Shown in pieces: positions 1 to 64,000 of a DNA stretch of 64,000 nt. The position numbers and the translations under genes were made by a program. The DNA is taken from contig JACQBC010000036.1 of the NCBI GenBank assembly GCA_016194635.1, positions 1 through 64,000 on the forward strand, given 5' to 3'. The stretch is from Gammaproteobacteria bacterium (lineage in GTDB: Bacteria; Pseudomonadota; Gammaproteobacteria; UBA6429; Thiohalophilaceae). Under the pieces are notes generated by a model, which saw only the letters and a list, made by a program, of their open reading frames with translations, was not told the DNA's origin and made no database searches. The first letter of the stretch is position 1; every line of letters begins with the position of its first letter.

Positions 1-71
1 ACTTGTATCTGTCATTTCCGGTTACCCACGGCCCAACTTTGATCACCTTAACGAAAATAGCGCTTGCATTT

Positions 72-110
72 AAAACAATTGTTTTATACATTCGTTTGAA
101 ACATATGTTT
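72..110. promoter_or_regulatory. Paired palindromes, likely TetR-family operator
   Basis: Two perfect palindromes sit just upstream of the TetR gene: AAAACAATTGTTTT (72-85) and AAACATATGTTT (99-110), with centres 26 bp apart. GTTTGAAAC (94-102) is a third, overlapping AAAC/GTTT arrangement. The first lies between a possible -35 (TTGCAT, 64-69) and a possible -10 (TATACA, 85-90), so binding would block the promoter. Autoregulation of the efflux operon is inferred from position and symmetry. Confidence 0.6.
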
Positions 111-136
111 TAATCAGGCCCTATCCTCAAAACACT

Positions 137-790
137 ATGAACGCGGTTCAATCTGACTTGGAATACGATACCCGTCGGCGGCTGATCGAGGCGGCGAGCG
201 ATATTTTCATCGAGCAGGGCTACCAGGCCACCAAGATCCGCGACATCGTTAAGCACGCCAAGGCCAATCTCGCCGCCATTAATTACCACTTCGGCGGTAA
301 AGAAGGGCTGTATAACGCGGTGATTCAATCCACCGCCACGTTGGTATTCCAAGAGCAATCGCAAAGCGTGGCCGCGCACTCAACGCTTACGCCCGAGGAT
401 CAACTGAAAGAGTACGTGCGGATTTTTCTGAAACGGCTGTTGGACGACACCGTTCAGGCGCGCTGGGGCAAACTCATCGCGCGCGAAACGGTTGAACCCA
501 CGGCGGCATTCGATATGATCATCGAAAAATTTATCATGCCGGCGCACGGCGACCTGAAAAATATCGTTCACGCGGTGCTGGGCCAGGACGTGGACGAGGA
601 AAACGTCAAACGCGGCGCCATGAGCGTGATCGGTCAATGTCTTTACTACCAGATCGCGCGCCGCGTGATCGGGCACCTCGACCCCGATTTCCACTTTACC
701 CCGGCAACGATTGACCGCCTCGCCGAACACATCACCGCGTTTTCACTCGGCGGTTTGCGTGAACTGGCGCAAAAGCAAAATGCGCTATGA
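137..790 (+). CDS. TetR/AcrR family transcriptional regulator (CecR-like)
   Basis: A 217-residue DNA-binding repressor. The N-terminal helix-turn-helix (about residues 12-60) has the usual TetR pattern, IFIEQGYQATKIRDIVKHA followed by NYHFGGKEGLY. The C-terminal half resembles the DUF1956 ligand-binding domain of CecR/YbiH-type regulators (from memory of the family). It is the first gene of an efflux operon: its stop overlaps the next start as ATGA, which suggests translational coupling. Palindromes at 72-110 probably serve as its operator, so it likely represses itself and the pump until a toxic ligand binds. The ligand cannot be read from sequence. Confidence 0.88.
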   Translation: MNAVQSDLEYDTRRRLIEAASDIFIEQGYQATKIRDIVKHAKANLAAINYHFGGKEGLYNAVIQSTATLVFQEQSQSVAAHSTLTPEDQLKEYVRIFLKRLLDDTVQARWGKLIARETVEPTAAFDMIIEKFIMPAHGDLKNIVHAVLGQDVDEENVKRGAMSVIGQCLYYQIARRVIGHLDPDFHFTPATIDRLAEHITAFSLGGLRELAQKQNAL

Positions 791-2289
791 CAGCCCGGCT
801 TTCTTCCTTTATCAAAAATTATCTTTTCGGTGCCACGCTGGCCCTATCGTTATTATTGCAAGGCTGTATTTCCCCGCCGGCGGACAGCCCCACCGCGCTA
901 CCTGCAGCGGGATCTTTCTCGCTCGATAAAAGCGTTACGGCGGCGCTGGCGTCGTCGGAATTTACTCGTGGTGATTGGCCGCAAGACAACTGGTGGCGGG
1001 TGTTCAATGACAGCCAGCTCGACGCGCTGATCGAGCAAGCGCTCGCGGAAAATCCCGATATCAAGATCGCCGGCGCCCGCGTGCAGCTGGCGCAACAGTT
1101 GGCCGCGGCGGTACACGCCGGTAATTTCCCCCAGCTCGACGCCAACGCCAGCGTCACGCGCGAACATTTCAGCGAAAACTGGATCGTGCCACCGCCGTTT
1201 GCCGGGCAGAGCCAGAACGAAGGGCAGGTCGCGTTTAATGCCGCCTACGATCTGGATTTGTGGGATCGTAATGCCGAACTGTATAAAGCCAAGCTCGGCG
1301 AAGCCAAGGCCGCGCAAGCGGCACAGGCGGAGACGCGGCTGGTGGTCAGTACCAGTTTGGCAGGCGCGTATTTTCAATTGCAAGGCCACATAGCGCGCCT
1401 TGACATCGCGCTTACCGCCCTCGATCAACGTCAAGCACTTGCCACGCTCACGCAACGGCGCGCGGACACGGGTCTTGAGACCTTGGTGGCGGTTAAACAG
1501 ACCAGTGCCGATGTCGCGCGCGAAGCCGCCAATGTGGTTGCGCTCAAGCGCGCGGTTGCCGCTGACAAACGTTTTATCGCGGCCCTGCTCGGCAAGGGTC
1601 CGGACGCGGCCGAAAGCATCGCGAGTCCCGTGAGTCATTTTGAAGGAACCTTCCACGTGCCGGAGATCCTGCCGATGGATATGCTCGCACGCCGTCCGGA
1701 TGTTACGGTGCAGGGTTGGCGAGTGGAATCCGCCGCGCATGAAATCGGCGTGGCCAAAGCCGGTTTCTATCCCAACATCAACATCGCCGCCGTCATCGGC
1801 TTGCAAAGTCTTGAAATTAAAAATTTGCTCACAGCGGGAAGTCAATTCACCTCGTATGGCGCCGCGATTCATTTACCGATTTTCGGAGGCGGGCGGCTGC
1901 GTGCGAATTTGGGCGCGGCGTATGCGGAATACAACATCGCCGTGGAACAATACCGCCGCGTATTGATCGATGCTGCGCGCGAGGTGGCCGATCAACTGGC
2001 GGCGGTGCGTTCGGTGGCGGAAGAACAGGCGCATCAGTCACAAGCCTTGCAAGACAGCGAAGCGGCCTACCGTATCGCGCGTCTGCGGTATGAGCAGGGC
2101 ATTACCGATTATTTAACCGTATTACAAGTTGAACGCGATGTGCTGCGACAACGCGATGCCAACGCTCAACTGGCTGAGACACGCTTGCAGAGCCTACTGG
2201 GCTTGATTAAAACGCTGGGGGGCGGTTATCGCACACAGGACATACCGGTCCGACCTAAGACAGCGCAGGAGCAAACAAACCATGGCTGA
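787..2289 (+). CDS. Outer-membrane efflux lipoprotein, NodT/OMF family
   Basis: A 500-residue TolC-like outer-membrane channel subunit. The N-terminus is a lipoprotein signal with lipobox LLQGC and acylated Cys27. The WWRVFNDSQLDALIEQAL segment and the two long OMF repeats rich in Ala and Gln are typical of NodT-type factors. It would form the exit duct of a tripartite pump with the two downstream genes. The start overlaps the regulator stop (ATGA) and its end overlaps the EmrA-like start by 8 nt, so the three are almost certainly co-translated. A usual length for the family. Confidence 0.92.
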   Translation: MTARLSSFIKNYLFGATLALSLLLQGCISPPADSPTALPAAGSFSLDKSVTAALASSEFTRGDWPQDNWWRVFNDSQLDALIEQALAENPDIKIAGARVQLAQQLAAAVHAGNFPQLDANASVTREHFSENWIVPPPFAGQSQNEGQVAFNAAYDLDLWDRNAELYKAKLGEAKAAQAAQAETRLVVSTSLAGAYFQLQGHIARLDIALTALDQRQALATLTQRRADTGLETLVAVKQTSADVAREAANVVALKRAVAADKRFIAALLGKGPDAAESIASPVSHFEGTFHVPEILPMDMLARRPDVTVQGWRVESAAHEIGVAKAGFYPNINIAAVIGLQSLEIKNLLTAGSQFTSYGAAIHLPIFGGGRLRANLGAAYAEYNIAVEQYRRVLIDAAREVADQLAAVRSVAEEQAHQSQALQDSEAAYRIARLRYEQGITDYLTVLQVERDVLRQRDANAQLAETRLQSLLGLIKTLGGGYRTQDIPVRPKTAQEQTNHG

Positions 2290-3487
2290 TAATACGCCCG
2301 ACAACGCAGCGGCAACGCAACCGCCTAAAAACGGCAATGGCCGGCGCAAACGCATCTTAACGATACTGGCATTGGGGTTTGTCGTCGTCGGTATGATCTA
2401 CGGCGCCTATTGGTGGCTGGCCGGGCAATATTATCAAGACACCGACGATGCTTACGTCATGGGCAATCTGGTTACCGTCACACCGCAGGTCACTGCCACG
2501 GTGACCTCTATCGACGCCGACGAAACCGATCTCGTGCGCCAAGGGCAGCCCTTGGTTCGGCTTGACGATACCAATAGCGCCATTGCGCTGGATCAGGCCA
2601 AGGCCAATCTCGCCGAGACCGTGCGCCAGGTAAAGCAAACCTACGAGCACGTGGGGCAGCTGCGCGAACAAGTCAGCTTGCGCCAAGCCGACGTGGCCAG
2701 GGCTAAACAAGATCTCGCGCGGCGTCAGGCCTTGATTGCGGAGCAAGCCGTGTCGCGCGAGGAATTGCAGCATAATCGAACCGCCTATAACAACGCCTTG
2801 GCCGCGCTGCGCGCCGCCGAGCACGATTTGCAAGCCGAGAACGCCTTGGTGCAAGGCACCGACGTTGAACATCACCCGCGAGTACAAGCCGCGGAAGCCA
2901 AGCTGCGCGCCGCTTATGTCGAATGGCAGCGGCGTGTAGTGCCCGCGCCCGTCAGCGGTTATGTCGCCAAGCGCAGCGTGCAGATCGGCCAGCGTGTCAG
3001 CCCCGGCACCCCGCTCATGACCATCGTTCCGCTCGATCAAGTATGGGTTGAGGCTAACTTTAAGGAAGATCAATTCGCCAACATACGCATCGGTCAGCCG
3101 GTGACCATGGTCGCCGATTTATACGGTAAGGCAATAAGCTTCCATGGAAAAATTGTCGGTGTCGGCGCCGGAACCGGCGCTGCCTTCGCATTGTTGCCGC
3201 CGCAAAACGCCAGTGGCAACTGGATCAAGATCGTGCAGCGCGTGCCGGTGCGTATCAGCCTCGACGCCAAGGAAATTAGCACGCGACCGTTGCGTGTGGG
3301 TTTGTCGATGCAAGTGTCGGTGGACACGCACCAACGCAACGGCGATATCCTCGCGCGCCAGCCCGTCAGCGGCGCGCGCTACAGCACGCCGGTCTACAAT
3401 ACTGAATCCGGCGACGTCAACGCGTTAATCGGCGACATTGTCAGTACTAACCTCGCTAAGGTTAGCGGTCTGGTCGCGCGTCACTGA
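2282..3487 (+). CDS. HlyD/EmrA-family periplasmic adaptor (membrane fusion) protein
   Basis: A 401-residue adaptor linking an inner-membrane transporter to the outer-membrane channel. A basic stretch and a single transmembrane helix (about residues 25-45) anchor it in the inner membrane. Then come a split lipoyl/barrel-sandwich domain (TDDAYVMGNLVTVTPQVTATV near the start, SGYVAKRSVQIGQRVSPGTPL after the hairpin), an alpha-helical hairpin rich in Gln, Ala and Arg (about 105-215) and a beta-barrel region. A Shine-Dalgarno-like AGGAG lies at 2267-2271. Neighbours make it the EmrA partner of the EmrB-like gene 13 nt downstream. Confidence 0.92.
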   Translation: MADNTPDNAAATQPPKNGNGRRKRILTILALGFVVVGMIYGAYWWLAGQYYQDTDDAYVMGNLVTVTPQVTATVTSIDADETDLVRQGQPLVRLDDTNSAIALDQAKANLAETVRQVKQTYEHVGQLREQVSLRQADVARAKQDLARRQALIAEQAVSREELQHNRTAYNNALAALRAAEHDLQAENALVQGTDVEHHPRVQAAEAKLRAAYVEWQRRVVPAPVSGYVAKRSVQIGQRVSPGTPLMTIVPLDQVWVEANFKEDQFANIRIGQPVTMVADLYGKAISFHGKIVGVGAGTGAAFALLPPQNASGNWIKIVQRVPVRISLDAKEISTRPLRVGLSMQVSVDTHQRNGDILARQPVSGARYSTPVYNTESGDVNALIGDIVSTNLAKVSGLVARH

Positions 3488-3499
3488 GTATTTCGTAGC

Positions 3500-5029
3500 A
3501 TGCCGCCTAAACCCATCGTCGGTAGCTCGCTAGCCCTGGTGACCGTAGCGCTGGCGCTGGGCACCTTCATGCAGGTGCTCGACACGACCATCACGAACGT
3601 TTCCATTCCCGCCATAGCCGGTGATCTGGCCGCGAGCCCGAATCAGGGAACCTGGGTGATCACTTCGTTTGCGGTGAGTAACGCCATCATGTTGCCCATC
3701 ACCGGCTGGCTCGCGCGGCGCGTGGGCGAAGTAAAATTGTTCGTCTCCGCCACGCTGCTGTTCACGCTTGCGTCGTGGGCTTGCGGGCTGGCCACCAACC
3801 TACCGATGCTGATTTTCTTTCGTATCCTGCAAGGCGCGGTGGCCGGTCCGATGATCCCGCTGTCGCAAAGTCTGTTGCTGGCTAATTACCCCAATGAAAA
3901 AAAAGGCATGGCGCTCGCGTTGTGGTCGATGACGGTGATCGTGGCGCCGATCTTCGGTCCGATCCTCGGCGGTTGGATTACCGACAACATTAGTTGGCCG
4001 TGGGTGTTCTACATCAACATCCCGGTGGGTTTCTTTTCTGCTTTTCTGACGTGGCAGTTGCTCAAGGATCGCGAAAGTACTATCACGCGTAGCCCTATCG
4101 ATGGCGTCGGCCTGGTGTTGCTGATTGTCGGCGTGGGTTGTTTGCAGATATTGCTCGATAAGGGCAACGAGCTCGGTTGGTTTAGTTCATCTTTTATCGT
4201 CGGGCTCGCCGTCATCGCGACCGTGACGCTGAGTTTTTTCATCGCCTGGGAATTGACCGCGGAACATCCGGTCGTGGACTTGCAGCTGTTCCGCAAACGC
4301 AATTTCGCCGTCGGCGCGATCACGCTCAGCCTGGCGTATCTCACGTTCTTCGGCAACGTCGTGGTTCTGCCGTTGTGGTTGCAAACCCAGATGGACTACA
4401 CCGCTACCTGGGCGGGATTGGCGGCCGCGCCGATTGGTTTATTGTCGTTGGTGTTTTCACCGATGGTGGGTCGTAATCTGCATCGTGTCGATCTACGTTT
4501 ATTCGCGACGTTCAGCTTCCTGGTGTTTGCCGGCGTTTCCTTCTGGACCAGCGGTTTCAGCACCGACATCGGCTATTTTCAATTGTTCCTGCCACGTTTT
4601 ATTCAAGGTATCGGCGTCGCGTTCTTTTTTGTGCCGCTGTCGAGCATGAGTCTTTCAGATTTATCGCCGCAGCAGCTCGCCAGTGGCGCCGGGCTGTCGA
4701 ATTTTCTACGTATCCTCGCCGGCAGCTTCGGCACCTCACTCAGCATTTCGCTGTGGGAGCACCGCGGTTCCTTGCATTACAGCCAGCTCGCCGAGCATGT
4801 CACCGCTTCCAATCCCTTGACCACGCAAGCGCTGGACCGCTTGCATGCACTGGGCGCCAGCAGTGAGGGCGCGCTTGCCATTTTGAGCCGCACGATCACC
4901 AAGCAAGCGGTGATGCTCGCCACCGACGATATCTTCTGGCTTTCCGGCTGTATCTTCTTCGCGCTCATCGCCGTGCTCTGGTTCGCGCGCCCGCCGTTTC
5001 GTGCCGCCGGCGCGGCGGTGGCGGAATAA
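3500..5029 (+). CDS. DHA2-family MFS multidrug transporter, EmrB-like
   Basis: A 509-residue inner-membrane drug:H+ antiporter with about 14 hydrophobic segments, as expected for the DHA2 family. The first helix carries LDTTITNVSIPAIAGDL, and GWLARRVGEVKLF is the loop 2-3 signature. RILQGAVAGPMIPLSQSLLL and FGPILGGWITDNISWPWVFY match EmrB proteins closely. It is the last gene of the tetR-OMF-emrA-emrB operon and supplies the energised transport step. Substrates are unknown; EmrB relatives export hydrophobic weak acids and uncouplers. Confidence 0.93.
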   Translation: MPPKPIVGSSLALVTVALALGTFMQVLDTTITNVSIPAIAGDLAASPNQGTWVITSFAVSNAIMLPITGWLARRVGEVKLFVSATLLFTLASWACGLATNLPMLIFFRILQGAVAGPMIPLSQSLLLANYPNEKKGMALALWSMTVIVAPIFGPILGGWITDNISWPWVFYINIPVGFFSAFLTWQLLKDRESTITRSPIDGVGLVLLIVGVGCLQILLDKGNELGWFSSSFIVGLAVIATVTLSFFIAWELTAEHPVVDLQLFRKRNFAVGAITLSLAYLTFFGNVVVLPLWLQTQMDYTATWAGLAAAPIGLLSLVFSPMVGRNLHRVDLRLFATFSFLVFAGVSFWTSGFSTDIGYFQLFLPRFIQGIGVAFFFVPLSSMSLSDLSPQQLASGAGLSNFLRILAGSFGTSLSISLWEHRGSLHYSQLAEHVTASNPLTTQALDRLHALGASSEGALAILSRTITKQAVMLATDDIFWLSGCIFFALIAVLWFARPPFRAAGAAVAE

Positions 5030-5127
5030 AACTAAATAGCGGCATGGAAATACTGTGCGTTCTAGATTCCCCTGCGCCATTTTATAAACGCTTATTTTTA
5101 TAAATCCTTATTGGCATAGTTGATTTA

Positions 5128-5219
5128 GATCCACTGTGGATCAGATTAAATGGCGTATTACAATAATAAAAATGTAAGCACTAAATTTTTCCTCTACCGA
5201 TGATCCAGGTGATCACCTG
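5128..5219. promoter_or_regulatory. Two perfect palindromes upstream of the beta-helix gene
   Basis: GATCCACTGTGGATC (5128-5142, one central base) and CAGGTGATCACCTG (5206-5219) are perfect inverted repeats in the 250-bp gap before the beta-helix gene. The second is about 60 bp upstream of its ATG. Both share GATC/CAC elements and could be binding sites of a dimeric regulator. No regulator is encoded next to them, so function is only inferred. Confidence 0.35.
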
Positions 5220-5279
5220 ATTGTTTTAGTTCTCGATGCAATCTATTTTTTTACAAAACTAACACATGGGAGAACTACT

Positions 5280-7124
5280 ATGCGTTGCATCGATAGAAAT
5301 CAAACAACAGTAACAAGTTTTATAAGAAGTATGAGTTTTATAAGAAGCATGACTCAAACCATTAAGCGCATTTCCGTTCAGTCAACCCACCAGCAGAATA
5401 TCCCTGCGCGAGGGGTGGTCGCAGCAACGCGTTTCAGGGTTGGCTTGTTTGGTTTGGCATTGTGTTTTGTTTCCGCGGCATCCCCCGTGTTTGCTGCGCC
5501 CCCATCGGTAATTTATACCGATATACTTTCGGGGCCGACCCTGGGAGGTGAAAACGGAAAAGGCGCGTATCTTTCCATTTTCGGTAAGAACTTCGGCAAT
5601 TCACTCGGCGGGTTGTCGGTGAGTATCGGTAATCCAACCGTGGGTTGGGTCGCGGTGGATAACTATCGCTACCTTGGACCTTCCAAGGGACGGACGGATA
5701 TCCAGCAGCTCAGCGTGCAGGTCGGAGCATTGCCCGGACTCACCTATGGAACAGCCTACGGTATCAAAGTGAGCGTAGGCGGCGTTGACTCAAACACCGA
5801 TGTCACTTTCACCCCCAACCCTGGAAATATTTGGTTTGTAGATAATGTCAGTGGTAGCGATACCAATCCCGGTACATTCACCGCGCCGTTTCAGAATATT
5901 CAGACCACGGATCCCACGGCGGGGGCCTATGGTGTGGTGCAGCCCGGCGATGTCATTGTCGTGCGTGGTCGTGGTGTAGTGTACAACACGCTGGGGCTCA
6001 ACAATTGTTGGTTGCGATTCCTGCATAAATCGGGAAGCGCGCCGACCGGAGCGGTTGTCACCGGACCGATTACGGTGATGAATTATCCGGGGCCGGTGAA
6101 CGCTAATGCACCTGAAACGGTAAATGTCTTCAATAATAGCAACTCGGCAATCTCGGGTGTTGACCGCTCCAATCCCACTTATAGTGACGGTGGGGCCTGG
6201 GTGACACTTTCGGGTTTGAATGTGGAAGGTGATGCCGTCGCGGGAGTCATCAATGTACAGATCATGGCTGATCACTGGCGTATTGTGAATAACGATCTGA
6301 ACGCGCAGGGTGCGGGCAACATTGTCGTCAAGGCTGCGGGGGTGACGGGTAACGGCACGGCCATCGCGGTGTTGGGCAATAGCATTCATGACATCTTGGG
6401 AAGCGGTGGCGAGAATCATGGTGTTTATGTCGATGGAGGTAGCTCGGCGGCGAACGACGGTTTTTGGGATATCGGCTACAATGACATTGCGCGTGTCAAC
6501 AGTGGTTATGGTATTTTGCAATACAACAATGGCACGAACGGCCCCTCTTCACTGACCAACAACCTCTCTATCCACCACAACCTGATCCACGATGGGCTGG
6601 GTAAAAGTGGTATCGGCCTGTCGGATAATACCGGAAATAATATCAATGTCTGGAATAACATCATCTATAACAATAACAACGCCGGTATCCGTTTTAACAC
6701 CAATACGCTACACGGCTGCCTGGTTTATAACAATACACTCTACCAGAACAATACAGCGGGCTCGGCGGCGGGCGAATTATCCAACGATTGGAACTTCCCC
6801 ACGGATGCGCTTGATGTTGAGAACAATATTGTTTACCCACGCACCGGCATGGCGTATGCCGGAGGTACGGTTGATTTTGGTGGAACCTTTGGCACCGTCA
6901 CCAACAATCTGTGGTACAACGGTAGCGGCGCGACGCTAGGCGACAGCTCTCTGGTATTGGCTGATCCACAGTTTGTTACGCCAGGAACGGATTTTCACTT
7001 GCTGACGGGAAGCATGGCTATCGATACCGGCTCTGCTGCTGTTTCTGGACGGGTTGTCGACGATTACGATGCCCGGTCCCGGCCCCAAGGGGCTGGCTAC
7101 GACATCGGGGCCTACGAATACTAA
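5280..7124 (+). CDS. Secreted IPT/TIG plus right-handed beta-helix repeat protein
   Basis: A 614-residue predicted exported protein. GGGAGA at 5268-5273 supports the ATG at 5280. A long N-region precedes a hydrophobic signal core ending in SPVFA (about residue 73). An IPT/TIG-like domain (about 75-175, IFGKNFGNSLGGLSVSIG) is followed by WFVDNVSGSDTNPGTFTAPFQN and many NN- and SG-rich turns of a parallel beta-helix (about 180-590). The C-terminus YDIGAYEY is typical of secreted beta-helix proteins. Such folds bind or cleave polysaccharides, but I see no catalytic signature. An 18-bp tandem duplication lies in the signal-peptide region. The next element downstream is a long inverted repeat. Confidence 0.8.
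   Translation: MRCIDRNQTTVTSFIRSMSFIRSMTQTIKRISVQSTHQQNIPARGVVAATRFRVGLFGLALCFVSAASPVFAAPPSVIYTDILSGPTLGGENGKGAYLSIFGKNFGNSLGGLSVSIGNPTVGWVAVDNYRYLGPSKGRTDIQQLSVQVGALPGLTYGTAYGIKVSVGGVDSNTDVTFTPNPGNIWFVDNVSGSDTNPGTFTAPFQNIQTTDPTAGAYGVVQPGDVIVVRGRGVVYNTLGLNNCWLRFLHKSGSAPTGAVVTGPITVMNYPGPVNANAPETVNVFNNSNSAISGVDRSNPTYSDGGAWVTLSGLNVEGDAVAGVINVQIMADHWRIVNNDLNAQGAGNIVVKAAGVTGNGTAIAVLGNSIHDILGSGGENHGVYVDGGSSAANDGFWDIGYNDIARVNSGYGILQYNNGTNGPSSLTNNLSIHHNLIHDGLGKSGIGLSDNTGNNINVWNNIIYNNNNAGIRFNTNTLHGCLVYNNTLYQNNTAGSAAGELSNDWNFPTDALDVENNIVYPRTGMAYAGGTVDFGGTFGTVTNNLWYNGSGATLGDSSLVLADPQFVTPGTDFHLLTGSMAIDTGSAAVSGRVVDDYDARSRPQGAGYDIGAYEY
5316..5351 (+). repeat. 18-bp tandem duplication inside the signal-peptide coding region
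   Basis: AGTTTTATAAGAAGTATG (5316-5333) is followed at once by AGTTTTATAAGAAGCATG (5334-5351), one mismatch in 18. It duplicates the residues SFIRSM in the N-region of the beta-helix protein and keeps the frame. Replication slippage is the simplest origin. It also supplies two extra in-frame ATGs that could act as alternative starts. Confidence 0.9.
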
Positions 7125-7167
7125 AAGATACGAGTAACAACTTTATTTAAACCTATGACGCTGCGGG

Positions 7168-7293
7168 GGGTGGGTGTTGTTGGGTTGACCGGGGGCGGGT
7201 GACTATCGGCCGCAGTGATGCGGCCGACGAGTGTACAGGGATGTGTAGACAGTGCGTTTACCCGCGCCCCGGTCAACCCAACAACACCCACCC
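7168..7293 (+). repeat. Long inverted-repeat hairpin element, copy A
   Basis: The outer arms (7168-7200 and 7260-7293) share a perfect 27-bp inverted repeat at their outer ends. The inner core (7201-7259) holds a 9-bp hairpin with loop GTGA (7206-7227), then GTACAGGGATGT (7233-7244), which can fold with loop GGGA. The core is shared with copies B, C, D and E; the arms are not. It lies between convergent genes and its GGGA strand is the same as the upstream beta-helix gene, so a readthrough transcript would contain it. It could act as a transcript-end structure. Confidence 0.85.
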
Positions 7294-7324
7294 CGCGTGG
7301 CGAGGGTTGAAAGTGTTTTTATTT

Positions 7325-8176
7325 TTATCGAATAAACTCCACAATTCGTTGTATGACATCGGCATCACGCAAGATACGGCGGTGTCCTAGCCCGTCGGTA
7401 AATAATAATTCGGCCTTGGGGTTTTGCTTGGCGATACGTTGCGCCTGTTGCCAATCAACATCGGTGTCTTGTTTATCGTGCACAATTAAAATCGGTAAAT
7501 GCAGCGCTTTAACATTTTCTTCCACCGCCAGCTGTCGCCAAAGATCAGCGCCGAACATCTTTTCTAGGTGCGCGGTAAAAGCCGCTTGTAAACGCGCTGA
7601 GATTTTTAAACGGATGACAAATCCCGCCAGCAGATAACCGACGGTGGCGGGTGAGGCAATGATTACCAATCGCTGCAGGGGAAATGAAAACTTCCGCAGC
7701 GCGTAGGCCGACACGATACCCCCAAATGAATGCGCGATGATCGCATGGGCCGGCCCCAAGAACTGAATAAGATCATGGACCACCTCGGCCATCGCGAACG
7801 CGCTGGTTTGATGCCCTGGGGATTCTCCATGGGCGGGGGCATCCAAGGTTACCACGGCAAACCCCGCCGCACGGCACGGATCGGCGAACGCGGCTAATTG
7901 AGCGCCACGTCCACTCCAGCCATGCACCAATAACACATACGGCCGGTTAGTTTCTCCCCAACGGTAGTACACGATATTCCCAAGCCGGTGATTTAATACC
8001 TGCCGTTGCGCCGTGTTGAGCCAGGCCAGCTCGCGTTGCGGCGCTGTATAGCGCGGAGCGTTGAACCAAATGCGGGTTACCCAGCGACAGGCAAGCGGTG
8101 GGATAATCCAGTCGGTGCAATGAATAGCGGCGCATAGCAAGCGTAAAGTCCAGGGTATTGCGGTGGCAGTAGGCAT
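7325..8176 (-). CDS. Alpha/beta hydrolase
   Basis: A 283-residue alpha/beta-hydrolase fold protein. Visible features are the oxyanion strand LLVHGWSGRG (about residues 82-91), a nucleophile elbow AHSFGG with Ser150 (Ala replaces the usual first Gly), an acid in HDKQD (about 233-237) and a terminal GLGHRRIL with the probable catalytic His. An N-terminal extension of about 60 residues precedes the fold. The substrate is unknown; esterase or thioesterase activity is plausible. It is convergent with the beta-helix gene, separated by inverted-repeat copy A. Confidence 0.82.
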   Translation of the reverse strand: MPTATAIPWTLRLLCAAIHCTDWIIPPLACRWVTRIWFNAPRYTAPQRELAWLNTAQRQVLNHRLGNIVYYRWGETNRPYVLLVHGWSGRGAQLAAFADPCRAAGFAVVTLDAPAHGESPGHQTSAFAMAEVVHDLIQFLGPAHAIIAHSFGGIVSAYALRKFSFPLQRLVIIASPATVGYLLAGFVIRLKISARLQAAFTAHLEKMFGADLWRQLAVEENVKALHLPILIVHDKQDTDVDWQQAQRIAKQNPKAELLFTDGLGHRRILRDADVIQRIVEFIR

Positions 8177-8261
8177 GGCGGCATTCTAATGGTAACCTAC
8201 GGCATCCACCAGTAGGATGTTCCGTTTCTTATAACCGCGTAACCCACAGGCTTGCCACACG

Positions 8262-8774
8262 ATGCAGGATATAAAAAATCCTCCAGGCACGTTGACCTTT
8301 CAAGTCGCCGCGGTGCTTTTCTGGGCCTCGGCGGCGTTTGAAGTGATTTCAATAACCAGTAAAGTGCCATTGTTCGGCGTGCTGCTCGCGGCACCCAGCG
8401 TTATCGTATACCATGGATTGTATGCCGTGTTATTTATACTGTTTGGCTTAGGTATTTGGTGGAGGCGGCCATGGGGGTATACATTATTACATCTGACCTG
8501 TGCGGTTTATATCGTTGATCGATTGCAAGCCGCTATGTTTCCTGCAGCCTTACAGGAATATATTTTAGAATCATTGCGTCAGGTGTCGGAACAAATCAAA
8601 ATGCTGCCTATCGATACCTCGGTATTTCAACAACCTGACATGATCGCCTATCTAGTGTGGGTAATGCAAGTAATGGCGCTTACCATGGCGGGATGTTGGC
8701 TAGGGTTTTGGTTGTGGGGCATCTACCGGCGCAGTTATTTCAATAACCACTCCAGATCAACACGGCGTGCATGA
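8262..8774 (+). CDS. Hypothetical membrane protein
   Basis: A 170-residue protein I do not recognise. It has about four hydrophobic helices (about residues 12-32, 42-65, 70-90 and 130-155) and a soluble loop between helices three and four. The C-terminus is basic (YRRSYFNNHSRSTRRA). Its stop overlaps the start of the DUF486 gene (ATGA), so the two are probably co-expressed. No motif indicates transport or enzymatic function. Confidence 0.7.
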   Translation: MQDIKNPPGTLTFQVAAVLFWASAAFEVISITSKVPLFGVLLAAPSVIVYHGLYAVLFILFGLGIWWRRPWGYTLLHLTCAVYIVDRLQAAMFPAALQEYILESLRQVSEQIKMLPIDTSVFQQPDMIAYLVWVMQVMALTMAGCWLGFWLWGIYRRSYFNNHSRSTRRA

Positions 8775-9124
8775 ATAAAATCCTGATTACCGCCGCGATG
8801 CTTGCGGCCAGCAATATCTTCATGACCTTTGCCTGGTATGCCCATCTGAAAAATCTTGCGCATAAACCCTGGTTAGTGGCCGCCTTGATCAGCTGGGGGA
8901 TCGCGTTTTTTGAATACCTGATTCAAGTCCCTGCTAATCGACTCGGGCATGACGTTATGAACCTGGGGCAACTGAAGATTTTGCAAGAGGTTGTGACCCT
9001 GCTGGTGTTTGTACCGTTTGTTATGTTTTATATGAAAGAAAGCCTCAAGTGGGATTATCTGTGGGCCGGGTTGTGTATCCTGGGTGCGGTGTATTTTGTA
9101 TTTCGCGATAAATGGGGCGGTTGA
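8771..9124 (+). CDS. DMT-superfamily protein, DUF486
   Basis: A 117-residue inner-membrane protein with four helices. The segment FFEYLIQVPANRLG and the order of helices match the DUF486 family, which looks like half of a drug/metabolite transporter. WGIAFFEY and the terminal YFVFRDKWGG are typical. It starts within the stop of the preceding membrane gene (4-nt overlap). Function of the family is not established. The downstream inverted-repeat copy B separates it from metA, which converges from the other strand. Confidence 0.85.
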   Translation: MNKILITAAMLAASNIFMTFAWYAHLKNLAHKPWLVAALISWGIAFFEYLIQVPANRLGHDVMNLGQLKILQEVVTLLVFVPFVMFYMKESLKWDYLWAGLCILGAVYFVFRDKWGG

Positions 9125-9140
9125 GTGTGCGGTCGGTGGG

Positions 9141-9248
9141 GGTTGCCGGGCCTACCGGTGCGCGTGACTCGCTGTAAATACGTCCCTGTACGCTCGACGG
9201 CCGCATCCCTGCGGCCGACGGTCACACGCACCGGTAGGCCCGGCAACC
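9141..9248 (-). repeat. Long inverted-repeat hairpin element, copy B
   Basis: Arms 9141-9168 and 9221-9248 are complementary over 28 bp with one mismatch, and weaker pairing continues out to about 9130 and 9257. Read on the minus strand, the core contains a 7-bp hairpin with loop GGGA (9199-9216), then TACAGGGACGTA (9179-9190). The arms have no similarity to those of the other copies, but the core is nearly identical to copy A. The GGGA strand matches the direction of metA, which ends 27 bp away. Confidence 0.85.
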
Positions 9249-9275
9249 ACTACCGTCTCATACCGTAATAACTAT

Positions 9276-10346
9276 TTAGCGTTTGAGTCCCAACGGATCC
9301 TGCGGGTCGATGCCCGCTTGAAAGGGTTTTTTGCGATCAATGTCCGTGAGCTGGTATACCTTGCCAATCCAACTATTGATTACCGCTTCGGCGCTGTCGT
9401 GCCAGGTATTATCTAATTTAGGTATGATTAAATGTTCAGGAAATTCCGGCGGTATATGACTGCGCTGTTTTGCGTTAATTACTTGCTCGCGGTATTCATC
9501 TAAGATCGCTTGTAACTGCGAGGAAAAATAATTATCCACAAACGGTGGATAATCCGCTCGTTCCGCCTTGAGGAAACGTTTGATCTCGCGTTTGTATTCT
9601 TTTAACAAGCTGACGGTATCGTATTCGGGATGGCCTTGAAAGAAAATAATGCGGAATTGATCTTCGCTAACCGCTAAATGAACGCCCGCTTCGCCACTTT
9701 CGACCAAGATATGCAGCCCGGCGGCTTCAAATTGGGCACGACTGATATTATAGAAACGTGAATGTGGTACATCAAAACGGGTGTTGACTCCGCTGACCAA
9801 GGGGTGGACGGGTTCCACCACGCGATGCGAATAAACCCCCCAACGCTTGAAGCCCTGGTGTTGGCGTTTTTGCTGATAACGAAATTCCATGACCGCGTGG
9901 GTTGCCAGGCAAGAACACAGGGTCGATGTGACATGTTCATAGGCCCAGTTCACGACTTTAATCAGCGGCCGCCAAAACGGTTCTTGTGACAGTTCTGGAT
10001 GGGTGGGGTTGACACCGGTAATGATCAGTGCGTCCAAGCCTTGTTTTTGGATAGTGGCGAAGCTTTCGTAGTATCGCTCCACGTGGGCGCGGCCTTGGGG
10101 GCCGCGCGGCAGTTCGTCCAGGGAAAACGGATGCAAATAGAATTGCGCGATTTGGTTGCTCTCGCCGATTAAACGGAAGAATTGCCGTTCGGTGGCTTCC
10201 AACGCGGCGTCGGGCATCATGTTCAATAAGCCGATGTGCAATTCACGGATTTCCTGTTGCAGGGCATAATCGCGCGGCAGGATGGTTTCACCTTCGTCGC
10301 GTAGACGTTGAAAGGTGGGCAGGTTTGTATGAGCGACCAGCGGCAT
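9276..10346 (-). CDS. metA: Homoserine O-acyltransferase MetA
   Basis: A 356-residue enzyme that acylates L-homoserine in methionine biosynthesis. The family core is clear: ELHIGLLNMMPDAALEATERQF, LCSCLATHA with the catalytic Cys (about residue 144 or 146), and FFQGHPEYD with His239 and Glu241. The C-terminal extension is slightly longer than in E. coli. The loop after ITG reads VNPTHPEL rather than the E. coli APLGLVEF, and this loop influences succinyl versus acetyl use, so the acyl donor is uncertain. A P-loop ATPase gene lies 17 nt upstream on the same strand, probably in one operon. No leader riboswitch was seen. Confidence 0.93.
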   Translation of the reverse strand: MPLVAHTNLPTFQRLRDEGETILPRDYALQQEIRELHIGLLNMMPDAALEATERQFFRLIGESNQIAQFYLHPFSLDELPRGPQGRAHVERYYESFATIQKQGLDALIITGVNPTHPELSQEPFWRPLIKVVNWAYEHVTSTLCSCLATHAVMEFRYQQKRQHQGFKRWGVYSHRVVEPVHPLVSGVNTRFDVPHSRFYNISRAQFEAAGLHILVESGEAGVHLAVSEDQFRIIFFQGHPEYDTVSLLKEYKREIKRFLKAERADYPPFVDNYFSSQLQAILDEYREQVINAKQRSHIPPEFPEHLIIPKLDNTWHDSAEAVINSWIGKVYQLTDIDRKKPFQAGIDPQDPLGLKR

Positions 10347-10363
10347 GATGTTTGTTCCCAGGT

Positions 10364-11287
10364 TTAGGGACCGCGCTCTAAGGCGGTTTCAATCAGTTGT
10401 AAAAATTGGGTCTCATCGTGTGCCTGCCACAATTCGTCGGTACTGACACTGTATCCATATTGCTGGGCGATCGAGGCATAACGCGGGATGCGTGAATAAA
10501 ATAACCGCGGGAATATCCAGCGGACAAACTCATCGGGCTCAAAGAGCGCGGTGAATTCCAGTTTGGAGTCCCGCATGTAGATCGCCAGCTGTTGATCCAA
10601 GAATTCTTCGCGGTAATACAAGGGCTTGGGGTCCGCGCTGGCGCGGCGGATCAACTCTTGTTCGTCTTTTTCACTGGCCTGGATATAAAGTATCAAGGTG
10701 TGTTCCGCCAAGGTTTGCAGGGTCTTGGCATCGTCAAGCTCGCACAGGCTGCCACCAGCGTCGTTAATAAAATGACGATAACCGTACACCATCTGGGCCT
10801 TGCGGATAAATTCTGGAACATCGCGCATGGCGGCGATTTCCGCCTCGCGGTGCAGGTTCTGGCGCCGTTTGAACTCCGCCAGTGGCAAGCCGCCGTGCTC
10901 AGGATTGCCCAGTTTACCTAGAAAACTGGAGACCGGCTGCAGGTTATCCACGGTGATATTGTTTTCTATATATATAGAGTCGGTGCGCAATAGGTCACGC
11001 AGGAAGGGTATCTGCATGGCTTGTGATTTGATGTTGTCAAGGATCGGCTCATCCAAGTAGCGGGTACCGATACGGTAGTCCCCCGAAAAGTGAAACCAGT
11101 TCTGGCGGCGTAAATTCACCGCCAGACGGGTTTTGCCCACACCGGACATCCCCAGCAAGGTGATCGATTTATGCGGCCAGCGGCGAAATTGTTCCGGGGT
11201 TAACTTCACGTACCTAACTCCAAGGGGATTTTTTCCGCTGTATTGTAGGGTGTCCGCTGTTAATTTGTAAGTGCGTGGTCTATTCAA
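10364..11287 (-). CDS. P-loop ATPase/kinase-like protein in operon with metA
   Basis: A 307-residue protein with a clear Walker A motif GMSGVGKT (about residues 46-53). It is followed by NWFHFSGDYRIGTRYLDEPI, resembling small nucleoside or shikimate-type kinase folds. INDAGGSLCELDD (about 173-185) and LILYIQASE suggest a Walker B-like strand. I recognise it as a conserved gammaproteobacterial protein often beside metA (from memory), with no assigned function. It is immediately upstream of metA and its start is only 29 bp from the divergent marC start. A role tied to methionine or homoserine metabolism is inferred from context only. Confidence 0.75.
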   Translation of the reverse strand: MNRPRTYKLTADTLQYSGKNPLGVRYVKLTPEQFRRWPHKSITLLGMSGVGKTRLAVNLRRQNWFHFSGDYRIGTRYLDEPILDNIKSQAMQIPFLRDLLRTDSIYIENNITVDNLQPVSSFLGKLGNPEHGGLPLAEFKRRQNLHREAEIAAMRDVPEFIRKAQMVYGYRHFINDAGGSLCELDDAKTLQTLAEHTLILYIQASEKDEQELIRRASADPKPLYYREEFLDQQLAIYMRDSKLEFTALFEPDEFVRWIFPRLFYSRIPRYASIAQQYGYSVSTDELWQAHDETQFLQLIETALERGP

Positions 11288-11316
11288 GCTGTTGCCGGTA
11301 AGCTATGGTGGGGTGT

Positions 11317-11943
11317 ATGGATAACCTGTTTAATAATTTCGTGGTTTTATTTATCGTGGTGGATCCGGTGGGGGTGGCCTGGCTGTTTGCCGCCATGACC
11401 CATGCCACCGATCGGGCCACGCAACGGCGTACTGCCGCGCGCGGTGTGTTATTGGCCAGCGCGATCCTATTCACCTTTTTCTTTATCGGTGTTCGGTTGC
11501 TGCACTTGATGGGCATCAGTCTGTCGGCATTCAAAATCGCCGGGGGCGTGTTGTTATTTTTATTATCCATCGACATGGTGTTTGCACGGCATTCGGGTCT
11601 GCGTTCTACCACGGTCGGCGAGCAGCGTGAGGCTGAGCACAAGCAGGATATTTCAGTGTTTCCATTGGCCTTCCCCTTGATCGCAGGCCCGGGGGCGCTC
11701 ACCACGGTGTTATTGATGACCAGTAGCCACGCGAGCGACACCACTCACTGGTCGCTGCTGGTTATTCTGCTGGCGGTACTGCTGAGTACTTACATTTCTC
11801 TAGTGATCGCCAGCGACATTGTTCGCGCCTTGGGAGAAACCGGCGCCAATGTGATCAGCCGTTTACTGGGTGTAATGCTGGCGGCGCTGGCGGTACAGTA
11901 TGTGATCGATGGGGTAAGACAAAGTCTCAATCTACTACTCTGA
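11317..11943 (+). CDS. MarC/UPF0056-family inner-membrane protein
   Basis: A membrane protein of 208 residues with about six hydrophobic segments. FIVVDPVGVAWLFAAMT in the first helix, IAGGVLLFLLSIDMVF, and FPLAFPLIAGPGALTTVLLM are hallmarks of MarC/YhgN proteins. I chose the ATG at 11317, not the in-frame ATG at 11305, because GGTGGGG at 11307-11313 makes a reasonable ribosome-binding site and MDNLFNNF is the normal N-terminus. The physiological role of the family is unresolved. It is divergent from the ATPase-metA operon. Confidence 0.88.
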   Translation: MDNLFNNFVVLFIVVDPVGVAWLFAAMTHATDRATQRRTAARGVLLASAILFTFFFIGVRLLHLMGISLSAFKIAGGVLLFLLSIDMVFARHSGLRSTTVGEQREAEHKQDISVFPLAFPLIAGPGALTTVLLMTSSHASDTTHWSLLVILLAVLLSTYISLVIASDIVRALGETGANVISRLLGVMLAALAVQYVIDGVRQSLNLLL

Positions 11944-12124
11944 ATAACCGTTCCAAAAGATCGGGCATAACCGCTTTTTCCGTAACACCGGCACGATGTG
12001 AACCATCAATAAACCAGGCTGATGAAATCATCCAGGCTAAGATAACACGCAAGCACGCGACGGGTTGCTCCGTTAACAACCGTTGAGCAATAATTTACCG
12101 CGGAAATCCTATTTGGAGAATGCC

Positions 12125-12925
12125 ATGAATACTATGAATACCTGCGCGCGCGCGGCCAGCGTGCTGCTGCTGTGTGGTGTTGGCTGGGTACACGCGGCGG
12201 TGGTGGGAAACGAGGTCAGTTATAAGGCCGGGGATAGCGTGCTCAAAGGTTATCTCGCGTTCGATGATGCGGTGACCACTCCCCGACCGGGGATATTGGT
12301 GGTGCACGAATGGTGGGGTCTTAACGATTATGTAAGACAACGTGCCCAACAACTTGCGGGGTTGGGATATGTCGCCCTGGCGGTAGACATGTACGGGGAG
12401 GGTAAGCAGGCCCAACATCCGTCGGACGCAAATGCTTTTGCTTCGATGGTGCGTGCTAAACAAACCCTCGCGCGCCAGCGGTTTGAAGCGGGGATGAAAG
12501 TATTACAGCAGAATCCACACACCGATAAAACCAAACTTGCGGCGATAGGTTATTGCTTTGGGGGCAGTGTGGTATTAGATATGGCGCGTCAAGGGGTTGA
12601 TCTTAAAGCGGTGGTTAGTTTTCATGGCGGATTAGGCACGGATAAGCCCGCGCAAAAAGGCAAGGTGAAGGCGCGCATTTTGGTGCTCACCGGCGCCGAT
12701 GATCCCATGGCTAAGCCGGCGGTGGTGGAAAAATTCAAGGCCGAAATGCAGGCCGCAGGGGCTAAATTCGAGGTGATCAGTTACCCTGGTGCGAAACATT
12801 CGTTTACCAATCCCGAGGCCGACATAGTGGGCAAGAAATTTGATTTACCCCTGGCCTATAACCAACAGGCCGATGAGGATTCTTGGAAACGGATGCAGGG
12901 CTTGTTGCAGGGTGTTTTTAAGTAA
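12125..12925 (+). CDS. Secreted dienelactone hydrolase family protein
   Basis: A 266-residue alpha/beta hydrolase of the dienelactone hydrolase type. The active-site set is present: HEWWGLNDY (Glu), GYCFGGSV (nucleophile Cys), TGADDPM (Asp) and AKHSFTNP (His). TTTGGAGAATGCC places a good ribosome-binding site before the ATG at 12125. The N-terminus MNTMNTCARAASVLLLCGVGWVHAA is a signal peptide, so the protein is periplasmic. Family members hydrolyse lactones or esters; the true substrate is unknown. It stands alone between marC and the FHA genes. Confidence 0.88.
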   Translation: MNTMNTCARAASVLLLCGVGWVHAAVVGNEVSYKAGDSVLKGYLAFDDAVTTPRPGILVVHEWWGLNDYVRQRAQQLAGLGYVALAVDMYGEGKQAQHPSDANAFASMVRAKQTLARQRFEAGMKVLQQNPHTDKTKLAAIGYCFGGSVVLDMARQGVDLKAVVSFHGGLGTDKPAQKGKVKARILVLTGADDPMAKPAVVEKFKAEMQAAGAKFEVISYPGAKHSFTNPEADIVGKKFDLPLAYNQQADEDSWKRMQGLLQGVFK

Positions 12926-13053
12926 AAATAATAATATAAGAGGATACTTATTCTGAGAATGTGAGTTGTAACACTTTTTAACAATTGGCTTTTGTCCTAT
13001 GCTTACACCGACCCATACGTAATGGGGTCGAGTTTTTCAGAGGACTTAACAGT

Positions 13054-13476
13054 ATGGCCGCGTTAATTCAGTTCGCTAATGGCGCCCCCGGAATTAAATA
13101 CCCTATTAACAAAAGTATTTTAACGATCGGGCGCGAAACCGCCGACAATGATATTTGTGTGGTTTGTGCCTTTGTTTCTAAGCACCACGCCGTACTCGAG
13201 GTTGTCGAGAATATCACCGCTGACGGTTACGACTTTTATCTGCAAGACCTGCACAGCACCAATCACACCTATGTTAATGACCAACCTATCGAGCGGATAC
13301 GGCTTGAAGACGGCGATATTGTGCGTCTGGGTAAGGCGTTGTTTAAATTCGATAGCAATCTCGACCCGGTAACGATTGCGCCGACTGCCGTCGACATTGA
13401 TGTCACGGACATACCTGTATTGACCAATTCGGTGAATTTCAGCCGGCGATTGCGCGTGTTTGGTGTTGACGCATAA
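13054..13476 (+). CDS. FHA-domain protein 1
   Basis: A 140-residue cytoplasmic protein consisting almost only of a forkhead-associated domain, which binds phosphothreonine peptides. Key positions are GRETADND (Arg), SKHHAVLE (Ser, His) and STNHTYVND (Asn), where most families read STNGTYVN. The ATG at 13054 has AGAGGA at 13039-13044. A short tail of about 45 residues follows the domain. A related FHA gene is 72 bp downstream, suggesting an ancient duplication. No Ser/Thr kinase or phosphatase is encoded nearby. Confidence 0.85.
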   Translation: MAALIQFANGAPGIKYPINKSILTIGRETADNDICVVCAFVSKHHAVLEVVENITADGYDFYLQDLHSTNHTYVNDQPIERIRLEDGDIVRLGKALFKFDSNLDPVTIAPTAVDIDVTDIPVLTNSVNFSRRLRVFGVDA

Positions 13477-13548
13477 GTGATCATCCTGGATTGTGGCCGG
13501 TATTCTACCGGCTTATAATGATGCGTCCTTCCTAACGCAGCACGAGTT

Positions 13549-13956
13549 ATGGCTATACTTATCCAAATGCAAGAAGGCGAATCCGGGGTTAAAGTCCGAA
13601 TTAACAAGCAACGGTTTTGCATCGGCCGCGGCACCGAAAACGATCTGTGCCTCAATGACGAATTGGTCAGTAAGCAACACGCGATCATTGAGCTGGTGGT
13701 CAAAGAAGCCGCTAAAAAAACCGAACCGCCGCTGTCAGAATTTTTTATCCACGATCAAGGCAGCACCAACCATACCTATGTCAACGACAAGGCGGTGGGG
13801 ATGTGTAAACTCAAGCACAACGATATCATTCGCATCGGCATGAATAATTTTCAATTCCAACACGACGCCAGCGATACCTTGCAAGAGACCACCCAGTTAC
13901 GTAAAACTTGGTTGCCGGGGGTGTTTCTCACCAAGAAGAAAGGCGATAAGAAATAA
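13549..13956 (+). CDS. FHA-domain protein 2
   Basis: A 135-residue protein with a single FHA domain. GRGTENDLCL, VSKQHAIIEL and DQGSTNHTYVND keep the phosphothreonine-binding Arg, Ser, His and Asn. It resembles the FHA gene just upstream, including the uncommon STNHTYVND, and both begin with MA-LIQ. The C-terminus is basic and disordered-looking (FLTKKKGDKK). It converges with a chemoreceptor gene, leaving only 12 bp between the stops. Its partner kinase is not in this window. Confidence 0.85.
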   Translation: MAILIQMQEGESGVKVRINKQRFCIGRGTENDLCLNDELVSKQHAIIELVVKEAAKKTEPPLSEFFIHDQGSTNHTYVNDKAVGMCKLKHNDIIRIGMNNFQFQHDASDTLQETTQLRKTWLPGVFLTKKKGDKK

Positions 13957-13968
13957 TCATTAAAACAA

Positions 13969-15288
13969 CTACACTTTTAGCTGGTTTAGCGTAGCGCGAA
14001 GCTGCGCGGCGAGCGCGGCCAAGGCGCCGCTGGCCTGCGCGGTGTGACGAACAGCAGCGGCGTTTTTGGTGCTGATGGTGCCGATCGAAGCGATGTTACT
14101 ATTAATTTCCGTGACCACCGCGCTTTGTTGTTCCGCGGCACTGGCGATGTGGGTATTCATATCGGTGATGTTATTTACGACGCGGGTGATCGTGCTTAGG
14201 ACCTCGCTGGCTTGGGTGGCTTGATTTACACCTTTGAACACATGGCTGTTGCTGTACTCGATGGTCTCCACAGCCGCTTTTGACCCTGCTTGCAGCCGTT
14301 CTATCATATGCTGGATTTCGATAGTGGCTTGTTGCGTGCGCCCGGCCAAGGTACGTACCTCATCCGCCACGACCGCGAATCCGCGCCCCTGTTCTCCCGC
14401 CCGTGCCGCCTCGATCGCTGCATTCAGTGCCAGCAGATTGGTTTGGTCGGCTATTTCATTAATTGTTTTTAAAACCGCCCCGATATTCGTGCTTTCTTGT
14501 TGCAGTTTGTGGATCACGGTTGTGGAATTTTCCATGGCGCCGGCCATCCCTTGAATAACGCGAATTGCCTGGGTGACCACGTCTACACCATTAAGGGCTT
14601 GTTTATCCGCATTACTGGCGGCCACGGCGGCTTGTGAGGCGTTGTTGGCAATGGCGTGCGAGGCTGAGGACATTTCATGCATCGCGGAAATGATCTGATC
14701 TGTTTTGGTTTGCTGTTGCTTTATATCGTGCTCGGTTGTATCGGTAATGTTGGAAAGTTGTGTCGCGGCCGCGGCCAATTGCGTGCTGGCTTGGCTTACT
14801 TCTGAAAATACCGATTGCAAGCGTTCAGTGGTGCTATTGATGTCGGAGATAATACGTTTTAAAACACCCCCGCCATAGTTGATGCGCACCGTAAAATCCC
14901 CACCTGCCATGCGTTTGAGGGCATTGCGCACCAACTCGGCCACTTGGGCGATGCTGCGCGTGGTTAGATAGCCAATCAACCATAGTAAAATTACGGCTAG
15001 TGCCATCACACCGGTTATCCAATTAAAGCGCCTGTCATAGGCGGATTGCAGTTCTGTAAAAGTAGCCGTGGCCTGGTGTCTACCGGGGGGTGCGTCCGGT
15101 TGCCCTGGGCTGCTAGGGCTGGCCTCGCCAGAGGATAGTTTTTGCACCGCGACAGCGGTGCGTATCGCCTCGTGCGAGGCATACATCCCATAGAGGCCAA
15201 GTGCGCTGGTGGCTACAAGCGCAAGGCAACTGAAAATAAACAGGAACTTTAAGCGTTGCTGCAAATTAATTTGATTAAACAGTGACAT
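13969..15288 (-). CDS. Methyl-accepting chemotaxis protein
   Basis: A 439-residue chemoreceptor. A transmembrane helix (about residues 18-37), a short Pro- and Ser-rich periplasmic loop of about 55 residues and a second helix (about 92-112) are followed by a HAMP segment. The signalling domain has the invariant hairpin tip [31 protein letters not shown]. The small loop makes a classical ligand-binding domain unlikely. No CheR-tethering pentapeptide is seen at the C-terminus (TLNQLKV). No che or flagellar genes are nearby, so it is an orphan receptor. Confidence 0.93.
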
Positions 15289-15565
15289 ATCTGTCCGATG
15301 GGGTTAATTTTGTTATGGGTACATCTGAGTTTCGGACGTTTGGAGGGAAACTTAAGCGGTTTTGCCTAGGTTTTTCGGCAAGTGGCTCAAGCAGGCGCGC
15401 GCTTATCCACGTTAGGTGAGGCGGATACACGGCTGTGAGGGCCGTCACAAGCTGGATAGCAACGGCCATGGTTTGCAGCAAAGCACCTCGCATCGACCCG
15501 CGAGGTTATTTTACTATAGAGGACGATAGGGAGTTACGCGCAACGATGTGTAAGGGCTGACTTGG

Positions 15566-15922
15566 ATGACTGATCTGCTTGAACCCGCCAGTACCGTCAA
15601 CTCGGAGCATTATGTTTGGGGTGACGTCTGTGATGGCTGGCACCTGCTTAGGCACAGTGAAATGAGTGTGGTGCAGGAACGTGTACCGCCCGGGGCTAGC
15701 GAGGTAAAACATTTTCACGCGCGGGCACGGCAATTTTTCTATGTACTTTCCGGTACCGCATCGATGGAGTTCGACGGCTGCTCAGTGTCGTTTAGTGCGG
15801 GCCAAGGTATACATGTTCCTCCCGGGGTAGCGCATCGTTTTTATAATGCGTCCCCTGTGGACGTAATATTTTTGGTTATTTCCGTACCGATCGCTGCGGG
15901 GGATCGCACACTTGTCAGCTAG
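15566..15922 (+). CDS. Cupin-domain protein
   Basis: A 118-residue single-domain cupin. HFHARARQFFYVLSGTASMEFDG corresponds to cupin motif 1 and HVPPGVAHRFYNAS to motif 2. Metal ligands His, His, Glu-equivalent Gln and His can be placed, with Gln in the usual Glu position. Cupins of this size are isomerases, dioxygenases or sugar-binding regulators. A decayed cupin gene lies beyond the epimerase at 17011-17325, so the neighbourhood once held two. Inverted-repeat copy C follows. Confidence 0.75.
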   Translation: MTDLLEPASTVNSEHYVWGDVCDGWHLLRHSEMSVVQERVPPGASEVKHFHARARQFFYVLSGTASMEFDGCSVSFSAGQGIHVPPGVAHRFYNASPVDVIFLVISVPIAAGDRTLVS

Positions 15923-15999
15923 TCCACCATCCTTTGCTAACGCATGGTTTCGACCCCACGCCGCCGGATGAAAAATACGCCCTGTGGACGTACTACTGA

Positions 16000-16121
16000 C
16001 TGAGTCGCATGGAAAGGATACCCTCCCATCAAGACCGTCAGCCGCAGGGATGCTGCTGTCGGGCCTAGGGAGGTATTGACGGCGTGTCTTGGTGGGAGGG
16101 TATCCTTTCCATGTAACTCAG
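16000..16121 (+). repeat. Long inverted-repeat hairpin element, copy C
   Basis: Arms 16000-16035 and 16086-16121 pair over 36 bp with three mismatches. The core has a hairpin (16039-16058) with loop GGGA and one internal mismatch, then a degraded second motif (CCTAGGGAGG). Arms and core are very close to copy D at 26497, so C and D share a recent ancestor. C lies between two genes of the same direction (cupin and epimerase). It ends 40 bp before the epimerase start, so it could affect that gene's 5' leader. Confidence 0.85.
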
Positions 16122-16160
16122 TAATATAAGTGAGTATCTCTAAACATAAGGAAGACGGGT

Positions 16161-16892
16161 ATGTATCGCAAGGTTTTTTTAGCCGGCGCAAGCGGTGTTA
16201 TCGGTAAGCGACTGGTGCCGCTTTTGCTCGAGGCGGGTTATGAGGTTTTCGGTACAACTCGCTCCGCGGTAAAAGCCGAGGAGCTAAAACTTGCCGGTGT
16301 AAAACCGATTATCGTCGATGTGTTTGATTCGTCGGCGTTGTCGCGGTCAATGGCTGCAGTGAGCCCGGACATTGTGATCCACCAATTGACCGATCTCCCT
16401 CCTGGCTTGGACCCCAGTCGGATGGCGGAAGCGCTGGTGCGCAACGCGCGGATCCGCAGCGAGGGCACGCAAAATCTGCTGACCGCGGCCTGTAAAGCCG
16501 GTGCGCGCCGGCTTATCGCCCAAAGCATCGCCTGGGTCTACGCCCCGGGACAAGAACCACACTCCGAAGCCGATCCGCTCGATATCCAGGCCGAAGGGGT
16601 CCGCGCTATTAGCGTGCAAGGTGTCGCGACACTGGAGCGATTGACCTTACATTCCCCTCCGCTTGAGGGCATTGTGCTGCGTTACGGACACCTGTACGGT
16701 CCAGGTACCGGCGCTAACATGTCGCCCGACTCGGTCCCTCTGCATGTTGACGCCGCTGCGTGGGCGGCCCTACTCGCTATCGAAAAAGGCCGTGCGGGGA
16801 TCTTCAATATCGCTGAAACAAACCCCTACGTCGCAACCACCAAGGCGCGCCATGAACTCGGTTGGGAGGCCGGTTTTCGCTTGGGGGCGTAA
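16161..16892 (+). CDS. NAD-dependent epimerase/dehydratase family protein
   Basis: A 243-residue Rossmann-fold short-chain (extended SDR) protein. GASGVIGKRLVPLLLEAG is the NAD(P)-binding glycine motif, and AQSIAWVYAPGQEPHSE and VLRYGHLYGPGTG are typical. The YxxxK pair of classical epimerases is not obvious, as in other atypical members. It is somewhat shorter than usual, but the ending HELGWEAGFRL is the normal family terminus. AGGAAG precedes the ATG. The flanking cupin gene and cupin remnant hint at a former metabolic cassette. Confidence 0.85.
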   Translation: MYRKVFLAGASGVIGKRLVPLLLEAGYEVFGTTRSAVKAEELKLAGVKPIIVDVFDSSALSRSMAAVSPDIVIHQLTDLPPGLDPSRMAEALVRNARIRSEGTQNLLTAACKAGARRLIAQSIAWVYAPGQEPHSEADPLDIQAEGVRAISVQGVATLERLTLHSPPLEGIVLRYGHLYGPGTGANMSPDSVPLHVDAAAWAALLAIEKGRAGIFNIAETNPYVATTKARHELGWEAGFRLGA

Positions 16893-17010
16893 CATTTGCC
16901 GGATTCCCAAACGGCGCTGCCTTGGTCACCAGACCCACGTTAATCGATCGACACCGAAATTAATACTCACTGGACCTCAAACGGTTCTGGATTCTAAGGA
17001 GAATGCCGCA

Positions 17011-17325
17011 ATGTCACTCAGAAAAAATACAGAGGCAACGCTCCTAAGCCTTCGCCCCCGATGGAATGTTCAACCCGTTATGGGCACGGCGGCTGAATAT
17101 CCTTTTAGGTGGGGGTGACGGTGCGGTTGTCGCACTCTTCAAGGGCACGTTGCGTTCGCAGCGGGCGGTCCGATTGGTACCTATCGGCCGGGCGATACAT
17201 GGTTTGAGCCGTCAGGCACGCTGCCTCTTTTTGCCGAGAATGCGAGCGCTACCCCACCGGCGGAGGTATTGGTGTTCTTCGTGGCGGATGAAAATTGTGG
17301 CCCGCGTGTTATCCCAGAACGGTGA
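17011..17325 (+). pseudogene. Degenerate cupin-domain gene
   Basis: An ATG at 17011 with a good AAGGAG site opens a frame that meets a stop at 17116-17118. The same frame resumes as GGPIGTYRPGDTWFEPSG from about 17164 and runs to a stop at 17323-17325, encoding a recognisable cupin C-terminal half (YRPGDTWFEP, then ENASATPPAEVLVFFVADE). The central part with the metal-binding His cluster is absent. Premature stop plus internal loss indicate a pseudogene. An intact cupin gene sits at 15566-15922. Confidence 0.7.
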
Positions 17326-17463
17326 AGCCGGGGAATCGTGCAGTATCTTCCCTGACCCGCCACGAAATAACTGACTCGGGGCTAACAGCACCGGCAATTT
17401 CGGTTGCGAAAAGTGCTGTATTCTATAGCTTAAGCGTTAAGCGACGTGACACGGATTGGCTCC

Positions 17464-18141
17464 ATGCAAAATACAGCCGTCCTCTGGACGGGCGGTAAAG
17501 ATTCTTCGATGGCGTTGTACGAGGCTGGGCAAAACGGTTACAACGTTGTTTGTCTTGTCACCTTCGCACCCGCGCAGCCGGATTTCTTGGCGCATCCCTT
17601 GGATTTCATCACACTGCAGGCGCAAGCATTGGCGCTGCCGCACTACGTCTTGCCCATCAATGCACCGTTCGAGCAAGGTTACGAGACCAGTTTGCGCACG
17701 TTACGAGATGAAGTGGGTATTGACTGTGTTGTCACGGGGGATATCGCTGCAGTCAACGGCCATCCGAATTGGATCCGCGAGCGCAGCCGTCGCGTTGGAA
17801 TGAACGTCTATACGCCGTTGTGGGGGCGGGATCGCGCTACTTTGTTGCGGCAATTGCTGCAGCGCGGATTCAAGGCGCGTTTTTCCTGTGTCAACACAAC
17901 CTGGCTGAGTGATGATTGGATTGGTCGTACCTTGGATAACGCGGCGATTACCCAGCTGTGTAGTATTCGTGAACGGACCGGCTTAGATCTGTGTGGCGAG
18001 GAAGGCGAATACCACACACTGGTCGTGGCGGGTCCGCGCTTCGCCCGCAACATCGATATTCGTTCTTTTTCAAAGCGTACCGCCGGTTCACTGGCGTACA
18101 TGAAAATTCACGCATTGGGATTATGTGACCCGGGTGTTTAA
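17464..18141 (+). CDS. Dph6-like PP-loop ATP pyrophosphatase
   Basis: A 225-residue ATP-grasp-independent PP-loop enzyme related to diphthine-ammonia ligase. WTGGKDSSMALYEA carries the PP-loop SGGKDS-type motif, GDIAAVNGHPNWI follows, and CGEEGEYHTLV is the family signature near the C-terminus. I prefer the ATG at 17464 over the upstream in-frame codon at 17446 because MQNTAVLWTGGKDS is the normal beginning. Bacteria lack diphthamide, so the substrate must be another carboxylate or tRNA-like target. No operon partner is evident. Confidence 0.85.
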   Translation: MQNTAVLWTGGKDSSMALYEAGQNGYNVVCLVTFAPAQPDFLAHPLDFITLQAQALALPHYVLPINAPFEQGYETSLRTLRDEVGIDCVVTGDIAAVNGHPNWIRERSRRVGMNVYTPLWGRDRATLLRQLLQRGFKARFSCVNTTWLSDDWIGRTLDNAAITQLCSIRERTGLDLCGEEGEYHTLVVAGPRFARNIDIRSFSKRTAGSLAYMKIHALGLCDPGV

Positions 18142-18222
18142 CATGGGTTATGCCGCTGTTCATACCGGTTAGCATAGGAGGCGAGAGGGTGGTAATGCGG
18201 CGCTAGGGAAGGAAAAACAACC

Positions 18223-18909
18223 TCAAGTACTGTTGCTCGGGGGTCTATGATAAGTAATCTGCTCTGGCGCCACCGCGCCGCCGGATAAAATAAACGTCAT
18301 GGCCTCATCCATGTTCCAACCGGTTTCAACCAGACTGTCCAGCGGCACAATCTGCAGATAACCACCGGTGGGATTGGGTGTGGTGGGCACAAATACCGCC
18401 GCCAAGGTTTGGCCGGTGGTTTTATCCTGCATGGTGCGGGTGACAAAACCTACCGCGCGCAGGTGCTTGGCGGGAAATTCGATTAACACCACCCGTTGCA
18501 TGCCATCGGGTTTGTTTTGCAATACCGCGATGAGTTTTTTAACCGCGCCGTAAATATTTTGCACCAGCGGGATCGAACTCATCAGTTGATCAAACAGATC
18601 CAATACCCGCTGCCCGATGACGCGGGTGGCAATAAAACCCAGTAGATACAGGGCCAGCACCGTCATGATCACGGCCAGGCTGTTGATAAACCACGGCGAG
18701 GTCAGCCATTCGCCGGCGTCAGGGGAAAATTGCCGCCAGGCGCGGATTAATACCTCGGCCCAGGGCAGTCCAAATTCGGATAACTGCCCCAGAAAAAATT
18801 CAAATACCGAAAACGTGAACCAGAGCGGGATGATGGTGATAATGCCGGTAAGGATATAACGCTGCGCACGTGACAAAAAAACACCGCGGGTTTTGATCGG
18901 AGTATTCAT
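18223..18909 (-). CDS. DUF502-family membrane protein
   Basis: A 228-residue inner-membrane protein with two main hydrophobic segments near residues 18-40 and 75-98. RYILTGIITIIPLWFTFSVFEFF, SSIPLVQNIYGAVKKL and FVPTTPNPTGGYLQIVP are the conserved blocks of DUF502. Its biochemical role is not known. It begins 5 bp after the stop of an unrecognised 233-residue gene on the same strand, so the two probably form an operon. Confidence 0.88.
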   Translation of the reverse strand: MNTPIKTRGVFLSRAQRYILTGIITIIPLWFTFSVFEFFLGQLSEFGLPWAEVLIRAWRQFSPDAGEWLTSPWFINSLAVIMTVLALYLLGFIATRVIGQRVLDLFDQLMSSIPLVQNIYGAVKKLIAVLQNKPDGMQRVVLIEFPAKHLRAVGFVTRTMQDKTTGQTLAAVFVPTTPNPTGGYLQIVPLDSLVETGWNMDEAMTFILSGGAVAPEQITYHRPPSNST

Positions 18910-18914
18910 CTGGG

Positions 18915-19616
18915 TTAGGCGGGCAGTTGCCGACGTAACCGATCCCGGTCAAACCACCACTGCCCTTCCACCAAGGCGTCGATGACCTTACTCATGCGCG
19001 GTAAAAAAATCGCCGGGTCATTGAGTTGTAGGCGTTCCATCCAAAAATCCAATTGGCTCTGCGACGTTATTTGGCTGTGATTCTTGGCCACTTGCGCGAT
19101 CATTTGGGTAGTAAGAAACATTAAACTCTCGCGTTGTTCCGGTGTGCTGCGTAGTTCCGCGATGTAATGCGCCACCACCGCCGCTACTGCGGCGCCATCG
19201 GCGTTGGGCGGAGTCTCGTCGATAATATGCTGCAGCAGCGCCACACTGGTCTGGGGTTGGATCGGAAAACTCACCGCCAACCATACCCCCTGGGCCAGGG
19301 CGACAATCGCATCGGCTTGTTCGCATTGATAAATCACATCACAACTTTCCACCGCCGGTTGCCAGGCATGTTGGGTTACGAAAACCTCAAAACACTGTCG
19401 CGCCTGTTGCCATGCCTCGGAACGGCGTTGCAAGGCCAAGAGATCACTGGCGATATCAAGTTGAATAACGGCGCGATCTAGCGGGGTGGCGGACAGCGGC
19501 AAGGCGGTCAATTGCGATTGATGCGCCGCCAATAGTTTTTCCAGATCGGTATTGTCCAATAGATTAAATGCCTTAGCGGCGGGGATAGTGGTAGAGGGCG
19601 GAAGTGGTTCGGTCAT
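18915..19616 (-). CDS. Hypothetical helical protein upstream of DUF502
   Basis: A 233-residue protein I do not recognise. It is almost entirely alpha-helical by composition, rich in Ala, Gln and Leu, with no signal peptide or membrane helix. LLALQRRSEAWQQARQCFEVF resembles a TPR-like helix pair, but no full repeat is certain. It is 5 bp from the DUF502 gene. Cytoplasmic location and a scaffold role are guesses. Confidence 0.65.
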   Translation of the reverse strand: MTEPLPPSTTIPAAKAFNLLDNTDLEKLLAAHQSQLTALPLSATPLDRAVIQLDIASDLLALQRRSEAWQQARQCFEVFVTQHAWQPAVESCDVIYQCEQADAIVALAQGVWLAVSFPIQPQTSVALLQHIIDETPPNADGAAVAAVVAHYIAELRSTPEQRESLMFLTTQMIAQVAKNHSQITSQSQLDFWMERLQLNDPAIFLPRMSKVIDALVEGQWWFDRDRLRRQLPA

Positions 19617-19723
19617 TACTGCGAACAGCCATATTTAGAGTAAAGGGAACGAGGCATTCTATTCACTGTCCGCCTACGGTGCAAATGATGTTTCATCGAA
19701 CCGTCACGATCTAAAAGAGGTAT

Positions 19724-20560
19724 TCACGGCTTACGGGCATGGGTAAAGATCACCTCGACGTTCAACCACAAGCCGTCAGAGGTTTGGTGCTGAGCAACCG
19801 CCGCCAAGTGCTGCACCCGGAAACGCGCCAGTTGTTCGGGTGAGAGCATGGTCAGTACGCCTCGGAATCCACTGTTCCATAAGAGTTCCCACCACTGCTG
19901 TTCATCCGCGAGGTGATAACCCATTTGGATAAGCTCGGCGTGCGCGTCGCGAAAACCCGCTGTAGTTAATAACTGTGTGCATTCCAAGGGTTCGGACAGG
20001 CGTCGCCAGCTGGCCGAGGGAAAGTTTATCCCCAGCGATTCGATACCGTGACGAAACAGTTCGGCGTAAGGGCTAAACGCGTTTTGCGTAAAGCTGCTGT
20101 AGATTACTCGGCCGGCGGGTTTTAATACCCGGGACCACTGGGTTATTGCGGCGGACATATCGGGCAGAAAAAACAATCCAAAAGCACAGCTAATCGCATC
20201 GAAATACTGGCTGCGAAACAGTAATTGCTCGGCATCCATCGTATGAAAATCAACATTGTCGAGCCCGTGTTTATGACAATTGAATTGCGCCTTGGCGAGC
20301 ATGTTTTCCGCGATGTCGATGGCGTGGACGCGCCCGCCGGGCAAGATACGTTGCGCCGCAGCGATCGCCGCCATTCCGGTACCGGTAGCGACATCCAGCA
20401 CCTTCTCGCCAGGTTTAAGATTTAATTGATGGATCATGCGGTCCGCGCAAAAAGGAAAAAAACGTTGCGCCGGGTTATCATAACCGGTGGCGACTAAATC
20501 AAATACCGCGCGGGTTCGCTGTTTGAATATCTCGCCGTCGTTGCTGTTACCTTCAGGCAT
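19724..20560 (-). CDS. Class I SAM-dependent methyltransferase (UbiE-like)
   Basis: A 278-residue methyltransferase. The SAM-binding motif I is VLDVATGTGMAAIAA, motif II is VHAIDIAENML, and ISCAFGLFFLPDM and VLKPAGRVIYSSF follow. The order resembles UbiE/MenG quinone methyltransferases, but it is not the canonical ubiE. I start at the ATG at 20558-20560, which overlaps the mutH stop by 8 nt and gives the usual N-terminus MPEGNSNDGEIF. Longer versions would extend into mutH. Translational coupling with mutH is likely. Confidence 0.82.
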   Translation of the reverse strand: MPEGNSNDGEIFKQRTRAVFDLVATGYDNPAQRFFPFCADRMIHQLNLKPGEKVLDVATGTGMAAIAAAQRILPGGRVHAIDIAENMLAKAQFNCHKHGLDNVDFHTMDAEQLLFRSQYFDAISCAFGLFFLPDMSAAITQWSRVLKPAGRVIYSSFTQNAFSPYAELFRHGIESLGINFPSASWRRLSEPLECTQLLTTAGFRDAHAELIQMGYHLADEQQWWELLWNSGFRGVLTMLSPEQLARFRVQHLAAVAQHQTSDGLWLNVEVIFTHARKP

Positions 20561-21227
20561 AGTGGTCGCGGAGAATTTTGCCGGTAAAACACCGACGCAA
20601 ATAAAATCCCCGTGGCAAGGTCGCCACCTGTTCACCATGGAGATCCGTGGTGGTGGTCAAGGCGCGGTGGTTGGCGGCTTTGGGACGCACCTGCACATAG
20701 GTTCCGAGCCCGGCGCTGAGTTCATCGATGCGGCCGGTGCCGATCAACTCCATGATTTCTTCCCAGTCTTGTCGTAGTGTAGCGTCGTCGTGGGGCGAGG
20801 GGCTCCATAACAGCGCGCTCCCAATCCGCCGCGCCGCCAAGGGGATCGCGGGATCGGCCTCGATCGGCAACCACAATACCCGCCGTAACTTGCGATACAA
20901 GCCCGATTGCGACCAATGCAGACCACAATCATCGCGTAATGGCACGGCGCAGACATACGTGGTTTCTTTGGGGGTGCCGTCGTGTTGCAACGGCAGGGTT
21001 TTTAATTCCACGCCCAACTGCATAAAATCCGGCTGGGATTGATTACCTGCCGTAGCGCCCAGATAACGTTCAACCAATTGTCCGAACCACCCTTTGGCGC
21101 GGCGCAAATCCCTGGGCAGGGCGTGATGTTGTTGCGCGGCGAGTTGTTCTAGGCTTATGCCGGCCAAGGCGCGCGCGCGTTGTAATAATTCGCTTTCAGT
21201 CAAAGGTGGCTGGTAGTGAGGCCGCAT
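20553..21227 (-). CDS. mutH: DNA mismatch repair endonuclease MutH
   Basis: A 224-residue methyl-directed mismatch repair nickase that cuts the unmethylated strand at GATC sites after activation by MutL. The catalytic D-(x)6-E-x-K set is visible as Asp67, Glu74 and Lys76 in QPDFMQLGVELKTLP. RVLWLPIEADPAIPLAARRIGSALLWSP and VRPKAANHRALT match E. coli MutH throughout. I chose MRPHYQPPLTESEL as start. mutH is limited to a subset of Gammaproteobacteria with Dam, so it helps place the organism. Confidence 0.95.
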   Translation of the reverse strand: MRPHYQPPLTESELLQRARALAGISLEQLAAQQHHALPRDLRRAKGWFGQLVERYLGATAGNQSQPDFMQLGVELKTLPLQHDGTPKETTYVCAVPLRDDCGLHWSQSGLYRKLRRVLWLPIEADPAIPLAARRIGSALLWSPSPHDDATLRQDWEEIMELIGTGRIDELSAGLGTYVQVRPKAANHRALTTTTDLHGEQVATLPRGFYLRRCFTGKILRDHYA

Positions 21228-21392
21228 GGGAAAATTGTAAGGAATTCTTGCGGGCAAAGATATCACTTAAAATCCCTTATTTTACCCCGGCATTGCCGGT
21301 AGCAAGAAGACCGGTCGAATTTATCCCCCGTCGCCTCGCCCAAGCTTGTCTTCGGCTACAAGTCCTCGTAGCAGAAGCAGTTGCGGGTTGGC

Positions 21393-22463
21393 TTAACGGG
21401 TAAAGGTAATCGTGGTAATCCGGTCTTTCACGCACACCAATTTGTTTTCTTCTTCCAGTTCACAGTTGAGTTTATGGACCGTGGCTTGTTTGCCGGTTTT
21501 AACCCCGAAGGATAACGCGGCTTGATCATCGCCTGGTTTCTTTTTCGCATCCTTGGTGCCCAAGACGTTATTGACGTACTGCACGTTGAATTGGTCGGAG
21601 GCATTAAATCCGCTCAAGCTGGCCTCCAGTACGTAACTGATCACCAAGGCACCGGTATTGCGCCATTGTTCTCCGGAAACACATTTTAAACCAAGCTCAC
21701 CTTCGCGGTCGCAGAGGGTGGTTTTGGAGGGCAGGAAACCCGCGGGCTCGCCGTTCTGACCGACCCAGCGGCCAGCCAAGATCGTGCTTAGCAACACTTC
21801 ACCGGGTTTTTCAGTTTTAGTGGTTGCGGCGGGCGGCGCGGCGCTGGCCATGACCACCGGAGCATCATCGGATTTGGTTGCGGTGACGGCCGGCGCGGGT
21901 TTGGGGACGGCGCGGGGTCTGGGAACCGGTTTACGTGGCACCGGTTTGGTCGCCAACGCGGCGATCCGGGCCTTGGCTTGGTAATAGCCGCCGTTGGCCG
22001 CGGCCTTGTACAAATTCAAAGCCTTCTGATCATCCGCGGCCACGCCCTCACCGTTTTCATACATGGTGGCCAGATAAAATTGGGCCGTGGCTACGCCGGC
22101 CTCGGCCGAGCTGGCGAGTAGGTCCAATGCCTTGGCGGGGTTGCGATCGACACCGTTTCCTTCGAGGTACAAAATCCCTAAACGGGCCTTGGCTTCGTAC
22201 TGACCATTCTCCGAAGCTTTCTTATACCAATCGGCGGCTTTGTTCACGTCCTGTTCCGTGCCGCGGCCGCGTTCATACATGCGGCCGACTTCGTACATTG
22301 CCAGCGAGTCGCCTTTTTGGGCGTCTTTGAGCTGGGTTTTAAAGCGATCGGTGAGTACCCAATCATCGGCGGCCTGGGGGGTGGCTGTCATACCCAGCAG
22401 GATGATTAGACTGACGAGTGCCAACGCCGGGTAGAGACGCTGCGGAACAAGCAACAAGGGCAT
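21393..22463 (-). CDS. Secreted Sel1-like repeat (TPR) protein
   Basis: A 356-residue protein with a signal peptide (VPQRLYPALALVSLIILL...PQAA). GGAGAAGG lies directly upstream of the ATG at 22461-22463. Three Sel1-like repeats follow (for example AMYEVGRMYERGRGTEQDV, AKARLGILYLEGNGVDRNP and AQFYLATMYENGEGV). Then come a Pro/Ala-rich linker (about 190-225) and a C-terminal domain with CDREGELGLKCVSGEQW that I do not recognise. Sel1 repeats mediate protein interaction, often in envelope signalling. moaC ends 46 bp upstream on the same strand. Confidence 0.82.
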   Translation of the reverse strand: MPLLLVPQRLYPALALVSLIILLGMTATPQAADDWVLTDRFKTQLKDAQKGDSLAMYEVGRMYERGRGTEQDVNKAADWYKKASENGQYEAKARLGILYLEGNGVDRNPAKALDLLASSAEAGVATAQFYLATMYENGEGVAADDQKALNLYKAAANGGYYQAKARIAALATKPVPRKPVPRPRAVPKPAPAVTATKSDDAPVVMASAAPPAATTKTEKPGEVLLSTILAGRWVGQNGEPAGFLPSKTTLCDREGELGLKCVSGEQWRNTGALVISYVLEASLSGFNASDQFNVQYVNNVLGTKDAKKKPGDDQAALSFGVKTGKQATVHKLNCELEEENKLVCVKDRITTITFTR

Positions 22464-22509
22464 AACCTTCTCCAAAGAGACGGGGGAGTGTAGGTTTTTA
22501 TCGGCAGTC

Positions 22510-22995
22510 TCAATCCGCTTCTTTACGCCGCCAGTGGCCTGATTTGCCACCGGTTTTTTCGACTAAGCCGATGTCGTGCAGGGTCATACCGCGATCCACG
22601 GCTTTACACATGTCATAAATAGTTAACAAGGCGATTTGCACTGCGGTCAGGGCCTCCATTTCTACCCCGGTTTTACCGTCAGTGGCGGCGCTGGCTTGGC
22701 ACACCACACTGAGGATCGCATGTTCGATGCTGAAGTCGACACTGAGGTGGGTTAACGCCAGGGGGTGGCAGAGGGGAATAAGCTCGGCGGTTTTTTTCGC
22801 CGCCATGATGCCCGCAATACGCGCGATGGCCAGCACATCCCCCTTGTGATGACCGCCCTGTTCGATGCGTTGTAGGGTGGACGCCTGCATTTGGATCCGG
22901 CCGGTGGCTACGGCACGGCGCTGGGTCACGGCTTTATCGGCCACATCCACCATATGGGCCTCGCCCTGGGGATTAAAATGCGTTAATTTGCTCAT
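22510..22995 (-). CDS. moaC: Cyclic pyranopterin monophosphate synthase MoaC
   Basis: A 161-residue enzyme of molybdenum-cofactor biosynthesis that forms cPMP from the MoaA product. [37 protein letters not shown] and [25 protein letters not shown] are the conserved active-site blocks. It is divergent from moaD-moaE with 87 bp between starts, so a shared promoter region is likely. moaA is not in the window. Confidence 0.95.
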
Positions 22996-23082
22996 CAGGG
23001 TGGTTTTGGATTAAGACAAGGGGAGGTGAAATTTGCTACAGTGTAAAAGTATCTCGTGTGCCACACAACTCCCTCGATCGTT

Positions 23083-23316
23083 ATGACTATCCAAGTGCGT
23101 TTTTTTGCCCGTCTGCGGGAACAGCTGGGAATGGCCGAGACCGTCGTGTCAGCCAGCCAAGCCCATACCGTAGGTGATGTCTGGCTATATTGCGTGGGCC
23201 AAACCTATCCCCGTCACAATGTATTGTGCGCAATCAATTTGGAATACGTGGGATTCGATGATCCGGTGAAAGATGGCGATGAAGTAGCGTTTTTCCCGCC
23301 GGTGACCGGAGGTTAA
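23083..23316 (+). CDS. moaD: Molybdopterin synthase sulfur-carrier subunit MoaD
   Basis: A 77-residue ubiquitin-like sulfur carrier. It begins MTIQVRFFARLREQLG at the ATG at 23083 and ends GDEVAFFPPVTGG; the C-terminal diglycine becomes a thiocarboxylate and inserts into MoaE. It is 4 bp before moaE, and the pair forms molybdopterin synthase. A second MoaD-like gene without the diglycine is found at 62527-62778. Confidence 0.94.
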   Translation: MTIQVRFFARLREQLGMAETVVSASQAHTVGDVWLYCVGQTYPRHNVLCAINLEYVGFDDPVKDGDEVAFFPPVTGG

Positions 23317-23320
23317 TGTT

Positions 23321-23761
23321 ATGCACGTGGCGGTGATCGACACAGCGTTAGATCCCCTGGCCGAGGTGCAACGTTACCAAGGCGCACAACCCCACTTACA
23401 GGGTCAGGTGGGGGCTACGGCGATTTTTATTGGCAGCATGCGTGATTTTAATCAAGACCAGACGGTCGTGCGGATGGAATTGGAACATTACCCGGGCATG
23501 ACCGAGCACTACTTGCAAAAAATCGCTCAGCAGGCCCTGCAGCAATGGCCGATAGCCGATCTGCTGATCCTGCATCGCGTTGGTATCATTATTCCCAACG
23601 ATCCCATCGTGGTGGTGGCGGTGTGGTCCGCGCACCGCGCGGCGGCCTACGCGGCGAATCGTTTCCTGATGGAAGATCTCAAATCGCACGCGCCGTTTTG
23701 GAAAAAAGAAACCTTAGACAATCACCACAGCCGCTGGGTGGAAAAAAATACACCGGCTTAG
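23321..23761 (+). CDS. moaE: Molybdopterin synthase catalytic subunit MoaE
   Basis: A 146-residue catalytic subunit that converts cPMP to molybdopterin with MoaD thiocarboxylate. GATAIFIGSMRDFNQDQTV, LEHYPGMTEHYLQKIAQ, VGIIIPNDPIVVVAVWSAHR and the active-site Lys segment KSHAPFWKKE are all present. It follows moaD with a 4-bp gap. Normal length for the family. Confidence 0.95.
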   Translation: MHVAVIDTALDPLAEVQRYQGAQPHLQGQVGATAIFIGSMRDFNQDQTVVRMELEHYPGMTEHYLQKIAQQALQQWPIADLLILHRVGIIIPNDPIVVVAVWSAHRAAAYAANRFLMEDLKSHAPFWKKETLDNHHSRWVEKNTPA

Positions 23762-23843
23762 GGACTGGGCGACTGGTATATTTGACGGGTGAGTTTGCGG
23801 TTATACTTTTTAATCCTTCAGTTAACGTTAACGGTGAATTCAC

Positions 23844-24281
23844 ATGCCTGGTGATGTCTCGCAGCCTTTTTATGAGCAATTTCGCGGCAGTTTTTACGGC
23901 TTGTTGCGCTGGCAGGAGTTGGAGGATTTCTGGCGGATACTCAAGCGCAGCGCCGACAATGGTTGGTACGTGTACGCCTTGGGAGAAGCACCGCCACACC
24001 AGACACTGACGCGCGATCAGTTCATTCGCTTTATTGATGAAGTAGATGTTTTATTACACCGTGAACACACCGAAGCGTATTGCGGCATTGTGTATGTCGA
24101 CAATAAAACCGAACCTGCATTTATAAAAGTGTATGACCCGAATAATCTAGGGGTGGTGTGTGGCAGTAGCGCCCATCCTCCATTACCGGCCTGGGTGATC
24201 AGTCGTTGTCAGCCGGTGGACCTACCTAGCGTGCTACAGACACGATCGCGACGACGCTGGTGGCAAAAGTTATGGGCCTAA
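23844..24281 (+). CDS. Conserved hypothetical protein
   Basis: A 145-residue soluble protein without signal peptide or membrane helix. It is rich in aromatic residues (YEQFRGSFYGLLRWQELEDFW, NGWYVYALGE). VYDPNNLGVVCGSSAHPPLPAWVISRCQPVDL is the most striking stretch. I think related proteins occur in other Gammaproteobacteria, but no function comes to mind. It lies between moaE and the membrane pyrophosphatase. Confidence 0.7.
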   Translation: MPGDVSQPFYEQFRGSFYGLLRWQELEDFWRILKRSADNGWYVYALGEAPPHQTLTRDQFIRFIDEVDVLLHREHTEAYCGIVYVDNKTEPAFIKVYDPNNLGVVCGSSAHPPLPAWVISRCQPVDLPSVLQTRSRRRWWQKLWA

Positions 24282-24384
24282 AAGTTACTTTAATAACGTA
24301 AAAAAATAACTGCGTATTCACTGGAAATTTTTCACGCTTAGTTGTAAAACATGGCTGCACACTATAACGCATAACGGAGGAGTC

Positions 24385-26400
24385 ATGTCAGGTTTGAATT
24401 TTGCACTGCTGGCAGCGGTCGTTGCCATTGTCTACGGAATTATTTCTATCTACAGCATCATGCAAGCTTCTAAAGGTAATGAGAAGATGCAACAGATCGC
24501 GCTTGCAATCCAGGAAGGTGCGAGCGCGTATTTAAAACGCCAATATTTTACGATTGGAGTTGTCGGTGTAATCTTGTTCGTGTTGATCCTTTTGACACTG
24601 GATCATTTTACGGCGATCGGCTTTGCTATTGGTGCAATACTCTCGGGATTGGCCGGTTATATCGGTATGAATATCTCAGTGCGTGCCAACGTGCGTACCG
24701 CCGATGCCGCCAAGAATGGACTCAATGCCGCGTTGCAAATTGCCTTCCGCGGTGGAGCGATCACCGGCATGTTGGTGGTCGGTCTGGGTATGTTGGGGGT
24801 GGCGGGTTACTACAGCTTACTGCTGATGTTTGCGCCCGGCATCGATCCGGTAAAACCTCTCGTCGGTTTAGCATTCGGGGGTTCGTTGATTTCGATCTTC
24901 GCCCGTTTAGGCGGGGGTATCTTTACCAAGGGTGCCGACGTGGGTGCTGATCTGGTGGGTAAGGTCGAAGCCGGAATTCCCGAAGATGATCCGCGCAATC
25001 CGGCGGTGATCGCCGATAACGTCGGCGACAACGTCGGTGACTGCGCCGGTATGGCGGCGGATTTATTCGAGACCTATGCCGTGACCATCATCGCCACCAT
25101 GTTGCTCGGTGCGTTGGTATTAAAAGGATTTGGTAATGCGGTGATCTATCCGCTGGTGTTGGGAGGTGTTTCGATCATTGCTTGCATCATCGGTACGTTC
25201 TTCGTCAGTGCTCGAGAAGGCGGCAAGATCATGAATGCACTGTACCGCGGTCTTATCGTCGCCGGGATCATCTCCGCCGTAGCGTTTTGGTTTGTCACCG
25301 ACTGGTTGATGTCGGGCATACCCATCTATAGCGTCAAGGCGATTTATTCCACGGCGTTGATCGGTTTGATCGTGACCGCCGCGCTGGTGGTGATCACCGA
25401 GTACTACACGGCGACCGAATACGCGCCGGTGCGTGGTATTGCGCAATCCTCCACAACCGGTCACGGCACCAATGTGATCCAAGGTCTGGCGGTTTCCATG
25501 AAGGCCACGGCCTTACCGGTGTTGGTAATCTGCTTGGGGATCTGGGGCGCGTTTTATTTTGCCGGATTGTACGGCATCGCGATCGCGGCCACTTCGATGC
25601 TCAGCATGACCGGTATCATCGTGGCGCTGGATGCCTATGGCCCGATCACCGATAACGCTGGCGGCATCGCCGAAATGGCCGAGCTGCCCGAGGCGATCCG
25701 CAACATCACCGATCCGCTTGACGCCGTGGGCAATACCACCAAGGCCGTGACCAAGGGGTATGCCATCGGTTCGGCGGGTTTGGCGGCATTGGTGTTATTC
25801 GCCGATTACACCCACGGCCTGGAAGCTGTGGGCCGGCATATCGTGTTTGATCTGTCAAACCACATGGTGATCATCGGCTTGTTCATTGGCGGGATGGTGC
25901 CTTACCTGTTCGGCGCCAAGGCGATGGAAGCCGTGGGTCGGGCGGCCGGTAGCGTGGTGGTGGAAGTGCGCCGTCAGTTCAAGGAGATCCCCGGCATCAT
26001 GGCGGGTACGGCCAAGCCGGATTATTCCAAAGCAGTGGACATGTTGACCAAGGCCGCCATCAAGGAAATGATCCTGCCTTCACTCCTACCCGTGGTGATC
26101 CCCGTACTGGTCGGGGTATTCCTAGGACCCGAGGCCTTGGGTGGCGTATTGATGGGCTCGATCGTCACCGGTCTGTTTGTGGCGATTTCCATGACCACCG
26201 GTGGCGGCGCCTGGGATAACGCCAAGAAGTACATCGAGCAGGGACATCACGGCGGTAAGGGCTCCGATGCGCATAAAGCGGCGGTGACCGGCGATACGGT
26301 TGGTGATCCTTACAAGGATACGGCGGGACCCGCGGTGAATCCGCTGATCAAAATCATCAATATCGTGGCGTTATTGATCGTGCCGTTGATCACACGCTGA
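24385..26400 (+). CDS. hppA: K+-independent H+-translocating membrane pyrophosphatase
   Basis: A 671-residue integral membrane pump coupling PPi hydrolysis to ion export, with about 16 helices. The catalytic loop [20 protein letters not shown] and the [19 protein letters not shown] block are intact. [20 protein letters not shown] has Lys at the position where K+-dependent, often Na+-pumping enzymes have Ala, so this is the K+-independent H+-pump type. GGAGGAG precedes the ATG. Unusually a soluble pyrophosphatase gene is only about 0.8 kb away, on the other strand. A terminator follows. Confidence 0.95.
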
Positions 26401-26433
26401 ACTTAGTATCGACCTACTACATTTACGACAACT

Positions 26434-26467
26434 ACGGTGACGGTCTAGACGACGTCACCGTTTTTTT
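26434..26467 (+). terminator. Rho-independent terminator after hppA
   Basis: ACGGTGACG (26434-26442) pairs with CGTCACCGT (26453-26461), with a 10-nt loop, and is followed by a run of T to 26467. It lies 34 bp after the hppA stop and before inverted-repeat copy D. Confidence 0.85.
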
Positions 26468-26496
26468 ATTGGCGGATAAAAAATCACGATTTTAAG

Positions 26497-26631
26497 ATTA
26501 CTAATGAGGCGTATGGAAAGGGTACCCCCCAACCAAGACCGTCAGCCGCAGGGATGCTGCTGTCGAGCTTACAGGGAGGTATTGACGGCGTGTCTTGGTG
26601 GGGGGGTATCCTTTCCATGTGACTCAGTAAT
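26497..26631 (+). repeat. Long inverted-repeat hairpin element, copy D
   Basis: Arms 26497-26539 and 26592-26631 are complementary over about 40 bp with several mismatches. The core has the hairpin CAGCCGCA/TGCTGCTG (26543-26562) with loop GGGA, then TACAGGGAGGTA (26570-26581). Arms and core closely match copy C. It lies between convergent hppA and the phosphodiesterase, beyond the hppA terminator. The GGGA strand is the hppA strand. Confidence 0.85.
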
Positions 26632-26681
26632 ACGTAGAAGGTAGGAGAAAGAAATCACTTGGAGTAAATAGGCGCATTGTA

Positions 26682-27239
26682 TTATTGATGCGGCGTCACT
26701 GGCGCGCGATTCACGACTTGATCGGCTTTTACCGGAACGGTATGCAAGGTGAATTCGCGGCTAACCAGATCGGCCAATACATAGGTAGGTTCGGCGCCGA
26801 CGCCGCCCACGGTGCCCGGATTAATTACCGTCGCCGTGGTGCCTTTGACGGTTTGATAGTGCGTGATATCGCTGCGATGGTCATGCCCGCAACACACAAT
26901 GTCATAGTCTCCGGTTAAGGCCATCGCATGGGCGTAGTGCGGATAATGCACGATAAACACCCGGCAGCCGTCCAAGGTCAAGCTGGCGTCCTGGCCATGG
27001 TAGTGGATCACTTCGGGTTGTTCCTTGCTGAGTTTACATAGATTAACCAGATCCCCGCTGTTATTGCCGTGGATCACGTGCACCGGCAGGCCAATCTTGA
27101 GCAACACCCGCAAGGTCGTGGGCGCCACCACATCGCCGCAATGCAACACCACACTGGCGCCCTTGGCCTTGGCGTCTTCCACCGCCAGCCCCAGCAGGGC
27201 GCGGTTATCGTGGCTATCCGAAAGAATACAGAGTTTCAT
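26682..27239 (-). CDS. YfcE/MJ0936-family metallophosphoesterase
   Basis: A 185-residue calcineurin-like phosphoesterase. Metal-binding motifs are in order: DSHDN, CGDVV, HGNNSGD, HYPHYAHA and GHDHRSD. The short single-domain form is typical of YfcE-type phosphodiesterases. It begins 3 bp after the soluble pyrophosphatase stop, so the two are probably one transcript. The physiological substrate is unknown. Confidence 0.9.
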   Translation of the reverse strand: MKLCILSDSHDNRALLGLAVEDAKAKGASVVLHCGDVVAPTTLRVLLKIGLPVHVIHGNNSGDLVNLCKLSKEQPEVIHYHGQDASLTLDGCRVFIVHYPHYAHAMALTGDYDIVCCGHDHRSDITHYQTVKGTTATVINPGTVGGVGAEPTYVLADLVSREFTLHTVPVKADQVVNRAPVTPHQ

Positions 27240-27242
27240 GGC

Positions 27243-27791
27243 TCAGTAAAACGGCTTATCCGGGGTCGCCGTGTAACGCGCCACCGCACCCAGAATTTCG
27301 TGCGCAGCGGCCTTGGCGTCGCCCCAGCCGGCAACCTTCACCCATTTGCCGTCTTCCAGATCTTTGTAGTGCTCAAAAAAATGTTTGATCTGTCCCAGCA
27401 GTTGCTGCGGTAGATCCGTGGGACCTTGCACCTGGCGGTACAGGGTACAGACCTTGTCGATCGGTACCGCCAGGATCTTGGCATCGGGGCCTTTTTCATC
27501 GGCCATGTTTAGCACCCCCACGGGACGGCAGCGCACCACCGCGCCACTGATCAAGGGAATGGGGGCTATCACCAATACATCGACGGGATCGCCGTCTTCG
27601 GACAGGGTCTTGGGGATATAACCGTAATTACACGGGTAGTGCATGGCGGTATTCATAAACCGGTCCACGAACATCGCCCCGGTGGCTTTATCGACCTCGT
27701 ATTTCACCGGGTCACTGTGGGAAGGGATTTCGATAATCACGTTAACATCCTCCGGGACGTTTGAGCCCGGACCAACCCGATCCAAATTCAT
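27243..27791 (-). CDS. ppa: Soluble inorganic pyrophosphatase
   Basis: A 182-residue family I pyrophosphatase. The signature DGDPVDVLV and the conserved [13 protein letters not shown] and [13 protein letters not shown] segments are present. It removes PPi from biosynthetic reactions in the cytoplasm. It is transcribed with the metallophosphoesterase and lies close to the PPi-driven pump hppA, so the cell has both dissipative and energy-conserving PPi hydrolysis. Length is close to the E. coli enzyme. Confidence 0.95.
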
Positions 27792-28054
27792 AATTGAAGC
27801 CTTTGTGAAAACGCATGCGGACTATTGAAGAAGCTGGGTATTTTACCAGCAGCTCCGACCAAGATGCACCCGCGTGAGGGAATATTGGCTATTTCGCCAC
27901 TAGCTCCTTCGGGGTAGAGACGCCGGCCAGTGATCTCAAACGCAAAAATCCGCGACAAAAACCAAAACAGCAGTGAAAATAATCCTCTACACTTGATTTC
28001 GCACACAAAATTTCATTGACTTGGGCTGCATGGGTGATCTAGTTTTACTACTCC

Positions 28055-28107
28055 AGGTGAATGCGCTCGGTGTGGTGCTACGGCCCAGGCGTATTATTCA
28101 TTCACCT
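28055..28107 (+). promoter_or_regulatory. Inverted repeat in the adk leader; divergent intergenic region
   Basis: The 377-bp gap between ppa and adk (27792-28168) contains AGGTGAATG (28055-28063) and its perfect complement CATTCACCT (28099-28107), 35 bp apart. TTGACT at 28016-28021 could be a -35 box. I see no further gene here. A role for the repeat in adk expression is possible but unsupported. Confidence 0.3.
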
Positions 28108-28168
28108 TAAGCGTTGTTCACTGTTGGTGGACAACATCGCAAACTTCGGTATGGAGCGAGAATAAAAA

Positions 28169-29077
28169 ATGAGAATCGTATTAATCGGTGCCCCAGGTGG
28201 GGGCAAAGGCACGCAGGCCAAGATGCTGATCGAGAAGTACGGCATTCCGCAGATATCCACCGGTGATTTATTACGCGAGGCCGTTGCGGCCGGATCACCC
28301 CTGGGCATGCGCGCTAAGCAGGCGATGGATGCGGGACAGCTGGTTTCCGATGATATCGTCTTAGACATGATCCGTGAACGGTTGGCCAAGCCCGATGCCA
28401 AGAAGGGTTTTATCCTCGACGGTTTCCCGCGCAACCTGGCGCAGGCCGGGGCACTGGACAAAATGCTGGAAAAGATCGGTGGCGGGTTACAAACCGCGTT
28501 ACACCTCGACGTGGATTTTGACGTATTAATGAAACGGTTGACCGGCCGTCGTACCTGTACCGCCTGTGGTCAAATGTACAATGTGTATTTCGGTCCATCG
28601 CGTGTGGAGGGTGTGTGCGATAAATGCGGCGGTAAACTGATGCAACGTTCCGATGATAACGAGGCTACCATCGGCAACCGCCTCAAGGTTTATGAAAACC
28701 AAACCGCGCCGTTGATCGATTATTACCGTAAACAGGGCAAGTTGCGCACGGTGCAAGGCTTGGGCGAGATCAAGGGTATTTTCAACAGCATTGTGAAGGT
28801 GTTAGAGAGTTTGCCCAGCGCCAAATCGGCGGTGGCTAAATCCCCCGCCGCCCCGGCTAAAAAGAAAACGGCCAAGAAGAAGGCCGGTAAGAAAAAGGCC
28901 GGTAAGAAAAAAGTCGCCAAAAAAGCCGGCAAGAAAAAAGCCAAAAAAACCGCTAAGGGCAAGCCCAAGGCGGCGAAGAAAAAGGCCGGTAAGAAGAAAC
29001 CCGCCAAGTCGGCCAAGGTTAAGAAGAAAGGTAAAAAGAAGGGTAAGAAAAAGAATAAGAAAAAGGGCAAGAAATAA
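28169..29077 (+). CDS. adk: Adenylate kinase with long lysine-rich C-terminal tail
   Basis: A 302-residue protein; Adk is normally about 215. Residues 1-215 are a complete adenylate kinase: P-loop GAPGGGKGT (8-16), DGFPRNLAQA, and a zinc-type LID with Cys130, Cys133, Cys150 and Cys153. Residues 216-302 are almost only Lys, Ala and Gly (repeats of KKKAGKKK and KKAGKKKAKK), like histone H1 tails or AlgP. The tail is encoded in frame with no stop, and a terminator follows at 29111, so it is not a sequencing artefact of a separate gene. It may bind nucleic acid, ribosomes or polyphosphate. Confidence 0.93.
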   Translation: MRIVLIGAPGGGKGTQAKMLIEKYGIPQISTGDLLREAVAAGSPLGMRAKQAMDAGQLVSDDIVLDMIRERLAKPDAKKGFILDGFPRNLAQAGALDKMLEKIGGGLQTALHLDVDFDVLMKRLTGRRTCTACGQMYNVYFGPSRVEGVCDKCGGKLMQRSDDNEATIGNRLKVYENQTAPLIDYYRKQGKLRTVQGLGEIKGIFNSIVKVLESLPSAKSAVAKSPAAPAKKKTAKKKAGKKKAGKKKVAKKAGKKKAKKTAKGKPKAAKKKAGKKKPAKSAKVKKKGKKKGKKKNKKKGKK

Positions 29078-29110
29078 ATTAAGCCCAAGGCCGTTAACGC
29101 GATGGCTACA

Positions 29111-29137
29111 AAAAAGGCGGGTTTTCCCGCCTTTTTT
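29111..29137 (+). terminator. Rho-independent terminator after adk
   Basis: AAAAAGGCGGG (29111-29121) pairs with CCCGCCTTTTT (29126-29136) around the loop TTTT, with a T run on the plus strand and an A run on the other. The cardiolipin-synthase stop is at 29136-29138 on the opposite strand, so the hairpin could serve both convergent genes. Confidence 0.88.
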
Positions 29138-30308
29138 ATTTGTCGTGGCGGTGGTGCTGGGTCAGCCAATAACCAACCCAGTGAATGATTAACACCTTAT
29201 AACCGTGCCAGATTTCGCGCCAATGTTGCCGCCAAGGCCGTTGCCGCCACAGCTGCAAGGAAATAGGTTTGCTATTGGCGAAATCTTGTTGGAATAACTC
29301 CATTACCCGTTGGGTGAAAACGGCATCCTGGATGGCGACATTGGCATCGTGGTTCCAACGTTGATTCCAGCGATCTAAATTACTCGAACCGATCGACACC
29401 CAATTGTCACAGAGGATCAATTTAGCGTGGATAAAACGCGGCTGGTATTCAAAAATCTGTACCCCGGCGTATAACAGGCGCAGGTAATGGCGGCGTGCCA
29501 CGTGGGTAATCCACGGATGATCGTTATATTCACCCGGTAATAACAACCGTACGTCAACACCGCGACGCGCGGCGGCGCGTAACTGTCGGCGTAGTTTGTG
29601 GGTGGTGACAAAATACGGTGTGGCGATCCAGATCCGTTGCCGGGATTTTTTGATCTGGCTGACCGCGGCACGGATGATTTCATTGTTGAGCAGACCATCG
29701 GCCAGTTGTACCTGCCCAGGTTGTGTCGCTGCGACCGGTTTAAACACGCTGTTAGGCATCAACGGGATTTGGCCGGTCGCCTGTTGCCAAGCCCGTGTGA
29801 AGGCATGGTGCCAGTCCGCAACCACCGCGCCTTGCATCTTCACCACCACATCATGCCAGGCCGGTAGATTATCCGACGGGTACATAAAACTATCTGCCAG
29901 CCCGGCACCGCCGACGAACGCGGTTTGACCATCAATGATCAGTAATTTACGGTGGTCGCGCCGCAGACTTTGGTATAACGCCGACCAGCGAAACGGATTA
30001 TAAAAATGGCAGTGCAACGCAGATTGCAGCAAACGTTGCCGATCCGCGGGGGATAGGGCGCGTGCGCCATAGTCATCGAGCAAGATATAGACCTGTACCC
30101 CACGCCGTACTGCGCCCTGTATGGCCTCCACGAATTGCGTCACTACCCGTCCGGAAACCACCAGGTATTGTTCGAGCAGGATACTGTGTTGCGCGTGCTG
30201 GATCTGCGCCAACATATCGGGATAAAACTGCTGCCCGTCGATGAATAATTCAAAGCGATTATTGGCTCGCCAGGGAAATTGATAACGCGGCGTGGTGGTG
30301 AATATCAT
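29136..30308 (-). CDS. Phospholipase-D-family cardiolipin synthase (ClsB-like)
   Basis: A 390-residue membrane-associated enzyme making cardiolipin. Both HKD motifs are visible: HRKLLIIDGQTAFVGGAG (about residue 118) and HAKLILCDNWVSIGSSNLD (about 295). There is no N-terminal double transmembrane segment, which fits ClsB rather than ClsA. ATGA overlap with RNase D upstream means co-translation. Its 3' end overlaps the adk terminator. Confidence 0.85.
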   Translation of the reverse strand: MIFTTTPRYQFPWRANNRFELFIDGQQFYPDMLAQIQHAQHSILLEQYLVVSGRVVTQFVEAIQGAVRRGVQVYILLDDYGARALSPADRQRLLQSALHCHFYNPFRWSALYQSLRRDHRKLLIIDGQTAFVGGAGLADSFMYPSDNLPAWHDVVVKMQGAVVADWHHAFTRAWQQATGQIPLMPNSVFKPVAATQPGQVQLADGLLNNEIIRAAVSQIKKSRQRIWIATPYFVTTHKLRRQLRAAARRGVDVRLLLPGEYNDHPWITHVARRHYLRLLYAGVQIFEYQPRFIHAKLILCDNWVSIGSSNLDRWNQRWNHDANVAIQDAVFTQRVMELFQQDFANSKPISLQLWRQRPWRQHWREIWHGYKVLIIHWVGYWLTQHHRHDK

Positions 30309-31450
30309 CCCTGCGGTAGCGGCGCGGGCAGTGGCAGCAGCTGCGCGGGGAGCATGGATTCAATCGCCTTACCCGCCAATTCATAACGCCAGCCGCTGAA
30401 CAGGGCAATCGGCGCTTGTTGGGTAATCAGCCGTTCGAGTTCTTTGCGGGTTGCGAGTAACGATGTTGTAATCTGCTGTTGTTGCGCAATCTCGCGTAAG
30501 CGTTGGGTGATAGTACCGAGCAGGGTTTTTTGCGCATTGCTAAGGGCATCACGGGCTTGGGGCACCGGCCAGTGGGTCGAGGGTAACGCCAGGGCCTGGG
30601 CGATCCGTTGCAAAATCACCGCGGCATGGCGTTCCACCAAACCGGCGGGTAATTGTCCCATCTGACGCAAGGCCGCCAGGTGGGTGGGGGCCTGTTGGGC
30701 CAGGGCAATGAGTTGTTCATCACGCAACACCCACTGGCGTGGACGGTTGCTTTGCTGGGCACGTTCTTCACGCCAACCCGCCAGACTTTGGAGCACGGCT
30801 AATTGTGCCGCGCTGAGATACTGCTGACCGGCGACCGACGACCACAGTGACGCTAAGTTGGGCAGGAAGCCACGGGTATCCTGCAGCCGCAAACACTCGT
30901 TCTGACACCATTCCCACCGGCCTGCCTGTTGTAATCGCTGGCGTAATAAGGGAAATAAAGCGCTCAGATAGCGCACATCATCGGCGGCATAGTGTAGCTG
31001 CGCCTGACTCAAGGGGCGTTGACACCAGTCGGTGCGGGTCTGGCCCTTGGCAAGGGTAATTCCTAAGAAATGTTCGACCAGGGCGGCGTAACTGATCTGC
31101 TCGTGCAAACCCAAGAAACTCGCCGCCAATTGGGTATCCATGATCGGCGTGGGCACAACCTGTAAATGTTGCCACACCACCTCGATGTCTTGGCGCGCGG
31201 CATGTAACACCTTGGTAATGGCCGGGGCGAGCAACAGATTCCGTAATACCTGCAGGTCTGACACGGCGATCGGATCGATACATGCCACCAGGCTCGGGCT
31301 GGCGATTTGGACCAGCCCCAGTTGCGGATAATAGGTTTTTTCGCGAGTGAACTCGGTATCCACCGCCAGGGTATCCGCGTTCGCCAGTTGCTCACAAACT
31401 GTAATGAGCGCGGCGGCGGATTCAACAAAAACAAATTCGGTTTCGGCCAT
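30305..31450 (-). CDS. rnd: Ribonuclease D
   Basis: A 381-residue 3'-5' exoribonuclease for tRNA end maturation. The DEDD residues appear in DTEFTREKTYY, HAARQDIEV and HYAADDVRYL. A HRDC-like C-terminal region follows (from about 205: LQSLAGWREERAQQSNRPRQWVLRDEQL). It is upstream of the cardiolipin synthase gene with a 4-nt overlap. Confidence 0.92.
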   Translation of the reverse strand: MAETEFVFVESAAALITVCEQLANADTLAVDTEFTREKTYYPQLGLVQIASPSLVACIDPIAVSDLQVLRNLLLAPAITKVLHAARQDIEVVWQHLQVVPTPIMDTQLAASFLGLHEQISYAALVEHFLGITLAKGQTRTDWCQRPLSQAQLHYAADDVRYLSALFPLLRQRLQQAGRWEWCQNECLRLQDTRGFLPNLASLWSSVAGQQYLSAAQLAVLQSLAGWREERAQQSNRPRQWVLRDEQLIALAQQAPTHLAALRQMGQLPAGLVERHAAVILQRIAQALALPSTHWPVPQARDALSNAQKTLLGTITQRLREIAQQQQITTSLLATRKELERLITQQAPIALFSGWRYELAGKAIESMLPAQLLPLPAPLPQG

Positions 31451-31502
31451 ACAAGGTGCGGTATCCCAACAGAGTTTTGTGTATTATAAGCCAATCAAAA
31501 AT

Positions 31503-32030
31503 ATGTTTACCTCGTTATTTAAATTGTTTTTGCAAATCATCTTGCTGCGTAAAGGGCCGCAGGACGTGCCGTATTCGCGAGCACTCCTGGGCGGGTTGTT
31601 ATTGGCGGTGCTGGGTTTACAACTGTTTGTGTTATTGGTTCAATCCAAGGAACAACCTGCTGTAAATATTTCGCAGCAGCTGGCGTATATTTTTATGAGT
31701 GCGCTAATTACCTACGGCGGGATTTATTTGATTCTGAGTTTATTACATTACGCTGCTCGCGCCGTGCAAACCATTACGACCATCATTGGGGTGGAACTGA
31801 TATTAGCTCTGTTTGGGTTAACAATGCTGGTAATGCTGTCACTGGCGGGGTTTCCAGCGGTTATTATCACAGTTATACGAATTGTGGTGGTTGTTTGGAA
31901 TTTAGTGGTCGTCGCGCATATTTTTCGGCATGCCTTTTCGATTTCGTTGCAAATGGCCGGTTTAGTAGCGTGTGGTTTCTTATTACTCGAACTAACCTTG
32001 CAATATAAATTTGGAATTTTAGGGAATTAA
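31503..32030 (+). CDS. Hypothetical inner-membrane protein upstream of mpl
   Basis: A 175-residue very hydrophobic protein with about four helices (about 28-48, 62-82, 95-120 and 140-165). I start at the ATG at 31503 (MFTSLFKLFLQIILLRKGPQDVPYS); the longer frame from 31347 is antisense to rnd and not credible. The LFLQIILLRKGPQDVPYS opening is seen in conserved gammaproteobacterial proteins of unknown function (from memory). Its stop is directly followed by the mpl start (TAAATG). Confidence 0.72.
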   Translation: MFTSLFKLFLQIILLRKGPQDVPYSRALLGGLLLAVLGLQLFVLLVQSKEQPAVNISQQLAYIFMSALITYGGIYLILSLLHYAARAVQTITTIIGVELILALFGLTMLVMLSLAGFPAVIITVIRIVVVVWNLVVVAHIFRHAFSISLQMAGLVACGFLLLELTLQYKFGILGN

Positions 32031-33398
32031 ATGCACATCCATATTCTAGGCATCTGCGGTACCTTCATGGCGGGCATCGCGTTACTGGCGCGGGCGCGCG
32101 GGCTGCGTGTCACGGGCTCTGACACTAATGTTTATCCACCAATGAGTACGCAACTGGCGGAGGCGGGCATCGAGGTAGTGTCGGGGTATGACCCCGCACA
32201 GTTAAAACCCGCGCCGGATGTCGTGGTGATCGGCAACGCCCTGTCGCGCACCAATCCGGCGGTGGAATATATTTTGAATAACGGCCTGCGTTATACTTCC
32301 GGACCACAGTGGCTCGCCGAACAGATTTTGCAGGATCGTTGGGTGCTGGCGGTCTCCGGCACCCACGGCAAGACCACCACGGCGAGTATCCTGGCGTGGA
32401 TACTGCAACACAATACACTCCAACCCGGTTATTTGATCGGCGGGATCCCCACTAATTTTAATCAATCCGCGTATCTGGGGCAGTCGCCGTTTTTTGTGGT
32501 CGAGGCGGACGAATACGACACCGCGTTTTTCGATAAACGCTCCAAGTTTATCCATTATCATCCCCGCACCTTGGTGATCAACAATATCGAATTCGATCAC
32601 GCCGATATCTTCGCGGATCTCGCCGCGATTCAAACCCAGTTTCATCATTTGGTGCGTACCGTGCCGGGCAACGGCTTGATCATCCGTCCCGCGCCGCAGC
32701 TAGCGGTGGATGCGGTACTCGAACGCGGCTGCTGGACACCGATCGAAACCGTCGGTCCCACGGGCGATTGGCAAGCACGGTTAGGCGCCGCCGACGGCAG
32801 TGAATTCGAGGTGTGGTTGAAAGGCAAATCCCAGGGCCGTGTAACCTGGAATCAACTCGGATTGCACAATGTCGCCAACGCCTTGGCGGCGGTGGCCGCG
32901 GCGCGGCATGTGGGGGTGCCGGTAGGGAATGCCATCGAGAGTTTATCTCAGTTCAGCGGGGTAAAACGCCGCATGGAGGTGCGCGGCATCATTAATGCCG
33001 TGACGGTCTACGATGATTTTGCCCACCATCCCACCGCCATTGAAACCACCTTGGACGGATTACGCCACAAGGTGGGGACGGCGCGGATCATCGTCGCCCT
33101 CGAACTACGTTCCAATACGATGCGTATGGGCGTACACGCCCAAACCCTGGCGCCGTCGTTACACGGCGCGGATCGCGTGTTGTTGTTTGCACCGCCCAGC
33201 CTGGGTTGGGACACGGGCCCCACCGTCCATCAACTCCATGGCAAGGCCCTGGCCTTTGCTAACACCGACGCCATGCTCGCCAGTCTTACGGCCGAGAGCC
33301 GCGCGGGCGATCATATCGTGATCATGAGTAACGGCGGGTTTGAGAATTTGCACGCCCGGCTATTGGCTGCACTGCAACAGCAGGGGGTTCCGGCATGA
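32031..33398 (+). CDS. mpl: Murein tripeptide ligase Mpl
   Basis: A 455-residue recycling ligase joining UDP-MurNAc to L-Ala-D-Glu-meso-DAP. The N-terminus MHIHILGICGTFMAGIALLAR is the Mpl version of the Mur ligase opening, and SGTHGKTTTASILAW is the ATP-binding loop. VEADEYDTAFFDKRSKF and GVKRRMEVRGIINAVTVYDDFAHHPTA are characteristic. It points to meso-DAP peptidoglycan recycling. Zero-spacing to the preceding membrane gene and ATGA overlap with ubiX indicate an operon. Confidence 0.94.
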   Translation: MHIHILGICGTFMAGIALLARARGLRVTGSDTNVYPPMSTQLAEAGIEVVSGYDPAQLKPAPDVVVIGNALSRTNPAVEYILNNGLRYTSGPQWLAEQILQDRWVLAVSGTHGKTTTASILAWILQHNTLQPGYLIGGIPTNFNQSAYLGQSPFFVVEADEYDTAFFDKRSKFIHYHPRTLVINNIEFDHADIFADLAAIQTQFHHLVRTVPGNGLIIRPAPQLAVDAVLERGCWTPIETVGPTGDWQARLGAADGSEFEVWLKGKSQGRVTWNQLGLHNVANALAAVAAARHVGVPVGNAIESLSQFSGVKRRMEVRGIINAVTVYDDFAHHPTAIETTLDGLRHKVGTARIIVALELRSNTMRMGVHAQTLAPSLHGADRVLLFAPPSLGWDTGPTVHQLHGKALAFANTDAMLASLTAESRAGDHIVIMSNGGFENLHARLLAALQQQGVPA

Positions 33399-34033
33399 TA
33401 CACCAAGCCCCACCGAGCAATCACGATACGATAATCCTGGCCTTCACCGGGGCGTCGGGGGTCGTGTACGGGGTGCGGTTACTGGAGTGCCTGCTCAAGG
33501 CGCAGCGCCGTGTGTACTTGGTATTTTCCAAGGCCGCGCAGATGGTGTTTGCCACCGAGACCGCCTTGGATTTACCCGCCCGCCCGCAGGACATCAAAAC
33601 ATTCTTCGCTGAACGGTTTGCGGCCCATCCCGAGCAGCTCGCGGTGTTCAGCCGCGATGATTGGATGGCGCCGATCGCCAGCGGCTCCCACAGCGCGCGG
33701 GCCATGGTGGTGTGCCCCTGCACCTCGGGTACCTTGGCCGGGATTGCCGCCGGGGTGAGCGATAACTTGATTGAGCGCGCCGCCGACGTGATGCTTAAAG
33801 AACAACGGCAGTTGATCCTGGTACCGCGTGAAATGCCGTTTTCCGCAATCCATCTGGAGAATATGCTCAAACTCGCGCGTTTGGGGGTGACCATCATGCC
33901 GCCGAACCCGGGGTTTTATCAGCGGCCTAAATCCATTGATGATTTAGTGGATTTTGTTGTGGCCCGGTTGCTGGACCATCTGCAGGTGCCGCAGCAATTA
34001 GTACCGCGCTGGGGGCAGACAACATTTTCTTAA
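33395..34033 (+). CDS. ubiX: Flavin prenyltransferase UbiX
   Basis: A 212-residue enzyme that prenylates FMN to make the cofactor of UbiD-type decarboxylases in ubiquinone synthesis. FTGASGVVYGVRLLECLL, CPCTSGTLAGIAAGVSDNLIERAADV and REMPFSAIHLENMLKL are the conserved blocks. The start overlaps the mpl stop by 4 nt. A ubiD gene is not in this window. Confidence 0.95.
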   Translation: MIHQAPPSNHDTIILAFTGASGVVYGVRLLECLLKAQRRVYLVFSKAAQMVFATETALDLPARPQDIKTFFAERFAAHPEQLAVFSRDDWMAPIASGSHSARAMVVCPCTSGTLAGIAAGVSDNLIERAADVMLKEQRQLILVPREMPFSAIHLENMLKLARLGVTIMPPNPGFYQRPKSIDDLVDFVVARLLDHLQVPQQLVPRWGQTTFS

Positions 34034-34157
34034 GCTTCTATTCTGGATAATGCCGGGCCACCCGCAAAGTTTGGCGTAATTTAGCCTAAAATAGATTGCA
34101 AACTAGGCCCCAGGGGTCTACAACTAAGATACTTAAGTCGACGTAGTCTGAAGAATC

Positions 34158-34742
34158 ATGGCAGTCACTATTCCGCTCTTTCCCTTAAATACTGTGTTGT
34201 TTCCCGGCGGTGTCTTGCCCTTGCGGGTATTCGAACCGCGTTATCTCGACATGGTCAGTACCTCGTTACGCTCCAATACCGCTATCGGCGTGGTCTTGAT
34301 CCGCGAAGGCCGCGAAGTCGGCCCGGCGCCCAAAACCCATCTGATCGGCACCCTGGGCGAGATTTGTTATTTTAATACGCGCCACGACGGCCTGCTCGGC
34401 GTGACCTTACGCGGCACGCAACGCTTTCGGATCCTCAGCAGTAGTGTCCAAGCTGATCAATTGATTCTGGCCGAGGTTGAACCGTTGGATAATGTCGCGC
34501 CTTACGTATTGCCGCATAAATACACGGCGATGGAAGAACTGCTTCGCAAGATCCTTGCCCAATTGGAACCGCCATACTCCACCATGCCCGTGCAATACGA
34601 CGACCTGGAATGGGTAAGCGCGCGTTTATGCGAACTGTTGCCCATGCCATTGTCCTTCAAGCAAGAATTATTGCAACTCGATGATACCGCGGAACGCATC
34701 CAGCGTTTGCATTTACATCTGCACCAACTCGAAACAGCGTAA
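34158..34742 (+). CDS. LON-protease N-terminal substrate-binding domain protein
   Basis: A 194-residue protein equivalent to the N-terminal LAN/LON domain alone. IPLFPLNTVLFPGGVLPLRVFEPRYLDMV is the diagnostic beginning. No ATPase or protease domain follows. Such stand-alone proteins are common in Gammaproteobacteria and their function is unclear. An IS fragment starts right after its stop. Confidence 0.88.
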   Translation: MAVTIPLFPLNTVLFPGGVLPLRVFEPRYLDMVSTSLRSNTAIGVVLIREGREVGPAPKTHLIGTLGEICYFNTRHDGLLGVTLRGTQRFRILSSSVQADQLILAEVEPLDNVAPYVLPHKYTAMEELLRKILAQLEPPYSTMPVQYDDLEWVSARLCELLPMPLSFKQELLQLDDTAERIQRLHLHLHQLETA

Positions 34743-34868
34743 CTGTTTGCTGCGCGCCTTGGTCAACAACTCATTATCCTGCAGTGAACACATGCCTAGG
34801 ATAGAATGTCGGCGTTTTACATTGTAATAATGGGCTATGTAGTCGGTCGCGATTTTTTCAGCATGTCA
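34743..34868 (-). pseudogene. C-terminal fragment of an IS3-family transposase (OrfB)
   Basis: Read on the minus strand, 34866 to 34743 encodes AEKIATDYIAHYYNVKRRHS and ILG, the typical end of an IS3-family rve transposase. A stop lies just upstream in that frame, so only about 40 residues remain. The frame runs on leftward into the LON-domain gene without its own stop. The catalytic DDE part is missing. It is a decayed insertion. Confidence 0.65.
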
Positions 34869-34911
34869 TCGTATCGCTGCTTTTCCTATGTAAAGAGATG
34901 CGTCAATAAAA

Positions 34912-35008
34912 TGATCTTCCCCCGAAATAGTAGACACTCCGAAAGGAGAAAATCAACACTATACCACTGAGGCGAAGAATGAAACAAAACAGAAAGATGA
35001 ATAACTGA
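34912..35008 (+). mobile_element. Possible IS3-type left-end remnant
   Basis: TGATCTTCCCCCGAAATAGT (34912-34931), followed by AGACACTCCGAAAGGAG, resembles the left end plus orfA leader of some IS3-family elements (from memory). The coding part breaks after a few codons. Orientation is opposite to the transposase fragment next to it, so this is not one simple insertion. The rest of 34869-35070 holds no gene. Confidence 0.35.
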
Positions 35009-35011
35009 AAC

Positions 35012-35059
35012 TCACCACGTCCTAATCTACCAAAGTGGAGACGGCCCCACTCGTGGTGA
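35012..35059. terminator. Hairpin at the 3' end of the TMEM175-like gene
   Basis: TCACCACG (35012-35019) pairs with CGTGGTGA (35052-35059), with an inner AGTGG/CCACT stem. It is 12 bp beyond the stop of the minus-strand channel gene. There is no strong T run on the minus side, so terminator function is uncertain. Confidence 0.4.
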
Positions 35060-35070
35060 CCTAATTGTAT

Positions 35071-35649
35071 TTACTGCCACGTCACCACCCGCTCAATGCG
35101 CCGATCCGGTATCAGCCACAATGCGGCGACGACAATATTCAAGCCGAACGCCAACCAGGATTTCCAAAACGCCAGCGGGATGGCGATCAGATACACTACG
35201 ATGGAAATTTTACCCTTGAAGTCTTTACCAACCGCGGTGGCCAGGTGGGAGGTTGGGCCGTGGGTGGTGATGATGGCGCGGGACAAAATATAATAGGCGA
35301 TGGCGGCGCACATGAACACGCTACTGTATACCGCCACCGGTAGGGCGCTAAAGTGATTTTCGCCTACCCAATTGGTGACAAACGGAATCAGCGATAGCCA
35401 AAACAGTAAATGCAAGTTCGCCCACAAGATACGCGCGTTGACGTGGTTGACGGTGTGTAACAGGTGATGGTGGTTGTTCCAATAAATTCCGACGTAGATA
35501 AAACTCAATATATAACTGATAAACACGGGGGCCAAGTGCTGCAAGGCGGCGAGTTTATCGCTGTGCGGAACCTTCATTTCCAGCACCATGATGGTAATGA
35601 TAATGGCGATCACACCATCGCTGAAGGCTTCGAGTCGTTGTTTGCCCAT
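35071..35649 (-). CDS. TMEM175-family (DUF1211) potassium channel-like protein
   Basis: A 192-residue membrane protein with about six helices. EAFSDGVIAIIITIMVLEMKVP contains the RxxxFSDG filter-helix signature of the family, where bacterial members form K+ channels lacking the usual TVGYG filter. YWNNHHHLLHTVNHVNARILWANLHLLFWLSLIPF is the conserved second block. It stands alone between the IS remnant and a JmjC-like gene. Confidence 0.88.
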   Translation of the reverse strand: MGKQRLEAFSDGVIAIIITIMVLEMKVPHSDKLAALQHLAPVFISYILSFIYVGIYWNNHHHLLHTVNHVNARILWANLHLLFWLSLIPFVTNWVGENHFSALPVAVYSSVFMCAAIAYYILSRAIITTHGPTSHLATAVGKDFKGKISIVVYLIAIPLAFWKSWLAFGLNIVVAALWLIPDRRIERVVTWQ

Positions 35650-35672
35650 GGGTAATCCTGTTTGATAAATAG

Positions 35673-36611
35673 TTAGGCCGGAGGTTTTTTTATAAAGGCA
35701 GTTAACGCCTGTACCGCGGCGGACCGGCCAATACGTTGGCGGAAAACAGTGGCGTTGGTTTTGGTTTGTTGGGTGGCCGCTATCATGTCGCGCTGGAATT
35801 CCGGCGAGTTGATCAGGGCGACGTATTTATCCATCACCTTGGAGGCGGGCAAGTAGGGAAGTTCGCAGGCGTGATTATAACGGCTGTTGGCCTCGTGGGT
35901 CATTTGTTCGATGTTGGGGGTGCGGTCGCACAGGTCGAACGACAGGTGCAGGCTGTAATCGCTCATGGTTTGGCAGCGGTGTGGCACGCCGGCGCGAACA
36001 TACAAACCATCGCCCGGTCGCATGAGCACCTGGGTCACAAGCGGCTGCATTTGTTCTGTGCTCAGCGGTGAATTATTAAAGTACCGCCGTTGTTGCGGGG
36101 TATAGATCTCCCAGCGTTTTTCGCCTTCTAATTGTACCACCAGGACGTCATCGCTATCGCAGTGTCCGCCGTAGGCTTCGTTTTCGTGGCGCGAGAAAAA
36201 TGCCACGCAATTGGCCAAGGCGCAGGGCAGGGCCTCATCAAGCTTGGCCACAAAGGCATTGAGGGTGGGGTCGAGGATATCGAGCCCTTCCAGCACGAGG
36301 GCCGCGCCGCGCTTCAATTGATCGTTGAGTACTTCTTTGTCCATGAACAACAGTTTTTTCGTCTGCACCAGCTTCCACAGGCAGCTGGATTCCAACGCCA
36401 CGGTTTGCCCCTGCAATCGTAGTTGTACCCAGTCGGGGGTCAACAGCGGGTTATTCAAATGGTATTGCAGCGAGGCGACGGAAAAGAATCCGGGGGCAGG
36501 GGCAACTCCCGCGCCATGCGTGTATATCGGCGGGGGGGTACGACGTTGTTCGAGGTAGAAGTCCAATAATGACAAAAGCGCCGCAGGCAGGGTGGGCTGC
36601 ATAGTATTCAT
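35673..36611 (-). CDS. JmjC/cupin-like 2-oxoglutarate Fe(II) oxygenase
   Basis: A 312-residue protein of the bacterial JmjC (RoxA-like) group. The iron ligands can be placed as His150 and Asp152 in GGHCDSDDVLVVQLEGEKRWEIY, and His211 in RAGVPHRCQTMSDYSLHLSF. GDGLYVRAGVPH is the usual second motif. E. coli RoxA hydroxylates a ribosomal protein Arg; a protein hydroxylase role here is inference. The C-terminal third is helical. An in-frame ATG three codons later is an alternative start. Confidence 0.82.
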   Translation of the reverse strand: MNTMQPTLPAALLSLLDFYLEQRRTPPPIYTHGAGVAPAPGFFSVASLQYHLNNPLLTPDWVQLRLQGQTVALESSCLWKLVQTKKLLFMDKEVLNDQLKRGAALVLEGLDILDPTLNAFVAKLDEALPCALANCVAFFSRHENEAYGGHCDSDDVLVVQLEGEKRWEIYTPQQRRYFNNSPLSTEQMQPLVTQVLMRPGDGLYVRAGVPHRCQTMSDYSLHLSFDLCDRTPNIEQMTHEANSRYNHACELPYLPASKVMDKYVALINSPEFQRDMIAATQQTKTNATVFRQRIGRSAAVQALTAFIKKPPA

Positions 36612-36715
36612 ATTATTCTCCCGGTAGACTCTAAATTAAGTATTCCCAAAGAGCGCGCACCTCATCTTTTTGGAGTTGCGCTTCACAATTTTTTTGTGAA
36701 AGATCACAGGGTAAA

Positions 36716-37999
36716 TTACCGCAGTTGTTGCAGCACACGCCCCGCCGCCGCAATGCTCGCGTCGATATCCGCGGCGGTGTGCGCGCTGGAAACAAATCCC
36801 GTTTCAAACGCCGAAGGGGCGAGATATACTCCCGCGGCGAGCATGCCGTGGAAGAATTTTTTAAACCGTTCGACGTTGCATGCGCTGACCTGCGCAAAGT
36901 TGCTCACCTGCGCCGCGTCGCTGAAGAAAATTCCAAACATGCCGCCGACCTGGTTGGTGGTCAGTGGAATTCCCGCGTGTTTCGCCACCGCGCGTAAACC
37001 CTGCATGAAACGTTCGGTCATGGCGCTCAAGCGCGTGAAAAACTCCGGTGCCTGGATCAACTGCAGGGTTTTTAATCCCGCCGCCATGGCGACCGGATTA
37101 CCCGACAGGGTACCGGCTTGATATACAGGACCTAACGGGGCGATCTTTTCCATGATGGCGCGTTTACCACCGAAGGCCCCCACCGGCATGCCGCCGCCGA
37201 TCACCTTGCCGAGCGTGGTAAGGTCGGGTTTGATATTGTAATGGGCTTGGGCACCGCCCAGCGCGACGCGAAATCCGGTCATGACTTCATCAAAGATCAA
37301 CACGCTGCCGTAATGGTCGCACAACTCCCGCAGCCCCTCTAAAAAGCCCATGACCGGCGGCACGCAATTCATATTGCCCGCCACCGGCTCGACGATGATA
37401 GCGGCAATCTGCCGCCCGTGTTCTGCAAACGCCGCGCGGACTTGTTGAATATCGTTATACGACAAGGTGAGGGTGTGTTTGGCGAGATCGGCGGGGACGC
37501 CCGGCGAGGTGGGTATCCCGAGCGTTAACGCACCGGAACCGGCCTTGACCAATAAGGAATCGGCGTGGCCGTGGTAACAACCCTCGAATTTGATCAATTT
37601 ATCGCGGCCGGTATAACCGCGCGCTAAACGAATCGCGCTCATGGTGGCCTCGGTGCCGGAGCTGACCATGCGGACCAAGTCCATCGACGGGACCAGTTGG
37701 CAGACCAAATCCGCCATTTGAATTTCCAATGCGGTGGGCGCGCCAAAGGTCAGGCCGTCGCGCAGAGTTTTTTCAACCACGGCCAAGACCTCGGGATGGG
37801 CATGACCGACGATGCACGGACCCCAGGAAGCAACGTAGTCGGTGTATTGTTTATTATCGACGTCGAATAAATACGCGCCCTGGCCGCGTTTAAAAAAGAT
37901 CGGATCGCCACCCACGCCTTTAAACGCACGCACCGGTGAATTCACCCCGCCGGGGATATGCTGCTGGGCCTTGACGAACAACTCGTGCGAACGCGACAT
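36716..37999 (-). CDS. hemL: Glutamate-1-semialdehyde 2,1-aminomutase
   Basis: A 427-residue PLP enzyme giving 5-aminolevulinate in the C5 haem pathway. [56 protein letters not shown] and the PLP-lysine site [19 protein letters not shown] are invariant. It starts at 37999 with CAGGAGTACCC upstream. The 1.06-kb gap on its 5' side contains hairpin elements. Confidence 0.96.
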
Positions 38000-38222
38000 G
38001 GGTACTCCTGGGACGCTGGGGTAGTGTTATTGTGGGGGATTGTACTGGGGAGCGAGGGCAAGATCCACGTTCGACTGTGCAGTCTCGCGCTTTCTTCCGG
38101 TAGGTTTACTCGCAGGATGCAAGCCCGGGATGCGGCAGGCTACACGGCTACTAGCTCAGAACGCTTTGGAGGCGTGGTTTATACCCCAGACTCGGCAAAC
38201 CACTCACTGGTTGGCACCTAGG

Positions 38223-38399
38223 TGTTGCGGGAGTAGGTGATGTTTTCCCGTTCACATGACCGTCGACGACAGGGACGACGCACAAGGATGTGCTAGTGTC
38301 GCGACAGGCAGAATGCCGTGAGCGACCGCGCCGTCGAGCGTACAGAGACGTATTTACAGCGAGTCATGTGAAAAGGAAAACACACCTACTCCCGCAACA
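38223..38399 (+). repeat. Long inverted-repeat hairpin element, copy E (expanded core)
   Basis: Arms 38223-38260 and 38363-38399 pair over about 37 bp with two or three disruptions. The core is about 100 bp, twice that of other copies. It contains GCACA-AGGA-TGTGC (38280-38293, perfect stem), GGCA-GAA-TGCC, and the familiar CGTCGAGCGTACAGAGACGT block. The element thus carries extra hairpin modules. It lies between divergent hemL and the transglycosylase pseudogene. Confidence 0.8.
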
Positions 38400-38477
38400 T
38401 TCACCGGTCTACTATTAAAACCAGTAATCAAGGTAAATCGGACAATTTGTTTCAACATTCCAGAAATAAAGATGTTT

Positions 38478-38496
38478 AAGATCACGCGGTGATCTT
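38478..38496. repeat. Perfect small hairpin
   Basis: AAGATCAC (38478-38485) and GTGATCTT (38489-38496) form a perfect 8-bp stem around GCG. No T run follows on either strand, so it is more like a protein-binding palindrome than a terminator. Confidence 0.6.
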
Positions 38497-38530
38497 CGGC
38501 TGTGTTAATACATTGATAATTCCTAACAGA

Positions 38531-38564
38531 CAACAACATTGCAAAATCTTTTGCAGTGTTGTTG
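38531..38564. repeat. 16-bp hairpin with 2-nt loop
   Basis: CAACAACATTGCAAAA (38531-38546) and TTTTGCAGTGTTGTTG (38549-38564) pair over 16 positions with one G-T type mismatch and only TC between them. Such a long nearly gap-free palindrome is uncommon for this window. No downstream T run is present. Confidence 0.75.
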
Positions 38565-38649
38565 AGGGCTATAGTTACGACTGTGTGATAGACATTTTTT
38601 GGTGGGCGATGTCGTCCTACGCTGCTGGAGTGGTTGGTATTCCCTGTTA

Positions 38650-38740
38650 CATGACGTCGGTCGCAGGGACTAGCACGGGGATGTCGTGTATCATAGACGG
38701 GCAGGACTGCCATGAGCGACTGTAGCTGCCAAATGTACAT
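38650..38740 (+). repeat. Degenerate relative of element E (copy F)
   Basis: The sequence shares blocks with the expanded core of copy E: GCACGGGGATGT (compare GCACAAGGATGT), GGCAGGACTGCC (compare GGCAGAATGCC), and GAGCGAC closing a GTCGC/GCGAC stem. The long outer arms are almost lost. I read it as an eroded copy. Confidence 0.55.
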
Positions 38741-38949
38741 AAGTGTAGGAAAGATAGATAATGCGGGGGGCAATTGTCGAGGGATATATTTCAAAGATAA
38801 GTTTGAAGAACCACACAACGCCAAACCCAGTTACAACAGGCGGGAAGACCCAAAGGTTGAGGAAATGTATTTAGGGTACTAGCATATTGGAGGTAGTTAC
38901 TTTCTGTACAAGGTTATCCAGCTATAATTTACAAAGGCGCGAAATTTTG

Positions 38950-38978
38950 TTGACAGTTACTATTTTATGTGATTTATT
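38950..38978 (+). promoter_or_regulatory. Possible sigma70 promoter for the accessory pair
   Basis: TTGACA (38950-38955) and TTTATT (38973-38978) are separated by 17 bp in AT-rich sequence, about 80 bp before the ATG at 39062. The -35 is a consensus match and the -10 is weak. Confidence 0.4.
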
Positions 38979-39061
38979 TAATTAATACTGCATACGGATT
39001 ACATTAATAATAGCACTGAATAATAATTTAGAGATAATCGATTTAGCAAGGAGGAACTGCT

Positions 39062-39680
39062 ATGCCGCTAATGATAGTGCTTCCAACACAGGACGCGCGT
39101 TTTAATATTGATACGATTCCGAGAATGCCGAACATTGCTTGTCAGGCTCGTATTACGGGTGTGCAACCTGATCCTACAGCAACTACGTTATTCAATTGGT
39201 CGATTCAAATCACTGAAACTGTACAACTCGGCTCTTGTCCGAGTACTCGAATTAGGAATTGTAATATTACGACTGGGTGGTGCTAATAGCGCGGGTGAGC
39301 GAATAGCCTGCCAAGAAAGTCGAAAACGGCAGTTCGATGCGACAGGAATGCCTTTGCTGGGTACTGGCGGTGATGTTGGCGTGATGCAGCTGTGTAACCC
39401 TGCTGCAAATTGCAATCAGCGCTGGAACTGGTCTGCTAATGTTGACCAGGGGTTGGCATTAATAAGAACTAAAGAAACTGAAGCACGAACCTATTTAAAC
39501 GGACATCGGATAAACGGGCGGTACCCTAATGATTTGGACTTGAATGATGAGAATGTTTTATTACGAGAAACTGTACAGCGTTATAACGGTGGAACGTATT
39601 GGTCATGGAATACAGCACTCAATCAGTGGCAAGCAGCCCCTCCTAATGGATATGTCGACCTTGTGCTTGCATGCCGATAA
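39062..39680 (+). pseudogene. Frameshifted lytic-transglycosylase-domain gene
   Basis: A strong AAGGAGGA site precedes the ATG at 39062. That frame encodes DTIPRMPNIACQARITGVQP and FNWSIQITETVQLGS, then stops at 39286. The neighbouring frame, open to 39680, encodes ERIACQESRKRQFDATG, GDVGVMQLCNP, WNWSANVDQGLALI and VQRYNGGTYWSW. Together these match an SLT-type transglycosylase: Glu in CQES, then GVMQL, then a YNGG counterpart of AYNAG. A shift of one base is needed, and about 60-80 residues of the middle seem missing compared with relatives I remember. No signal peptide is present, as in cargo-type lysozymes. Confidence 0.65.
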
Positions 39681-39684
39681 ATTA

Positions 39685-40473
39685 ATGAGAAAAGTTTTAG
39701 TTATACTGTTAGGATTAATTTCCTTTTCGTACTGTGTTGGGTCGGTACCTGCTGGATTGGATTATTGGATCGACCACCTAAAATCTTTACCGCTTTTTGT
39801 GGACAAACCTGTTACGGCCTTGGGGGTGGCTGAAAACCACTTGTATATCGCTGCGGGCGAGGATTTGTTTGTGATGCTTCTTGATGGAACCGCGCTAGAA
39901 AAGGTAACGCCTAAAATTCGCAAAACAGCAGGGGACCAGGTGACGGATATTTTTGTGGATGCGACAACCCGTACACTCTGGTTGGGCTTGAATGGCAGTC
40001 TTAATTCCGCGCGAGGATACTCTTACGCGTTCGCGGCAACCCAAGTAACAAGTAAAAGTTTGAATAAAAAAATAATGCTTTATGAAAAACTTGTTAAAAA
40101 TGCCCCGCAACACTCGTCAATCAGTGCATTGGATTTTGATGCTCAGCGTGCGGTGGTTGGTTTTGTTAAGGGGAATGTGTATTGCTATTCGTTCAAGAAG
40201 AAGAACTACCGGCTGATTTATAAACCAACCAATCCGTATTCGTGGCCGGTATCGGCTGTGTTGGCGAAAGACGCGGTATTCGTGGCAGTGCCTGGGGATG
40301 GTTTGATCATTTTTGATGAAAAATCCAAACGGGTAACTCGGCTTTACGATAAATCACCGGTCACCCACATTCAAACGCTGGCCACGGACAAACAGAATTT
40401 ATACATTGGTTATCCGCGCGGTGTCGTTAAGATTAAACTACGAGATTTGCTGCAACGGGGTTCAAATCAGTAG
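39685..40473 (+). CDS. Exported propeller-like protein of unknown function
   Basis: A 262-residue protein with signal peptide MRKVLVILLGLISFSYCVGS. Its ATG is 4 bp after the transglycosylase-frame stop, so the two are coupled. Repeated beta-rich units (LYIAAGEDLFVML, RTLWLGLNGSLN, AVFVAVPGDGLIIF, NLYIGYPRGVVKI) suggest a beta-propeller. I do not recognise the family. A periplasmic partner or inhibitor of the upstream transglycosylase is one reading of the pair, without direct evidence. Confidence 0.68.
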   Translation: MRKVLVILLGLISFSYCVGSVPAGLDYWIDHLKSLPLFVDKPVTALGVAENHLYIAAGEDLFVMLLDGTALEKVTPKIRKTAGDQVTDIFVDATTRTLWLGLNGSLNSARGYSYAFAATQVTSKSLNKKIMLYEKLVKNAPQHSSISALDFDAQRAVVGFVKGNVYCYSFKKKNYRLIYKPTNPYSWPVSAVLAKDAVFVAVPGDGLIIFDEKSKRVTRLYDKSPVTHIQTLATDKQNLYIGYPRGVVKIKLRDLLQRGSNQ

Positions 40474-40488
40474 AAAAGCGTTAGATGA

Positions 40489-41160
40489 TCATTTAAGAAA
40501 CTCTACGATGGCCTCGGTCAATGCCGGGCCTTGCGCGGTGTTGAAAATATTTTGTGCGTGGGCGGAGCCTGGCAAGACTTTGATTTGTTTGGGTTCGGCT
40601 GAAGCTTTAAATATGGCCTCGACGTCGTCGTGCAGTCCATCACCCGCGGAGACAATAAAGAATTTTTTGATGGTCTTGCTGGTGATGGCTTCGCCCCCGG
40701 CGGGTGCGAGTAGGATGACTTTGGTAATTTTTGGATCTTGGGTATGTTGCAGAGCATCGAGCGTCGCAGCGCCGCCCATGCTGCCGCCAACTAAAGCCAG
40801 GTGTTTAAAGCCGGCTTTTTCCAGCCAGCTGACGGCGCCCAAAATGTCCGGGTAGAGATCGCTGCCGCTACCGCCGCTGCTTTGGCCATAACCACGAAAA
40901 TCAATTGCCAACGAGGATATACCGTTGTTTAACAGCCGCTCCGCCAACGTGTACCAGCTTTCTTTATTAAATGCCGCGCCGTGCGCGAACACCACGGCGA
41001 GATCTTTGTTGGCACTAAAAAGCGATGCTTCAATCTTGGCGCCGTCTTGGGTGGTAAAGGTTATCTTTTCCATCGTGGTCGCCATGACGAGTGAACAGGG
41101 AAACAGCAGCAACAGCAACAGCCCGGCAAAGCGTCGTGGTGCGAGTATAGCGGATAACAT
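40489..41160 (-). CDS. Exported alpha/beta hydrolase
   Basis: A 223-residue alpha/beta hydrolase. The N-terminus (MLSAILAPRRFAGLLLLLLF) is a signal peptide or anchor. VVFAHGAAFNKESW is the oxyanion strand, GGSMGGAA holds the nucleophile Ser, SAGDGLHDD the Asp, and GSAHAQN the His. DFRGYGQSSGG is typical of the family. The ATG at 41160 is preferred to one six codons upstream. Substrate unknown. Confidence 0.83.
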   Translation of the reverse strand: MLSAILAPRRFAGLLLLLLFPCSLVMATTMEKITFTTQDGAKIEASLFSANKDLAVVFAHGAAFNKESWYTLAERLLNNGISSLAIDFRGYGQSSGGSGSDLYPDILGAVSWLEKAGFKHLALVGGSMGGAATLDALQHTQDPKITKVILLAPAGGEAITSKTIKKFFIVSAGDGLHDDVEAIFKASAEPKQIKVLPGSAHAQNIFNTAQGPALTEAIVEFLK

Positions 41161-41292
41161 CGTCGGCCTTCCTTGCAATCGATCCTGGGTGTTTCAAATT
41201 ATGCGCAGTTGCCGGTGAGTTTGCAAATGTCCTTAACCCCACTATGGAGGGGATATAGATTTTAATAGATCGTTAAGATTAGCGGCCGTTTT

Positions 41293-41925
41293 TTAGTAGG
41301 ACGGTTGAAATAAAGCGGCATACGATCGCGCCGCGGCTTCAATGTCTTGGGCGCCGAACACCCCGGCGATGACGGCGATCATAGCGGCGCCTGCGTCGAT
41401 CAACACGCCGGCATTGTGCGGGGTGATGCCGCCGATCGCGGCGATCGGCAGGGCGACCTGTTGGCGCAAGGCGCGTAACACCTCAAGCGTGGCGGGTGGG
41501 GCGAGTGGCTTGGTGGTGGAGGGATAAAATCGTCCCAGCGCAATGTAATCGGCCCCGGCCTGTTGTGCCTCGTGGGCTAGACGTAGATCGGCATGGCAGG
41601 ACACACCGATGATCCGTTGCGGACCAAGTTGCGCGCGTGCTTGCGGCAACGCGGTATCGGTTTGCCCTAAATGCACACCATCGGCCGCGCACGCTAACGC
41701 CAGCTCGACATCGTCATTGATGATCAGCAGGGCCGCATGGTCAGTGCATAGGGTTCGTAATTGTTGTGCTTGGGCTAAGCGTTGCCCGGCGTTTGAGGTT
41801 TTGTCCCGGTATTGAATAATCCGCGCGCCGCCCCGCAAGGCCGCCGCCACCATCGCAGGCAAGGAGCGGTTGTGTGCCAGAGCGCTGTCGGTAATCGCGT
41901 ATAAGCCATGCAGTTGGTCGCGCAT
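41293..41925 (-). CDS. thiE: Thiamine-phosphate synthase
   Basis: A 210-residue TIM-barrel enzyme that joins HMP-PP and thiazole phosphate. IQYRDKTSNAGQRLAQAQQL, INDDVELALACAADGVHLGQTD, GRFYPSTTKPLAPPA and IGGITPHNAGVLIDAGAAMI are diagnostic. It lies downstream of thiD on the same strand after a 112-bp gap. I found no TPP riboswitch in the leader. Confidence 0.94.
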   Translation of the reverse strand: MRDQLHGLYAITDSALAHNRSLPAMVAAALRGGARIIQYRDKTSNAGQRLAQAQQLRTLCTDHAALLIINDDVELALACAADGVHLGQTDTALPQARAQLGPQRIIGVSCHADLRLAHEAQQAGADYIALGRFYPSTTKPLAPPATLEVLRALRQQVALPIAAIGGITPHNAGVLIDAGAAMIAVIAGVFGAQDIEAAARSYAALFQPSY

Positions 41926-42037
41926 CGTTAATGGTCACCACGAAGTATATTTGTTCCAAGTAAACGGGGGGATTAAACGCTCTTTCACGGCAGGGACGAC
42001 CGGGATGCGAGGGGGGCGGGTTGGCATTGCCGAAGAT

Positions 42038-42835
42038 TTATTTATCGGCCCGCGGGCAACGTTGGGGGATGCGTTGTCCTTGCCCGATGCGATAGGCGTG
42101 TTGCAAGCTGCGATAGGTATAGGCCTGGGCACGTTGAATGGCGGTGAACACCGGTTGCTGCTGTGCAATATACGCGGCGATGCTTGCCGCCAAGGTGCAA
42201 CCGGAGCCGTGGTAGTGGTGTGGCAACCGAGAGGTTTCAAGCCGCTGCGCCGATTGCGTGGCGTGATACAGGGTATGCACGATGGTGGGGCTGGGCTCGT
42301 GGCTGCCCTTGATGAACACGTATTGACAACCCAAGCTCAACAGGTAGTGCGCGCATTCCTCTAACGGATCGCGTGCGGCAAGACGCCGGGCTTCAATGCT
42401 ATTGGGAGTTAATACTAGGGTACGAGGTACGATCAATTCGAGTAGTGCACGACCAACCGCGTCATCCATCAACGCACCACCACCGCCCCCGGCCATGACA
42501 GGATCGAGGATCAGCGGGATCGCGGGGTGATCCTGCAATATCCGCAGAATCGCGACCAGCGTATCCATGTTTCCGATCATACCGATTTTAATGGCGCGCA
42601 CCTCCAGATCGGTCAGCAGCAGCCGTGCCTGTTCTTCCAGTAACACAGCATCGGCCGGCACAAAACGTCGCACCCGCACGCTATCTTGCACGGTATGGGC
42701 GGTGATCACTGTTGCGGCATGCGCGCCGTTCGCGCTGATAGCCTCGATATCGGCCTGGATGCCGGCCCCACCGCAGGGATCGTGACCGGCGAATACCAGT
42801 ACGCTGGGTTGGCGCGCGGGGGAATTCATTGGCAC
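42038..42835 (-). CDS. thiD: HMP/HMP-phosphate kinase ThiD
   Basis: A 265-residue ribokinase-fold enzyme phosphorylating hydroxymethylpyrimidine twice. AGHDPCGGAGIQADIEAISANG replaces the common AGSDPSGGAGIQAD, so His and Cys stand where most members have Ser. HYHGSGCTLAASIAAYIAQ is the anion-hole motif. The start overlaps the CPBP protease stop by 10 bp and thiE follows, forming an operon that begins at 43982. Confidence 0.93.
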   Translation of the reverse strand: MPMNSPARQPSVLVFAGHDPCGGAGIQADIEAISANGAHAATVITAHTVQDSVRVRRFVPADAVLLEEQARLLLTDLEVRAIKIGMIGNMDTLVAILRILQDHPAIPLILDPVMAGGGGGALMDDAVGRALLELIVPRTLVLTPNSIEARRLAARDPLEECAHYLLSLGCQYVFIKGSHEPSPTIVHTLYHATQSAQRLETSRLPHHYHGSGCTLAASIAAYIAQQQPVFTAIQRAQAYTYRSLQHAYRIGQGQRIPQRCPRADK

Positions 42836-43581
42836 GCGTAGCTCAGTTGTACGGTAGCGGTGAAATTATTTAGGGCGTGTAACAGGATCGGTAACAACAC
42901 CGAACCGCTGCGCCAACGCGCCACGCCCAATAACACCCCGAAGCAAAATATGACCAGCATCTCCGGCCACGCGTATTGCAAATGGACTAAGGCAAATCCC
43001 GCCGCGGTCACCAGGATCGTTCCGCTGTGGCCCAACCAGGATCGGCTCAGGCCGGCGTACAGAAATCCGCGAAACAATATTTCCTCGAACAGCGGCGCGC
43101 TGATCACGACGGCGAACCACAGCAGCGGTAGATATTTCGCGCTATGATAGGCTTGCAGCATAAAATCACCGACCGGGTCGCGTCCAAAGAGGAAATAAAT
43201 CCATTCAGATAGCGCGATAAACCCCCCCAAGGTGATTACCAACACTAACACATCCCGCCACGCGGGCAGGTTTAAGGCCAGGTACTGTCGTAGCGGTAGG
43301 CCGTTGCGCGCGCGGCAGAACAGCCAGATTAAACCCAGGCCGACGAGGGCGCGTAGATTTAACACCAAGGATAACAAATCGCCGTTGGCCGCCAACCGCG
43401 CGATAGTGCGGGTGAAGTGTTGGTTCCAGTGCCCGCTGCGGATCGCATCCCCCAAACCCGGGGTGTGCCGCAAGGTGTAAATAAGGCTAACCACCAGATC
43501 AACCCCGACCACCGCGCCCAACAGTAGCCCCGCCAGCCCTATGCTTGGCCATACTCCCCAGGGTGTGTTAGGGCGGGTCAT
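42826..43581 (-). CDS. CPBP-family intramembrane glutamic protease
   Basis: A 251-residue membrane protein with about six helices. FEEILFRGFLYAGL (the EExxxR motif), HLQYAWPEM and HALNN are the CPBP/Abi active-site motifs. Family members include Rce1-like and bacteriocin-immunity proteases. I start at 43581, where the ATG overlaps the upstream stop (ATGA). A processing role for a neighbour is not evident. Confidence 0.85.
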   Translation of the reverse strand: MTRPNTPWGVWPSIGLAGLLLGAVVGVDLVVSLIYTLRHTPGLGDAIRSGHWNQHFTRTIARLAANGDLLSLVLNLRALVGLGLIWLFCRARNGLPLRQYLALNLPAWRDVLVLVITLGGFIALSEWIYFLFGRDPVGDFMLQAYHSAKYLPLLWFAVVISAPLFEEILFRGFLYAGLSRSWLGHSGTILVTAAGFALVHLQYAWPEMLVIFCFGVLLGVARWRSGSVLLPILLHALNNFTATVQLSYACQ

Positions 43582-43982
43582 GCGCCCGGGATAAAACCAT
43601 CGTGACGCGATTCGGCTTCGGGTAGGATACGTTCTTGTACCACGCGCCACACGCCGTCGGGTTCTTTTTCGATCAAGACTTCGATCCCCTGACTGTTTTG
43701 GCCGCCATCGGTGGCGGTGACGGTTTCATAGGTCTTGAACATGATGCGTTCGGGTGTCGCGGCGCGTAGTTTGAGGCCACGGTACTGGACGCTGCGGATC
43801 AAACGCTGGTTGAATTCATGGGTGCACTGCCGCGCCCAATCGTCATAACCAATGGTTTCAAAACCGGGCACGCCACTTAGTGCGACACGTCTGGAGATCA
43901 GGTTTAAATGCCCGGTAAGATCGTTGGCGGCCACCGTACGGCTGACCTCGTGTAACCAGTGTTGGATAATTTCTTCGGACAT
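43578..43982 (-). CDS. NTF2/SnoaL-like domain protein
   Basis: A 134-residue soluble protein. The predicted cone-shaped alpha+beta fold is suggested by ISRRVALSGVPGFETIGYDDW and RIMFKTYETVTATDGG...EVLIEKEPDGVWRVVQERIL. I am not certain of the subfamily. It is the first gene of a run ending in thiE and overlaps the CPBP start by 4 nt. Confidence 0.65.
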   Translation of the reverse strand: MSEEIIQHWLHEVSRTVAANDLTGHLNLISRRVALSGVPGFETIGYDDWARQCTHEFNQRLIRSVQYRGLKLRAATPERIMFKTYETVTATDGGQNSQGIEVLIEKEPDGVWRVVQERILPEAESRHDGFIPGA

Positions 43983-44091
43983 AGTGGCCTTGTGTGTGGT
44001 GAAATGGAAGCAACCGGGATTTTAACCTGATTTTTGTCCTTTTACGCCCTGCTGCTAGAATCCTAGGCAGACCATAACAATGGGAACGGTA

Positions 44092-44844
44092 ATGCAGATC
44101 TCAACCCCCGCCTTAGTGGCCCATCGTGGTTTTGCCGCCGCCTATCCGGAGAATACCTTGCTCGCAATCCGGGCGGCGGTCGAGGCCGGGGCGCGGTGGG
44201 TGGAATTCGATGTGCAGTTGAGCGCCGATCAGATCCCGGTGTTATTTCATGATCGCGATCTGCAACGGATGTGCGGCCGGTCTGGGCATATTCATGAATA
44301 TACCCTGGCGCAATTAAAAACCCTGTCGGCCCAGGAGTTTGGCAAGTTTGGGTATAAATACGTCGGTAATCCGCTGACCAGCTTGGTGGAGTTAGTCGCG
44401 TATATTACGACCCAGCCCCAGGTCGGGGTGTTTGTGGAACTCAAGCGTATCAGTTTAAAGCAATTTGGCATCGCCACGGTGGTGTCGAAGGTGCTGGAGC
44501 AGTTGACGGCAATTCAATCCCAGGCGGTGATCATTTCGTATGATTTTGCCGCGCTCGCGGTGGTGCGCGCTCAAAGTGATTACCCGATTGGCGCGGTATT
44601 TGACCGTTGGCGCGAGCGCCATTCTCCGTCGTTAAAAAAATTGAGTCCGGAGTATCTGTTTACCGATATCGAAAGGTTGCCGCGCTGGGGTAAACTGCGC
44701 TATGGAAATAGCAAAATTGGTGTGTATGAATGTGTCGATCCCGACCGAGCCCTCCGGCTGTTCGTCCGGGGGGTTGATTTGGTCGAAACCTTTGCGATTG
44801 ATCCGATGTTAACCCAGATAAAATTGCGGACCCCGGTGGCGTGA
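44092..44844 (+). CDS. Glycerophosphodiester phosphodiesterase
   Basis: A 250-residue GDPD-family TIM barrel that releases glycerol-3-phosphate from phosphodiesters. AHRGFAAAYPENTLLAIRAAVEAGARWVEFDVQ has the metal and catalytic His and Glu, and VLFHDRDLQRMCG follows. GGGA at 44082-44085 favours the ATG at 44092 over 44080. No signal peptide, so cytoplasmic. It overlaps the GlpD-like gene by 4 nt (GTGA). Confidence 0.9.
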   Translation: MQISTPALVAHRGFAAAYPENTLLAIRAAVEAGARWVEFDVQLSADQIPVLFHDRDLQRMCGRSGHIHEYTLAQLKTLSAQEFGKFGYKYVGNPLTSLVELVAYITTQPQVGVFVELKRISLKQFGIATVVSKVLEQLTAIQSQAVIISYDFAALAVVRAQSDYPIGAVFDRWRERHSPSLKKLSPEYLFTDIERLPRWGKLRYGNSKIGVYECVDPDRALRLFVRGVDLVETFAIDPMLTQIKLRTPVA

Positions 44845-46043
44845 GCGAATATTACGATATCGGAATTATCGGGGGTGGCATCCAGGGTTGTGGAATCGCA
44901 CAGGCGGCGGCGGCGGCGGGTTACCGTACGGTGTTATTGGAACGCGACCTACCGGCGGTGGCGACATCGAGCCGTTCCAGTAAACTCATTCACGGCGGTT
45001 TACGTTACTTGGAAACAGGGCAGTTTTCCTTGGTGCGTCAATCCTTGCGAGAGCGCGAGCTATTGGCCAGCCTTGCCCCGCATTTAATCCGTCATGTAGC
45101 GTTTTATATCCCGATCTATACCAACACCTCGCGCCGTGGCTGGCAGATATTCAGCGGTTTATCGCTGTATGCCCTGCTAGGGAGTTTTAAAAAGTACGCC
45201 GGTTTTCGGCGTATAGCCACGACCCAGTGGGAAAAATTAGACGCACTCAAGACCCAAGATTTACAAGCCGTGTATCAATATTGGGATGCGCAAACCGATG
45301 ACGCCAAGTTGACCCGCGCGGTGATGCATTCGGCTACTAAACTCGGTGCGCGGCTATTGTGTCCGGCGCAGGTGGATACGGTGCATTATCAAAGCGGTGA
45401 ATATCACGTGGCGTATTCGCACGGCCGTACCTCGGGGATTATCCGCTGTGTGGCGTTAATTAATGCCGCCGGGCCGTGGGTGCAGCGGGTCCACGCCAGT
45501 ATTAAACCCTACTGTGAATTTCCCGAAATCGAATTGGTTCAGGGCACCCATATTGTGCTGCAACAGCCGGCGCCCAGTGGTGTGTATTACCTGGAGTCAC
45601 CCAGCGATCGGCGGGCGGTGTTTGTGATGCCCTGGTATGGTAAAACCCTGGTGGGGACGACGGAACAGCTGTATAACGGCGATCCGGCACAGGTGCAGCC
45701 CAGTGCCGCTGAAATAGAGTATTTACGCGCCATTGCGCGACACTATTTTCCGTCGATCAATGATACGGTCGAGTCACAATTCGCTGGTTTGCGGGTATTG
45801 CCCAAGAGCGCGCAGAGTATATTCCAGCGGCCGCGTGACACGCTGTTGTTTACCGCGCCGACCCTGCCCGGCTACGTCGCCTTGGTGGGCGGCAAACTTA
45901 CCGGCTATCGCGCCACCGCGTTGAAGGTACTGCAGGTATTAAAACGGATTTTGCCCTGGCGTGCGGTAGTAACCCAGACGGCGTTGTTAGCGTTGGAATT
46001 GGCGCCGGGGGATACCCCGCCGTTCGATGTCGAGGTTGATTGA
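44841..46043 (+). CDS. FAD-dependent glycerol-3-phosphate dehydrogenase (GlpD-like, short form)
   Basis: A 400-residue flavoprotein starting with GTG. IGIIGGGIQGCGIAQAAAAAG is the FAD-binding dinucleotide motif (GlpD usually has GGGINGxGIA). TSSRSSKLIHGGLRYLETGQFSLVRQSLRERELL and GGKLTGYRATALK match GlpD. The usual C-terminal domain of about 100 residues is missing, and the end is clean, so this is a shorter subfamily. It likely oxidises the glycerol-3-phosphate from the GDPD encoded just upstream and passes electrons to quinone. Confidence 0.85.
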   Translation: MSEYYDIGIIGGGIQGCGIAQAAAAAGYRTVLLERDLPAVATSSRSSKLIHGGLRYLETGQFSLVRQSLRERELLASLAPHLIRHVAFYIPIYTNTSRRGWQIFSGLSLYALLGSFKKYAGFRRIATTQWEKLDALKTQDLQAVYQYWDAQTDDAKLTRAVMHSATKLGARLLCPAQVDTVHYQSGEYHVAYSHGRTSGIIRCVALINAAGPWVQRVHASIKPYCEFPEIELVQGTHIVLQQPAPSGVYYLESPSDRRAVFVMPWYGKTLVGTTEQLYNGDPAQVQPSAAEIEYLRAIARHYFPSINDTVESQFAGLRVLPKSAQSIFQRPRDTLLFTAPTLPGYVALVGGKLTGYRATALKVLQVLKRILPWRAVVTQTALLALELAPGDTPPFDVEVD

Positions 46044-46053
46044 CGATGGGGGG

Positions 46054-47523
46054 CTATTTGGATTTTACTTTGTCGTTGCGATAGCGCCGCATACGATCCA
46101 CCATGGCGTTCTCCCATAACAAATAACGTTGATCGAGCACCGGCTGGCTGTTGGGTTCGATCCAATCACCGAGTTTATTCTCGGGCCAATGGCTAGGCAT
46201 TCCGGCGACGAGATACGCCGTGCCGCGCGCGGTGGCTTCGCAGTCATTGGGCCGGTAGATGGGCAGGCGGGTGAGGTCGGCGATCCGTTGTAATAAACCA
46301 TCGAGTTTGGCCATGCCGCCGCTGACCTGAAGTTGATCCGGGGGAGAAGCGAATTTCATCATTTCTTGCACGTTGGCGGTGATTAAAAACGCGATGCTTT
46401 CGATCAGCGCGACGTATTTGGACGCCGTGTCATGGGCGTCGAGAAATTCCGATTCAAAATCCGCAACCCAATAGGGCGCCGCCAGTCCCGAGATGCCATT
46501 TAAAAACAACGGTACCTTGGTTATGTCGGTTAACCAGACGGGGATCTGTTCCCAAGGCTGAGTGATAGGTTCTTGGTTGGCGAGCCATTCCAAGGCGCTG
46601 CCGGCCCCGTTTACGGTGCCTTCCAATACGTAGTGTGAATCCTGGGCATCGGAATAGATCACGCTGGTGAGCAGACGCCGCGCGTATAACAGGGCGTAAC
46701 CCGAAGGGCGCGAGACAAATGCTCCGGTGCCGATGTTAATGTAGACCGTTTCAGGTTGTAGCTGGCCGTAAGCAAATAATGCGGCGGATTGATCACCGGT
46801 GACGATCTTTAGTGGGATACGCAGGTTCTTGAGCGTGATGTAACCGTACAAATGCTCGGTGGGCACGCAGTTGGGCAAGATCTCGCGCGGTATACCAAAA
46901 CAGCGTAATAAATACTCATCCCAATCCTGGCGGTGAATATGCCACAGCAAGGTGCGTGAGGCGCTGACGGGATCGGCTAGGAAATGTTTTTCATCGGTAA
47001 GTTGCGCCGCCAGGAAACTACTCATCGGTCCGGCATACAGGCGTTTATCGATCAGGGCTTGTTTCACCGCGTCGATGTTATCCAGGCACCAACGAATTTT
47101 ACTGGCGCCATAATGCGGCGAGGGGAATAAGCCGGTGGTTTTATGGATATCTTCGCGATCCAGCCGTTGTTCATCCAGCCAACGGTAGGCACGGGTATCT
47201 TGCCAACTGAAGATCGGAGAGAGCGGCTGATAACTGGTTTTATCCCAACAGACAATATTGGAACGTTGGGTCGCAAGACCGGCGGCGTCGAGGTGTTTAC
47301 TGCGGCCACCCAGTTGTTCCATCACCTCGTCAAGGCAGTCACGGATCGAAGTCAATACGTCCGCGGCATTGTGTTCGATATGATGGATAGCGGGGTGGTT
47401 GGTTTGAATCGCGCGTTGCGCGCTGGCTTGCAGTTCTCCCTCCATGTCGAACACCAGTACGCGGCTGGCATGACCACCTTGATCGATGGCGAGAAATAAA
47501 CTCTTGGAGGTGAGGTTCAGCAC
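46054..47523 (-). CDS. FGGY-family carbohydrate kinase, glycerol-kinase-like
   Basis: A 489-residue FGGY kinase. The N-terminal phosphate loop reads AIDQGGHASRVLVFD, where glycerol kinase has DQGTTSSR. GDQSAALFAYG, YINIGTGAFV, LEGTVNGAGSALEWL and SGGMAKLDGLLQRIAD follow the family order. The changed loop and the unusual substrate region mean glycerol is only the most likely substrate. It converges with the GlpD-like gene, 10 bp apart. Confidence 0.82.
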   Translation of the reverse strand: MLNLTSKSLFLAIDQGGHASRVLVFDMEGELQASAQRAIQTNHPAIHHIEHNAADVLTSIRDCLDEVMEQLGGRSKHLDAAGLATQRSNIVCWDKTSYQPLSPIFSWQDTRAYRWLDEQRLDREDIHKTTGLFPSPHYGASKIRWCLDNIDAVKQALIDKRLYAGPMSSFLAAQLTDEKHFLADPVSASRTLLWHIHRQDWDEYLLRCFGIPREILPNCVPTEHLYGYITLKNLRIPLKIVTGDQSAALFAYGQLQPETVYINIGTGAFVSRPSGYALLYARRLLTSVIYSDAQDSHYVLEGTVNGAGSALEWLANQEPITQPWEQIPVWLTDITKVPLFLNGISGLAAPYWVADFESEFLDAHDTASKYVALIESIAFLITANVQEMMKFASPPDQLQVSGGMAKLDGLLQRIADLTRLPIYRPNDCEATARGTAYLVAGMPSHWPENKLGDWIEPNSQPVLDQRYLLWENAMVDRMRRYRNDKVKSK

Positions 47524-47593
47524 GGGTTCCCTTTTATTATTGGTGCTACTGCAACTCTAGGTTATCGACCTATACTCCACCAGCTTTAACCTG

Positions 47594-48943
47594 CTAGCTA
47601 AGGTAGCGCGCCAATAACGCGTTTTGGTAGTTTGCTTGCGGTAATGAAATATACACATGGTGGCCGCCGCCGGGGGCCTCCGCGATGGCCTCACCCTGCA
47701 GTGAATGGATTTTTTGCAGGGTAATTTCCCGGTTACCCTGCGGCAGGATCAATTCTAGCTTATCACCGCAGCGGAATTTATTTTTTACCAACACCTCGGC
47801 CATTCCATGGTCGGGATTAAAGCCGATGATCTCGCCGACAAACTGTTGTTGCTGGTGAAGCGAGGTCGATTGCAGATAATTCTGATACGCCTGATCAGGA
47901 TGGCGTAAATAAAAACCGTCGGTATAACCACGATTAGCGAGGTTATCCAGTTTACCGTATAAGCGCGTGTCGAACGGCCGGCCGGCGACCGCGTCATCGA
48001 TCGCTTGACGGTAAATCTGCGCGGTACGCGCCACGTAGTAATACGATTTGGTGCGGCCTTCTATCTTCAAAGAATCGATGCCGATCCTCGCCAGGCGTTC
48101 GATGTGTTGAATCGCGCGCAGGTCTTTGGAATTCATGATGTAGGTGCCGTGTTCGTCTTCCAGGATTGGCAGGTATTGCCCCGGACGTTCGGCTTCTTCG
48201 ATCAAATACACCTGATCGGCGAGCGGATGGCGGGGGGTTGCAACGGCGCTAAACGGTTCTGGATTACGCAGTGCCGCCATGGCGTCAAACTCAAGCTTTT
48301 GGATATCACCGCTGGCATCTTCGTTGGCGTTGTGGACTTTGTATTCCCAACGGCAGGAATTGGTACAGGCCCCCTGGTTAGGATCGCGGTGATTAAAATA
48401 GCCCGACAACAAACAGCGGCCCGAATAGGCGATGCACAAGGCGCCGTGCACGAACACCTCTAATTCGATCTCGGGGCACTGTTGCTTGATCTCTTCGATT
48501 TCATCAAACGACAATTCGCGCGACAGGATCACCCGTTTTAGCCCCAACGACTGCCAAAATTTTACGCTGGCGTAATTGACAGTATTGGCCTGTACCGACA
48601 AATGGATCACCGTGTCAGGCCAGCGTTCGCGGACCAGCATGATCAAACCGGGGTCGGCCATGATCAAGGCATCGGGCCGTAAGTCGATGACCGGGGCCAT
48701 ATCCGCCAAATAGGTTTTAAGTTTGCTGTTATGCGGCGAGATATTGCTGGCGACAAAAAACTTTTTCCCCAGTGCATGGGCCTCGGCGATGCCGGTGGTC
48801 AGGTTGGCGAGATCAAAATCGTTATTGCGCACCCGCAGGCTATACCGGGGTTGCCCCGCGTAGACGGCATCGGCGCCGTAGGCGAAGGCATAACGCATGT
48901 TCTTAAGCGTGCCGGCGGGGAGGAGTAGTTCGGGAGCTTGCAT
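47594..48943 (-). CDS. trhP: U32 peptidase-family tRNA hydroxylation protein TrhP (YegQ)
   Basis: A 449-residue protein very similar in plan to E. coli YegQ/TrhP, which with TrhO forms 5-hydroxyuridine at tRNA position 34. LLLPAGTLKNMRYAFAYGADAVYAG, HGALCIAYSGRCLLSGYFNHRD and QGACTNSCRWEY with conserved Cys residues are clear. RIGIDSLKIEGRTKS is the U32 signature. The C-terminal domain with GNREITLQKIHSLQG is as in YegQ. Confidence 0.92.
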   Translation of the reverse strand: MQAPELLLPAGTLKNMRYAFAYGADAVYAGQPRYSLRVRNNDFDLANLTTGIAEAHALGKKFFVASNISPHNSKLKTYLADMAPVIDLRPDALIMADPGLIMLVRERWPDTVIHLSVQANTVNYASVKFWQSLGLKRVILSRELSFDEIEEIKQQCPEIELEVFVHGALCIAYSGRCLLSGYFNHRDPNQGACTNSCRWEYKVHNANEDASGDIQKLEFDAMAALRNPEPFSAVATPRHPLADQVYLIEEAERPGQYLPILEDEHGTYIMNSKDLRAIQHIERLARIGIDSLKIEGRTKSYYYVARTAQIYRQAIDDAVAGRPFDTRLYGKLDNLANRGYTDGFYLRHPDQAYQNYLQSTSLHQQQQFVGEIIGFNPDHGMAEVLVKNKFRCGDKLELILPQGNREITLQKIHSLQGEAIAEAPGGGHHVYISLPQANYQNALLARYLS

Positions 48944-48980
48944 AGCTTAAGCCTGGGGTTAAGGTGAGCAGTTTATAACA

Positions 48981-49013
48981 CCTTCGCCCCACAGGAGAAG
49001 GCCAGGGTGGGGG
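48981..49013. repeat. Diverged CCCTCTCCC-type intergenic repeat
   Basis: CCTTCGCCCCACAGGAGAAGG followed by CCAGGGTGGGGG resembles the repeat at 51544 and similar G/C-rich intergenic hairpins known in many genomes. Stem CCTTC/GAAGG (48981-48985, 48997-49001). Confidence 0.5.
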
Positions 49014-49112
49014 TATTTGGCTACCCCTTTTGAATATTAACGGTAGCAGTGAGCAAAGTGTAGCAAGAGAGGAGGGTTGCCGGAGCCGCCCGGAACGTGT
49101 AAAACACCGGCC

Positions 49113-49958
49113 ATGTACACCACCCTGGTGGATGTTGCTACCCTCCAAAGCCATTTACACGATCCCCGCTGGGTTTGCGTGGACTGCCGCTTTGAGTTAC
49201 AAAATCCCAAGGCGGGTAGGCTAGCCTATCTGCAAGCACATATCCCCGCCGCGCGCTATGCGGATCTGGATACTGATCTCGCCTCAGCGCCGACGGCTAC
49301 CTCCGGCCGCCACCCCCTGCCTGATCCTAGGTCGCTGGCTGACAAACTCGGACAGTGGGGTATCGATCGGCACACCCAAGTCATTGTGTATGACGCCGGT
49401 AACAGCGCGATCGCCGCGCGTTTGTGGTGGTTATTGCGCTGGTTAGGCCATGCGAGCGTGGCGGTTCTAGACGGTGGCTGGCACGCCTGGCAGGGGGCGG
49501 GGGGTTCGATAGAACACACCCTGCCGGTTCAAACCCCTCGGTATTTTATTCCCCAGGTTCAAGCCGACATGGCAACCGACGTTACTGTGCTACAGCGGGG
49601 CTTGGCCACGGCCGCACTATATTTGTTGGACGCCCGTAGCCCGGCCCGCTATGCGGGTGAAACCGAACCACTCGATGCGGTTGCCGGCCATGTACCCGGG
49701 GCAATCAATTATCCGTTTGAGGCCAATCTGAATGCCCAAGGGCGGTTTCTGCCCGTGGAGCAGCTCCGGGCCAGATTTATGCCGCTGGCCAGCACACCTG
49801 AGCAGGTGGTGCATATGTGCGGTTCTGGGGTGAGTGCTTGCCAAAACCTCCTGGCGATGGCGATCGCCGGCTTACACGGTTCGCGTTTGTACCCCGGATC
49901 CTGGAGCGAATGGATCCGTGATCCCACTCGAAATGTTAAAAAAGGTTACGAGCCCTAA
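49113..49958 (+). CDS. Two-domain rhodanese, 3-mercaptopyruvate sulfurtransferase-like
   Basis: A 281-residue tandem-rhodanese enzyme that transfers sulfur from mercaptopyruvate or thiosulfate to cyanide or thiols. The active-site loop in the C-terminal domain is HMCGSGVSACQN with the catalytic Cys, of the CG-S-G-V type typical for MST. WCVDCRFELQNPKAGRLAYL and VYDAGNSAIAARLWWLLRWLGH mark the first domain. I start at the ATG at 49113. Confidence 0.9.
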   Translation: MYTTLVDVATLQSHLHDPRWVCVDCRFELQNPKAGRLAYLQAHIPAARYADLDTDLASAPTATSGRHPLPDPRSLADKLGQWGIDRHTQVIVYDAGNSAIAARLWWLLRWLGHASVAVLDGGWHAWQGAGGSIEHTLPVQTPRYFIPQVQADMATDVTVLQRGLATAALYLLDARSPARYAGETEPLDAVAGHVPGAINYPFEANLNAQGRFLPVEQLRARFMPLASTPEQVVHMCGSGVSACQNLLAMAIAGLHGSRLYPGSWSEWIRDPTRNVKKGYEP

Positions 49959-50039
49959 CCAGGCTTGACAGGGCAGGGTCAGTTCAGGCTTGATAGGTCT
50001 ATAAAAATTTTGCATGTAAACATCACCCGGAGGTAGTGG

Positions 50040-50510
50040 ATGCAAATCCAAACTCAGACCCAGCCAGCATCCCGTGAACGCCGCAGCGACGCTCAAGACC
50101 GGTTAAAAACCTTATTGGCGTCACGCACCCAAACTCTCACCTTGTTTAGTCAACTGGTAGGGATCCGCCCCTTCAGTGCCGATCCTGCTTTACAGGGGTT
50201 ATTACAAGAGTTTTGCGAGGCCTTGGTGGACTATACCGCCAGTGCGCATTTTCAGTTATACCGGTTTATCGATGATGGCACGGAACGGCGTGCCCGTGTC
50301 AAAACCGTGGCCGCCCAGGTATACCCGCGGATCGTCGATTCCACCCAGCTGATCTTGGATTTCAACGAAAAATACGATTGTGAAGATTGTACGACGGCGG
50401 ATTATTCTCAACTGGATCAGGATTTATCCCAACTCGGCGAGTTGCTGGCGGATCGTATTTCACACGAAGATCAGGTGATTGCGGCGCTGTCGATTGCTCC
50501 AAGGCCATAA
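50040..50510 (+). CDS. rsd: Anti-sigma-70 factor Rsd/AlgQ
   Basis: A 156-residue homologue of Rsd/AlgQ, which binds sigma70 region 4 and shifts transcription toward alternative sigma factors or alginate control. TLTLFSQLVGIRPFSADPALQGLLQEFCEALVDYTASAHFQLYRF and ARVKTVAAQVYPRIVDSTQLILDFNEKYD are diagnostic. CCGGAGG lies upstream of the ATG. It stands alone. Confidence 0.9.
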   Translation: MQIQTQTQPASRERRSDAQDRLKTLLASRTQTLTLFSQLVGIRPFSADPALQGLLQEFCEALVDYTASAHFQLYRFIDDGTERRARVKTVAAQVYPRIVDSTQLILDFNEKYDCEDCTTADYSQLDQDLSQLGELLADRISHEDQVIAALSIAPRP

Positions 50511-50775
50511 TCAACCTCATATACACTTTCCCAAGCGGTGATCGCCCTGAATAACGCCTGCTTTCTCGGTAGAAGGCCGGAGTGGGGTGAGAACACCGCT
50601 GCGGAAATGTTTTAACCTCAATAACCGGAATAGGCACAGGGTTTAATCGCCCGCCAGATCGGTTTTGTGCGCTAAGCCACCTCCTAAGTGTCATCGCTAG
50701 CTTGATATCTTGTATTGGCCTTCCATACTTTAGCTAGTCAATTTCGCCCACGGTATTCACTCAAGAGGATAAGCT

Positions 50776-51525
50776 ATGCACAAGTTTCTTTTTACGGTCT
50801 TACTTCTTCTAGCCAGTACGTTCGCCCACGCTGATATTCTAGGCGTGCGTGCCAGCGGTGGTGTATTTGATTACAGTGTCTCAGGAACGATCCGCGATAG
50901 CGGTTCACCAAGCGATGCTGTCGATTTAAAGAACGATTTGCATTTGGCCAATGACAAAAAGCCCAGTGGATTTTTGTATTTTGAGCATCCACTGCCCATT
51001 ATCCCGAATATTCGGCTGGGGACCACGGATTTGAAATTGGCTGGGCAGGGCACGGTTACCAAGACGTTTAATTTCAATGGTCAAAATTATACGGGTTCAA
51101 CCAACGTAGCAACCTCGATCGATTTGAGTCATACCGATCTGGGCCTGTACTATGAGATCATCGATACCGGCTTTGATTTTGATTTAGGTTTAAACTTCAA
51201 GCTGTTTAACGGTAAGGCGAGTTTGACCCAAGGCGGTACCACCACCACCCAGAAGATCGATGTCGTTGTTCCCATGTTATATGGCGCGGTCAGTGTTCCA
51301 ATCCTCAACAGTGGATTTTATCTGGCGGGGGATCTGAGTGTGGTGACTTACAATAAAAATGAAGTGTCCGATATATTGCTGCGACTGCGGTATCAAACCG
51401 CGTTGCACCTAGGGGTGGAAGCCGGGTTGCGATCACTCAAGTTTAAGATCAATAAAACCAGCGATCAGCTGTACGGTGACATGACCGTCAAAGGCCCGTA
51501 CCTGAATTTGTTCGTCTATTTTTAA
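50776..51525 (+). CDS. TIGR04219-family outer-membrane beta-barrel protein
   Basis: A 249-residue exported protein with signal peptide MHKFLFTVLLLLASTFAHA. The body is beta-rich with alternating polar and hydrophobic residues and the terminal strand ends YLNLFVYF, a C-terminal aromatic as expected for outer-membrane barrels. GVRASGGVFDYSVSG and HPLPIIPNIRLGTTDL are the family's features. Its function is unknown; AGAGGATAAG precedes the ATG. Confidence 0.85.
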   Translation: MHKFLFTVLLLLASTFAHADILGVRASGGVFDYSVSGTIRDSGSPSDAVDLKNDLHLANDKKPSGFLYFEHPLPIIPNIRLGTTDLKLAGQGTVTKTFNFNGQNYTGSTNVATSIDLSHTDLGLYYEIIDTGFDFDLGLNFKLFNGKASLTQGGTTTTQKIDVVVPMLYGAVSVPILNSGFYLAGDLSVVTYNKNEVSDILLRLRYQTALHLGVEAGLRSLKFKINKTSDQLYGDMTVKGPYLNLFVYF

Positions 51526-51543
51526 CTAAACTCTTTGGTTTAT

Positions 51544-51597
51544 ATCCCCCTCCACTTTTTTCCCTCTCCCCACGGGAGAGGGTAGGGTGAGGGGGTG
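51544..51597. repeat. G/C-rich intergenic hairpin repeat
   Basis: CCCTCTCCC (51562-51570) and GGGAGAGGG (51574-51582) form a perfect 9-bp stem with loop CAC, enclosed by CCCCCT and AGGGTGAGGGGG. It occurs also in diverged form at 48981. Sequences like this are widespread in bacterial genomes; here it lies just after the outer-membrane gene and may end its transcript. No T run. Confidence 0.65.
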
Positions 51598-51632
51598 CTT
51601 TATTTGCTCAATTAACTGATAACGGACAACAA

Positions 51633-51782
51633 TCAACGATTAATGATACGCGCCACGCGGCGTGAGTCGCGCGCGCGTTGGATATCTTCGCGGATGTGCG
51701 CGGTGCGGCCCAGTTGGTTACCCAGATGGTACCCCAGTACAAACAAACCACTGCAAATAATTGCGATAATCACATACAACAT
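51633..51782 (-). CDS. Small single-helix membrane protein (49 aa)
   Basis: A short frame on the minus strand begins MLYVIIAIICSGLFVLGYHL (one transmembrane helix) and continues with a basic tail containing GRTAHIREDIQRARDSRRV and ARIINR. AGAGG lies upstream at a distance of 11 nt. The topology, with helix then amphipathic basic tail, and good codon use make it a plausible real gene in a region otherwise without genes (51526-51942). It lies 160 bp downstream of slt on the same strand. Confidence 0.55.
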   Translation of the reverse strand: MLYVIIAIICSGLFVLGYHLGNQLGRTAHIREDIQRARDSRRVARIINR

Positions 51783-51942
51783 TTTTTAGCAACCTCTGAC
51801 AAATCGGACCGTGTTACTCAGGTGTATCGGATCATCGATTATCATGGTTAAATTAAAATTGTAATTAGTGTGGAAAACATTGAGCCAGATCACGAAACGT
51901 TATAGTGGTGATGTTTAGCTTAAAGAAATAGTGCGGCATACA

Positions 51943-53937
51943 TCACGCGCCCGTATCGATAACGATATCCTGTGGTAGCGATACGGTTCGCAGATCCGAC
52001 GGAATGGGTACCATGCGTTCCATCAATGGTACCGGGCGTTGTCCTAAACGCTGTTCATAGATCGCCGTGTAAGTGAGAACGCGTTGGCAATATTCCCGGG
52101 TCTCGCTAAAGGGGACCAATTCAACCCAAATATCCGCCGGTAACGTGCCTTCTTTGGGTAACCATTTGATGACGCGGTTATCGCCGGCGTTGTATGCCGC
52201 GGTGGCGAGTACCTTGTTGCCGCCGAATCGTTCCGCGACTTTACGCAGGTAATTGATCCCGAGTTTAACGTTGGTGCCCGCCTCCAGTAGATCCCTGCGA
52301 TTGATACTCAAACGCATCGAACGGGCGATTTGGCGTGCGGTGGTGGGCATCAATTGCATCAACCCCAAGGCGCCGGCGTGAGAGCGGGCGTCCTCGGTAA
52401 AGGCGCTTTCTTGGCGGATGATGGCGTAGGCCCAGGCCGGTTCGATGCCCTGTTGTTTGGCATGGGTCATGACCAATTCGCGGTAGGCCAACGGAAAACG
52501 TTTTTCCAGATCATCCCAATAGTCGGCTTGCATCAGCGTCACAATGGCGCGGTCGTGCCACTGCCATTCATACGCCAGTTGCGCGGCCATCAGCATTTGC
52601 GCTTTATCCATGCGCTGTATGGCATAGGCCCACTCGCGGCGCGCATCCACGGTGCGGCCTATCGTATGGAGTTCGCGCGCCCGGGCGATGGCGGGCAGTT
52701 TGGCGAGGGTTTGTAAATCCGGGGCGGTGTAGGGCACGGGCCGGTATTCAAGTTGATAACCTAGCCCAGCGCGATCGGCGGCGAGAAAACCGTAATAACT
52801 GCGGATATCGCTATTGAGTAAATAAATCGAACGCGCCTCGTCCATCCGTCCCAAGGCTTCGAGCGCACGGCCGCGCCAATAGCGCCACCGGTCATTATGT
52901 TTTTGGGCTTCGTCCAGCCGATCCATCCACTCCAAGGCGGTTTCCCAATCTTGATCGGTCAAGGCGGTGAGAATGAATAATTCTTTGGCGCGTAGATCGC
53001 TGGTGTTAATATCGAATTTCGCCAGCCATTCATAGCCACTGAACGGGTCTTCGCGTGCCAGGGCCAAGGCCAGATGGCGCTCGGTACGATCGCGCTCGAT
53101 AGCGCTAAATTGAAATTGATTACGCCAGTCATGCCACAGGGCCGCCGCCGCGGGGCCCTCTTTAAAACCCATACGCGCCACTCCATCGCCTAATATCCAG
53201 CGGAGGATTTGCGAATCGTGTTGTTTAAACCGGGCATACACTTCTTGGACGTAGGCGGGGTCGCGGTGTACCTTGGCCCATAACCGTACCCAGAATCGAT
53301 CTTCGCTCTTGACGTATTGTGCCAGCGACATCCCGAGATTTACTTGCCCGGCTTGCATGCTCAAGCGGATCCGTTCCCACACCAGTTCCTGGCTTAAAGC
53401 CCCGTCGGCATTCCAACGGTCGATCGGCGCATTGCAGTGATAAGGGAGCGTTTTGCCGGTTTGCCAAATACCTTCGAGCACACTGTAGGCGCGTTGCGGT
53501 TCTTTGATTTGAAATAACGCGGTGGCGAAATCGCATTGCAAGGCAACGTCGGTGGTGAAGTAATAATTGTCAACCAATAGGCGCCATTGTTTTTTTCGCG
53601 CTAGGGTCTTGAGCCATTCTTCTTGCAGGCGCAGGGCCAAGGGTGAACCGGCATATTTATCTAGAAAAATATAAATATTTTTGTAGTCGGCGTGTTCCAG
53701 ATCGCGTCGAATGGTTTGAAATTCAAGGTAGGGGTAAAGCGGATAGTCGCGTAACCGTGCTTCGAGTTGGCGGTAATGCGTAGTCCGTCCGGATTTGAGC
53801 GCTTGTTCAGCGTCTAGGAATAACTGCCGTTGGGTTGGGAGCGTGTCACTGAGGGCGGCCACGGGTGTAACCGTGCAGACCAGGGTTGCTGCGCACAAGG
53901 TGGACAACACGGACTGCTTGACTGCTTTAAATACCAT
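51943..53937 (-). CDS. slt: Soluble lytic murein transglycosylase Slt
   Basis: A 664-residue periplasmic enzyme that cleaves peptidoglycan with 1,6-anhydro product. A signal peptide (to about PVAALS) precedes a long superhelical U-domain of short repeats. The catalytic C-domain has AIIRQESAFTEDARSHAGALGLMQLMP (catalytic Glu in RQES), then LGINYLRKVAERFGGNKVLATAAYNAGDNRVIKWL. Length and order match E. coli Slt70. Confidence 0.93.
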   Translation of the reverse strand: MVFKAVKQSVLSTLCAATLVCTVTPVAALSDTLPTQRQLFLDAEQALKSGRTTHYRQLEARLRDYPLYPYLEFQTIRRDLEHADYKNIYIFLDKYAGSPLALRLQEEWLKTLARKKQWRLLVDNYYFTTDVALQCDFATALFQIKEPQRAYSVLEGIWQTGKTLPYHCNAPIDRWNADGALSQELVWERIRLSMQAGQVNLGMSLAQYVKSEDRFWVRLWAKVHRDPAYVQEVYARFKQHDSQILRWILGDGVARMGFKEGPAAAALWHDWRNQFQFSAIERDRTERHLALALAREDPFSGYEWLAKFDINTSDLRAKELFILTALTDQDWETALEWMDRLDEAQKHNDRWRYWRGRALEALGRMDEARSIYLLNSDIRSYYGFLAADRAGLGYQLEYRPVPYTAPDLQTLAKLPAIARARELHTIGRTVDARREWAYAIQRMDKAQMLMAAQLAYEWQWHDRAIVTLMQADYWDDLEKRFPLAYRELVMTHAKQQGIEPAWAYAIIRQESAFTEDARSHAGALGLMQLMPTTARQIARSMRLSINRRDLLEAGTNVKLGINYLRKVAERFGGNKVLATAAYNAGDNRVIKWLPKEGTLPADIWVELVPFSETREYCQRVLTYTAIYEQRLGQRPVPLMERMVPIPSDLRTVSLPQDIVIDTGA

Positions 53938-54189
53938 TACTACACCTCTATACCGGCTTCACTATACACAGTCAGCTTGAACTATGCTAGCTAACTCCTT
54001 GTTAATACACTATGGGGCAATTGGCCCATTACCCCTAGGTTATCGACCAGGGTGGTGGGCACATTGAGCGGAATAATGCATGAAAAAGGCGGATCGGGCT
54101 CGCCACCCGCGGTTTGAACCCAAACCGTTGCCCGCCGAGTTGTTTTATACTGCGCGCTTACGATTTAACCTGAGGCAGTGGAACCCCGT

Positions 54190-55872
54190 ATGGCCGAGAA
54201 AAAGCTCAATAAATATTCATCCCGCATCACAGAACCCAAATCTCAAGGGGCGTCACAGGCCATGTTAATCGGTACGGGCTTATCACCTACCGATTTGTCC
54301 AAGCCGCAGGTGGGCATCGCCAGTGTCTGGTGGGAAGGCAATACCTGCAATATGCATTTAAATGATCTGGCGGCCGCAGTAAAACAGGGCGTGGTGGCGG
54401 CGGGCTTGGTGGGGATGCGGTTTAATACTATTGGGGTGTCGGACGGTATCTCGATGGGCACCGATGGCATGAGTTACTCGCTGCAATCGCGCGATATCAT
54501 TGCCGATTCGATTGAAACCGTGATGAATGCGCAATGGTATGACGCGAATATTTCGATCCCCGGCTGTGATAAAAACATGCCGGGGGTCATCATGGCGATG
54601 GGGCGGGTCAACCGGCCCGCCTTGATGATATACGGCGGTACGATTAAACCCGGCCACTGGCAGGATAAAACCCTGGACATCGTCTCGGCGTTTCAAAGTT
54701 ATGGTGAACTTCTCGTCGGTAAGATCAACGAAACCCAGCGAGTGGGTATCGTCCAGCATGCCTGTCCTGGGGCCGGCGCCTGCGGCGGGATGTACACCGC
54801 TAATACCATGGCTGCGGCGATTGAGGCCCTAGGCATGAGTTTGCCTTACAGCTCGTCAACCCCGGCGGTGGATGCAGGCAAACAGCAAGAATGTCTCGAC
54901 GCGGGCAAGGCAATCCGCTATTTGCTGGAAAACGATATTAAACCGCGCGATATCATGACCCGGCGCGCGTTTGAAAACGCCATGGTGATCGTCATGGCCA
55001 CCGGGGGTTCGACCAATGCGGTGTTACACCTGATCGCCATGGCCCGTGCCGTGGAGATCGCTTTAACCCTTGATGATTTCCAAGTGATTTCGGATCGTAT
55101 TCCGTTTATCGCTGACCTCAAACCCAGCGGACGCTATGTATTCGAGGATCTACACAAGGTAGGCGGTATTCCCGCGGTAATGAAGTATTTATTGAGCCGC
55201 GGTTTCTTGCACGGTGACTGTCTGACGGTCACTGGTAAAACCCTGGCTGAAAATCTGCAACAGGTTGCGGATTTAACCCCCGGTCAAGAGGTGATCCTGT
55301 CCTTGGAGCGACCGATTAAACCCACCGCCCATATCCAAATCCTGCGCGGTAACCTTGCCCCCGGCGGCGCCGTGGCCAAGATCACCGGCAAAGAAGGTTT
55401 GAAATTCACCGGTCCGGCGCGGGTATTTGATTGCGAAGAAGATATGCTCCAAGGCTTAGAGCAGGGTCGGATCCTCAAAGGTGACGTGGTGGTGATTCGC
55501 TACGAAGGACCCAAGGGTGGGCCGGGGATGCCGGAAATGTTAACCCCCACGTCGGCGATCATGGGCGCGGGTCTAGGCAAGGACGTGGCGTTGATCACCG
55601 ATGGCCGTTTTTCGGGCGGTTCGCACGGCTTTATCATCGGCCATGTGGTCCCCGAAGCCCAGGAGGGGGGCGTGATTGCGTTACTTCGCGATGGCGATAA
55701 GATCACCATCGATGCTGAACAACACCTGTTGGCCGTGGATCTGAGTGAACCGGAGTTGGCCAGACGCCGCGCTCAGTGGAAGATGCCCCCGTATAAGGCC
55801 AGCCGTGGCGTGTTGTATAAGTACATCAAAACTGTGAAAGATGCGTCCCAGGGCTGTGTCACTGATGAATAA
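54190..55872 (+). CDS. ilvD: Dihydroxy-acid dehydratase IlvD
   Basis: A 560-residue iron-sulfur enzyme of valine, isoleucine and pantothenate synthesis. The cluster cysteines are in CDKNMPG and [40 protein letters not shown] is the C-terminal signature. I use the ATG at 54190 ([20 protein letters not shown]); a GTG 12 bp upstream is an alternative. It is transcribed alone; no leader peptide was seen. Confidence 0.95.
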
Positions 55873-56065
55873 ATTATCAAACTGAGAACCGATTAACAGG
55901 ATGACGACAGAATACATCAAATACTGTATTTCACTACTTGCCCATTTTTTGAAAAAATTACATTAATACAACTGTGAAGTGACACTATTGAATCGGGGAG
56001 TTCCCTGGTAAACTCGTCACACCAGAACAATGATATCTGCATGGTGACATGCGGGGAGTGAAGCA

Positions 56066-56284
56066 ATGAGTAAGCAGCACACGCCTGTTGTAGGCAATTG
56101 GTACGTCAATCGTACCGGGCAGCTCGTCAAAGTTAAAATGATGGAGTTGGTTTCGGGTTCACCTTCCAAGGCGATGATCGAGTATCTCGATGGCACGACC
56201 AAAATCATCGACATGCAAGCCTGGTCTTGTTTGGAACTCAATCGCCACTTAAGCCGCAGTGGCTCGGTGCGTTTCCAGAACTAA
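56066..56284 (+). CDS. Small conserved protein (DUF6763-like)
   Basis: A 72-residue cytoplasmic protein. HTPVVGNWYVNRTGQLVKVKMMEL and IEYLDGTTKIIDMQAW resemble a short conserved gammaproteobacterial family, which I think is DUF6763 (from memory). It probably folds as a small beta-barrel. GGGGAG precedes the ATG. Function unknown; it is convergent with the large GGDEF/EAL gene. Confidence 0.72.
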   Translation: MSKQHTPVVGNWYVNRTGQLVKVKMMELVSGSPSKAMIEYLDGTTKIIDMQAWSCLELNRHLSRSGSVRFQN

Positions 56285-56305
56285 GCCCGCCGGATAGGCA
56301 TTAGG

Positions 56306-56330
56306 GACTGTCATCCGGTGGATGACAGTC
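56306..56330. terminator. Perfect hairpin between convergent genes
   Basis: GACTGTCATCC (56306-56316) and GGATGACAGTC (56320-56330) form an 11-bp stem with loop GGT. It overlaps the last codons of the minus-strand GGDEF/EAL gene. GATGTTTT follows on the plus strand, so it could stop transcripts of the small plus-strand gene. Confidence 0.55.
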
Positions 56331-59300
56331 GATGTTTTCCGCTTTCCAGCACGGCACGGATATCGAGCAATGCCGGTTTGCCCAGGTAATATCCTTGGCC
56401 GTAGTCCACTCCCATTTCACATAAGACCCGGAAGTGGGACTCGTTTTCGACGAATTCTCCCACGGTTTGTTTACCCAAGGCATGGGCAATTTCGTTCATC
56501 GCCTTCACCATGGCTTGGTCGATACTGCTATTGGCCAAGTTGCGGATAAATCGCCCATCGATCTTGACGATATTAACCGGCAATTCGCGCAAATACGCGA
56601 ACGACGACATGCCACTGCCGAAGTCATCTAACGCGGTTAAACATCCCAGCGATTGTAATTTTGTTAATAATCCCACCGCCATGTTCATGTCGGCAATGGC
56701 CGCGGTCTCGGTAATTTCAAAGGTGAGCGCACGCGGGTCGAGCTTGGTTTGTTCTAACACGGCCGGGATCAACTCCGCGATCCTGGTGGCGGTGATGGAT
56801 TGCCCGGAAAGATTGAGCGCATAACGGATATCGGCGCCCTGTGCGCGCACTAGGGCCAGGTGCTTAATGGCATGGGTGATCACCCAGGCATCGATCTCGG
56901 CGGACAAGCCAAACCGCTCGGCGGTGGGCAAAAATCCGGTCGGCATGATAATCGAACCGTCGTCGTCCAGCAGGCGCACTAAGATCTCAAATACCGAGGT
57001 TTCATGGGTTCGGGTCGCGACCACCGGTTGGGCGGCAAGCACAAAGCGGTTGTGTTCCAAGGCATGTTTAATTCGCCGCGACCAGCCGATGTCGATCGAC
57101 ATCGTCTGTACATCTTCGGCGTTGCTCTGGGTATAGACGTGGACGCGGTTGCGGCCGTTGCGTTTAGCCAGGTGACAGGCCAAATCCGCCTGGGACATGA
57201 TCTCGCTGGAGGAGTTAACAGTTTCGGTAATCGCGGCCACCCCGATAGAACAACTGATATCCACGGTACGGCCGTTATAATGAAATGAGTACTCCGCGAG
57301 TAAACGCCGGAACGATTCCGCCAGCCCGGGAATCTGCCCGGTATCGATATTGTTGATCACCACCACGAATTCATCACCGCCCAGGCGCGCCACTAAATCA
57401 CTGCGGCGGGTACGCTGGTTGAGTATCTTGGATACTTCGATTAACAATTTGTCACCCGCAGCGTGGCCCAGGGTATCGTTGACGTATTTAAAGTTATCCA
57501 GGTCAATGTATAACAGAACGCTGTGCGTACCCGGTGTGGCTTTGGCGCTATCCACGCTTTTCTCCAGCACGTTGTGGAAGAAGGCGCGGTTATATAAGCC
57601 GGTGAGGCTGTCGTGTTCGGCAAGATTGCGCAGATTTTCCATCATCGCCTTGCGTTCGGTGATATTAGCGATGACCGCGTTGTATTTAATAGTCCCTTCT
57701 AATTGCATTATGCTGATTCGGATCGCCACGGGGAAGAGGGTGCCATTTTTATGTTGACCCACCACCTCGGTTTCACGTCCGATATAGTTAATAACTTGCT
57801 TGATATTGCAGAACTGTGCCTTGGCGGATTCAGTGGGTATATTTTCCGGTGTGATGAATTCACTAAGGCGTAATCCCAAGGCCTCTTGCGGTGACCAGCC
57901 AAACAGAAACTCGGCGGCGCTATTCCACGATTCGATCTCGCACTGCGAATTAAAAGAAATAATACCCTCGGCGGTATTGTCCAGGATCGAGCGTAAATGT
58001 TGTTCGCGCGCGCGTATTTTTTCTAACATGTCACGGCGTTCACGATTGTCGGAGACCAGGGCGAGGTACAAACACCGGCCACCGACGAACATCTCGCTGA
58101 TGCGTAACGTGACCGGCAATTCCACCCCATCGGCGCGGAGGATATTGAGTTCGCGCAATTTCCCCAATATGCCGGTGTTGCTCAGCCTTAAACCTCCGGC
58201 CTGTGGGTTGGCAGTATGGGGTTGATGGAGTTCGGGAATGACCAAGTTTAAATTTTTGCCAACCAGCCCCGTTCCAGGACAGCCAAAGAGTTTTTCAGCC
58301 GCGGGGTTAATACTCTCGATGATGTCATCTTCATTGATAGTGAGAATGGCCTCGGCGGCGTAGGTAAGTATGGCTTGCAAATGTTCTTGGCGGTTGTGAA
58401 TTTGCTCGCGCATATGGGTAAACGCCACGGCCAGGTCATTGGCCTCGGCGATATTGGACTGGGGTAAAAGGATATTCTTCTCGCCGGAGGCCTCGGCCTT
58501 GAGTGCTGTTACCACGCGGCGAATCGGTTGGCGAATTTGCGCATTAAAGAACAAGGTGCCAAACAATGCTACGCTGATAACCACCACACTTAACCACCAT
58601 AGTTGATTAGAAACCTGATCGGCGGTCTTGGTGGTATTGTCGATATCATCGGCGGCGCGTTGCTCAACCGCTACCAGGATATCATGTAGATGTTGCCACA
58701 TTAGGACAAATAGCGGATTTATTTCGTCGCGAACAATGGGTAAGTCAGCCCGCCAGCCGTCTTCGGAGAGAATAATCGATTTAATCCGCTCATAGGATTT
58801 GTTCCAGCTGGAATGAATCTTTTTTAATTCACCGACACTGTTGCTTTGCTCAAACCCAAGCTTGTCTTGCTTTTCTAGTTCGGTCAGCTCGGCTAGCAAA
58901 GCGGTGATTTTATCGTTATAAATGCCAATGTCGTGGATACCGGACTGCAGGTCTTTTTCCACCGAAATAAAATACACCCCGACGCGATTGGAAGTGAAGA
59001 TGCGAAACGCATTGATGCGTTGTGACCAGGTATACCGCAATTCGTTAAATAATTGCACAACGTGGTATTGTTCTTGACTATTGATGCTGTTTTTACCGGC
59101 ATCGATGGCGATGTTGCAGTTGCTAATGAATTCCATATGTAATGGATTTAATTCATTGAGCATCAAGCCGATATAGGGAAAAACTTTTAACGGCTCAGCA
59201 CGTAAATCAAGTACCGATGCCATACTGTGATTTAATCTTGTCCTGTTTACGGCAAGCTGATCTACCATTTGTTTGGTGTCAGGGTGGTTGGTAATCTGGG

Positions 59301-59670
59301 GGTCGTGTTGCAGCGCGGTTATCCTGACGTGAATTTGCCGCATGTTGTTGAGCAATTGGATTTTATCGCTGGTATTGGGTACCAACATATAATTCTGGAA
59401 ATTCATTTCGGTTTGCCACAGTTCGTCGCTCAGTTGGCGTAATTGATGATTGCTGCTGACTCGGCCACTGAGATTGGCGGTATTAACGCGGCTGGCAAGA
59501 CTAACCTTGGTATGCGACAGCCAGGCCATCGTGATAGTGGCCAGGACCAGGGCAAGTGCGGTGAGAATAAACCGGCCCAAAATAGTATTGATACCCAGGA
59601 TATCGAACACCTTGCGCAGGCGCTGCTGCACATGGGTTCCAGGGGCTGGTGGTGGGGCGGGAGGGACCAC
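56311..59670 (-). CDS. Membrane PAS-GGDEF-EAL signalling protein
   Basis: A 1119-residue c-di-GMP enzyme. Two transmembrane helices (about 32-52 and 357-376) flank a helical periplasmic sensor of about 300 residues. Then follow HAMP (about 377-430), PAS (about 430-545), PAS (about 560-675), GGDEF (about 680-845; intact GGDEF at 764-768) and EAL (about 860-1110). The EAL motif reads EIL (895-897), while DDFGSG and the later Lys and Glu positions are kept, as in a large subfamily. Both synthesis and breakdown are possible. Confidence 0.92.
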   Translation of the reverse strand: MVPPAPPPAPGTHVQQRLRKVFDILGINTILGRFILTALALVLATITMAWLSHTKVSLASRVNTANLSGRVSSNHQLRQLSDELWQTEMNFQNYMLVPNTSDKIQLLNNMRQIHVRITALQHDPQITNHPDTKQMVDQLAVNRTRLNHSMASVLDLRAEPLKVFPYIGLMLNELNPLHMEFISNCNIAIDAGKNSINSQEQYHVVQLFNELRYTWSQRINAFRIFTSNRVGVYFISVEKDLQSGIHDIGIYNDKITALLAELTELEKQDKLGFEQSNSVGELKKIHSSWNKSYERIKSIILSEDGWRADLPIVRDEINPLFVLMWQHLHDILVAVEQRAADDIDNTTKTADQVSNQLWWLSVVVISVALFGTLFFNAQIRQPIRRVVTALKAEASGEKNILLPQSNIAEANDLAVAFTHMREQIHNRQEHLQAILTYAAEAILTINEDDIIESINPAAEKLFGCPGTGLVGKNLNLVIPELHQPHTANPQAGGLRLSNTGILGKLRELNILRADGVELPVTLRISEMFVGGRCLYLALVSDNRERRDMLEKIRAREQHLRSILDNTAEGIISFNSQCEIESWNSAAEFLFGWSPQEALGLRLSEFITPENIPTESAKAQFCNIKQVINYIGRETEVVGQHKNGTLFPVAIRISIMQLEGTIKYNAVIANITERKAMMENLRNLAEHDSLTGLYNRAFFHNVLEKSVDSAKATPGTHSVLLYIDLDNFKYVNDTLGHAAGDKLLIEVSKILNQRTRRSDLVARLGGDEFVVVINNIDTGQIPGLAESFRRLLAEYSFHYNGRTVDISCSIGVAAITETVNSSSEIMSQADLACHLAKRNGRNRVHVYTQSNAEDVQTMSIDIGWSRRIKHALEHNRFVLAAQPVVATRTHETSVFEILVRLLDDDGSIIMPTGFLPTAERFGLSAEIDAWVITHAIKHLALVRAQGADIRYALNLSGQSITATRIAELIPAVLEQTKLDPRALTFEITETAAIADMNMAVGLLTKLQSLGCLTALDDFGSGMSSFAYLRELPVNIVKIDGRFIRNLANSSIDQAMVKAMNEIAHALGKQTVGEFVENESHFRVLCEMGVDYGQGYYLGKPALLDIRAVLESGKHRLSSTG

Positions 59671-59807
59671 GTTATTATCCTTATGCGAAGTATCCCGAGA
59701 TATATCGGTGGTTATGCGGATAGCATGAGATAAAAATCCCTTGGTTAACTAGGTGAATTTCCGTAATTTATGCAACTTATTGAATTTATGATGAAAAGGA
59801 GCAGATC

Positions 59808-60173
59808 GTGACAACCCCTAAGCCGTACTTAGATATTGAAAGCTTGCAGCAACGGCTGCGTGAGTTTGCCCAGGTGCGCGACTGGGAGCAGTTTCATTCC
59901 CCCAAAAATCTGGCCATGGCCTTGATCGGCGAGGCCGGGGAATTAGTCGAACATTTCCAATGGTTGAGTGAGGCGCAGAGCGCGAGCTTAGCGCAAGACA
60001 AACTCGACCAAGTAGCGCTGGAACTGGCCGATATTTATATCTATACCGTTCGTCTGGCGGATCGTTTACAGGTGGATTTATTGTCCGCAGTGCAACGTAA
60101 GATTGAACTCAATGAAAAAAAATATCCTGTGGAACAGGTGCGGGGGAGCGCCAAGAAATACACTGAATATTAA
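59808..60173 (+). CDS. MazG-like nucleotide pyrophosphohydrolase
   Basis: A 121-residue all-alpha NTP pyrophosphohydrolase of the RS21-C6 (dCTPase) type. KNLAMALIGEAGELVEHFQWLSE and ALELADIYIYTVRLADRL carry the ExxE and ExxD metal-binding pairs. It removes noncanonical dNTPs. AAAAGGAG precedes the ATG. It stands alone between the two GGDEF/EAL genes. Confidence 0.9.
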   Translation: MTTPKPYLDIESLQQRLREFAQVRDWEQFHSPKNLAMALIGEAGELVEHFQWLSEAQSASLAQDKLDQVALELADIYIYTVRLADRLQVDLLSAVQRKIELNEKKYPVEQVRGSAKKYTEY

Positions 60174-60286
60174 ATATTAAACCACGGGTGGGGGGATATG
60201 GCACTTGTGTGATCCTCACCTCAGCCACCCCGCACTGCAAGTGGCAGATCGTTGCGAACAGGGTGTGGTTGTGATGCGAATTCAAC

Positions 60287-62434
60287 TTAGCCTGACACTG
60301 TGCTGTGATGGTTGATAAGCAATGCTTGTATATCCTCGGCGCTGCGGGCGCTGGCCAAGAGATTACCTTGAATGAAATAACAACCACGTTGATATAAGAA
60401 GTCGAGTTGTTGTTGGGTTTCAACACCTTCGGCAATCACCTTGAGATTGAGGCTTTGACCCATCACGATGATGGCGGTGGCAATCGCGGCGTCATCACTG
60501 TCTTCGGCGATATCACGAATAAAGGAACGATCGATCTTCAATGAACTGATCGGGAAACGGCGTAAGTAGTTTAATGAAGAATACCCCGTACCAAAGTCAT
60601 CTACGGCGATGGTCACACCGATATGGTGCAAGGTATTCAAGGCGCTGACGGTTTTACTGGCGTTACGCATCAACATACTTTCGGTTAATTCCAGTTCTAA
60701 AAGGCCGGGGGTGATCCCGGTGCTGGTGATAATATTGGTGATGTTGGTGGAGAAATCCGGGTTGTTAAATTGTCTTCCTGAGACGTTAACCGCCATGCTG
60801 AGGTTCTTGATCCCGGCTTGGTGCCAGCGTTGTGCTTGGGTACAGGCTTGGCGCAACACCCACTCCCCCACCGGCGCGATCAAACCGGTTTCTTCCAGTA
60901 TAGGGATAAAATCCCCCGGCGAGATCAAGCCCATCTGGGGGTGCCGCCAGCGTAATAACGCCTCGACGCCGATGATGGTATGGGTTCGGATATCAAACTG
61001 TGGTTGGTATAACAGCTGTAATTCATCGCGCACCAAGGCGTGGCGCAGGGCATTTTCCATGGTAAGCCGCTCGAACACGCGCGCGCTGAGTTCATTGGAG
61101 TAAAATTGGTAATTGTTACGTCCCAGATCCTTGGCGCGGTACACTGCGACATCGGCGTTACGCAATAGGGTTTCGGCGTCCTCCCCGTCGGTGGGGAAAA
61201 TGCTAACACCCAGGCTGGCGGTAAGCGCATGGTCGATATTATCGACCGTAAAGGGCGCCACCAGGGTATCTAACAGTTTCTTAGCCAGTTGCAACACATC
61301 TTTTTCCGAGGCCATGTCTTCCAACAAAACCGCGAATTCATCACTGCCAAAACGCGCCACCGTATCACCGCTGCGGACACTGTGCGACAGGCGTTTGCCG
61401 AGTTGTAATAAGATATGATCACAATGGTGTTGTCCATGACGATCATTGAGTTCATGAAAACGATCGAGATCAACAATGATCACCGCCACCATGCGGTGAT
61501 GCCAACGGGCACGGGCGATCGCCTGGCGCAAGCGATCCATGAATAAACTGCGATTCGGCAGTTTGGTAAGCGTATCGTGGTGGGTCAAGAACTGCATACG
61601 TTCTTGGGTACGCATGCGTTCGGAAATATCTTTACCGGTGGCAACAAAATGGGCAATGGCGCCTTGGCTGTCGCGGATCGGCGTAATGGTTTTTTCTTCG
61701 TAGAAAACGCTGCCGTCCTTGCGTTTATTGATGAACACTTCGGTAAAGGGGTCACCGCCCAAGATGGTTTCCCACAGATTTTTATAAAAGCTCCGGTCTT
61801 GTTTGCCTGAATTCAAAAACCGGGGGGTTTTGTGCGCTATTTCGTCGCGGTTATACCCCGTGACCTGTTCAAAAGCGGGGTTGACGTATTCAATTTTGCC
61901 GTCACGGTCGGTGATCATCACCAGGTCTGCGGTTTGTTCCAAGGCACTGGATAAAGTCTGCATGCGTGCTAGGGTATTTTGTGCATCGCCGTTGTCGGTG
62001 GCGATTGCGAGGTTTCCCGTGAAGGCGATAGAGCCAGCGCCGAGTGGCTGGTCGTGCAGATTGCTCAACTGCGCCATAATAGCGATGATCTGCTGGTCGT
62101 GTTTAATGGGCGATAAGACATGGGTATAAAAGCCCAGCCCGGTTTGTTTACTCGAATAACGGGCGATGAACCGTTGCTCCGCGCCGGAGCTGACCAGGGC
62201 ATCAAGACAGCGTTGTGCCGTTCGGGCATCGGTATCATTGAGTAGGCCGAACAAGGATGAGCCGGTGTTGTGGCTACCGAGCAGCGTCTGTACGGCTGGA
62301 TTGGTGAGAATGATGGTCGCGTCGATGTCCAACAATAACATCGGTGTTAAGACGTGTTCGGTGAGGAGCTGCCAAGCGGTTTGCACATTGCGCAGCAATG
62401 ACAGGCGGTCAGCATGTGAGTGTTGACGTTGCAT
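60287..62434 (-). CDS. Cytoplasmic PAS-GGDEF-EAL protein with variant GGDEF motif
   Basis: A 715-residue protein without membrane helices. A PAS-like region (about 20-130), a PAS/PAC (about 155-275; DRDGKIEYVNPAFEQVTGY), GGDEF (about 285-440) and EAL (about 455-705). The diguanylate-cyclase site reads GSDEF (363-367), so cyclase activity is doubtful. The EAL site is canonical (GVEALLRWRHP, with DDFGTGYSSLNYL). It is most likely a phosphodiesterase with a GTP-sensing domain. Confidence 0.92.
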   Translation of the reverse strand: MQRQHSHADRLSLLRNVQTAWQLLTEHVLTPMLLLDIDATIILTNPAVQTLLGSHNTGSSLFGLLNDTDARTAQRCLDALVSSGAEQRFIARYSSKQTGLGFYTHVLSPIKHDQQIIAIMAQLSNLHDQPLGAGSIAFTGNLAIATDNGDAQNTLARMQTLSSALEQTADLVMITDRDGKIEYVNPAFEQVTGYNRDEIAHKTPRFLNSGKQDRSFYKNLWETILGGDPFTEVFINKRKDGSVFYEEKTITPIRDSQGAIAHFVATGKDISERMRTQERMQFLTHHDTLTKLPNRSLFMDRLRQAIARARWHHRMVAVIIVDLDRFHELNDRHGQHHCDHILLQLGKRLSHSVRSGDTVARFGSDEFAVLLEDMASEKDVLQLAKKLLDTLVAPFTVDNIDHALTASLGVSIFPTDGEDAETLLRNADVAVYRAKDLGRNNYQFYSNELSARVFERLTMENALRHALVRDELQLLYQPQFDIRTHTIIGVEALLRWRHPQMGLISPGDFIPILEETGLIAPVGEWVLRQACTQAQRWHQAGIKNLSMAVNVSGRQFNNPDFSTNITNIITSTGITPGLLELELTESMLMRNASKTVSALNTLHHIGVTIAVDDFGTGYSSLNYLRRFPISSLKIDRSFIRDIAEDSDDAAIATAIIVMGQSLNLKVIAEGVETQQQLDFLYQRGCYFIQGNLLASARSAEDIQALLINHHSTVSG

Positions 62435-62526
62435 AGAAAAATACTATCGTAATCTTACCGCCCCGCCTATAGAGCAAACCGCGTATTTGTGCGATCGGCG
62501 GGTGGTTTTGGCGCTAAATTATGGGG

Positions 62527-62778
62527 TTAAATCCGTCGCGCGATCGGAATTAATGCGATTTCATCGGTGTCTTTAATCGCTGTCTGGAGGGAAACAAACT
62601 GCCGGTTGATGGTGGTTTGAAGCTTATCTTCAGTAAGGTATAACGACCATTCATTGCCGCGGTTGCGCAAATGGCCAAGCAATTCGCTGACGGTACGGAC
62701 CTCGACAGGCAGGGGTAGCTGCTCGGATTCTTTGTGTAACATGTCCGCAAGCGGGCCGAAATACAGTATCTTTGCCAT
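62527..62778 (-). CDS. MoaD/ThiS-like protein without C-terminal diglycine
   Basis: An 83-residue ubiquitin-like protein. MAKILYFGPLADMLHKESE and LLGHLRNRGNEWS follow the MoaD pattern, and DEIALIPIARRI replaces the usual EVAFFPPVxGG ending. Without Gly-Gly it cannot form a thiocarboxylate in the standard way. AAGGA lies 8 nt upstream of the ATG at 62778. It is divergent from the Nudix gene. Another MoaD, with the diglycine, is at 23083. Confidence 0.72.
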   Translation of the reverse strand: MAKILYFGPLADMLHKESEQLPLPVEVRTVSELLGHLRNRGNEWSLYLTEDKLQTTINRQFVSLQTAIKDTDEIALIPIARRI

Positions 62779-62863
62779 GGGGTTCATCCTTACGTAGGGA
62801 CTTGCTACCATAACGGTTCCGAGCACCGCCTGACAAGCCCATTCTGGCAGGAAAACCACGCGC

Positions 62864-63379
62864 ATGACACAGGTTAGCAAGGAAATATTTCAAGGTCGGA
62901 TCATTCGTCTGACCCAAGAACAGGTCACGCTTCCCAATGGTCAGGCCATGACCTTGGAGACGGTGCACCACCCCGGCGGCGTGGGGATCATAGCCGTGGA
63001 TGCAGAGCAGAAATTATGTTTGTTGCGGCACTACCGCCACGTGGTGGGACAATGGTTATGGGAGATTCCGGCGGGAAAAATCGATAATTTCGAGCCGCCC
63101 TTAGACACGGCGCGGCGGGAGTTGCGGGAAGAAGCAGGAGCCGTGGCGCAAAGATTGATCCCCTTAGGCCGTACCCTCAGCTCGCCGGGGGTGTTCACCG
63201 AGGTGGTGTATTTGTATCTTGCGCAGGAGTTGCAAATAGTGCCCACCGCGCACGAACCCGAGGAGTGTATTGAAGTTCACTGGATTGAATTAGCCACGGT
63301 GCGGGATTGGATCCGCAGTGGCGAGATCGTCGATGCTAAAACGATTGTCGGGGTGATGTTACTGGGGTTACAAAGGTAG
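62864..63379 (+). CDS. Nudix hydrolase, ADP-ribose pyrophosphatase-like
   Basis: A 171-residue hydrolase of nucleoside diphosphate derivatives. The Nudix box is complete: GKIDNFEPPLDTARRELREE followed by AG. LPNGQAMTLETVHHPGGVGIIAVD and LRHYRHVVGQWLWEIPAG are typical of ADP-ribose pyrophosphatases. Start at the ATG at 62864. Confidence 0.9.
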   Translation: MTQVSKEIFQGRIIRLTQEQVTLPNGQAMTLETVHHPGGVGIIAVDAEQKLCLLRHYRHVVGQWLWEIPAGKIDNFEPPLDTARRELREEAGAVAQRLIPLGRTLSSPGVFTEVVYLYLAQELQIVPTAHEPEECIEVHWIELATVRDWIRSGEIVDAKTIVGVMLLGLQR

Positions 63380-63541
63380 GAGGCGTGATAATTTACCGTC
63401 GAGCGGTTGCCGCCGTGGGTGTGAGACGTCAGCGAAGGCGACCACCCAAATGTAATTTACTGTACTGTCATCAATCCACAGCGATTTAATAGGTTGCATT
63501 GGATTTTAAATCTGTCGGAGTGATCCGATTTCGATAACAAT

Positions 63542-64000
63542 TTATTTACACCCCTCTAACCAACGACCCAATAAAGTCGCCGCGGTCCGATGTAGCGAGG
63601 CGATTTTTTGCGGGGTTTGTTGGCGGATCGTGCTGGCATCGTGGTCGTGATAACAACGGCGTTGCAAATCCCCGCTATGGCGGGTCAGCCATTCCTCGAT
63701 CATCGCGGCGGTGACCTCGACGTGGAATTGCAAGGCCAGGTGTGGACCGATAGCAAAGCCTTGTTGGGCAAAATGATCACTGCGGAATAAGTGTTCTGCC
63801 CTGGCGGGTAAATCGAAGGTTTCGCCATGCCAATGGAAGACATCCAGGTGAGTGGTCAAGTCTTCTGTCCAGCGTGAACCTTGTGTAATGTGAATCGGTA
63901 TCCAGCCAATTTCCATGCAGGGTCCAGGATAGACCTTGGCCCCCAGCGCCTTGGCGATCATCTGACTGCCTAAACATATGCCCAAGACCGGGACAGCGTT
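63542..64000 (-). CDS. Class I glutamine amidotransferase-like protein (5' end cut by window)
   Basis: At least 152 residues; the frame stays open to the window edge. VLGICLGSQM holds the nucleophile Cys, HWHGETFDLP follows, and LALQFHVEV has the catalytic His and Glu. Short stand-alone members act as GMP-synthase-like amidotransferases or deglutamylases. The partner domain and start codon are outside the window. Confidence 0.85.
   Translation of the reverse strand, partial: NAVPVLGICLGSQMIAKALGAKVYPGPCMEIGWIPIHITQGSRWTEDLTTHLDVFHWHGETFDLPARAEHLFRSDHFAQQGFAIGPHLALQFHVEVTAAMIEEWLTRHSGDLQRRCYHDHDASTIRQQTPQKIASLHRTAATLLGRWLEGCK

What the first reader, a model, noticed from the sequence alone, without database searches (positions are those of the whole stretch)
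39062..40473. Broken lytic transglycosylase next to a coupled exported protein
A signal-less transglycosylase-domain gene, now frameshifted and apparently missing its middle, is followed 4 bp later by an intact exported propeller-like protein. Cell-wall effectors of interbacterial competition lack signal peptides and are paired with periplasmic immunity proteins. The pair could be a decayed effector with surviving immunity. The region is AT-rich and bordered by hairpins.
Basis: inference. Interest (0 to 1): 0.55.

Follow-up and report, generated by a model that had tools for sequence, protein, structure and literature searches.

The report
Broken cell-wall toxin with surviving antidote
A bacterium carries the wreck of a gene for a cell-wall-cutting weapon used against other bacteria, followed by an intact exported protein that is probably the antidote; intact relatives elsewhere are usually followed by such a partner, and many sit directly behind a known injection-spike gene.

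Summary
A profile of 23 relatives, built without the window, finds two collinear halves of one gene at 39062-39680, in different frames (E 2e-6 and 3e-29, the two best of 1911 window segments). About 60 codons between them are missing. There is no signal peptide; the catalytic Glu is kept. A protein with an export-type N-terminus and propeller-like features starts 4 nt later.

In 17 of 29 relatives' loci VgrG (some copies broken or cut) lies directly upstream. In 36 of 39 a partner with an export-type N-terminus follows directly, against 17 of 154 control genes. The pair lies in a 42-45% GC island in the normally tight hemL-thiE junction; core T6SS genes are elsewhere in the genome.

Most likely: a decayed peptidoglycan-cleaving effector (goose-type-lysozyme-like) whose immunity gene survives. 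Weak points: the window's partner matches no other partner by sequence, no vgrG or paar is adjacent, the best-scoring relative (Streptomyces) has no such partner, some relatives have signal peptides, and immunity is untested. The enzyme family matched no Pfam or NCBIfam model in 21 rows scanned.

The parts
39048..39054 (+). Shine-Dalgarno-like AAGGAGG before the effector start codon
   Evidence: sequence
39062..39286 (+). 5' piece of the broken effector gene: N-terminal Ig/FnIII-like domain, first half; no signal peptide
   Evidence: window-free profile E 2.1e-6; Ig/FnIII-like fold of the same region in the model of the intact relative L017
39251..39290 (+). region of the break: about 60 codons of the middle missing and frame changed
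   Evidence: profile positions 85-155 unmatched with only 40 nt between the two matches; Trp-to-Glu spacing
39285..39680 (+). 3' piece of the effector gene: goose-type-lysozyme-like / transglycosylase domain
   Evidence: window-free profile E 3.4e-29; tblastn to Burkholderia E 3e-9; domain profile of relatives hits only goose-type lysozymes in the PDB
39315..39317 (+). codon of the catalytic Glu (QES), aligned with the lysozyme Glu
39685..40473 (+). intact propeller-like protein with export-type N-terminus, 262 aa, probable immunity protein
   Evidence: position as in relatives
38500..40490 (.). AT-rich island carrying the pair
38223..38399 (.). 37-nt inverted repeat around a core that is repeated genome-wide, left border
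40489..41178 (-). alpha/beta hydrolase, further extra gene in the hemL-thiE gap; no evidence that it belongs to the pair
36716..37999 (-). hemL, left flank of the insertion site
   Evidence: gene name from general knowledge
41293..41925 (-). thiE, right flank of the insertion site
   Evidence: gene name from general knowledge

Best explanation
A decayed antibacterial effector gene with its surviving immunity gene. The intact ancestor made a cytoplasmic protein without signal peptide: a short N-terminus, an Ig/FnIII-like domain, and a goose-type-lysozyme-like domain that cuts glycan strands of peptidoglycan with a catalytic Glu. It would be carried into the periplasm of a neighbour by a contractile injection system, most simply this genome's T6SS. 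The coupled downstream gene sends a propeller-like protein to the cell's own periplasm, where it would block the toxin's active site. A deletion with frame change later destroyed the effector; the immunity frame stayed open and could still protect against neighbours that carry the weapon. Shown: the broken gene, the family, the conserved catalytic Glu, linkage to VgrG and to a partner with an export-type N-terminus in relatives, the island, core T6SS genes. Inferred: enzyme activity, delivery route, inhibition by the partner, present-day expression.
For: Two collinear halves of one gene. VgrG sequence directly upstream in 17 of 29 loci, among them broken or cut copies and one 35-aa remnant (L021). 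Partner with export-type N-terminus directly downstream in 36 of 39 loci, against 17 of 154 control genes. Domain profile of 24 relatives without the window hits only three PDB sequences at E up to 10, all goose-type lysozymes (E 5.5e-4, 5.8e-3, 1.6e-2), with the catalytic Glu in register. The LT domain is also the C-terminal module of two large repeat proteins that share Glucodextran_B and carboxypeptidase-regulatory-like domains (L053, L054), each with a partner directly behind; in L053 a second cassette follows with a peptidase M15-like end (E 2.9e-4, just under its cut-off). Own genome: TssB, two TssC, TssE-like, TssF, TssG, TssK, FHA, ClpV-like, Hcp, VgrG, DUF2169, PAAR-like. Island at a junction that is tight in nine related genomes.
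Against: The window's partner matches no other partner by sequence and nothing outside its own genome among 40 genomes of its order or 398 of its phylum. No vgrG, paar or adaptor is adjacent. The best-scoring relative, L017 (Streptomyces, 41%), and also L014 and L029, have no downstream partner by the test, and the tree puts the window outside the VgrG-linked clade, with weak support (47-60). Some relatives seem to carry their own signal peptide (L032, L033, L035 by score; L078 by eye), which does not fit injection from the cytoplasm. The full-length profile without the window had no PDB match at E 10. The family matches no Pfam transglycosylase or lysozyme model.
Confidence: 0.74

Rival explanations
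1. The enzyme and its partner are a housekeeping or nutritional pair: a periplasmic or secreted cell-wall enzyme with a binding or regulatory partner, not a weapon.
For: L032, L033 and L035 enzymes score as having signal peptides, L078 by eye; Bacteroidota relatives (L038-L043) are mostly long proteins with a neighbour of the larger partner group.
Against: VgrG linkage in 17 of 29 loci; rarity (4 of 398 genomes of the phylum, 2 of 369 of the class, 2 of 40 of the order, own genome included each time); unrelated partner families for one enzyme family; carriage on plasmid records and one viral-collection contig.
Confidence: 0.12
2. The break is an assembly error and the living cell has an intact gene.
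For: 37-contig draft; no reads available; a single copy.
Against: The change is a loss of about 60 codons, not a one-base slip, and it lies inside a contig of at least 110 kb.
Confidence: 0.1
3. The downstream protein is an unrelated exported protein that happens to lie there.
For: No sequence relation to other partners.
Against: 4-nt spacing and export-type N-terminus match the pattern of 36 of 39 relatives; 17 of 154 control genes (11%) show it. Its propeller-like matches agree with weak propeller traits of some other partners.
Confidence: 0.12
4. Both open frames are still used, as a split protein or by a programmed frameshift.
For: Both pieces are open and the conserved residues of the catalytic piece are kept.
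Against: About 60 codons, including much of the Ig-like domain, are absent, so no shift restores the family architecture.
Confidence: 0.02

Closest known systems
Tse3-Tsi3 of Pseudomonas aeruginosa (T6SS muramidase with SLT fold; passages of PMC3792639)
   Same: SLT-fold enzyme with a catalytic Glu; immunity protein with a signal peptide that occludes the active site
   Different: Our domain profile gave no PDB match other than goose-type lysozymes at E 10, so no match to Tse3; Tsi3 is described as an Ig-like beta-sandwich, not a propeller; Tse3 has calcium sites
Tse1-Tsi1 (passages of PMC3391265)
   Same: Periplasmic immunity protein that resembles a fragmented beta-propeller
   Different: Tsi1 is a three-sheet partial propeller; Tse1 has an NlpC/P60 fold
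Tse2a of Stenotrophomonas rhizophila, predicted Slt-like, with an Ivy-type immunity (passages of PMC13340143)
   Same: VgrG-linked Slt-like effector with immunity gene
   Different: Partner is Ivy-like; not compared by sequence here
T6EC3-T6IC3, SleB-like transglycosylase with predicted periplasmic immunity (passages of PMC11148199)
   Same: T6SS-linked putative transglycosylase whose toxicity needs one Glu
   Different: SleB fold; not compared by sequence here
Polymorphic toxin systems (passages of PMC3482391)
   Same: C-terminal toxin module on varied carriers with immunity gene behind it
   Different: In the held part of that survey 'transglycosylase' does not occur and 'lysozyme' once (a glucosaminidase toxin); [quoted passage not shown]

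Membership tests
T6SS cargo effector with immunity protein | gene linked to vgrG, hcp or paar | tested here: not met
   none adjacent in the window; VgrG sequence upstream in 17 of 29 relatives' loci
T6SS cargo effector with immunity protein | no signal peptide on the effector | tested here: met
   for the window; some distant relatives seem to have one
T6SS cargo effector with immunity protein | exported partner encoded directly downstream | tested here: met
   4-nt spacing, hydrophobic N-terminus by a crude score; 36 of 39 relatives
T6SS cargo effector with immunity protein | T6SS in the genome | tested here: met
   core genes present; TssA, TssJ, TssL and TssM were not looked for; function not testable
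T6SS cargo effector with immunity protein | toxicity and neutralisation by the partner | not testable with these tools
   needs expression
Goose-type lysozyme / SLT (GH23) fold | catalytic Glu in the lysozyme register | tested here: met
   alignment to three goose-type lysozymes; column is Glu in 22 of 23 aligned relatives, L017 being offset with its own Glu; window has it
Goose-type lysozyme / SLT (GH23) fold | structure match of the domain | tested here: inconclusive
   the L017 model gave matches for the Ig-like part only
Goose-type lysozyme / SLT (GH23) fold | match to a Pfam transglycosylase or lysozyme model | tested here: not met
   no such match for 21 alignment rows
Beta-propeller | repeated four-stranded blades closing a ring | tested here: inconclusive
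   low-confidence model, listed matches mostly propellers, Z at most 9.7; YncE E 0.029 by sequence

The most novel reading that the evidence does not exclude
Exported or lipid-anchored beta-propellers are a widespread, so far unnamed class of immunity proteins that pair with one unnamed family of goose-type-lysozyme-like toxins across several phyla. The toxin module moves between VgrG cassettes, orphan cassettes and large secreted carriers and switches partner family between clades. The window shows one such cassette dying while its propeller remains.
Probability: 0.45. Interest if true: 0.62.

Novelty: new variant of a known kind. Interest (0 to 1): 0.48.

Why it matters
The locus itself is a relic, but it leads to a toxin family that matched no Pfam or NCBIfam model (21 rows), whose members sit behind VgrG in Burkholderia and other proteobacteria and on the ends of large secreted proteins elsewhere. 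Unrelated kinds of partner go with the same enzyme. If confirmed, it would add propellers to the known immunity folds and give a simple case of an effector lost while its antidote is retained.

Tried and rejected
Pfam, NCBIfam and PHROGs on the window pieces: no match above a cut-off. The weak diphtheria-T-domain line for the 5' piece (E 0.18) was rejected: it is far below its cut-off and the piece belongs to the Ig-like domain. Relatives of the window's propeller: none outside the own genome in 40 order genomes and 398 phylum genomes, none in the viral collection; in plasmids one record at E 0.08 (Bacteroides, not followed). The phage collection was searched only with a whole relative of the enzyme (L003): no match. 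First genome-contig scan with the window piece alone found nothing; the scan with an alignment found 29 loci. hhalign of the window propeller with three other partners: probability 1%; phmmer and jackhmmer within a set of 25 partners gave E 0.06 to 0.7, no relation. Profiles A1 and A4, used, contain window rows, so their E-values for the window are inflated; one search repeats the test without them. The full-length profile without the window finds no PDB chain; only the domain-only profile finds the lysozymes. Foldseek and VIA-align on the L017 model tested only its Ig-like part. Rfam: no match at gathering score in 36500-41500. Flanking direct repeats at the window island: none of 24 nt or more. 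Left out of the partner count: L013 (decayed copy), L016 (ordinary phage SLT domain, by eye), L051 (G508, a short match with two stops, not followed) and L078 (found later; it has a partner by eye); G723, G453 and G018 were counted as L052, L053 and L054. Several of the 39 loci are near-identical Burkholderia copies, so the count is not of independent events. The export test is a crude hydrophobicity score; its control is 154 other frames of at least 150 aa, picked mechanically in L017-L045, some of which may not be genes. The Glu scan looks for a Glu by design; for L030 it first took a wrong one, the right one (KES) is visible in the printed line. The second partner group is single linkage at E below 0.01 in a set of 25, and some links are weak.

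Full report
What is there. The first gene starts at ATG 39062 behind AAGGAGG, runs 74 codons and stops at 39286. A shifted frame then carries 131 codons to the stop at 39680. The second gene starts at 39685 and ends at 40473 (262 aa). The genome holds one copy of each.

That the pieces are one broken gene. With a profile of 23 relatives that contains no window sequence, the two best of 1911 stop-to-stop segments of the window are 39078-39677 (E 3.4e-29, profile 156-261) and 39047-39283 (E 2.1e-6, profile 24-84); the next has E 0.019. Between the two matches 71 profile positions are unmatched but only 40 nt of DNA remain. The conserved Trp and the catalytic Glu are 82-124 residues apart in the 23 relatives and 118 nt apart in the window. 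So about 60 codons, much of the Ig-like domain and the entry to the enzyme domain, are gone and the frame is changed. The catalytic Glu, both Trp of the WNW motif, the Asn and Gly after them and the NGG motif are kept, so the break looks recent (inference).

What the enzyme is. No Pfam or NCBIfam model matches the family in a meaningful way (21 rows scanned). A domain-only profile of 24 relatives without the window hits exactly three sequences in the PDB at E up to 10, all goose-type lysozymes (3gxk E 5.5e-4, 1gbs 5.8e-3, 153l 1.6e-2), with Glu, the GxGLxQ motif and the NxG motif in register. The Glu column is Glu in 22 of 23 aligned relatives; L017 is offset there and has its own Glu beside it. 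A motif scan shows a Glu at the expected place in all 26 relatives listed, but it looks for one by design. Whether the enzyme hydrolyses or makes anhydro ends cannot be told. The N-terminal part of the relative L017 is modelled as an Ig/FnIII-like sandwich (mean pLDDT 71.7; best match 3pdd, Z 10.3, rmsd 2.1 over 87 residues); its enzyme part got no structural match there, so the fold of that part rests on sequence.

Relatives and their surroundings. tblastn of the catalytic piece found six Burkholderia plasmid records (E 3e-9 to 6e-4). In the four that I fetched with annotation the gene overlaps the end of a T6SS VgrG gene, and a small protein gene follows; a fifth record was fetched but is not annotated there, the sixth was not fetched. 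An alignment scan of the collection of species genomes gave 29 loci from Proteobacteria, Streptomyces, Acidobacteriota, Kiritimatiellae, Bacteroidota, Ignavibacteriales and others (record titles). Of 29 loci scanned, 17 have VgrG-like sequence directly upstream, including broken or cut copies (L022, L023, L024, L028) and a 35-aa remnant (L021). Of 39 loci, 36 have directly downstream (start within -80 to +60 bp) a protein of 150 aa or more with a hydrophobic N-terminus; 17 of 154 other frames of the loci L017-L045 pass the same test. The three without are L014 Cupriavidus, L017 Streptomyces and L029 Bryobacterales. Many Burkholderia loci are near copies, so these are not 39 independent events. 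One further locus, L078, found later, also has a partner by eye.

Kinds of partner. By sequence, 19 partners form one family of 174-221 aa; in 11 of them aligned, a CGAGxE-like stretch and a later Cys are nearly constant. Thirteen others link, some weakly, into a second group of 323-468 aa; three of these give a weak profile match to the PkwA structure 5yzv (E 0.01; a WD40 propeller as I recall). The partner of L078 has an FG-GAP-like match (26.8 bits, just under the cut-off of 26.9) and a HEAT match above its cut-off. L032, L033, L045, L054 and the window's partner stand alone by sequence. The window's partner has YncE as its best PDB match by sequence (E 0.029). Its single-sequence model is poor (pLDDT 56.6, pTM 0.50), yet 158 Foldseek matches have E below 0.001, and those listed are mostly propellers such as YncE and BamB; VIA-align gives Z up to 9.7 (129 aligned, rmsd 3.2), a middling value. 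This supports a propeller but does not prove it.

Carriers. The enzyme domain also ends large proteins: 1786 aa in L053 (cut at the contig end) and 1423 aa in L054, the latter from the window's own family. Both have Glucodextran_B and carboxypeptidase-regulatory-like domains ahead of the toxin end, and each has a partner directly behind. In L053 a second cassette follows with a carrier piece that looks related (by eye), a weak peptidase M15 match and another gene behind it. This is how polymorphic toxins are built (established knowledge; passages of PMC3482391). The Cupriavidus relative L014 carries a peptidoglycan-binding domain ahead.

The site. hemL was found in 36 of 39 other genomes of the order. 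In nine of them that I fetched, from seven genera, the thiE match lies 85-311 bp from hemL. In the window the gap is 3.3 kb and holds the pair plus an alpha/beta hydrolase; in G006, the one same-genus genome, it is 4.35 kb and holds an SNF2-type helicase and small frames. The pair has 42-45% GC against 53-59% next to it. So it was probably gained in this genus at a site that accepts cargo. On other contigs the genome encodes core T6SS genes (TssB, two TssC, TssE-like, TssF, TssG, TssK, FHA, ClpV-like) and an Hcp-VgrG-DUF2169-PAAR-like cassette; TssA, TssJ, TssL and TssM were not looked for.

Reading. A peptidoglycan-cutting antibacterial effector that decayed, with its periplasmic immunity gene left open. 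Delivery by the T6SS is the simplest route but less certain: the window's enzyme falls outside the VgrG-linked clade with weak support, no spike gene is adjacent, and some relatives seem to have signal peptides. With the first frame stopping some 400 nt before the second gene, translational coupling is probably lost, so expression of the survivor needs checking.

Print. Six searches of the open-access library did not show this family in the listings or in the passages that I opened; the library lacks most subscription papers and I read no paper whole. Passages seen: Tse3-Tsi3, Tsi1 as a partial propeller, an SleB-like effector, an Slt-like effector with an Ivy-like partner, PseM, a T6SS review, and the 2012 statement that propellers had not been found among immunity proteins.

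Noticed in passing
window 38223-38399: 37-nt inverted repeat; the core between its arms (about 38257-38366) recurs in the own genome: 44 matches with the query itself and its arms counted, 15 others longer than 80 nt. A MITE- or REP-like repeat family.
   Followed up: partly
L061 454-4804 (G006): Same-genus genome carries an SNF2-type helicase and two small frames in the same hemL-thiE gap; the small frames look like a toxin-antitoxin pair by eye but matched no Pfam model.
   Followed up: partly
L078 2002-2301 and 5189-5488: A related cassette in G347 lies beside gshA and is flanked by a 300-nt direct repeat (99% identical) of its 3' end region, a hint at how such cassettes enter.
   Followed up: partly
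L015 2796-7051: A viral-collection contig (53,765 bases) carries a whole VgrG, toxin and partner cassette beside phage-like genes (by eye), nearly identical by eye to the copy in L005.
   Followed up: no
L053 7187-9873: Second toxin-like cassette behind the first: PKD domain and weak peptidase M15 match, with a gene behind it whose product ends in a hydrophobic stretch.
   Followed up: partly
L013 8000-8850: Another decayed copy of the toxin gene, on a Sphingomonas plasmid, with a broken lipoprotein-like frame overlapping its end (by eye).
   Followed up: no
L055 14650-16161: 503-aa protein behind the own genome's PAAR-like gene with an HExxH-like motif by eye and no Pfam match: possible metallopeptidase effector.
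   Followed up: no
L017 3083-5470: Gene overlapping the start of the Streptomyces relative has no Pfam match; its role in delivery is unknown.
   Followed up: partly
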